Shown: piece by piece, positions 1 through 26,295 of the stretch
How the letters are laid out: every line of letters begins with the position of its first letter
Numbering within the stretch: position 1 is the stretch's first letter
Virus record (IMG/VR): IMGVR_UViG_3300008448_000538
Location: 1-26,295 of that record
DNA from: a virus
Reading direction: 5' to 3' (one strand)
DNA: 26,295 nucleotides
Position numbers and translations under genes: made by a program
Notes under the pieces: model-generated
What the model was told of the DNA's origin: nothing
What the model saw: the letters and a program-made list of their open reading frames with translations, nothing else
Database searches by the model: none

Positions 1-1
1 T

Positions 2-784
2 ATCCTCGGTTCGGGCAACCCCCCGGCAGCCGAAACCACCATCGCGCTGGATGACCTGCTGGTGGCATCTGCCTTCGTTGATAACCTCGACGAAATCATG
101 AGCCAGTATGACATCCGTGGCCCTATTGCCCGTCAGATCGGTCAAAGCCTGGCTGAGTTTTATGATCGCCGTATCTTCCGCGTTCTGGACAAGGCTTCCT
201 CGGCTTCTGCTGCGGTGACTGGTGAGCCTGGTGGCTTCCAGATCAACCTTGGTGCTTCCAAGGAGTATGATGCTCAAGCCCTGGTGGATGGCTTCTTCGA
301 AGCTGCTGCCCGTCTTGACGAAGTGGCTGCTCCTAAGGATGGCCGTGTGGCTGTTCTGAGTCCCCGTCAGTACTACGCCCTGATCTCTCAGGTCGATACC
401 AACATCCTGAACCGTGAGTATGGTGCTGCCGGTGGTAGCATGAACTCTGGCGATGGTCTCTATGAGATCGCTGGTATCTCCATCAAGAAGTCCAACAACA
501 TCCCCTTCCTTGGGAAGTATGGTTCGGCTTCTGGCGCTGCTATTGATGCTGCTGCTGTGACCGGCGAAAACAACAGCTACGGTATTGCTACCGACTTCAC
601 CAACAGCTGCGGCCTGATCTTCCACCGTGACGCTGCTGGCGTTGTGGAGGCCATCGGTCCTAGCGTTCAGACCACTGGTGCTGACACCAAGGTGATCTAC
701 CAAGGCGATGTGATCGTGGGCCGTCTGGCCTATGGTTGCGGCGCTGTGCGTGTCGGCGTGGCCGGTGCGTTCCGCAATGTGTGA
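2..784 (+). CDS. Major capsid protein, C-terminal part (5' end outside window)
   Basis: This frame is already open at base 2 and runs to a TGA at 782-784, so the gene starts upstream of the window and the GTG at 62 is internal. The visible part is about 260 residues. It has the look of a T7 gp10-type HK97-fold capsid protein: a helical segment with NLDEIMSQYDIRGPIARQIG, a Gly/Ala-rich middle, and a C-terminal beta-rich part that includes GLYEIAGISIKKSNNIP, a stretch I associate with T7-like cyanophage capsids. The family forms the icosahedral head shell. Codons are strongly biased to G/C-ending forms and GGT/GCT, unlike the following tail genes, as expected for the most abundant virion protein. 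A terminator-like hairpin follows directly, as after T7 gene 10. The family call is fairly sure; the subfamily is from memory. Confidence 0.88.
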   Translation: MLGSGNPPAAETTIALDDLLVASAFVDNLDEIMSQYDIRGPIARQIGQSLAEFYDRRIFRVLDKASSASAAVTGEPGGFQINLGASKEYDAQALVDGFFEAAARLDEVAAPKDGRVAVLSPRQYYALISQVDTNILNREYGAAGGSMNSGDGLYEIAGISIKKSNNIPFLGKYGSASGAAIDAAAVTGENNSYGIATDFTNSCGLIFHRDAAGVVEAIGPSVQTTGADTKVIYQGDVIVGRLAYGCGAVRVGVAGAFRNV

Positions 785-786
785 TC

Positions 787-853
787 TCCTAATTTGACGT
801 AAATTAGGATTTAATTAGGAGGTAGCTTATTAAAGGTTACCTCCTTTCCTTTT
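787..853 (+). terminator. Tandem hairpins after capsid gene, T-phi-like terminator
   Basis: Two stem-loops sit between the capsid stop and the next gene. The first pairs 787-795 with 801-809 (9 bp, 5-base loop). The second pairs AGGAGGTA at 817-824 with TACCTCCT at 838-845 and is followed by the T-rich tail TTTCCTTTTAATT. The position directly behind the capsid gene is the same as the T-phi terminator of T7, which lowers expression of the tail genes relative to capsid. The AGGAGG in the second stem is too far from the next ATG (871) to be its ribosome binding site. Confidence 0.65.
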
Positions 854-870
854 AATTACCTGTCCGAACA

Positions 871-1470
871 ATGACGACCCAACTCCAAGCTATCAACCAA
901 ATGTTGACCGGCATCGGGCAGGCACCTGTGGTGTCGCTCGACATCGCTAACCCAGAGATTGCCACGGCATTGAGTATTCTTGATTCAGTAAGCCGTGAAG
1001 TTCAAGGAGAAGGTTGGCACTTCAATACCGAAGTGAACTATCCATTTACTCCTGATGCTAACGGTGAGATTGTAGTACCTGATAACGTACTGCAACTTTC
1101 TGACAACAAGACTTCCAATTCCCAACAATACCAGACCGTATTAAGAGACGGCAAACTCTACGATAAAGTATTCCATACTTATGAATTCCCTGGAACTGAT
1201 CCAGTTCTTTGTGATGTGGTATGGTTCTTTAATTTTGAAGATCTTCCTCAGGTCTTTAAGAATTACATTGCTCAACGTGCTGCTCGTGTGTTTGCGGGAA
1301 GCGTAGTTGGTTCAAAAGAAATGTTCCAGTTTAATCAGCAAGACGAGGGAATGCTGCGGGCAAACTGTATTGCTTATGATACTGGTACGTCTGAAGTCAA
1401 TATCTTTGGTGTGGAGACTGGACAGAACTTCTACATTTCTTATACGCCCTTCCGCACGATTGCACGATAA
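871..1470 (+). CDS. Tail tubular protein A (T7 gp11-like)
   Basis: 199 residues, close to the 196 of T7 gp11, and in the same place between capsid and tail tubular protein B. The N-terminus reads LQAINQMLTGIGQAPVVSL, matching the gp11 pattern of a helix with 'AVNDILASIGEPPVSTL'. It continues with a helix ending VQGEGWHFNTE, like 'QSRGWTFNIE' of T7. The C-terminal half has the 'LPQVFKNYIAQRAARVF' helix that corresponds to T7 'MPECFRYWIVTKASRQF'. In T7 this protein forms the dodecameric ring joining portal and nozzle. Its TAA overlaps the ATG of the next gene by one base, which suggests translational coupling. No Shine-Dalgarno motif is seen. Confidence 0.88.
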   Translation: MTTQLQAINQMLTGIGQAPVVSLDIANPEIATALSILDSVSREVQGEGWHFNTEVNYPFTPDANGEIVVPDNVLQLSDNKTSNSQQYQTVLRDGKLYDKVFHTYEFPGTDPVLCDVVWFFNFEDLPQVFKNYIAQRAARVFAGSVVGSKEMFQFNQQDEGMLRANCIAYDTGTSEVNIFGVETGQNFYISYTPFRTIAR

Positions 1471-4430
1471 TGGCAGCTATCTCTCAAAAAATTACCAATA
1501 TTATTGGTGGTGTTTCTCAACAACCTGATACTATTAAAGTTGGTAATCAACTGCGTGTCTGCGATAATTACTATCCAGACATTGCTACTGGCTTGACAAA
1601 ACGTCCAGGGCTCCGAGGTATTAGTAAGCTGGCTAATGCTGTTGCTGATGGTACTTGGTTTACAATCTTTCGAGATGATAAAGAGAAGTACATCATTCAA
1701 TTTAGCAAGGCAGGAGCCCTTAAGGTTTGGAGTGCTAATAACGGCATCCAACAAACCGTTAATGCAGTAGCAGCAGAAGCAACAGCGTATGCGGTTCACA
1801 CTAATTCTGAACAGCTACAAACCCTTCAGATTAATGACTACATCTTTGTTCTTAATAGAGAAACGGTAGTCAAGGAAGGTGCATTAAGCAGTGCCGTTCA
1901 GAACCCGTATGCCTTTGTCAGCATTAACACGGTAGCGTATAGCTCTACTTACACGATTAAGTTGGATGCTACTTCCTTTTCTTATGCTACCCCTACAACG
2001 TCAACAACTCAACTAAACGTTGCTGATATTGTTAATAGCCTTACAGCTTCCATCAACGCTAACGTTAACTGGGTAGCAACAGGTATCGGTAACACCATTC
2101 ACGTTCGTCGTGCCAACAACGGAGACTTTGCTATTGAGGCGAAAGGTGGCAATACTGGTACTGCTATTGACGCATTTAAGGGGTCTGTTATTGCTGTTGG
2201 ACAACTTCCTCGTCAATTCCTCAACAACCTAAAGATTAAAGTTGCTGGTTCTGTGGAATCAGGTTCTGATGATTATTGGGCTATTTTTAAAACTAGTGAC
2301 AACACTGCCACAGGAGCTGGAACTTGGGAAGAAACGATAGCCCCTAGCACCGTCATAGATTTAGACGAAGAGACGATGCCTCATGTTATTATCAGAGAGG
2401 CTAATGGTACTTTTACTTATCGTCAACTTGATTTAGCATCAGCTACTGGTAGTACTGGTACGACTAGTGTGGCAGGCATCCCAACAAATGTTACCATTAC
2501 TGGTGCAACAAGTGCGGGTCACGTTGTAGGAGAAGTGTTTGAACCTACTGGTGGCACAGGCAAAAACTTGAGATTGCGAGTTGATAAGGTTCAAGATTTT
2601 TATTCTTTGAATAATACCTTGGCCAGTTCTAGTAGCTATGTACAACAAGTAAGAGGAAAAATTAAATACTATGCAACCTCTGGTAAATTTAGTTATCCAG
2701 TTTATGATTACACCTATTATTGGTATGAAAATGGTGTTCAAATTGGTGTAACTAAAACTGCTAGTCCTTTGACAATTGGATACAAAACATACACAAAGGC
2801 GACAGTTTTTCAAACCATCAGCAATCAAACAAGGGCTGGCCTTAAAATTGAAGAGCGAATCAACGGTTTGATTAGCGCCATTAGCATTGTTCAAGCTGGC
2901 CAAGGATATACTGCTACCAACCTTGTTCAAAACACGGCAGGAGATACGTTTACCATTGTTAGTGTCAATACTGCTCCGCTTGAGGGTGATGATAGCCGCC
3001 TTAAGTATTGGAAATATCGGGAAGTTGGAGATGCTGATACCAACCCAATGCCTTCATTTGTTGGCAATTCGGTTGATGGTATTTCTTTTTATAAGAACCG
3101 ACTTGTATTCTCTTCCCGTCAAAATATAATCTGCTCACAGGCAGGGGATTATTTTGATTTCTTTGCTAGCACTGTTATTACTATTGTTGATAGCGATCCT
3201 ATTGATCTTAGTGCTAGTAGTCTAAAGCCTGTTAAACTGAAACATGCGATTCCTGGTACACAAGGATTAATATTGTTTGGTGATAATGCTCAATACATTA
3301 TGCAAACAACAACCGAGTCCTTTTCTCCAAAAACGGCTGAAATCAATCCATTATCCACCTTTAGTCAGACAGATCGCATTGCCCCTATTGATCTTGGAAG
3401 TAGTTATTTATTCCTTGAAGAAGGAGATAAAGCTTCGTCCATCTTTGAGATGGCGACAAGTGATTCTATTGGAGGAAAGGCGGCTGTCATTGAATTGACA
3501 AGACTCATTCCATCGTATATTCCTTCGGCAATTACAGTGATGAAGGGGTCTACGTCTGCTGGAACTGTTGCTCTTCTTACTTCACAAGAACCTAGCAACA
3601 TGTACCTTTATCGGTATTTTCAAAGAGGAGACGAGCGGATCTCTGGTTGGTTCCGGTGGAATCTTCCAGGCACGATTGAGTTTGTTGATTTTGATCATGA
3701 CATCATGTATGTCGTTACCAAACACGGCAGCAACTATGTGCTGAGTAAGGTCTCTTTGATTACTGATACCCCCAATGAATCTCTTTTCTTTGAGGGACAG
3801 TATCTGGATGTACGGTTAGATCTCTTTGATTACAGCCCTACTCTTACTTATGACTCGGTTGCTGATCTGACTCATGTTTGCTTTAAAGATGGGTTTGAAG
3901 ATCTTAATGAACAGGCAGTATTAATCTATCTTGATGCTGAAATTTCGGGTTCATTTGAAGAACAAACACTTCAATATGATGCTGCTAAACCAGTTGGAGA
4001 AAAGTATTTTCTGACCGTAGAGGGCGATCAAACCACGTCTAAGTTTGCTGTTGGGTATAAGTATGAAGCCTTGGCTCAACTTCCTGCCTTTTACTTTACC
4101 AAAGATGAAATCCGTGGATTGAAAGATACTCTTAACATTCCTCGTGTCAGTCGGATCAAAGTTAATAGCTATAACTCCGGCCCGTATCGGGCTGTGATTC
4201 GATCTGAGGGTCGGGATGAGTTTTCTCTTGAACTGCCTCAAGTCAATGCTGACTACTATCGGGCAAACAACATTCCCATCATTCGTAATGCTCAGAGTAC
4301 TGTTCCAGTATTGGCAAAGGGTGATCAGTTTGAATTTGAACTGATTGCTGATAGTCCATTCCCAACAGCATTTACTTCCCTTGACTGGGAAGGAACCTAC
4401 AACAACAAGGGCGTTCAATCCCTTTCCTGA
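1470..4430 (+). CDS. Tail tubular protein B (T7 gp12-like nozzle protein)
   Basis: 986 residues, longer than T7 gp12 (794). The start MAAISQKITNIIGGVSQQPD matches the gp12 N-terminal signature (T7 'ALISQSIKNLKGGISQQPD'), followed by a 'GLTKRPGLR' stretch like T7 'GLQKRPPLV'. The family forms the hexameric nozzle at the tail tip, binding gp11 above and the fibres at the side. The extra length probably lies in beta-rich insertions between residues 150 and 500, where Thr/Gly/Ser-rich sequence is found. The C-terminus has 'FELIADSPFPTAFTSLDWEGTYN', a typical ending for the family. The start codon overlaps the gp11 stop (TAATG). Confidence 0.9.
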   Translation: MAAISQKITNIIGGVSQQPDTIKVGNQLRVCDNYYPDIATGLTKRPGLRGISKLANAVADGTWFTIFRDDKEKYIIQFSKAGALKVWSANNGIQQTVNAVAAEATAYAVHTNSEQLQTLQINDYIFVLNRETVVKEGALSSAVQNPYAFVSINTVAYSSTYTIKLDATSFSYATPTTSTTQLNVADIVNSLTASINANVNWVATGIGNTIHVRRANNGDFAIEAKGGNTGTAIDAFKGSVIAVGQLPRQFLNNLKIKVAGSVESGSDDYWAIFKTSDNTATGAGTWEETIAPSTVIDLDEETMPHVIIREANGTFTYRQLDLASATGSTGTTSVAGIPTNVTITGATSAGHVVGEVFEPTGGTGKNLRLRVDKVQDFYSLNNTLASSSSYVQQVRGKIKYYATSGKFSYPVYDYTYYWYENGVQIGVTKTASPLTIGYKTYTKATVFQTISNQTRAGLKIEERINGLISAISIVQAGQGYTATNLVQNTAGDTFTIVSVNTAPLEGDDSRLKYWKYREVGDADTNPMPSFVGNSVDGISFYKNRLVFSSRQNIICSQAGDYFDFFASTVITIVDSDPIDLSASSLKPVKLKHAIPGTQGLILFGDNAQYIMQTTTESFSPKTAEINPLSTFSQTDRIAPIDLGSSYLFLEEGDKASSIFEMATSDSIGGKAAVIELTRLIPSYIPSAITVMKGSTSAGTVALLTSQEPSNMYLYRYFQRGDERISGWFRWNLPGTIEFVDFDHDIMYVVTKHGSNYVLSKVSLITDTPNESLFFEGQYLDVRLDLFDYSPTLTYDSVADLTHVCFKDGFEDLNEQAVLIYLDAEISGSFEEQTLQYDAAKPVGEKYFLTVEGDQTTSKFAVGYKYEALAQLPAFYFTKDEIRGLKDTLNIPRVSRIKVNSYNSGPYRAVIRSEGRDEFSLELPQVNADYYRANNIPIIRNAQSTVPVLAKGDQFEFELIADSPFPTAFTSLDWEGTYNNKGVQSLS

Positions 4431-4433
4431 TTT

Positions 4434-4907
4434 ATGAATCAACCGCTTATCCACCCGGCGAGCCGCTCAGACGCAATCTGGGTGGCTCAGCACCTACAAG
4501 AAGATGATCGAAGGGAACTAGAGGGACTTGGCCACAAAATTATGGAGGCCACCCTCTGTCTTTCTTTTGATCTATCAGACAACCCTGTGACCTTTCGGAA
4601 CCCACTCGGAGAGATCTGCGGGGTAGCGGGGGTATCCAGAACAGATGCCCATTGCGGAGCCATATGGATGCTTACTACGCCACATGTCCGTCCGTATCCC
4701 AAGTTATTTTTTAAGGAGGCTAAGAAATGGGTCGAACAACAAACCTCCTATGAGATGTTACATAACATTGCTGATCCAAGAAACAAACTACATATGAAAT
4801 TACTTCATATGCTTGGGTTTAAAAAGCTTATGTATGTTACCACTCAAACCAATCTTACTTATGTTGAATTTGCTAAATTACAACCATGTGTTTTCCCGCA
4901 GCCGTAG
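4434..4907 (+). CDS. Internal core / morphogenesis protein (T7 gp13-like, acetyltransferase-like)
   Basis: 157 residues between the nozzle protein and the gp14-like gene, the place of T7 gene 13 (138 aa). The pattern is similar to gp13: a charged N-terminus, a central WMLTTPHVRPYPKLFFKEAKKWV segment in place of the T7 'WFVTSDQVWRLSGKAKRKF' segment, and a C-terminal 'NKLHMKLLHMLGFKK' that corresponds to T7 'NTSHIRFLKTIGAVF'. This last part resembles the acetyl-CoA-binding end of GNAT folds, so such proteins are often labelled acetyltransferase-like. Whether it has any enzyme activity cannot be told. Its end overlaps the next gene by 22 bases in another frame. Confidence 0.7.
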   Translation: MNQPLIHPASRSDAIWVAQHLQEDDRRELEGLGHKIMEATLCLSFDLSDNPVTFRNPLGEICGVAGVSRTDAHCGAIWMLTTPHVRPYPKLFFKEAKKWVEQQTSYEMLHNIADPRNKLHMKLLHMLGFKKLMYVTTQTNLTYVEFAKLQPCVFPQP

Positions 4908-5500
4908 TAGGTATTGCAACGGGCTTGATGAGTGCCGTTCAATCCATTGCTGGTTATCAAGCTCAAAGTCAAGCAGCCCGTGCTTCGGAACGTGCTTACC
5001 AACAACAACGTAACCTAAATCAAGAAGCCGCCAATCGGGCTTACCAGCAACAACAACTTAAGATGAAGGGTGAGATGGATAAGGCATCTCAACAAGCAGA
5101 ACAGGGCCTTGTGAGGCGTCTTCAAGCTCAAGGCAGTACCCTAGCCGCAGGGCGGACCGGACAGAGCATAGGCGGGCTCCTGACGGATGCTGAGCGGGTT
5201 GAGGGCAAGGATCTTGGAGCACTGGGTATGAACCTTGCTTATGCTCAACAGGATTACTTCTTTGGCATGGAGAGCATTTACAACCAACAGAAGAATGCTA
5301 ACATCTCTGCTGCGTCCCAACGGGTTGCAGCTCCTAGTGCGGGTGGATTGGCGCTTGGACTTGCTGGTGCTGCCCTTTCTGGTGTGTCGGCTGGTATGGC
5401 TCTTAAGGCCCCGGCAGCTGGGGGTGGTTCTTCTCCCATTCCTATTCCTGGGGCATCATTACCCGGTGGACGAGCCGGAACCGTTATTCGTTGGAGTTAA
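4886..5500 (+). CDS. Internal virion protein (T7 gp14-like)
   Basis: 204 residues; T7 gp14 has 196. It begins MCFPAAVVGIATG, close to T7 'MCWAAAIPIAISG'. A long Ala/Gln-rich helical stretch follows (about residues 20-110, with QQQ runs). The C-terminal third is Gly/Ala/Pro-rich. In T7, gp14 is ejected first and forms the outer-membrane part of the DNA-delivery channel. The ATG lies inside the end of the gp13-like gene, and the next gene begins 3 bases after the stop, so genes 13 to 15 are probably translated as a coupled set. Confidence 0.8.
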   Translation: MCFPAAVVGIATGLMSAVQSIAGYQAQSQAARASERAYQQQRNLNQEAANRAYQQQQLKMKGEMDKASQQAEQGLVRRLQAQGSTLAAGRTGQSIGGLLTDAERVEGKDLGALGMNLAYAQQDYFFGMESIYNQQKNANISAASQRVAAPSAGGLALGLAGAALSGVSAGMALKAPAAGGGSSPIPIPGASLPGGRAGTVIRWS

Positions 5501-5503
5501 TCA

Positions 5504-8413
5504 GTGGCTAGTATTTATGAATCCCCTGGCCAGCAGGTTGCTCTAACTGGATCTCAAACCTCTCCTAATTTTCAACCCGACGTTGCATATGATCCTAGCC
5601 GGTTGATGCTTCAACAGTCAGAAAAAGATCTTAGTGCTTTTGCTGCATTTTCTGATACCCTTACTAAGTTCATTACGGACAAAGCAAAGGAGAAGAATGA
5701 AGCCGAGATGCAACTCGGTATTGCTGATATTGTTAATGGAGACCTTGTTCCCACTCCACAAAAAACAGCAGAATATCAAGCCGATGTAATCACTCTTAGA
5801 ACTGCGGCTGAAGAAGATAGTAACACTGCTAAGACTATTTCTGAACAAGGAAATTTAGCAGTTGGTCAACAGTTCAAAGTTGACAGTAAACCTGTTTCTG
5901 GATGGCGGGCCTATGGCCGTGCTGTCGGAAAGGCCAAGATGGTTGCTTCCAGTGCCCAAGGCTTTATGGCCGCTTGGATGGAAAGCAAAGATAAGATTAT
6001 TCCAACCAAAGATGGAAGGTTGATTTCTCCTGCTGAAGTTGGTGCCGACCCTGCGGAGATTCAAGCCATGCTGGCCATGGGTCAGCAAGCTTTGATTCAG
6101 CAAAGTGGAATCCAAGGTCTTAACCCGATGATCATTGCTGAGCATGTGGCTCCTACGCTTCAAGCGATACGGGGACAAATGTTTTCCAATAAGCTGACTT
6201 CGGAAGTTGCCAAGCAAAAAGAAACAGCCGTTTCGGATCAACGTGGAGAAGTTCGGGGTATCTTTAGTAATCCCGATCTTACCACAGATGAAATGTTTGA
6301 TGGATTCCAATCTGCTGTTACTAACCTCGTAATTGATGGAGATTTGAGCCGGGGCAAGGCAAGTGATATCGCTATTCAGGAAATTCTGGATACGGTTGAA
6401 ACTATGCCAGCGGCACAAGGAAGGGAAATGTTGGAACGGCTAAGTGGTGTTCGTAAGATTGCCAACGATCCAAATAGCATTACTCTTGGTTTGGCTTACG
6501 GCAAAGAGTTTGATAAAGCTCTTAATGCTATTGACGAAGGTGAAGAGCGGTTCAATAAGCGGCAAGAAGCAGCGGCTAATAAAGCTGCGGAAGAAGCTTA
6601 TACAATTTTGATGACGGCTAGGATGGATCCAAATTCCAATCCGGCTGAGCTTAAAAAGCAACGTGAAATTGTTATGAGTATGCTTCAACAAGAAGCTAGT
6701 ACTGGTAATGAAGCAGCTAGGCGTCGTCTTGTTGAACTCCAAACCGAGCCTCCTAATGTTGATTATACTCTGTATCTTCAATATAGAGAGGGCATTGCTC
6801 AAGGCAAACTTCCTACCGATGCACAGATTGATAATGATGTAGCGGCTGGTAGGTTGACTGTCGAGATGGGCCGTGAACTTAAAGTTTTTGGTACTGCCGA
6901 TCAAGACAATGGGTTTAAGAAACAATTTGGTTCTAGTATTGAGGATGCTGTTAAGGCTAAATTAAGCGGCGAAGGAGCCATTTCTCTTAACCCTTATAAT
7001 CAACCAGATAAGCACTCTTTGCATGTTCAGCAAATTACAAATGATTTGACTCAGAATGCGTTGAAGTGGTGGAAGGGTCAAAAGGCGCAGGGTAAGAATC
7101 CGGACGATAATGACATCAACCAATTTGTTTTAAATCAAATACCTGAAACTATTGGTAAGTATTTTCAATACAATAAGGATACTCGTGAATGGATTCCACG
7201 TCCACTCAGCAGGAACCCTGAACTGACTCCTGATCGCATTAACAGTGCTTTAGGTGGACGTGTTCCTGATGCTGCTGGATTTAACCCACGCACCATTCAA
7301 CTGCGAAACCTTAACTCGGGTACGTCTCGTCAACTTACCGCACAAGAAGTTACTCAAAGTATTGGACAATTAAAAGCTGGACAACCAGTATCCGCTAAGG
7401 TTCAAACTTTGGCTAACTCTACCCTTGGTGGCTTGCCTGCTCTTCTTCAACAGCAATCGGTTCACAACAATCTTGATCCTAAGGAAGTTCAAGGACTACC
7501 TTTTGTTCAACAGAATGCCCAATACGCTGCTGTTGCTCCGTGGGCTACCCGTCGATTAAATGCCACAGGCGGTAATGCTCTTCAGCAGATCCTCCAACTT
7601 CAACGTATCCAACAAGCACAATTACGGAGACAACGTATGGAATCAAGCATGGGCATGGCTCCTGTTACTGACCTTCGTCCTGGGGTTAAAATTGGTATGC
7701 GTGAGTATCTTCAACTTGGACTTCAAAATGGTCTTAGTAAAGAAGAAGCCATTGAAATGGCTGCTGTGGGCATGGCCGAGTCTACTGGTAATTCCGGTGT
7801 TAGGAACACCAATCCAAATACTGGAGACGATTCCTATGGGTTGTGGCAAATCAATATGATTGGTAATCTAGGTCCCGATCGTTTGCGTCGTTACGGTCTT
7901 CGTAGCGCAGATGATCTAAAAGATCCGGAAACCAACGCTCGTGTCATGGCAGCTATGCTCAGGACAGACGGTAAGACGGCTTGGGGTGCTTATAAGGATA
8001 AGCGTTACCTTCAATACATGTCAGAAGCTCGTCGCATGTTTGCTGACGTTACTGGAGGCGGTACTATTGTTCCAGCCAGTCACCCTGATTCGGGTAGTGG
8101 ATTTACTATTCCTAATGCTCGTGATGCTAGCGGACGCCCTCCTATTTTTAGCCAAGGCGGAGCCAAAGCCTTTGCTAGGATGATGGCAGATTCCGGTGGT
8201 GTTGTTAGGGCAAGTGACATTGCGAGTTCCCAACGTAGTGGGGCTAAGAATCGCAGCGTTGGTGGAGCAGAAGCATCCCAACATCTTTCCGGCAATGCTA
8301 TGGACATTCATGGCCCTTCGGCTGAATGGATGAAGAAAAATGGACCTAAATATGGATGGTATCTCCACGAGTACGATGGTAGTCATGGTGGCCATTTTGA
8401 ATATCGCGGTTAG
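5504..8413 (+). CDS. Internal virion protein (T7 gp15-like) with C-terminal lytic transglycosylase and M15-type peptidase domains
   Basis: 969 residues from a GTG start 3 bases after the gp14-like stop; no in-frame ATG fits better. T7 gp15 is 747 residues. Residues 1 to about 720 are helical, acidic and Gln-rich, like gp15. Two enzyme-like domains follow. Around 740-850 is a lytic transglycosylase (SLT-like) domain: Glu759 in GMAEST, then DSYGLWQIN with G779-L780-W781-Q782-I783-N784. Around 870-969 is a D-Ala-D-Ala carboxypeptidase/M15-type fold: SQHLSGNAMD fits SxHxxGxAxD, with His927 and Asp934 as metal ligands and His964 (or His961) as the probable third. Both would cut peptidoglycan, one glycan and one peptide, during DNA entry. 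In T7 the transglycosylase is in gp16, so the activity seems to have moved. Domain calls rest on motifs only. Confidence 0.85.
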   Translation: MASIYESPGQQVALTGSQTSPNFQPDVAYDPSRLMLQQSEKDLSAFAAFSDTLTKFITDKAKEKNEAEMQLGIADIVNGDLVPTPQKTAEYQADVITLRTAAEEDSNTAKTISEQGNLAVGQQFKVDSKPVSGWRAYGRAVGKAKMVASSAQGFMAAWMESKDKIIPTKDGRLISPAEVGADPAEIQAMLAMGQQALIQQSGIQGLNPMIIAEHVAPTLQAIRGQMFSNKLTSEVAKQKETAVSDQRGEVRGIFSNPDLTTDEMFDGFQSAVTNLVIDGDLSRGKASDIAIQEILDTVETMPAAQGREMLERLSGVRKIANDPNSITLGLAYGKEFDKALNAIDEGEERFNKRQEAAANKAAEEAYTILMTARMDPNSNPAELKKQREIVMSMLQQEASTGNEAARRRLVELQTEPPNVDYTLYLQYREGIAQGKLPTDAQIDNDVAAGRLTVEMGRELKVFGTADQDNGFKKQFGSSIEDAVKAKLSGEGAISLNPYNQPDKHSLHVQQITNDLTQNALKWWKGQKAQGKNPDDNDINQFVLNQIPETIGKYFQYNKDTREWIPRPLSRNPELTPDRINSALGGRVPDAAGFNPRTIQLRNLNSGTSRQLTAQEVTQSIGQLKAGQPVSAKVQTLANSTLGGLPALLQQQSVHNNLDPKEVQGLPFVQQNAQYAAVAPWATRRLNATGGNALQQILQLQRIQQAQLRRQRMESSMGMAPVTDLRPGVKIGMREYLQLGLQNGLSKEEAIEMAAVGMAESTGNSGVRNTNPNTGDDSYGLWQINMIGNLGPDRLRRYGLRSADDLKDPETNARVMAAMLRTDGKTAWGAYKDKRYLQYMSEARRMFADVTGGGTIVPASHPDSGSGFTIPNARDASGRPPIFSQGGAKAFARMMADSGGVVRASDIASSQRSGAKNRSVGGAEASQHLSGNAMDIHGPSAEWMKKNGPKYGWYLHEYDGSHGGHFEYRG

Positions 8414-8426
8414 TAATTAGTAAAAG

Positions 8427-8452
8427 AGGGCTGGTGCGCTGGTCCTTTTTTT
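8427..8452 (+). terminator. Possible Rho-independent terminator after the gp15-like gene
   Basis: A hairpin of up to 8 pairs (8427-8434 with 8439-8446, several G-U) is followed by a run of seven T (8446-8452). It lies in the 70-base gap between the gp15-like and gp16-like genes. The stem is weak, so it could be a partial terminator or an incidental structure. Confidence 0.4.
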
Positions 8453-8487
8453 GTTCTTAATTTATTTTGTCTGCGGACACACTTAAC

Positions 8488-11400
8488 ATGTCTCAACTAA
8501 CTGGCCCTGTGGGGCTCGGACCTATCGACCCTTACTACTACAGTGGTGAGTATGAAAAGGAACAAGAACGACTTAAAGCTGCCGAACAGCTAGAACTTGA
8601 ACAAAAGACTAAAGAAGCTGCTACTCCTAAAACATCTAATCCGATTCAAGGTTTACTTGACTTGGGCGGGGGTGCTGTAGGTAAGGGAATTAAGAGTACC
8701 CTTGATGTAGTAGCTAATCCTGTTGCGGCAGCTACGGAAAAAATTGGTGAAGTAACCGGCAATAAAGCCATGGTTGAAACCAGCAGGGAAGTTCGTCGTG
8801 TGTCGCAAGAAGCCATTATTGGTAGCTTGACTTCGGTTGTTGATACTGCTGATCTTTTGGGTGATGTTGCCAAGGTAGGCGTCAAAAAAGTTTTTGGTCA
8901 AAAAATTGATCCAACACAAGACCCTTGGAGTGATCGGTATACAGCAGCGGTAACTTCTTTTGGACTTGAAAAGCCCAAGACACAGATCGGTCAAATTGGA
9001 GCAAAACTTGCCCAGTTTGCATTGATTACAAAGGCTGCGGCTACGATGGCTCCAAAGGCGCTGATTGGCCTTGGAACAAAAGGTGTAGGACTCAAGGGGG
9101 CAGTTGCTTCAGGCATTGTTCCTGGCGCTGTTGCTGACTTCATGCTCACCACTGCTGAGGATGGTAACCTGTCCCAGATGGTTCAAAATCTGGTTCCTAA
9201 AGACAACCCTCTTCATGATGCTTTCTTTTTAGCAACAAAAGATGGTGATGGTTTGGCTTTGAAAAAGGTCAAGTCCGTACTTGAAGGTGGCATGTTTGGA
9301 GCGGTTGCTGATGGTTTGATGTGGATGGCTGTTGGCCGTAACGCAACTCAGGCTGCAAAAGCGGCTGGTGATAGTGACGAAGTTGCTCTTGCTAAAGGTT
9401 TAGAAGCCAGCAAAACAGCAATGAAAGAGGTTGATGCCAAACATGCTAAAAATGTTGAAGCAGAAGCTGCTCGTTGGTCTGAAGCACATCAATCTGAAAC
9501 CGAAGAACTTCTTGATCTTGAACGTTCGTTGATGGAGCGTGAAGAAGTTTTTAAAGCTTCGAAGGTTCCTGATACTGATCCTGAGTATGTGGCCCTTAAG
9601 GAGACACTTGCTGAAGTGCGTCTTAATCAAGCTGAGTTGGATGAGCGCATTGTCAATGGTTATGATCCTGATGATGCTAAGTCTTATCAACCACAAGATG
9701 CTGCGGCAACCATTGATGAGGGTAATCCAGCTGAGGTTATAGCCGATCAATATGAGATCTACGGCAAAGGTATCAATGTTGCTAACCGTGGTTCCGGTCA
9801 AGGACCCATTAGGGGCGCAGCACACATGATGACTGATGCTCAGTACAAAGTTCAGGGCATCAAAGGTAGGCCAGAAGAGATTATCCGTAGTTTGAGTTCC
9901 CGCCAAGAACTTCAGGAGATGGCTGAACGTCTCAAAGTCCCTATGGATAATGTGGTTCGGTCCGCTGCTGATGAACTTGAAGATTTTAGGAATGCTCTTG
10001 GTGATCAAAGTATTAACCAAGAAACATTCTACAATATGATGAAGCAGCGTCAGCTAATTGACCCAGAAAATACTACGGGTCAAATGCTATCGGAAAGGGG
10101 AATTCTTGTTACCAAGGCTCTCATCCGTGATGCGGCTGTTCAAATGAATGATCTTGCTGTCAATGCTGTGGCTCTTAGGGAAGCTGGGCAGCCTGTTGGT
10201 AATCTTATTGATCGACTGACGGATCGCTCTGTGTTCCTGCTTGGAATGCACAAGTACACGGCATACAAGACTGGTTTTAGGCTACAAACCTTTCAAAGTG
10301 CTATTGGTTTGGATCGGGAAACTGCTGCTCAAGCTGCGTCCAATTTCGAACTAACTCGCAAACAGATCAAAGAATGGGGCATGAAGATTAAATCTCTGCA
10401 ACGGTCTAATGATCCAAAAGCAGCAGATGAATTGGATGCTCTAATCAAAGGCATGGTGCTAGCAAATGGTGACCCCACTAAGGTTGTTCAGTTCCACCGT
10501 GCTGCGATTGACACTAGCTTTAAGCAAGCTATTCAAGGTATGTATCATTCCATCCTGTCTGGGCCTATTACCCACCTCAGGAACGGCTTTGGTAACACCT
10601 ACTCGCTTCTGGAACGACCCTTCTCAACCTATCTGCGTGGTCTGGGTGGTGATAAGTCTTTGAGGGCTTCGGCTGTTGCTGGTCTTCATGGCATGGCTAC
10701 GGGCATTCAAGATAGCTGGAAGGTAGCAATGACAACGTTGAAGTCCGGTGAATCCGTAAACTTTGACCATAAGTTTGTCATTGAAGATTTTCAAACGCAA
10801 GCAATGCTCCAAAATATGCACCTAGCTGCTAGGACTAATGGGGAAAAACTTGCTGCAAGCCTTCTTGAAAACCATTATAACTTCCTCCATAACCCTTGGA
10901 TTAGTTGGCCTGGTCGAGCACTGATGGCGTCTGATGATTTCTTTAAATCGCTGTCAGCTCGTTATCGCATCCATAGCAAGGCAATGTATGATGCAATGGC
11001 TCATTCTGCGGATGATGCCGATGTTGATATGTTGTTTAATAAATATGTGGATAGCTTTTCCAAAGGTATTGATCCACAGACTGGTCGTATCAATGATCCG
11101 GATCTGCTTAAATATGCAGAACGAATTACGTTCCAGCAAGACCCTGGATCCTTTATTAACTCCATCTCTAACATGATGGATAACTCTCCGGGTGGTTTGG
11201 GTAAACTATTTATGCCCTTTATTCGTACTCCAGCAAACTTGCTTGGGTATGGTTTAGAGCATGTTCCCGGCATCCATAAGGTGATTCGTGGACTTGGAGA
11301 TACCCTTGAAGCGGCTGAAAAGAATGGCGATATGTTGTTGGTTGCTGAAATCAAAGGCAGGCAAGCAACAGGGGCAATGCTATCAATGGCAATGCTTATG

Positions 11401-12441
11401 ACCGCTCTTTCAACTGATGTGACTGGTAACTGGCCGCATGATCCTAATGAACGAGCTGCGTGGAAAGAAGAAGGTCGTCCTCCATTTTCAATTAAGGTTG
11501 GCAATGTTTGGATTTCTTATGCTTCTTTGGAACCAGTCAACTCTATGCTTTCCATTGTTGCTGATGCTGTTCGATTGACAAAAGTTGGTGGGGCAGATGC
11601 GGCTGGACAGATCATGCGTCAACTTGGATATTCCATTACCGCAGCTTATACAGATAAGAGTTTTCTTGCTGGATTTGCAGAGATTGGTCAAATTCTTGAT
11701 CCTAAAAACACTTCTGATCCTTCTAAATTGCGGCTGATATTAAACACCGCTAATAATTTTGCTCCGTATTCTGGAGCACGAAGGGGCCTGTCTAATGCTT
11801 TGGATCCATTCCTCAAGGAAACTAGGGGTGAATTGGATCGTATGTTGATCTCTGCTAGCCCTGGATTTGGAGAGGATGTTCCTTCTGTAACTAGTTGGGT
11901 TACTGGTAAAAAACAACTTTCTAATGCTGGTGGTCTTTATAACTCGGTATCTCCTATCCGTATCCACGAAGCAACAAATAATCTAGTTGCTAAGACATTG
12001 ACTGATATTGGATTTCCTTCCAATACTATTCTTAAAACTGGCTTAAATGGTGTTAAGTTGCAACCTGAGGCACGGGAACAGCTTGCCAAGATTCTCTTTA
12101 AGAGTGGTCTGCCTAAAAGGTTGGAATCTCTCTTCAAAGATAAAGCGTGGCAAAACATGGCCAAGCAGTGGAAAGGTCGCTCCATTACCACCGAAATGAT
12201 TCTTGGTGAAAAAGACGATGCCCCGCCTCACATCAAAGAAGTAAGAAAAATTGTCAGCAAATATAGAACACAAGCACTTCGGGAATTGTACGAAACTAAC
12301 GCGGAATACCGTGCCCAAGTATTCCAGCGCAGAGATGAACAGATTCGCGCTTATAAAGGGGACTTTACCCAAACTACGGCGGAGCAGTTCTTGGAATATG
12401 CTAACGCAAAGCCTACTAACACAACTGGCGATAGACAGTAA
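8488..12441 (+). CDS. Large internal virion protein (T7 gp16-like)
   Basis: 1317 residues from the ATG at 8488; an in-frame TTG at 8467 would give 1324. ATG is preferred because neither start has a Shine-Dalgarno motif. T7 gp16 has 1318 residues and the same place before the tail fibre gene. The family forms the innermost core protein that is threaded into the cell and extends a channel through the cytoplasmic membrane. The T7 version starts with a lysozyme domain. Here the N-terminus is instead a charged helix (EYEKEQERLKAAEQLELEQ) followed by Gly/Ala-rich, partly hydrophobic segments, and no SLT motif is visible. Long helical stretches fill 300-700. The C-terminal part (about 1000-1317) is a mix of amphipathic segments and a basic tail. 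Confidence 0.85.
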   Translation: MSQLTGPVGLGPIDPYYYSGEYEKEQERLKAAEQLELEQKTKEAATPKTSNPIQGLLDLGGGAVGKGIKSTLDVVANPVAAATEKIGEVTGNKAMVETSREVRRVSQEAIIGSLTSVVDTADLLGDVAKVGVKKVFGQKIDPTQDPWSDRYTAAVTSFGLEKPKTQIGQIGAKLAQFALITKAAATMAPKALIGLGTKGVGLKGAVASGIVPGAVADFMLTTAEDGNLSQMVQNLVPKDNPLHDAFFLATKDGDGLALKKVKSVLEGGMFGAVADGLMWMAVGRNATQAAKAAGDSDEVALAKGLEASKTAMKEVDAKHAKNVEAEAARWSEAHQSETEELLDLERSLMEREEVFKASKVPDTDPEYVALKETLAEVRLNQAELDERIVNGYDPDDAKSYQPQDAAATIDEGNPAEVIADQYEIYGKGINVANRGSGQGPIRGAAHMMTDAQYKVQGIKGRPEEIIRSLSSRQELQEMAERLKVPMDNVVRSAADELEDFRNALGDQSINQETFYNMMKQRQLIDPENTTGQMLSERGILVTKALIRDAAVQMNDLAVNAVALREAGQPVGNLIDRLTDRSVFLLGMHKYTAYKTGFRLQTFQSAIGLDRETAAQAASNFELTRKQIKEWGMKIKSLQRSNDPKAADELDALIKGMVLANGDPTKVVQFHRAAIDTSFKQAIQGMYHSILSGPITHLRNGFGNTYSLLERPFSTYLRGLGGDKSLRASAVAGLHGMATGIQDSWKVAMTTLKSGESVNFDHKFVIEDFQTQAMLQNMHLAARTNGEKLAASLLENHYNFLHNPWISWPGRALMASDDFFKSLSARYRIHSKAMYDAMAHSADDADVDMLFNKYVDSFSKGIDPQTGRINDPDLLKYAERITFQQDPGSFINSISNMMDNSPGGLGKLFMPFIRTPANLLGYGLEHVPGIHKVIRGLGDTLEAAEKNGDMLLVAEIKGRQATGAMLSMAMLMTALSTDVTGNWPHDPNERAAWKEEGRPPFSIKVGNVWISYASLEPVNSMLSIVADAVRLTKVGGADAAGQIMRQLGYSITAAYTDKSFLAGFAEIGQILDPKNTSDPSKLRLILNTANNFAPYSGARRGLSNALDPFLKETRGELDRMLISASPGFGEDVPSVTSWVTGKKQLSNAGGLYNSVSPIRIHEATNNLVAKTLTDIGFPSNTILKTGLNGVKLQPEAREQLAKILFKSGLPKRLESLFKDKAWQNMAKQWKGRSITTEMILGEKDDAPPHIKEVRKIVSKYRTQALRELYETNAEYRAQVFQRRDEQIRAYKGDFTQTTAEQFLEYANAKPTNTTGDRQ

Positions 12442-13257
12442 ATGGCAACAACCTCAAATACATACACGGGGAATGGCACTAACAAGCTATTCTCCATTAC
12501 TTTCCCATATCTAAATACGTCTGACATTGATGTTTCTGTCAATGGTGTTCTCCAGACGATTACAACTCAATACACGTTTGCCAACGCTACAACGATTGAA
12601 TTCGTAACAGCTCCATCAGTAGGGGCTGCGGTTCTTTTGGAAAGGAGCACGGATGATACCAATCTCCAAGCTACGTTCTTTCCCGGCTCTCCAATTAAGG
12701 CCTCTGATCTAAACGATAACTTTGATCAGGTTCTTTATCTTGCTCAGGAAACTGCTAACATTGCTCAAAACCAGAGTACGGCAGGTCTTCAGGCACAAAT
12801 TGATGCGGCTACCAACACTGCTAATAATGCGGCTGTGTCCGCAGGGGCGGCAGCAACGTCAGCAGCAACGTCAGCATCTATTGCTACGTCTGCTCTAACA
12901 AGTAGTCTCCAAAAGGCTGGTGATATTATCACTGGCAACATTGATAACTCTTCCACTGGATACTTCGACCTTCCCGCAGGAACCACCGGACAGCGCCCTG
13001 GAAGCCCCAACACGGGCATGGTACGGTTCAATACGGACCTGACTGCCTACGAGGGGTATAACGGCACTGGATGGCTTCCTATCGGTGGTGGAGCAAAAGG
13101 TGGTGGTACGGATGATGTGTTTTATGAAAACGGTCAAACCATCACTACCAACTACACAATTACTGTTGGTAAGAATGCTGTGACTGCTGGTCCAGTGACA
13201 ATTAACAGTGGTGTGGCAGTGGTCATTCCTTCTGGTTCTGCTTGGAGCATTGTTTAA
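12442..13257 (+). CDS. Tail fibre protein with T7 gp17-type N-terminal domain
   Basis: 271 residues, starting directly after the stop of the gp16-like gene. Residues 1-110 match the T7 tail fibre N-terminal domain: NTYTGNGTNKLFSITFPYL, then LLERSTDD and the conserved SPIKASDLNDNFDQVLYL. This part attaches the fibre to the tail. Residues 115-155 are Ala/Ser/Thr-rich and helical, probably a trimeric coiled coil. Residues 170-215 hold the motif PGSPNTGMVRFNTDL...YEGYNGTGW, common in phage fibre shafts. The protein is about half the length of T7 gp17 (553 aa), so the receptor-binding tip is probably supplied by the following accessory genes. Confidence 0.88.
   Translation: MATTSNTYTGNGTNKLFSITFPYLNTSDIDVSVNGVLQTITTQYTFANATTIEFVTAPSVGAAVLLERSTDDTNLQATFFPGSPIKASDLNDNFDQVLYLAQETANIAQNQSTAGLQAQIDAATNTANNAAVSAGAAATSAATSASIATSALTSSLQKAGDIITGNIDNSSTGYFDLPAGTTGQRPGSPNTGMVRFNTDLTAYEGYNGTGWLPIGGGAKGGGTDDVFYENGQTITTNYTITVGKNAVTAGPVTINSGVAVVIPSGSAWSIV
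12850..12873 (+). repeat. Tandem 12-bp repeat in tail fibre gene
   Basis: GCAGCAACGTCA occurs twice head to tail (12850-12861 and 12862-12873) with a partial third copy. It encodes the Ala/Thr/Ser-rich shaft segment of the fibre and keeps frame. Such repeats are hot spots for slippage that changes shaft length. Confidence 0.8.
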
Positions 13258-13259
13258 TT

Positions 13260-13739
13260 ATGCCTATTACAATTAATGGAGCCGGCTCTATTGTCGGAAT
13301 TACAGCAGGCGGGTTGCCTGACGCCTCCATCGTTACTGCTGACATTGCTGATGCCAACATCACGGCAGCTAAGCTCAGCGGTGCTCAAACAGGCTCTGCC
13401 CCGATCTACGGGTGTCGGGCTTGGGTGAACTTTGACGGGACCAGGAACGAGGCTGACACTGGGGCATCAACTAACGGTGCCAATGTGAAGATCAGGGCTA
13501 GTGGGAATGTATCGAGTGTGTTGAAGAATGCCGTTGGTGATTACACGGTGACGTTTACGACGGCGATGCCGGATGCGAATTATTGCTCTACTTGCTACGC
13601 TGGACCTCTAGATAACTCCCAGGCGGCTATTGTCTCTGGCGTTCAAGCGACCACAGCTTCGTCCATTAGGTTCACTACACGATCAATGAGCAATACGCAG
13701 GTTGATGAAGATTTTGTAGCTGTCGCCATCTTCCGGTAA
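13260..13739 (+). CDS. Accessory tail fibre / virion protein
   Basis: 159 residues from the ATG at 13260; an in-frame TTG at 13242 would overlap the previous gene and is less likely. The N-terminus (TINGAGSIVGITAGGLPDASIV) and the following DIADANITAAKLSG repeat are typical of phage fibre shafts. The second half has GCRAWVNFDGT, then IRASGNVSSVLKNAVGDYTVTF and an ending VAVAIFR. I know this domain from the C-termini of many phage tail fibre proteins. It is probably a receptor-binding or fibre tip subunit. The start is 2 bases after the previous stop. Confidence 0.72.
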   Translation: MPITINGAGSIVGITAGGLPDASIVTADIADANITAAKLSGAQTGSAPIYGCRAWVNFDGTRNEADTGASTNGANVKIRASGNVSSVLKNAVGDYTVTFTTAMPDANYCSTCYAGPLDNSQAAIVSGVQATTASSIRFTTRSMSNTQVDEDFVAVAIFR

Positions 13740-13745
13740 CCCATC

Positions 13746-14375
13746 ATGACACTACGACTTAATGGCTCGACTTCGGGCTACACAGAGATTGATGCACCGG
13801 CAGCAGCAGGTAATAACACGCTTGTCTTACCAACCGGCAACGGCACAGCAGACCAAGTAATCGCCACCAACGGCAGCGGGGCTTTGAGCTTTGCTGATCG
13901 TGGCCGCCTGGTGCTTGGTACGTCACAGGCATCCACCAGTGGCACCGTTGTGGACTTCACTGGAATCCCGAGTTGGGTCAAGCGGGTGACGGTGATGTTT
14001 AGCGGGGTGAGTGTTAGCGGCACAAGCGCCTTCCTTATTCAACTGGGCACATCTTCTGGCTTTGTTGCTACAGGTTACTCTGGTGGAGGAGCAAGGTTTG
14101 GCACTAACAGCTTTGCAGGCGCGGCATTTACAACGGGATTGAGCGTAAATAACACTACTGCTGCCGCACTTTATAGCGGCCACGTTGTTTGGACAAATGT
14201 AAGCGGTAATTTATGGGCCGGCTCACTGGCTATGGGGGCAAGTGCTACCGAGTTTGCCGGATTGGGTGGATCTTCAATTTCCCTCTCCGGCACCTTAGAC
14301 CGAGTCCGCATCACCACCGTCAACGGCACCGACACCTTTGACGCGGGGTCGATCAACATCCTGTATGAGGGCTGA
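13746..14375 (+). CDS. Accessory tail fibre protein, paralogue 1
   Basis: 209 residues. An N-terminal shaft-like segment (residues 1-55, NGSTSGYTEIDAPAAAGNNT) is followed by a domain beginning FTGIPSWVKRVTVMFSGVS and ending SGTLDRVRITTVNGTDTFDAG. This domain is frequent at the distal end of phage fibres. The following gene has the same start and end blocks with a different middle, so the two are duplicates. The variable middle (about residues 105-170) is the likely host-contact surface. The exact role is inferred. Confidence 0.72.
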   Translation: MTLRLNGSTSGYTEIDAPAAAGNNTLVLPTGNGTADQVIATNGSGALSFADRGRLVLGTSQASTSGTVVDFTGIPSWVKRVTVMFSGVSVSGTSAFLIQLGTSSGFVATGYSGGGARFGTNSFAGAAFTTGLSVNNTTAAALYSGHVVWTNVSGNLWAGSLAMGASATEFAGLGGSSISLSGTLDRVRITTVNGTDTFDAGSINILYEG

Positions 14376-14377
14376 TC

Positions 14378-14998
14378 ATGAGCACACTTAATACAACCAA
14401 CCTCAAGAACCCCAGCTCAGGCAGCAACAACATTGTTCTCGGGACTGACGGGTCTACAACGATTACAACCCTCTCCGCTACCACCCTCTCCGCTACCACC
14501 ATCACAGGCGCCTCGGTTCGGGGTGGTATTACCAGTGGGACGGCGGTTGCTAGTACTAGTGGCGTGGCCATTGACTTCACCGGCATCCCGAGCTGGGTGA
14601 AGCGGGTTACTGTGATGTTTAGCGGGGTGAGTACAAGTGGAACGTCTGCTTTCCTTATTCAATTAGGCACATCTTCTGGCTTTACGACGACCGGATACAC
14701 CGCTTCTGGAGCCAACAATTCCACAAGCTCTATCGGCGTGAGCGGATCAACTGCTGGTTTCATTTTGATGTCTGCCCTTCTAGCGGCTAATACCCATTCC
14801 GGCGGCGTAGTTATTTCGAGTCTCTCTAGCACTGCTTGGACAAGTTCTGGAGTCTTAGTAAGGTCATCCAATGATGGGACGTTTACTTCTGGCGGCACCG
14901 TCACCCTCTCCGGCACCCTAGACCGCATCCGCATCACAACAGTGAACGGCACCGACACCTTTGACGCCGGCTCCGTCAACATTCTCTGGGAGGGCTGA
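14378..14998 (+). CDS. Accessory tail fibre protein, paralogue 2
   Basis: 206 residues, starting 2 bases after paralogue 1 stops. It shares FTGIPSWVKRVTVMFSGVS, GTSAFLIQLGTSSGF and the C-terminal SGTLDRIRITTVNGTDTFDAG block with paralogue 1. The N-terminal 50 residues are different: they resemble a fibre shaft start (MSTLNTTNLKNPSSGSNNIV) and include a duplicated LSATT. The middle differs almost completely. This fits gene duplication followed by divergence of the binding surface, or recombination of modules from another phage. Confidence 0.72.
   Translation: MSTLNTTNLKNPSSGSNNIVLGTDGSTTITTLSATTLSATTITGASVRGGITSGTAVASTSGVAIDFTGIPSWVKRVTVMFSGVSTSGTSAFLIQLGTSSGFTTTGYTASGANNSTSSIGVSGSTAGFILMSALLAANTHSGGVVISSLSSTAWTSSGVLVRSSNDGTFTSGGTVTLSGTLDRIRITTVNGTDTFDAGSVNILWEG
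14471..14500 (+). repeat. Tandem 15-bp repeat in fibre paralogue 2
   Basis: CTCTCCGCTACCACC is present twice head to tail (14471-14485, 14486-14500), coding for LSATT twice. It is an in-frame expansion in the shaft-like N-terminal segment. Confidence 0.85.
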
Positions 14999-15001
14999 TC
15001 C

Positions 15002-15391
15002 ATGTATCGCATTGTTGTCAACCTACAGACCGGCGAGCAGGAGTCTATTCCCCTGACCGCTGAAGAAATCGCTGAGATCGAGGCACGGCCACAGCCCATC
15101 CCCGGCCCGGACTACCTGGCCTTCTGGGATGCGCTGATGACCTCCACCGTCTACGCCTCCATCCGCGAGCAGTCCTTCACCAGCCTGCCGATGAACACCC
15201 TCGCCACCGAGTTCATCGCGCTGATGGGTGATGCCAAAGCAGGCCGGCCCAGTGAGCCCGCCATCCAACAATCCATTAACGCCATCCTCAGTGTTGGGAC
15301 CTTCACCGAAGACCACCTGATTGAACTTCAAGCAGCATTGGTGACTGGGAATCTTGAAGGTATCTACGTCCTTCCTACGCCTCTTGAATAA
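15002..15391 (+). CDS. Small protein of the tail fibre module, possible fibre assembly factor
   Basis: 129 residues, 3 bases after fibre paralogue 2. It begins MYRIVVNLQTGEQESIPLTAEEIAEIEARP, an opening I recognise from small proteins encoded next to phage tail fibre genes. The remainder is helical and acidic, with FWDALMTSTVYASIREQS and a C-terminal ELQAALVTGNLEGIYVLP. It has no signal or membrane segment. Its place at the end of the fibre block suggests a chaperone or a small virion component, but no function can be read from the sequence. The gene is more GC-rich than its downstream neighbours. Confidence 0.6.
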   Translation: MYRIVVNLQTGEQESIPLTAEEIAEIEARPQPIPGPDYLAFWDALMTSTVYASIREQSFTSLPMNTLATEFIALMGDAKAGRPSEPAIQQSINAILSVGTFTEDHLIELQAALVTGNLEGIYVLPTPLE

Positions 15392-15394
15392 CTA

Positions 15395-15523
15395 ATGGGC
15401 AAACCTAAATCACATCAAAAGGTGGAGCACGTTCCCGGCCCACCAAAGAAGACCCGTCAAGGACAGGGACAACATAGTTTGCCCAATCATGGGCGTAAAC
15501 AATCACGCGGCCAAGGCCGTTAA
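15395..15523 (+). CDS. Small basic protein, 42 aa, unknown function
   Basis: An ATG 3 bases after the previous stop opens a frame for 42 residues: MGKPKSHQKVEHVPGPPKK, then TRQGQGQHSLPNHGRKQ and SRGQGR. It is rich in Lys, Arg, Gln, Gly and Pro, has no acidic stretch, and overlaps the next gene by 35 bases in another frame. I recall similar short basic 'PPKKTRQGxGxxS' proteins in cyanophage genomes, usually listed as hypothetical. The tight spacing and non-random composition support a real gene. It may bind nucleic acid, but that is only inference. Confidence 0.6.
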   Translation: MGKPKSHQKVEHVPGPPKKTRQGQGQHSLPNHGRKQSRGQGR

Positions 15524-15728
15524 TCAAATGCTTACCATTCTTGGTCTTAAAGTTTCCTACGAAACGCTTGCCTTCTTTGTTCTGTTTATTGGTTCTGAGG
15601 TTCTTGCTTCTAGCAAACTCAAGTCCAATAGCTTTGTTCAACTTCTCCTCAATGCTGTTGAATCGCTGAAGCCCTTCCGGTCGGAAGATGACAAAATTAA
15701 GAACGTTAAGGATTCCATCCTGAAGTGA
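15489..15728 (+). CDS. Small one-helix membrane protein, holin candidate
   Basis: 79 residues with one hydrophobic segment at about residues 24-40 (ETLAFFVLFIGSEVLA), flanked by a short polar N-terminus and a C-terminal half with SNSFVQLLLNAVESLKPFRSEDD. The gene lies 10 bases upstream of the peptidase that is the best endolysin candidate, so a holin or a pore-forming accessory role is possible. T7 also has its holin (17.5) after the fibre genes. No family is recognised with certainty, and a virion protein is an alternative. The start overlaps the end of the 42-aa gene. Confidence 0.6.
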   Translation: MGVNNHAAKAVNQMLTILGLKVSYETLAFFVLFIGSEVLASSKLKSNSFVQLLLNAVESLKPFRSEDDKIKNVKDSILK

Positions 15729-15738
15729 AGGGGTAGTT

Positions 15739-16290
15739 ATGGCACTCCTTAGGGTTCCCCAATATTACCCTCAGCTAGATTCCACAACGGGTTACGGCAG
15801 TCGGATGTGCTTTTCCAGTAGCGTTGCTATGGCGGTCAAGTACCTAAAGCCGGACTCCCTCTTGGGGGTAAATGCCGATGATCAGTACCTTAAGCGGGTT
15901 CTTCGTTATGGAGATACTACCCAATCCACCGCACAGATACGGGCGGCCTTCGATTATGGAGTCAAGGCCACCTTTTTTACCAATGGAACCCGTACTATCC
16001 TTGAAAAGGAGCTAGATGCGGGGTATCCTGTGGCTTGTGGCGTCCTTCATCATGGTCCTGCTCACGCTCCAACGGGTGGTGGGCACTGGATGCTAGTCAT
16101 TGGCCTTACGGATACCCATGTGGTGTGTCATGACCCCTATGGGGAGATGGATAACGCTAATGGTGGGTATCCAAACCCAGGAAAAGGTGGCAAAGGTGTC
16201 ACTTATACCTGGAAAAACTGGTCCAAACGGTGGATGGTTGAAGGAAATGGGTCTGGCTGGTACATGACCTTTCGGAAACCAGCTAAATAA
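15739..16290 (+). CDS. C39-like cysteine peptidase, endolysin candidate
   Basis: 183 residues with the pattern of papain-like C39/C39_2 peptidases. Cys24 lies in GSRMCFSSSVAMAVKYL, the expected 'C..S/A....A..YL' helix start. His116 lies in GGHWMLVIG, and Asp132 in HDPYGE. These form the probable Cys-His-Asp triad. The length and lack of other domains fit a soluble enzyme that cleaves peptide bonds, here most likely peptidoglycan cross-links during lysis. There is no signal peptide, so it would need the neighbouring membrane protein or another holin to reach the wall. The ATG is preceded by GAAGGGG, a modest ribosome binding site. Processing of a virion protein is an alternative role. Confidence 0.78.
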   Translation: MALLRVPQYYPQLDSTTGYGSRMCFSSSVAMAVKYLKPDSLLGVNADDQYLKRVLRYGDTTQSTAQIRAAFDYGVKATFFTNGTRTILEKELDAGYPVACGVLHHGPAHAPTGGGHWMLVIGLTDTHVVCHDPYGEMDNANGGYPNPGKGGKGVTYTWKNWSKRWMVEGNGSGWYMTFRKPAK

Positions 16291-16309
16291 ACACTTTTAT
16301 TAAATAACA

Positions 16310-16651
16310 ATGGCTTCTATTACAACTGATGCTGTAACAACGGTTGGTACATTCATTTCGGAGAACAGCAGCAATGCCTTTTCCCTTGGGGCATCTCGTT
16401 CCTTGGCAATTGGCGCAACAACTGCTAATATTGCGTTGACCCCAACGTGTCAATTTGTATCAATTAAGTGTGCTGGTGGCACTCATTGTCATTATACAAT
16501 TGGTACTGGAGCACAAACTGCTACTTCGTCCTCTCATTACCTGCGTACTGGCGAACGATTGACTTTTCAGGTTCCTGCTAACGCTAATATTGCAGTAATT
16601 CAAGGCACTGGTGCTGCTACAACTCTGTATATTTCAGAATTCTTTAACTAA
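16310..16651 (+). CDS. Small Ser/Thr/Ala-rich protein, probably structural
   Basis: 113 residues, beta-rich, with a repeated Ala/Thr pattern (SLGASRSLAIGATTANIALTP). A Cys/His cluster (CAGGTHCHYTIG) lies at about residues 54-65. The end LYISEFFN is hydrophobic. It is not recognised as a named family. It lies among virion genes and its size and composition resemble small head or tail decoration proteins. The Cys/His cluster is unusual for a phage structural protein and could bind metal. Confidence 0.6.
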   Translation: MASITTDAVTTVGTFISENSSNAFSLGASRSLAIGATTANIALTPTCQFVSIKCAGGTHCHYTIGTGAQTATSSSHYLRTGERLTFQVPANANIAVIQGTGAATTLYISEFFN

Positions 16652-16656
16652 TAATC

Positions 16657-17073
16657 ATGGCTACTAGCGCATTCTTTAAATTCAATAGCTTTACTGAAGC
16701 AGTAGCAGAGAAGGTTCATAACCTTGGTGCGGATACGCTTGAGGTTGCTCTGACCAACACCCTTCCTGTTAACACCAACACGGTGCTGGCTAACATTACC
16801 CAGATTACCTACACGAACCTCAACGCTCGTACCCTTACGGTGAGTGGTAGTGCCCAGACGGGTGGTGTGTATAAGCTGAGCATTACTGATAAAACCCTCA
16901 CCTCCACGGGCGGTTCTACTGGTCCGTTCCGGTATGTTGTGCTGTTTAATCAAACCGCAACGAACGATGAACTGATTGGTTGGTATGATTATGGCTCTTC
17001 TATTACCCTTGGTGATGGTGAGTCCCTGTTGCTCAACTTCGATGATGCTAACGGCGTTCTGACGATTACCTGA
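16657..17073 (+). CDS. Virion structural protein of unknown place
   Basis: 138 residues, beginning MATSAFFKFNSFTEAVAEKVHNLG, with DTLEVALTNTLP and a C-terminal GESLLLNFDDANGVLTIT. I know this pattern from small proteins in many tailed phages that are annotated as virion structural proteins. It is a single beta-rich domain without membrane segments. The start is 5 bases after the previous stop. No Shine-Dalgarno motif precedes the ATG. Confidence 0.68.
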   Translation: MATSAFFKFNSFTEAVAEKVHNLGADTLEVALTNTLPVNTNTVLANITQITYTNLNARTLTVSGSAQTGGVYKLSITDKTLTSTGGSTGPFRYVVLFNQTATNDELIGWYDYGSSITLGDGESLLLNFDDANGVLTIT

Positions 17074-17077
17074 TAAC

Positions 17078-17085
17078 GGAGGGGG
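17078..17085 (+). promoter_or_regulatory. Strong Shine-Dalgarno site for the 54-aa gene
   Basis: GGAGGGGG lies 2-9 bases before the ATG at 17088. It is the clearest ribosome binding site in the window, where most genes have none, and it supports the short gene that follows. The spacing to ATG is a little short. Confidence 0.6.
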
Positions 17086-17087
17086 CC

Positions 17088-17252
17088 ATGATTTATCCTC
17101 CTGATGGAGTTGAGGTACTAGTTACAACCGATAGCAATGAACAACTTTATGCTATTTGGAATGGTGACTACTGGGAAGTTGGGGTCGAAAATGATCCACT
17201 TCAGGCTCCACTAAACAAAACAGTGGTTGAGTGGCAATGGAGGACTGAGTAA
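17088..17252 (+). CDS. 54-aa protein of unknown function
   Basis: ATG at 17088 with a strong GGAGG upstream; its TAA shares one base with the ATG of the next gene (TAATG). The protein starts MIYPPDGVEVLVTTDSNEQ, continues LYAIWNGDYWEVG and ends VVEWQWRTE. The layout 'PxDGxEVLV...YxxWNGxYWE' faintly resembles small phage proteins of the DUF551 type, but the match is too short to claim. The coupling to the 565-aa gene suggests both are made together. It is below usual length cut-offs and easily missed. Confidence 0.65.
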   Translation: MIYPPDGVEVLVTTDSNEQLYAIWNGDYWEVGVENDPLQAPLNKTVVEWQWRTE

Positions 17253-18949
17253 TGGCCCCAGTATTTCAGGCAGTTGGTGCTCAACAGAACAGTACTGGAG
17301 CCAGTGTTAACGTTGCGTGGCCAACTCACCTTATCAATGACATCGGTTTGGTTGTCATTGAAACATCTGGTAACAGTGCCAACCTAACTCCTCCTGCTGG
17401 GTGGGCTGCTGTTCCGGGAACGCCTGTTACGGATGTTGCTACGATTGCTGGCTCCAAGCTTCATGTTTGGTGGAAGCGGGCAGCATCCGCAGCAGAAGCG
17501 GCTGTGGCCACTGGAGCTGGAACGGACCACGTTCTTGCCCGCCTTTATACGTTTCGAGGATGCGTCACTACTGGTAACCCTTGGAACGTAACGACAACGG
17601 GAACTAAGACCACCGCTTCAACAACGGCAACCGTTCCTTCTCTTACTACAACGCTTGATGATACGCTCATCACGATGATCGTTGGTCGTCCTGATGACAG
17701 TTCAAGCGTAGCACACTTTGGTGTTCCTGTTAATGCTAACTTAACTGCCCTAGCTGAGAGGGGAGAAGCCGGTACGATTAACGGTAACGGTGGTGGTTTT
17801 GTTGTTAGCACAGGCGTTGATGCCCTTCCAGGATCTACTGGAACCAGTACGCTAACCAAAACCGTTAGTACAACCGACACTTACGTTGTTCTGGCGCTTA
17901 AGGCTCCGACAGAACTAATTACCACTGTTGGTGCGTTTAATGATAATGGCGTTAACGTTAATCTGGTTAAATCCAGCACGATTCACGGGACCACCCAAAC
18001 CTACTCAGTTGTTGGAAATAGTCTTGATATTAACAAGGCAGTTTCCCTTGATGTCAATGTGGGGGCGTTTACCTACGATGGAACCACCACAGGACTACTG
18101 TTTAATAGAAACCTGATCCAGCAATTTGGAGCGTTTTCGCTTGCTGGCGTCAATACGATTCTGCTGAACAATAGAACCCTTGTTACGTCGGTTGGAACGT
18201 ATTCTCTTGTTGGGAGCCTGCTAGATCCGAACGTTCAACGAGCCATTGTTGGGACAACCGGATCCTTCTTGCTTGATGGGAAGAACGCTCTCCTTCAACG
18301 GGCAGCACGGATAGATGCCACAACCCAAACGTATGCGGTTGCTGGTACTACCACTGGACTCCTACAAAATAGACAACTTGTTTCTCAAACAGGAACGTTC
18401 TCTATTGCTGGTGTTGATGTAATCCTTCAATATAATCCTAGCGGCATTGCCTTTACACTAGATACCATTGTTGGGGCGTATACCTTAGCGGGGAATACAT
18501 TAACCCTAAACAAGCAAGTTTCACTAGATCTACAGGTAGGGACGTATTCGCTATTCGGAAATACGCTTGGCTTCATTCGAGCACTAGCCCTCCACAGTGT
18601 TCCTGGGTCGTTCTCTGTGTCCGGTAAGGATGCGGTGTTCTCACTCACAAAACGCTTTAGCCTTACAACCGGCACCTATATAGTTAATCGTAATAACGCA
18701 GACGTTGTTAGGTTCTATCAACTGAACAACCAACCCGGCACCTACCAAGTTGTTGGGTCGGATCTTGATTACTTTAGTGATAGAAATTTGGTTACGTTAC
18801 CATTAAGCATTGTTGCTGATTTCCGATCAGTTGGTAACTTCTTCTGGTATCAAACCACACAAACAATCCAACCCGTCAAGTACAAAATTACCAAGCGTAA
18901 TGAATTTATACTTGGACGGCAAACACACATGGGTCGTAGAGGTTTATGA
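17252..18949 (+). CDS. Repeat-containing structural protein with ~13 units of 22 residues
   Basis: 565 residues. The N-terminal part (1 to about 215) is a beta-rich domain with GWAAVPGTPV, KLHVWWKRAASAAEAAV and a final DTYVVLALK, typical of phage adhesin-like modules. From Gly227 to about residue 520 there are some thirteen repeats of about 22 residues. Their core is G-[TAS]-[FY]-x-[LV]-x-G followed by a turn and L-x-x-x-R-x-L. The first begins GAFNDNG (227) and the last GTYQVVG (496). This regular spacing suggests a beta-solenoid or stacked fibre shaft. The C-terminal 45 residues are basic and aromatic (NFFWYQ ... KYKITKRNEFILGRQ). No enzyme motif is seen. The end overlaps the small terminase start by 4 bases (ATGA). 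A tail spike or long fibre shaft is likely. Confidence 0.72.
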   Translation: MAPVFQAVGAQQNSTGASVNVAWPTHLINDIGLVVIETSGNSANLTPPAGWAAVPGTPVTDVATIAGSKLHVWWKRAASAAEAAVATGAGTDHVLARLYTFRGCVTTGNPWNVTTTGTKTTASTTATVPSLTTTLDDTLITMIVGRPDDSSSVAHFGVPVNANLTALAERGEAGTINGNGGGFVVSTGVDALPGSTGTSTLTKTVSTTDTYVVLALKAPTELITTVGAFNDNGVNVNLVKSSTIHGTTQTYSVVGNSLDINKAVSLDVNVGAFTYDGTTTGLLFNRNLIQQFGAFSLAGVNTILLNNRTLVTSVGTYSLVGSLLDPNVQRAIVGTTGSFLLDGKNALLQRAARIDATTQTYAVAGTTTGLLQNRQLVSQTGTFSIAGVDVILQYNPSGIAFTLDTIVGAYTLAGNTLTLNKQVSLDLQVGTYSLFGNTLGFIRALALHSVPGSFSVSGKDAVFSLTKRFSLTTGTYIVNRNNADVVRFYQLNNQPGTYQVVGSDLDYFSDRNLVTLPLSIVADFRSVGNFFWYQTTQTIQPVKYKITKRNEFILGRQTHMGRRGL

Positions 18950-19176
18950 CACAACGAGCAAATGAAGATCAGTTTAACGAGCTTCACGGCCTCGTTACTA
19001 ATGAACTGATCGGTCGGATTAAATCTGGCGTCGCTACCACACAGGATATTAAAGCCGCCGCTGATTGGCTTGCCAAGAATAACATCACTGGTGTTCCCGT
19101 GCTTGGCTCACCACTTGCCACCCTCTTTAATAGTCTTGAATTGGAGCTTGAGGATGTCGAAAGGGTCATCAGATGA
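18946..19176 (+). CDS. Terminase small subunit (T7 gp18-like)
   Basis: 76 residues; T7 gp18 is 89. It is helical and charged. The motif 'LHGLVTNELIGRIKSGVATTQDIKAAADWLAKNNI' (about residues 13-47) is typical of small terminase subunits of T7-like phages. The family recognises the concatemer and helps the large subunit to package DNA. It is translationally coupled to the previous gene through an ATGA overlap and runs into the next gene. Confidence 0.75.
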   Translation: MTQRANEDQFNELHGLVTNELIGRIKSGVATTQDIKAAADWLAKNNITGVPVLGSPLATLFNSLELELEDVERVIR

Positions 19177-19393
19177 AGAAGGAGATGTAACAGGACAACT
19201 ACTAAGAAACCTAGCGGCAACTGCCTTTCTGGGACTTTTTAGTTGGCACCTGATTACTCTCCATAATATTGCTAAATCAGTTGAGGTACTTGTCGAAAGG
19301 GTGAGTGCCTCTAACGCAAGGATTGAGCGCCTCGAAAACGAAGTATTCTTTAAGGATCAAACTAATGGCGCCTCGAAAAACAACAACCCCTAA
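19154..19393 (+). CDS. Small membrane / coiled-coil protein in the T7 18.5 position
   Basis: 79 residues from the ATG at 19154, which overlaps the small terminase end by 23 bases; the longer frame back to 19070 has no better start. An acidic N-terminus is followed by a hydrophobic helix (about 17-37, LLRNLAATAFLGLFSWHLITL) and an amphipathic coiled-coil stretch (41-66, SVEVLVERVSASNARIERLENEV). T7 has its inner-membrane spanin (18.5) directly after gene 18, and the one-helix plus coiled-coil design fits a short i-spanin or a holin-like protein. The length is short for a spanin, and no second spanin partner is seen. Confidence 0.62.
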   Translation: MSKGSSDEEGDVTGQLLRNLAATAFLGLFSWHLITLHNIAKSVEVLVERVSASNARIERLENEVFFKDQTNGASKNNNP

Positions 19394-19643
19394 GCGTAGT
19401 GCTGCGTACTATCGGAACAATCCAGAGGCATACGCAAAGAAACTCGCTTACGATACAAAAGAAAACAAATCCCCAAAGGATAGGAAATATCGTGCTGAAC
19501 TTGCTGATGCGCGGCGGAAACGCGGCGTTATGGGTAAGGGTGGTGATGATCTTTCTCACACTAAGAGTGGCCGACTAGTAAAGGAATCGCCCTCAAAGAA
19601 TCGTGCCCGCAATGGTCACAACGGCAAACCCACGAAGAAGTAA
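19365..19643 (+). CDS. Small basic conserved phage protein
   Basis: 92 residues from the ATG at 19365, overlapping the previous gene by 29 bases in another frame. It is very rich in Lys and Arg. It contains AAYYRNNPEAYAKKLAYD, KYRAELADARRKRGVMGKG and SHTKSGRLVKESPSKNRARNG. This set of motifs is familiar to me from small proteins in diverse marine phages, always without assigned function. The YRxNPxAYAKKxxYD part suggests a helical nucleic-acid- or protein-binding element. No cysteines, membrane segment or signal. Confidence 0.68.
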   Translation: MAPRKTTTPKRSAAYYRNNPEAYAKKLAYDTKENKSPKDRKYRAELADARRKRGVMGKGGDDLSHTKSGRLVKESPSKNRARNGHNGKPTKK

Positions 19644-19661
19644 ACCTTACCACAAAGGTCA

Positions 19662-19979
19662 ATGCCCCTTAAGGCTCCTTCCGATTACCTTTACAACCTG
19701 AAGGCCATGACTTCCTCCGAAGCTAAAAGATTGTGGCGAGCATCCATCAAGGAACACTGGAATAACCAATGTGTCTATTGTGGATCTGCTGATAATCTTA
19801 CCTTGGATCACATTCATCCAAAAGCTCGTGGAGGTCATAATATTACATCTAATGTAATACCTGCTTGCCAAAAATGTAACCAGTCAAAAGGTTCGAACCA
19901 CTGGTTATCATGGTGGGTTGGTCAAGATTGTTTTGACCACTCAAACTTTTCAAAAGTCCTTTCTTGGACAACTAGCTAG
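19662..19979 (+). CDS. HNH endonuclease
   Basis: 105 residues. The HNH core is complete: a zinc pair Cys37-Cys40 (CVYCG), then LTLDHIHPKARGG (Asp49, His50, His52), a conserved Asn64 in ITSNVIPACQKCNQSKG, a second zinc pair Cys69-Cys72, and Asn73 with Lys76. HNH enzymes nick or cut DNA with a metal-bound His. The gene lies between small and large terminase subunits. HNH proteins next to terminases are required for cutting at packaging in some cos phages, but free-standing HNH genes are also homing endonucleases. There is no DNA-binding repeat (NUMOD) domain, which favours the first idea only weakly. Confidence 0.87.
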   Translation: MPLKAPSDYLYNLKAMTSSEAKRLWRASIKEHWNNQCVYCGSADNLTLDHIHPKARGGHNITSNVIPACQKCNQSKGSNHWLSWWVGQDCFDHSNFSKVLSWTTS

Positions 19980-19996
19980 TTCACTTATTTTTTTTT
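19970..19996 (+). terminator. Palindrome plus T9 tract after HNH gene
   Basis: AACTAGCTAGTT (19970-19981) is a perfect palindrome that includes the HNH stop codon. A run of nine T (19988-19996) follows, just before the ATG at 20003. It could act as a weak terminator or as an insulating element before a strongly expressed gene. The short stem makes it uncertain. Confidence 0.3.
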
Positions 19997-20002
19997 AAAC
20001 AA

Positions 20003-20554
20003 ATGTCTACTACTGCGGATTCGACTACTTACGGCGGCATCTCTAATGCCCCTGGTAAGCGTGATGAGGATCAACAAAACAACCGCGTTCATACCACTGT
20101 TAACGTGTCGGACGGTGTGACCACCACCACCACCGTCGCTGCTTCCTACGCCTCGACTGCTACGGCTGTTGGCGCTAGTGCCACGGTTGCTGCTGCTGAG
20201 ACTGCCATTCGTGCGGTGCGTTCGGCTCGCGTTAAGCCCACTAACGCTACTACCGGGCTGCCTTCTGCTAAGGCTACCGGCATGGTTCGTCGTGCTGAAA
20301 CTGGTGCTGTTGCTACCTTCGGCACCCGCGTTAATGGTTCCGGGTACACCAACGGCACTTATACCAACGTTGCTCTGAGCGGCGGTTCTGGTTATGGCGC
20401 TACTGCCAACATCACCGTTTCTACTGGTGCTGTGACTGCTGCTACCCTCGTGCGTGGTGGTCAGTGGTATGTCGTTGGGGACAGCCTGTCCTGTCAACTG
20501 ATCGGTGCTGGGACCCTGTTTGCCCTGCCCGTGGCTACCGTTACCCAGGGTTAA
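20003..20554 (+). CDS. Abundant virion protein candidate (beta-rich, Ala/Thr/Gly-rich)
   Basis: 183 residues. Thr, Ala, Val and Gly make up most of the protein. The C-terminal half holds a repeated fold: GSGYTNGTYTNVALSGGSG, then GATANITVSTGAVTAATLV and GQWYVVGDSLS, a pattern common in phage head or fibre proteins. Its codons (GCT/GCC, ACC, GGC, CGC, no AGA) resemble those of the capsid gene at the start of the window and differ from the AT-richer neighbours. This suggests high expression, for example a head decoration or cement protein. A poly-T tract lies directly before the start. Confidence 0.68.
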   Translation: MSTTADSTTYGGISNAPGKRDEDQQNNRVHTTVNVSDGVTTTTTVAASYASTATAVGASATVAAAETAIRAVRSARVKPTNATTGLPSAKATGMVRRAETGAVATFGTRVNGSGYTNGTYTNVALSGGSGYGATANITVSTGAVTAATLVRGGQWYVVGDSLSCQLIGAGTLFALPVATVTQG

Positions 20555-20558
20555 GATC

Positions 20559-21230
20559 ATGCCTGCTAAAAAGAAAGGCCCATCTATGCTTGAAAGTCAG
20601 CGCCGCAAGCTGACCATGCAAAAGATCGCCAAAGGTGGTCCACAACTGAGTGGCGTTAAGAAGCCCGCGCCGGGGCCCACAACGGCTGATGCTAAGTCTT
20701 GGCAAAAGCTGAATCAGTCTGCCTCAGCAAAAGCTGGTAAGGCTGCGGAACCTAAGCCTGCAAAACCTCGGACTCCTGCTCCGGGAACTGGTAATGTCCT
20801 CAAAGCTGCCCAGCAGTTCAGCAAGGACAAAGCTGCAAAAGATCGGCAAATTAACCGTAATGTAGCAGCACTTCGTTCCCAAGTCAATCAATCAATGGTT
20901 GGCAAAGCTGCGGCTCTTGTCGGGGGTCTTCGTGGTGGAGCAGTGAAAGCCGTCGCTGAAACGGTGGCCCCTCGCCCTACCGCAAAGGGAACCCTCAAGG
21001 GTGGTGGTGCTGTGGGTCCCGCAATGCCTAAGCGTCTCCAACAACAAGGTTTGGATGCCCAAGAACGTAAGGCACGGGCCAAGAACGAAGCCCGCAAAAG
21101 GGCCGCTGGTTCCTCCGCAGCTACCCCCAACACGGCTAAGTCCTTTGATGATGCGTTCAAGGATGCTCGTCGGGCTAAGGTTAGCACCTTTACTTGGCGG
21201 GGTAAAAAGTATACCACACAGGTTAAATAA
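20559..21230 (+). CDS. Lys/Ala-rich basic protein with conserved C-terminal motif
   Basis: 223 residues from the ATG at 20559, 4 bases after the previous stop; the in-frame start at 20505 lies inside that gene. It is very basic and low in complexity (KKPAPGPTTADAKSWQKL, EPKPAKPRTPAPGTG), probably mostly disordered. The last 28 residues, SFDDAFKDARRAKVSTFTWRG plus KKYTTQVK, match a short C-terminal motif (F-x-x-AF-x-x-AR...F-x-W-x-G-x-x-Y-x-T) that I recall from other phage virion proteins. It may be a peptide that docks the protein onto the capsid or DNA. The role is not known. Confidence 0.65.
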   Translation: MPAKKKGPSMLESQRRKLTMQKIAKGGPQLSGVKKPAPGPTTADAKSWQKLNQSASAKAGKAAEPKPAKPRTPAPGTGNVLKAAQQFSKDKAAKDRQINRNVAALRSQVNQSMVGKAAALVGGLRGGAVKAVAETVAPRPTAKGTLKGGGAVGPAMPKRLQQQGLDAQERKARAKNEARKRAAGSSAATPNTAKSFDDAFKDARRAKVSTFTWRGKKYTTQVK

Positions 21231-21234
21231 CCAA

Positions 21235-21600
21235 ATGGCCACCCCAAAAAATAAAGTCAGTAAAGGTCGCACACCTAAGCCTGCCGTTAATAACATTAAA
21301 AGTGTTGTTAAGTCGGAGCAAAAAGCTCAACTTAGGCAGATGCAAGGCAAACTTGCTGCTATTAGAAATAGACTTCCTGTTGGTGCTAATGCTAATAATG
21401 CTGTCTTTAATCGTGGAACCATGATGGGCGGCAAATCGGCAAAAGGGATAGGTCTAAGTGGAGCTGTGCTACATGCTGCTACTCCTGTTGTCCGTAAACT
21501 TGGAACAGCAATGGGTACAAAACTAGGCAAAGCTTTGAAGCCCGTTGGTCGAGCTATTGACAAAGCCGTAGGCACCAAACCCAAACAGAAACGTAAATAG
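21235..21600 (+). CDS. Small Lys/Ala-rich basic protein before terminase
   Basis: 121 residues from the ATG at 21235, 4 bases after the previous stop. It is strongly basic at both ends (PKNKVSKGRTPKP at the start, GTKPKQKRK at the end), with a helical middle (LRQMQGKLAAIRNRL) and a Gly/Met-rich turn. No known domain is recognised. Together with the two preceding basic proteins it forms a run of Lys-rich products next to terminase, which might help to condense or package DNA, but this is inference. Confidence 0.6.
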   Translation: MATPKNKVSKGRTPKPAVNNIKSVVKSEQKAQLRQMQGKLAAIRNRLPVGANANNAVFNRGTMMGGKSAKGIGLSGAVLHAATPVVRKLGTAMGTKLGKALKPVGRAIDKAVGTKPKQKRK

Positions 21601-21616
21601 CCATCATTGGCACCTA

Positions 21617-21638
21617 GGAGGCTCTGCAAGGGGCCTCC
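21617..21638 (+). other. GC-rich hairpin upstream of large terminase
   Basis: GGAGGC (21617-21622) pairs with GCCTCC (21633-21638) around a 10-base loop, in the 62-base gap before the terminase start. There is no T tract, so a terminator is unlikely. The hairpin covers an AGGAGG that is too far (about 40 bases) from the GTG to serve as its ribosome site. It could be a processing or attenuation site in the late transcript. Confidence 0.35.
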
Positions 21639-21662
21639 ACCCCACATTAGGTATATCGTACC

Positions 21663-23408
21663 GTGAATCAAAAAACAGACACCGTAGAGGCCCGCCTAGA
21701 GGCCAGTTTCCCTTTGTTCCTTTCCCTTGTATGGAAGTCGCTAGACCTGCCGCGTCCAACAAGGGCTCAACTTGCTATTGCTGAGTATCTACAAAACGGC
21801 CCCAAGCGACTACAGATCTCCGCGTTTCGGGGTCTTGGTAAGTCGTGGATTGCTGCTGCTTTTGTGTTGTGGACCCTGTGGAATGATATTGACAAAAAAA
21901 TTCTTGTTGTGTCCGCAAGTAAACAACGGGCGGATGACTTCACCATCTTCACTCAAAAATGTATCCAAGAGTTTGAGTGGCTCTCTCACATGCGACCACG
22001 GGATGATGATCAGCGTTGGTCCAGAGTCTCCTTTGATGTTGCTGGGTGTCGCCCTGCCCAGTCACCATCGGTAAAGAGCGTAGGCATCACCGGACAGATC
22101 ACTGGTAGCCGTGCTGACCTGATTGTGTTTGATGACGTGGAGGTGCCAGCAAACTCCGCAACCGACATGATGCGAGAGAAGCTTCTTCAACTGGTGACGG
22201 AGGGTGAGTCAGTATTGACCCCGAAAAGGGATAGTCGCATCGTGTTTTTGGGTACGCCTCAGACCACCTTCACAATATACCGGACCCTGAGGGAAAGAAA
22301 CTACCGACCAATGGTGTGGCCTGCCCGCTACCCAAAGAGTCTTGTTGGGTATGAAGAGATTCTCGCTCCACAGCTTCTTTCAGATATTGAAGACAAGGGC
22401 CTTGATGCTATTGCTTGGGCCCCGACAGACACACGCTTCTCCGAGATCAACCTTCTTGAAAGGGAACAGTCAATGTCTCGGAGCAACTTCATGCTCCAGT
22501 TCATGCTCGACACGTCCCTCTCGGACGCCCTCAAGTTCCCCCTCAAGCTTAGCGACTTTTCTGTCTTCCCACTAGATCCGCAACGGGGGCCTTCGGACGT
22601 GATTTGGGGTGCTGATAAGGAGACCCTCCTCGACATGCCCGCCGTGGCCCTTCCAGGCGATAGGTGGCACCGACCCAAGAGTACCATTGATTATGTCCCC
22701 TACAATCAGACCATCATCGCTGTGGACCCCTCCGGTCGGGGTAAGGACGAAACCGTTGCCGTAGTCCTAAGCCAAATCAATGGGTTCATCTTTGTCCGGG
22801 ACATGCTTGCGACACAGGATGGATACTCGGATACGACCCTTAGGGGCATCCTAACGCTTGCCCGTAAGTACGGATCCAGTGTGTGTCTCATTGAGTCTAA
22901 CTTTGGTGACGGGGCAATCATGGAACTCATGAAGAAACATGCCCAAGAAATGAAGGTCGGAATGATGTTTGAGGAGGTACGCGCTACCACCCGAAAGGAG
23001 GACCGGATCATCGATACCCTAGAACCCGTCCTGAACCAACACCGCCTCATCATTGACCAAAAGCTCATCGACTGGGACTACCGCAGCAACCCAGAGATGG
23101 CCCCCGAAGAGAGGTTACCGAGAATGCTCATGTACCAGCTGACACGGATGTGCCGTGAGAAGGGTGCCGTGAAGCACGATGACCGAGTGGATGCCCTAGC
23201 TCTCGGTGTCAAGTACTTTCAGGACATCCTAGCCATCTCCGCCAAAGAGCAGGACATCCAAAAGTCCCGGCAACAATGGTCCAACATGGTTGAGGGGTTC
23301 CTCTCTGCCCCCACCTTAGCCACTGATTTGCTGGTCGCGGGAAGCACCTTTGACGACCCCATAACCCACGAAGAAGGACCCATTGTGTCGTGGATCAGCC
23401 GTCGCTAG
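21663..23408 (+). CDS. Terminase large subunit (T7 gp19-like)
   Basis: 581 residues; T7 gp19 is 586. The GTG at 21663 is used because an in-frame stop lies at 21648-21650 with no other start between. The ATPase has a Walker A variant FRGLGKS (55-61, as T7 FRGIGKS), a Walker B LIVFDDVE (153-160) and coupling motif FLGTPQT (195-201). The nuclease has Asp355 in AVDPSGRGKDE, Glu411 in LIESNFGDG, and the acidic HDDRVDAL (505-512). It is the motor that moves DNA into the prohead and cuts the concatemer. No Shine-Dalgarno motif is close to the start. All key residues are present, so the enzyme should be active. Confidence 0.95.
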   Translation: MNQKTDTVEARLEASFPLFLSLVWKSLDLPRPTRAQLAIAEYLQNGPKRLQISAFRGLGKSWIAAAFVLWTLWNDIDKKILVVSASKQRADDFTIFTQKCIQEFEWLSHMRPRDDDQRWSRVSFDVAGCRPAQSPSVKSVGITGQITGSRADLIVFDDVEVPANSATDMMREKLLQLVTEGESVLTPKRDSRIVFLGTPQTTFTIYRTLRERNYRPMVWPARYPKSLVGYEEILAPQLLSDIEDKGLDAIAWAPTDTRFSEINLLEREQSMSRSNFMLQFMLDTSLSDALKFPLKLSDFSVFPLDPQRGPSDVIWGADKETLLDMPAVALPGDRWHRPKSTIDYVPYNQTIIAVDPSGRGKDETVAVVLSQINGFIFVRDMLATQDGYSDTTLRGILTLARKYGSSVCLIESNFGDGAIMELMKKHAQEMKVGMMFEEVRATTRKEDRIIDTLEPVLNQHRLIIDQKLIDWDYRSNPEMAPEERLPRMLMYQLTRMCREKGAVKHDDRVDALALGVKYFQDILAISAKEQDIQKSRQQWSNMVEGFLSAPTLATDLLVAGSTFDDPITHEEGPIVSWISRR

Positions 23409-23474
23409 AAAGGGGCCCTGAAATTCCTCGAAAACCCTTGCTACCACTGGCCCCAAGAGAAGGTGCACACTATT

Positions 23475-23711
23475 ACCCAGGGAAGTGGTGCTCCTTGGGT
23501 GTGGAAACAGCGGTTTCGTAAGGGGGGACCTCTTTAGGGGGGTTCCTCCGACTTCCGGGTTTCCAGTTAACCGTATCCCGTCAAACCTATTAACCCAGGG
23601 GAACGGGTACGGGTATGGACGGACGGACCCCCTCCGGGGGGTTCGACAACTCAAAGGGGGGAAAGGGGGGATATATTAGACAGTAGATGCGAAGCCTACT
23701 GTTGGATATAT
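23475..23711 (+). ncRNA. Candidate structured RNA: six consecutive hairpins
   Basis: Six stem-loops follow each other with short spacers. H1 23475-23483/23492-23500 (9 bp). H2 23504-23508/23513-23517 (5 bp, AGCG loop). H3 23522-23532/23539-23549 (11 bp). H4 23571-23581/23603-23612 (10 bp with one bulge). H5 23624-23632/23637-23645 (9 bp, TCCG loop). H6 23671-23686/23696-23711. Six or more pairs are G-U on the + strand and would be A-C mismatches on the other, so a + strand RNA is favoured. The function is unknown: processing sites, an RNA acting in packaging, or a regulatory leader of thyX are all possible. Confidence 0.42.
23680..23702 (+). other. Hairpin with embedded GCGAAGC mini-hairpin
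   Basis: ACAGTAG (23680-23686) pairs with CTACTGT (23696-23702). Inside, after a 2-base bulge, lies GCGAAGC (23689-23695), a sequence known to form an unusually stable GNA-type mini-hairpin even as single-stranded DNA. Outside, ATATAT at 23671-23676 can pair with ATATAT at 23706-23711. Confidence 0.7.
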
Positions 23712-23738
23712 TTAGGAAACGCGACCACTGTCAATAGA

Positions 23739-23962
23739 AACAATAAAAAAGATAAAAGGAAGACAAATGTTAATTACTGTTATTAATCTTGTTTAATGTT
23801 TTTATTCTTGTTTATTGTTCCTTAAACGTAATGTATTACGATAGGTAGTAATGTATCACATCGGACCTATTACGATACAGCTGTTATAGAAAGAAAAATA
23901 ACAATAGTAACAATAACAACAGATAGTACCTATATTACTAGTACTTACCGTTACCACTGTAT
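23739..23962. repeat. AT-rich cluster of direct and inverted repeats, possible replication origin
   Basis: AACAATAAA (23739-23747) is inverted at 23811-23819, with extended A/T similarity inwards. TATTACGATA occurs twice (23834-23843, 23868-23877). GTAATGTAT occurs twice (23828-23836, 23848-23856). CGTAAT-GT-ATTACG (23827-23840) is a palindrome, and ATAGGT/ACCTAT (23841-23846, 23865-23870) an inverted pair. The surrounding sequence is much richer in A+T than the genes. The design resembles an origin with an unwinding element, but no defined initiator site is recognised. Confidence 0.4.
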
Positions 23963-23974
23963 TCACCAAAACGT

Positions 23975-24649
23975 ATGGCACCCGACATCAAACAACCATT
24001 CGAACAACCGTACCCCTCAAACGTTCGTCTGATCTGGATTACCCCAGCAGCAGAACACACCATTGAGTATTGTGCAAGAGTTAGTAACCCTAAGGGTCAG
24101 CAGACGCTGGACACAACAGGAAAGTTACTGAGGTATCTTGTTAATCATAATCATTGGTCCCCATTTGAGATGGCTTCCGCTTGCGTGGAAATAACCACAA
24201 CTCGGGACATCTCAGCACAGATCCTCCGACATAGAAGCTTTTCGTTTCAGGAGTTCAGTCAGAGATACGCGTCTACTGTTGATGGACTTGGGGGTCTGGA
24301 GATTCCGCATCTCCGCCGGCAAGACACGAAGAACCGTCAGGCTTCCCACGACGACCTTACTAGGGAGGAAACACAGGCGTTCTACCGCCGCATCTCTTCG
24401 TTGTTTGAGGATCTGGAACACCTCTACCAGGAAATGCTGTCCTCCGGCATTGCTAAGGAGTCAGCAAGGAAGATCCTTCCCATGAACAGTCCGACACGGC
24501 TGTATATGTCGGGGACCATTCGGTCGTGGATTCATTACCTTTCTGTGAGGCGAGAGGAAGGCACCCAGTTGGAGCATCGTGTCATTGCTAACCAGATCTA
24601 TCAAATCCTCAATAAGGAGATGCCGAACCTATGGGAAGTGATCAATTAG
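23975..24649 (+). CDS. thyX: Flavin-dependent thymidylate synthase
   Basis: 224 residues, a normal length. The ThyX signature RHRxxSxxxxSxRY is present as RHRSFSFQEFSQRY (residues 85-98). HWSPFEMASACVEIT (60-74) and the C-terminal SARKILPMNSPTRLYMSGTIRSW plus LSVRREEGTQLEHRVIA are also typical. The enzyme makes dTMP from dUMP with methylene-tetrahydrofolate, FAD and NADPH, and supplies thymidine for phage DNA synthesis. It is common in cyanobacteria and their phages. Its place right after the terminase, before the putative early region, is unusual for a nucleotide-metabolism gene, which in T7-like phages is normally in the early or middle region. The preceding AT-rich region may carry its promoter. 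The last 19 bases overlap the next gene. Confidence 0.95.
   Translation: MAPDIKQPFEQPYPSNVRLIWITPAAEHTIEYCARVSNPKGQQTLDTTGKLLRYLVNHNHWSPFEMASACVEITTTRDISAQILRHRSFSFQEFSQRYASTVDGLGGLEIPHLRRQDTKNRQASHDDLTREETQAFYRRISSLFEDLEHLYQEMLSSGIAKESARKILPMNSPTRLYMSGTIRSWIHYLSVRREEGTQLEHRVIANQIYQILNKEMPNLWEVIN
24614..24619 (+). promoter_or_regulatory. Shine-Dalgarno site for the 99-aa gene
   Basis: AAGGAG lies 11 bases before the ATG at 24631, inside the thyX coding sequence. It supports the overlapping start of the next gene. Spacing is at the long end of the normal range. Confidence 0.45.
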
Positions 24650-24930
24650 ATCTGAATGAGTTTCGGATCCTGTATCGGGGACTGAGCCAAAGGCTGCCGG
24701 ACTGGGCGGCCTTTTTGTTGCTTGGGTTATTGGTGTGGATTGAACAAAGAACAATCAAAGCAAGAATCAAGAACGAAGTTGATGAAGCTATTCAGGAATA
24801 TGAAAAGATTGACCCACCTACTGCTGTTGTGTCGCCTCCTGTTTATTCCGAATCGGGTAGTGACTTCTTTGACGAGATGCGTCTCACTGCCCCCTGGGCG
24901 GTCCAGGAAGACCCCTCCGACCCTCCGTAG
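24631..24930 (+). CDS. Small membrane protein, unknown function
   Basis: 99 residues; the start lies inside the end of thyX. A polar N-terminus is followed by a transmembrane helix (about 24-38, DWAAFLLLGLLVWIE), a charged amphipathic helix (39-60, RTIKARIKNEVDEAIQEYEK) and a Pro/Ser/acidic tail. One-helix proteins of this type with a Pro-rich tail occur among spanins and membrane-bound regulators, but no family can be named. It is co-transcribed with thyX and followed by a hairpin. The reading frame composition supports a real gene. Confidence 0.6.
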   Translation: MGSDQLDLNEFRILYRGLSQRLPDWAAFLLLGLLVWIEQRTIKARIKNEVDEAIQEYEKIDPPTAVVSPPVYSESGSDFFDEMRLTAPWAVQEDPSDPP

Positions 24931-24941
24931 GTGACATAGCA

Positions 24942-24973
24942 CCTCCGGCCTCTCGGAGGGCCCTTCTGGGGGC
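24942..24973 (+). terminator. Two GC-rich hairpins closing the thyX operon
   Basis: CCTCCG (24942-24947) pairs with CGGAGG (24954-24959), then GCCC (24960-24963) with GGGC (24970-24973). They begin 12 bases after the stop of the membrane protein gene. There is no clear T tract, so termination may be partial. Confidence 0.45.
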
Positions 24974-25092
24974 TTGTAGGCGTCACTCATGATTTTTGAC
25001 ACAAATTTCTGAAGTCCTTACGCCTGTGCGTGGCCGCCAGAATCCCCCCATGCCACCCCTCCCTGGTACAAATCAACTACCCCCGGCCCCAT

Positions 25093-25196
25093 CCTGTCCA
25101 AAACCGTGTCCAAACCGCTCTGGACAGGCCCAAATGCCTTGCCCTGGCTAGGTTGCGTCACTGTTCAATAGACAGATACGCAAGCATTTGGACAGG
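25093..25196. repeat. Four TGTCCA boxes in direct and inverted order
   Basis: TGTCCA is at 25095-25100 and 25107-25112; its complement TGGACA is at 25121-25126 and 25189-25194. The outer pair extends to a perfect 10-base inverted repeat (CCTGTCCAAA 25093-25102, TTTGGACAGG 25187-25196). A second inverted repeat, CCAAATGC/GCATTTGG, lies at 25130-25137 and 25184-25191, continued by TTGCGT/ACGCAA at 25153-25158 and 25178-25183. The boxes could be operator sites, or alternative pairing partners in a leader RNA. Confidence 0.55.
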
Positions 25197-25222
25197 GATA
25201 ACAGTACGGATGTACCAGGTGC

Positions 25223-25254
25223 TTACATGTAACGCGTGCGCGTGTGATACGCGT
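25223..25254. repeat. Palindromes upstream of the early region
   Basis: TTACATGTAA (25223-25232) is a perfect 10-base palindrome. ACGCGTG occurs at 25232-25238 and again at 25249-25255, so the palindromic ACGCGT copies can also pair with each other. TACTATTTACATAAAAT follows and could include a -10 element, but no suitable -35 is seen. Confidence 0.5.
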
Positions 25255-25280
25255 GTACTATTTACATAAAATCTGTGCCT

Positions 25281-25307
25281 TTCTCAATAAAGCTTCGTTG
25301 TTGAGAA
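25281..25307 (+). other. 7-bp hairpin in the early leader
   Basis: TTCTCAA (25281-25287) pairs with TTGAGAA (25301-25307) around a 13-base loop that contains AAGCTT. There is no T tract after it. Confidence 0.5.
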
Positions 25308-25394
25308 TGTTAAGAAATGTAGGTGATTCTCGGGCCTTGGGCCTGCCAGGCTGTAGGATCAGCTCCGAACCTTGAAAACCGAACAACCACAACC

Positions 25395-25562
25395 ACGTCG
25401 CGGGTTAGCACGGGTAGCCGGACGTAGTGTCTTTGTTCTTCATAATTATGCGGGCCAGGTATTGCATCAATCGCCCTAGCACGGCCAGCCGTGTCATGAC
25501 AGGAATGTTATGTCTCCCACTTCGCTAGTGGGCTAGGGTATTGCCTGACACTGAGTTAGGCA
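25395..25562 (+). ncRNA. Candidate structured leader RNA with cloverleaf-like fold
   Basis: Hairpin A: 25395-25399/25421-25425 with an inner stem 25403-25407/25415-25419. Cloverleaf-like fold: outer stem 25473-25479/25533-25539 (7 bp, one G-U) encloses three hairpins, 25480-25484/25489-25493, 25495-25500/25507-25512 and 25516-25521/25527-25532 (CCCACT, loop TCGCT). Hairpin B: 25542-25549/25555-25562 (8 bp, one G-U). The first early ATG is 16 bases later. The fold is not a working tRNA: the first arm has a 4-base loop without GG, the anticodon loop lacks T33 and no CCA is coded. It may be a processing or regulatory structure, like the RNase III sites of T7 early RNA. Confidence 0.4.
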
Positions 25563-25577
25563 CACATTAAAACAACA

Positions 25578-25763
25578 ATGACTGAGCATTGTCTCGCTGT
25601 TAATGTTGAAGTTTATCCTGATGAGTTTAAGCCTATCATGAAGGCTATTAAGTACGCTACTCTTTGTGATGATAAACGCTCTCTGTTTACGTCTAAAGAG
25701 TTAAGCACTCTGCATAGCTTTCTTGATGCGTTTAGTGATACCGCATTAAACTACGGTATCTGA
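25578..25763 (+). CDS. Small early protein, unknown function
   Basis: 61 residues from an ATG preceded by AAAACAACA, without a Shine-Dalgarno motif. It is helical and acidic (VYPDEFKPIMKAIKYATLCDD, SKELSTLHSFLDAFSD), with two Cys. It is not recognised. The small size, the wide spacing to its neighbours and the structured leader before it fit the host-takeover genes at the left end of T7-like genomes. Confidence 0.62.
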   Translation: MTEHCLAVNVEVYPDEFKPIMKAIKYATLCDDKRSLFTSKELSTLHSFLDAFSDTALNYGI

Positions 25764-25798
25764 ATTGTTTCATTCAATCCCCAATCTAATTAACTATC

Positions 25799-26050
25799 AT
25801 GGATGCTCTAACTAGCATGATTCCTGAACGCACCGACTACAATGGTTGGGCTAATTGGGCAACGTGGAATGTAGCCTTATGGTTACAGAATGATGAGAAT
25901 ATGTATAAGGTTGCTTGTCAATATGATCGTTATGATGCTCTAATCCCTAGGATTGAGAATCTATTTGGACAGATGACACCTGATGGTGCACGTTGGATGG
26001 ATGCAACTATCGACACTGATGCACTTGATGAGATGCTAATTGATCTTTGA
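25799..26050 (+). CDS. Small early protein with NGWANWATWNVALW motif
   Basis: 83 residues. After a short N-terminus comes DYNGWANWATWNVALWLQNDE (about residues 13-33), a motif I recall from small early proteins of cyanophages and some other phages (a family of unknown function, possibly the DUF7249 type). The rest is acidic and helical, ending in DTDALDEMLIDL. No enzyme or membrane motif. The motif makes this a reliable gene but gives no function. Confidence 0.75.
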   Translation: MDALTSMIPERTDYNGWANWATWNVALWLQNDENMYKVACQYDRYDALIPRIENLFGQMTPDGARWMDATIDTDALDEMLIDL

Positions 26051-26062
26051 TTGTTACACATT

Positions 26063-26106
26063 GGGCTGACTAATCACAGCCCTTTCTGTAACCTTTCAAG
26101 GGTTAC
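26063..26106 (+). terminator. Two hairpins between early genes
   Basis: GGGCTG (26063-26068) pairs with CAGCCC (26077-26082), followed by TTT. GTAACC (26088-26093) pairs with GGTTAC (26101-26106). They fill the gap between two early genes and could be a weak terminator or RNase processing sites. Confidence 0.5.
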
Positions 26107-26133
26107 CTAAACACACTACATTCTCTCACGATC

Positions 26134-26292
26134 ATGACTGAACTCAAATGGGTTTGCGTTGGTTATCATACCGACAGGAATATGAATGATGCGCTTGCAT
26201 ATATGCGCGACACTGCATTACAGGCTGAGCAGGTATGCAAAGAGCTGCATCCTAACTTTGAGATCTATTACATCAAACGAGTTGATGATTGA
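26134..26292 (+). CDS. 52-aa early protein, unknown function
   Basis: ATG at 26134 opens a complete frame of 52 residues ending with TGA at 26290-26292. It starts MTELKWVCVGYHTDRNMND, then ALAYMRDTALQAEQVCKEL, and ends IYYIKRVDD. It looks like a small alpha/beta protein: a beta strand (WVCVGY), a helix and a final strand (FEIYYIKRV). It is not recognised as a family. The composition is far from random and fits the small early genes before it. Confidence 0.6.
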   Translation: MTELKWVCVGYHTDRNMNDALAYMRDTALQAEQVCKELHPNFEIYYIKRVDD

Positions 26293-26295
26293 GTC

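Follow-up and report, generated by a model that had tools for sequence, protein, structure and literature searches.

A conserved hairpin RNA element follows the terminase gene of T7-like cyanophages and is probably transcribed from a phage RNA polymerase promoter

Among the major viruses that infect marine Synechococcus and Prochlorococcus are the T7-like cyanophages, for which Syn5 and P-SSP7 serve as laboratory models. The locus studied here raises the question of whether a dense run of hairpins between the large terminase gene (terL) and thyX of one such phage represents an RNA and, if so, which of the hairpins belong to it. The window (the whole stretch of DNA analysed, 26,295 nt, IMG/VR record IMGVR_UViG_3300008448_000538) is a 26.3 kb fragment of a T7-like cyanophage, with PHROG family matches for its major capsid, tail tube, terL and thyX, and its terL region has its best isolate matches in Syn5, S-CBP42, P60 and S-SRP01. 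Its nearest relative, contig L007 (TerL identity 95%), encodes a Syn5-like RNA polymerase (RNAP; 47% identity), and the window contig is without an RNAP gene of its own.

The original prediction described six successive stem-loops behind a further inverted repeat and proposed an undescribed phage RNA. The stem-loops are indeed present at or near the predicted positions, as are both arms of the GGGGCC/GGCCCC repeat (table 1), and the + strand of 23475–23711 folds better than chance, though moderately (z = -2.65, with 1 of 200 dinucleotide shuffles as good); the - strand is not clearly above shuffles (z = -1.27), and the longer interval 23400–23730 gives z = -3.03 on the + strand. Taken alone, the folding energy of 23475–23711 is suggestive only, and the decisive evidence for a putative hairpin RNA is comparative.

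Table 1. Features in and around the terL–thyX gap (positions in the window)
Feature	Position	Strand	Remarks
terL, large terminase subunit	21663–23408	+	581 aa; phrog_38, E 7.6e-104; gene directly 5' of the hairpins
Outer pair GGGGCC/GGCCCC	23412–23417/23449–23454		
Putative phage-RNAP promoter AAGGTGCACACTATTA	23460–23475	+	abuts H1; aligned position is that of the Syn5 promoter
H1, class A core	23475–23500	+	stem ACCCAGGGA/TCCTTGGGT, 9 pairs, one G-U; loop AGTGGTGC at 23484–23491
3' single-stranded element TGTGGA-AACA-GCGGT	23500–23514	+	first T also closes the H1 stem
H3, terminator-like hairpin GGGGGGACCTCTTTAGGGGGGTTCCTCC	23522–23549	+	without a clear T run in the window phage
H4, stem CCGTATCCCGT/ACGGGTACGG	23571–23612	+	arms 23571–23581/23603–23612; kept in the window's subclade only
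H5	23625–23644		not conserved
H6, long hairpin ATATAT..GCGAAGC..ATATAT	23671–23711	+	patchy in close relatives
Inverted repeat TGTATTACGATAGGT..ACCTATTACGATACA	23832–23879		5' of thyX
GCTGTTATAGAAA	23880–23892		follows the inverted repeat
thyX	23975–24649	+	phrog_85 thymidylate synthase, E 2.1e-68; next gene 3' of the hairpins

The picture of an array of six equivalent hairpins gives way on comparison to a smaller unit. In aligned terL–thyX gaps of close relatives, H2 (GGAAAC/GUUUC), H5 and the outer GGGGCC/GGCCCC pair show no conservation and are probably incidental. H4 is retained even in L013–L015, which are without H1, and H6 is found in L017–L019, L021, L022 and, with changes, L178; H4, H6 and the remaining hairpins may belong to terminators or to leaders peculiar to a subclade. 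Other GCGAAGC-type hairpins stand in for H6 in L023, L024 and L195, and this retention or swapping of GCGAAGC-tipped hairpins among close relatives suggests exchangeable hairpin elements in the gap. The repeat region at 23832–23892, conserved in nearly all close relatives and with paired changes, is perhaps an operator or promoter region. As read from the alignments, the conserved unit is a putative promoter, H1, the element UGUGGA..GCGGU and one terminator-like hairpin.

We first recognised this motif by comparing the post-terL sequence of Syn5, P60, S-CBP42 and the window, and we refer to it herein as the class A RNA, of which the window's copy is H1 and the next ~14 nt. Its plan is a stem of 7–9 bp, the loop AGUGGUGC, UGUGGA, a short A/T-rich linker of three or four nucleotides in the general form, GCGGU and a terminator-like hairpin. 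The 8-nt loop is identical in 86 of 92 distinct copies, and the 3' element is nearly invariant in alignment A1, with a linker of 2–5 nt (7 once). Across the same 92 copies, stem pairs 1–7 are Watson-Crick in 73–99% of copies per pair, and the remaining cells are almost all G-U (50 cells), with no A-C among them. We assessed covariation on 34 non-redundant copies with 500 shuffles: 98.7% of stem cells are paired, against a mean of 74.4% after shuffling, the covariation score reaches 0.896 versus 0.364 in shuffles (0 of 500 as high), six of the seven stem pairs have changed on both sides, and the signal is lost when the partner strand is shifted by sliding. RNAalifold recovers the same H1 stem unaided. 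A covariance model (R1) finds the window's copy with cmsearch at 23474–23522 (53.2 bits, E 1.3e-12) and yields one significant copy each in Syn5, P60 and the window, and no significant copy in P-SSP7 or in the right end of T7 (L251). Judged from these alignments, a class A RNA element almost certainly exists, and the covarying stems anticipated in related phages are borne out by H1 and its 3' flank in more than 100 contigs.

The excess of G-U over A-C (50 against 0) also points to the strand, because an RNA read from the opposite strand would be expected to show A-C instead; together with the strong covariation, it agrees with the original claim of selection on a + strand RNA. The same count weighs on a DNA-level reading, in which the repeat is a packaging or maturation site or an extruded cruciform without RNA function. 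Such a signal would suit an element that adjoins terL and in Syn5 lies near the right genome end, but the G-U bias is unexpected for a duplex-DNA or two-strand signal and the promoter directly 5' speaks for RNA, which leaves this reading highly improbable. A conserved coding frame was rejected: single-nucleotide differences in the lengths of stem and linker leave the motif without a reading frame that could account for it, in line with the original remark that no open frame explains the region. In three contigs (L078, at about 5772–5790, L080 and L026) an extra closed hairpin is inserted between H1 and the TGTGGA element, an insertion of the kind an RNA could tolerate.

No match to a known family was found. 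At the gathering threshold nothing in the window matches Rfam (0 matches); with relaxed thresholds the Syn5 and window regions give chance-level matches only, far below threshold, and a tRNA and tmRNA search found none. We found no description of the hairpin RNA in the open-licence literature, and the only cyanophage entries in a 2025 review of small RNAs from phages are CfrI of S-PM2, which is antisense to psbA, and motifs in S-CREM1 (PMC12197685). These, like sar of P22 and OOP of lambda, belong to other phages and loci and differ in sequence from the hairpin RNA, and none of the small RNAs reviewed there adjoins terL or pairs with a single-subunit RNAP promoter pair; sar and OOP are short phage RNAs of similar length to it (PMC12197685). 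The conserved, covarying element is thus apparently undescribed, and unannotated in cyanophage genomes, in keeping with the original prediction.

Two further readings were rejected. Mimicry of a host RNA was set aside when the exact pattern gave 21 matches in 84,980 prokaryote genomes, about the chance expectation (estimate ~16), with the covarying stem in only two of them (L199 and L202). Both contigs have the class A RNA and, though binned with a Crocinitomicaceae MAG and a Euryarchaeota MAG, look like cyanophage sequences placed there by mistake. Antisense pairing within the phage was rejected as well: neither Syn5 nor P60 contains an 8-nt complement to the class A loop, and 7-mer complements to it occur at scattered, non-orthologous-looking sites. 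Pattern matches in L170, which appears to sit in a coding repeat, and in L133 were dropped as chance.

The motif is widespread. An exact pattern scan places class A in at least 120 stretches of viral contigs; among the matches listed, almost every distinct instance shares the strand of terL and most lie 17–83 nt 3' of the terL stop, many with thyX next. The phages that carry the RNA infect cyanobacteria of ocean and lake. Class A isolates include Syn5, P60, S-CBP42, S-TIP28, P-SSP10 and SS120-1, with P-SSP6, 9515-10a and NATL2A-133 added by BLAST; in S-CBP2 the hairpin is present and the 3' element is not clear. A second class (class B, loop AAGGGUGGA) occupies the same place after terL in P-SSP7, S-TIP37, S-CBP4, S-CBP1, S-RIP1, S-B28 and relatives. 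Covariation is visible in its stem; an internal AA/GA loop in many members keeps a gapless model from scoring that stem cleanly. P-SSP7-like phages such as L268, L283 and L286 have short inverted repeats (GGATATC..GATATC) shortly 3' of the class B hairpin.

Among 169 loci surveyed, almost all of them from two further terL searches, 150 have a class A or class B motif, a few of the class B matches lying elsewhere in the locus. On a TerL tree, class A is spread over several deep lineages, whereas class B is confined to a single derived clade (the P-SSP7 type) with a few gaps; S-CBP42 (L004) is scored as "other" on this tree despite its class A motif, probably because its terL frame is broken. 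In the window's own TerL clade, 14 of 37 relatives are without a recognisable motif of either class, and H1 is therefore replaceable or dispensable there. Several of these relatives retain the promoter-like AAGGTGCTTGCTTCTA with a different G-rich structure behind it. In five contigs without class A or B (L025, L028, L030, L058 and L059), AAGGTGCTTGCTTCTA stands about 60 nt after terL, followed by G-rich structure and GAGGAAGCC, possibly as a third class.

What would transcribe such an RNA is suggested by the sequence directly 5' of it. In Syn5 the phage-RNAP promoter ATTGGGCACCCGTAA ends at the base of H1, and the Syn5 genome contains exactly two copies of it, at 4929 (inside the RNAP gene) and at 44797–44811 (at the hairpin); a study of the enzyme likewise gives the phage only two RNAP promoters, and its passages on promoter and enzyme do not mention an RNA behind the second copy (PMC3950665). 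If a promoter at the hairpin is general, each phage's upstream sequence is expected again in its own RNAP gene. Indeed, every one of the 24 testable phages has a near-identical copy of its pre-hairpin sequence within the RNAP gene, so that the two-copy layout of Syn5 recurs in 23 others. The match is 15/15 in Syn5, 17/18 in P60, 16/18 in P-SSP7 and 15–17 of 17 in 12 class A contigs (L007, L036, L071, L083, L087, L089, L102, L104, L127, L147, L150 and L152), the weakest being L089, whose 15/17 equals its null maximum. Nine class B contigs, counting the near-identical L333 and L334 separately, match at 15–16 of 16 (null maximum 14). The position of the copy within the gene is nearly constant, at about nt 825 in Syn5, P60 and P-SSP7. 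The element 5' of the hairpin thus shares its sequence with the phage's other RNAP promoter, as a Syn5-type promoter does, the window itself excepted, since its RNAP gene is absent from the contig; for the window promoter the nearest relative, L007, holds an exact copy (17/17), and alignment with Syn5 predicts a start near 23476. That AGTGGTGC occurs once in Syn5, and that R1 matches Syn5, P60 and the window a single time each, indicates that the hairpin is more than a piece of the promoter.

Location and promoter together invite comparison with phiOR of T7. There the annotation puts the phage-RNAP promoter 99 nt beyond the stop of gene 19, and the cyanophage promoter likewise lies just 3' of terL at the right end; the other promoter, within the RNAP gene, comes early in the genome. 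The locus could accordingly be a phiOR-type right-end origin or packaging promoter at which transcription and primer or R-loop formation are what counts, the hairpin being the structured 5' end of a transcript with no role in trans. This account is a serious competitor, yet on balance an unlikely one: phiOR of T7 is followed neither by a comparable conserved, covarying hairpin with a fixed loop (L251 has no R1 match) nor by a terminator-like hairpin, priming needs neither an invariant loop nor a 3' element, and a terminator-like hairpin immediately downstream would halt a transcript bound for the genome end. With the same position, and with T7 lacking such a hairpin, the promoter is plausibly the counterpart of phiOR with an RNA added to it.

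The 5'-terminal place of H1 admits a further reading, in which H1 protects the mRNA of the following gene (thyX, talC or others) and the second hairpin tunes it, as a stabiliser or attenuating leader. A weak stem of at least 5 bp at the very 5' end is also common in transcripts predicted from the RNAP-gene promoter (20 of 23, versus 30% of random sites), for example at 4943–4975 in Syn5 (L231) and at about 2788–2820 in P60 (L233), where the region is coding. Part of the H1 stem may therefore serve a general 5'-end role, which may have come first. Genes in the same orientation do lie 3' of the hairpin, but they are not constant while the loop is invariant: thyX follows in Syn5 and P60, talC in NATL1A-7 and P-SSP7, and hypothetical genes in P-SSP10 and S-CBP2. 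The suggestion of a cis-regulatory leader for thyX, which would need the same gene always to follow, is consequently disfavoured; regulation of thyX alone is unlikely. A leader or stabiliser in general, which would need the stem and not the fixed loop and fixed 3' element, is a less likely account than the phiOR-type one. The fixed loop and 3' element point instead to a further binding function.

Downstream, an equivalent of H3 is present in most relatives (mean z -3.1 over 86 copies), and the 8 nt after its stem are 73% pyrimidine against a background of 50%; in P60, S-CBP42 and Syn5 it is a GC-rich hairpin followed by a U run, like ordinary intrinsic terminators. Termination at H3 is only putative, because a T run is missing from the window's H3 and Syn5 RNAP is not halted by the terminator of T7 (PMC3950665). 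Such a hairpin, just after the last long late gene, might also suggest that H1 and H3 form a terminator or RNase site of the terL mRNA and that the promoter-like sequence is incidental. We consider this improbable: in Syn5 the upstream element is an established promoter, 24 phages have it a second time in the RNAP gene, no U run follows H1, and the H1 loop is invariant.

The data support a conserved RNA structure, its strand and position, its promoter-RNAP coupling, its wide spread and the replacement of its loop class in one clade. A promoter, a fixed-loop hairpin and a terminator-like hairpin are the anatomy of a small RNA gene, and on this comparative footing the region likely encodes a discrete structured phage RNA of about 75–100 nt, made from a phage RNAP promoter after terL; that a discrete transcript is made at all seems slightly more assured. 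We propose that the phage single-subunit RNAP would start at the promoter just after terL, so placing the 5' end of the transcript at the foot of H1, and that the RNA would display the G/U-rich 8-nt loop and the 3' element UGUGGA..GCGGU, end at or near the second, GC-rich hairpin and accumulate as a separate molecule. In the late phase it may act in trans, its loop and 3' element binding a phage or host protein or RNA. Since the promoter occupies the place of phiOR, a candidate role is one tied to right-end transcription, replication or concatemer processing, and we hold any particular role only tentatively.

A structured RNA that adjoins the gene of the packaging ATPase also recalls the pRNA of phi29, which is bound to the packaging motor, is needed for packaging and has a pair of complementary interlocking loops. 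The two share no homology, and the cyanophage RNA has a single conserved apical loop without a complementary partner loop, so we rejected a phi29-type loop arrangement; a packaging role for the class A RNA is neither supported nor excluded.

We hypothesize, as a speculative and rather unlikely extension, that T7-like cyanophages depend on a dedicated, structured RNA from the second of their only two phage-RNAP promoters, functioning in the late cycle, for instance as a cofactor or regulator of the RNAP, the terminase or the replisome at the right end. We know of no core RNA component described for T7-type phages, and this dedicated RNA would, if the hypothesis is true, be one. Half of Syn5's phage-RNAP promoters appear to serve the hairpin RNA, and a strongly conserved, seemingly promoter-driven structured RNA beside terL offers a concrete target in cyanophages. 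The duplicated promoter, moreover, provides a simple bioinformatic rule by which promoters and RNA alike can be found in new genomes of T7-like cyanophages.
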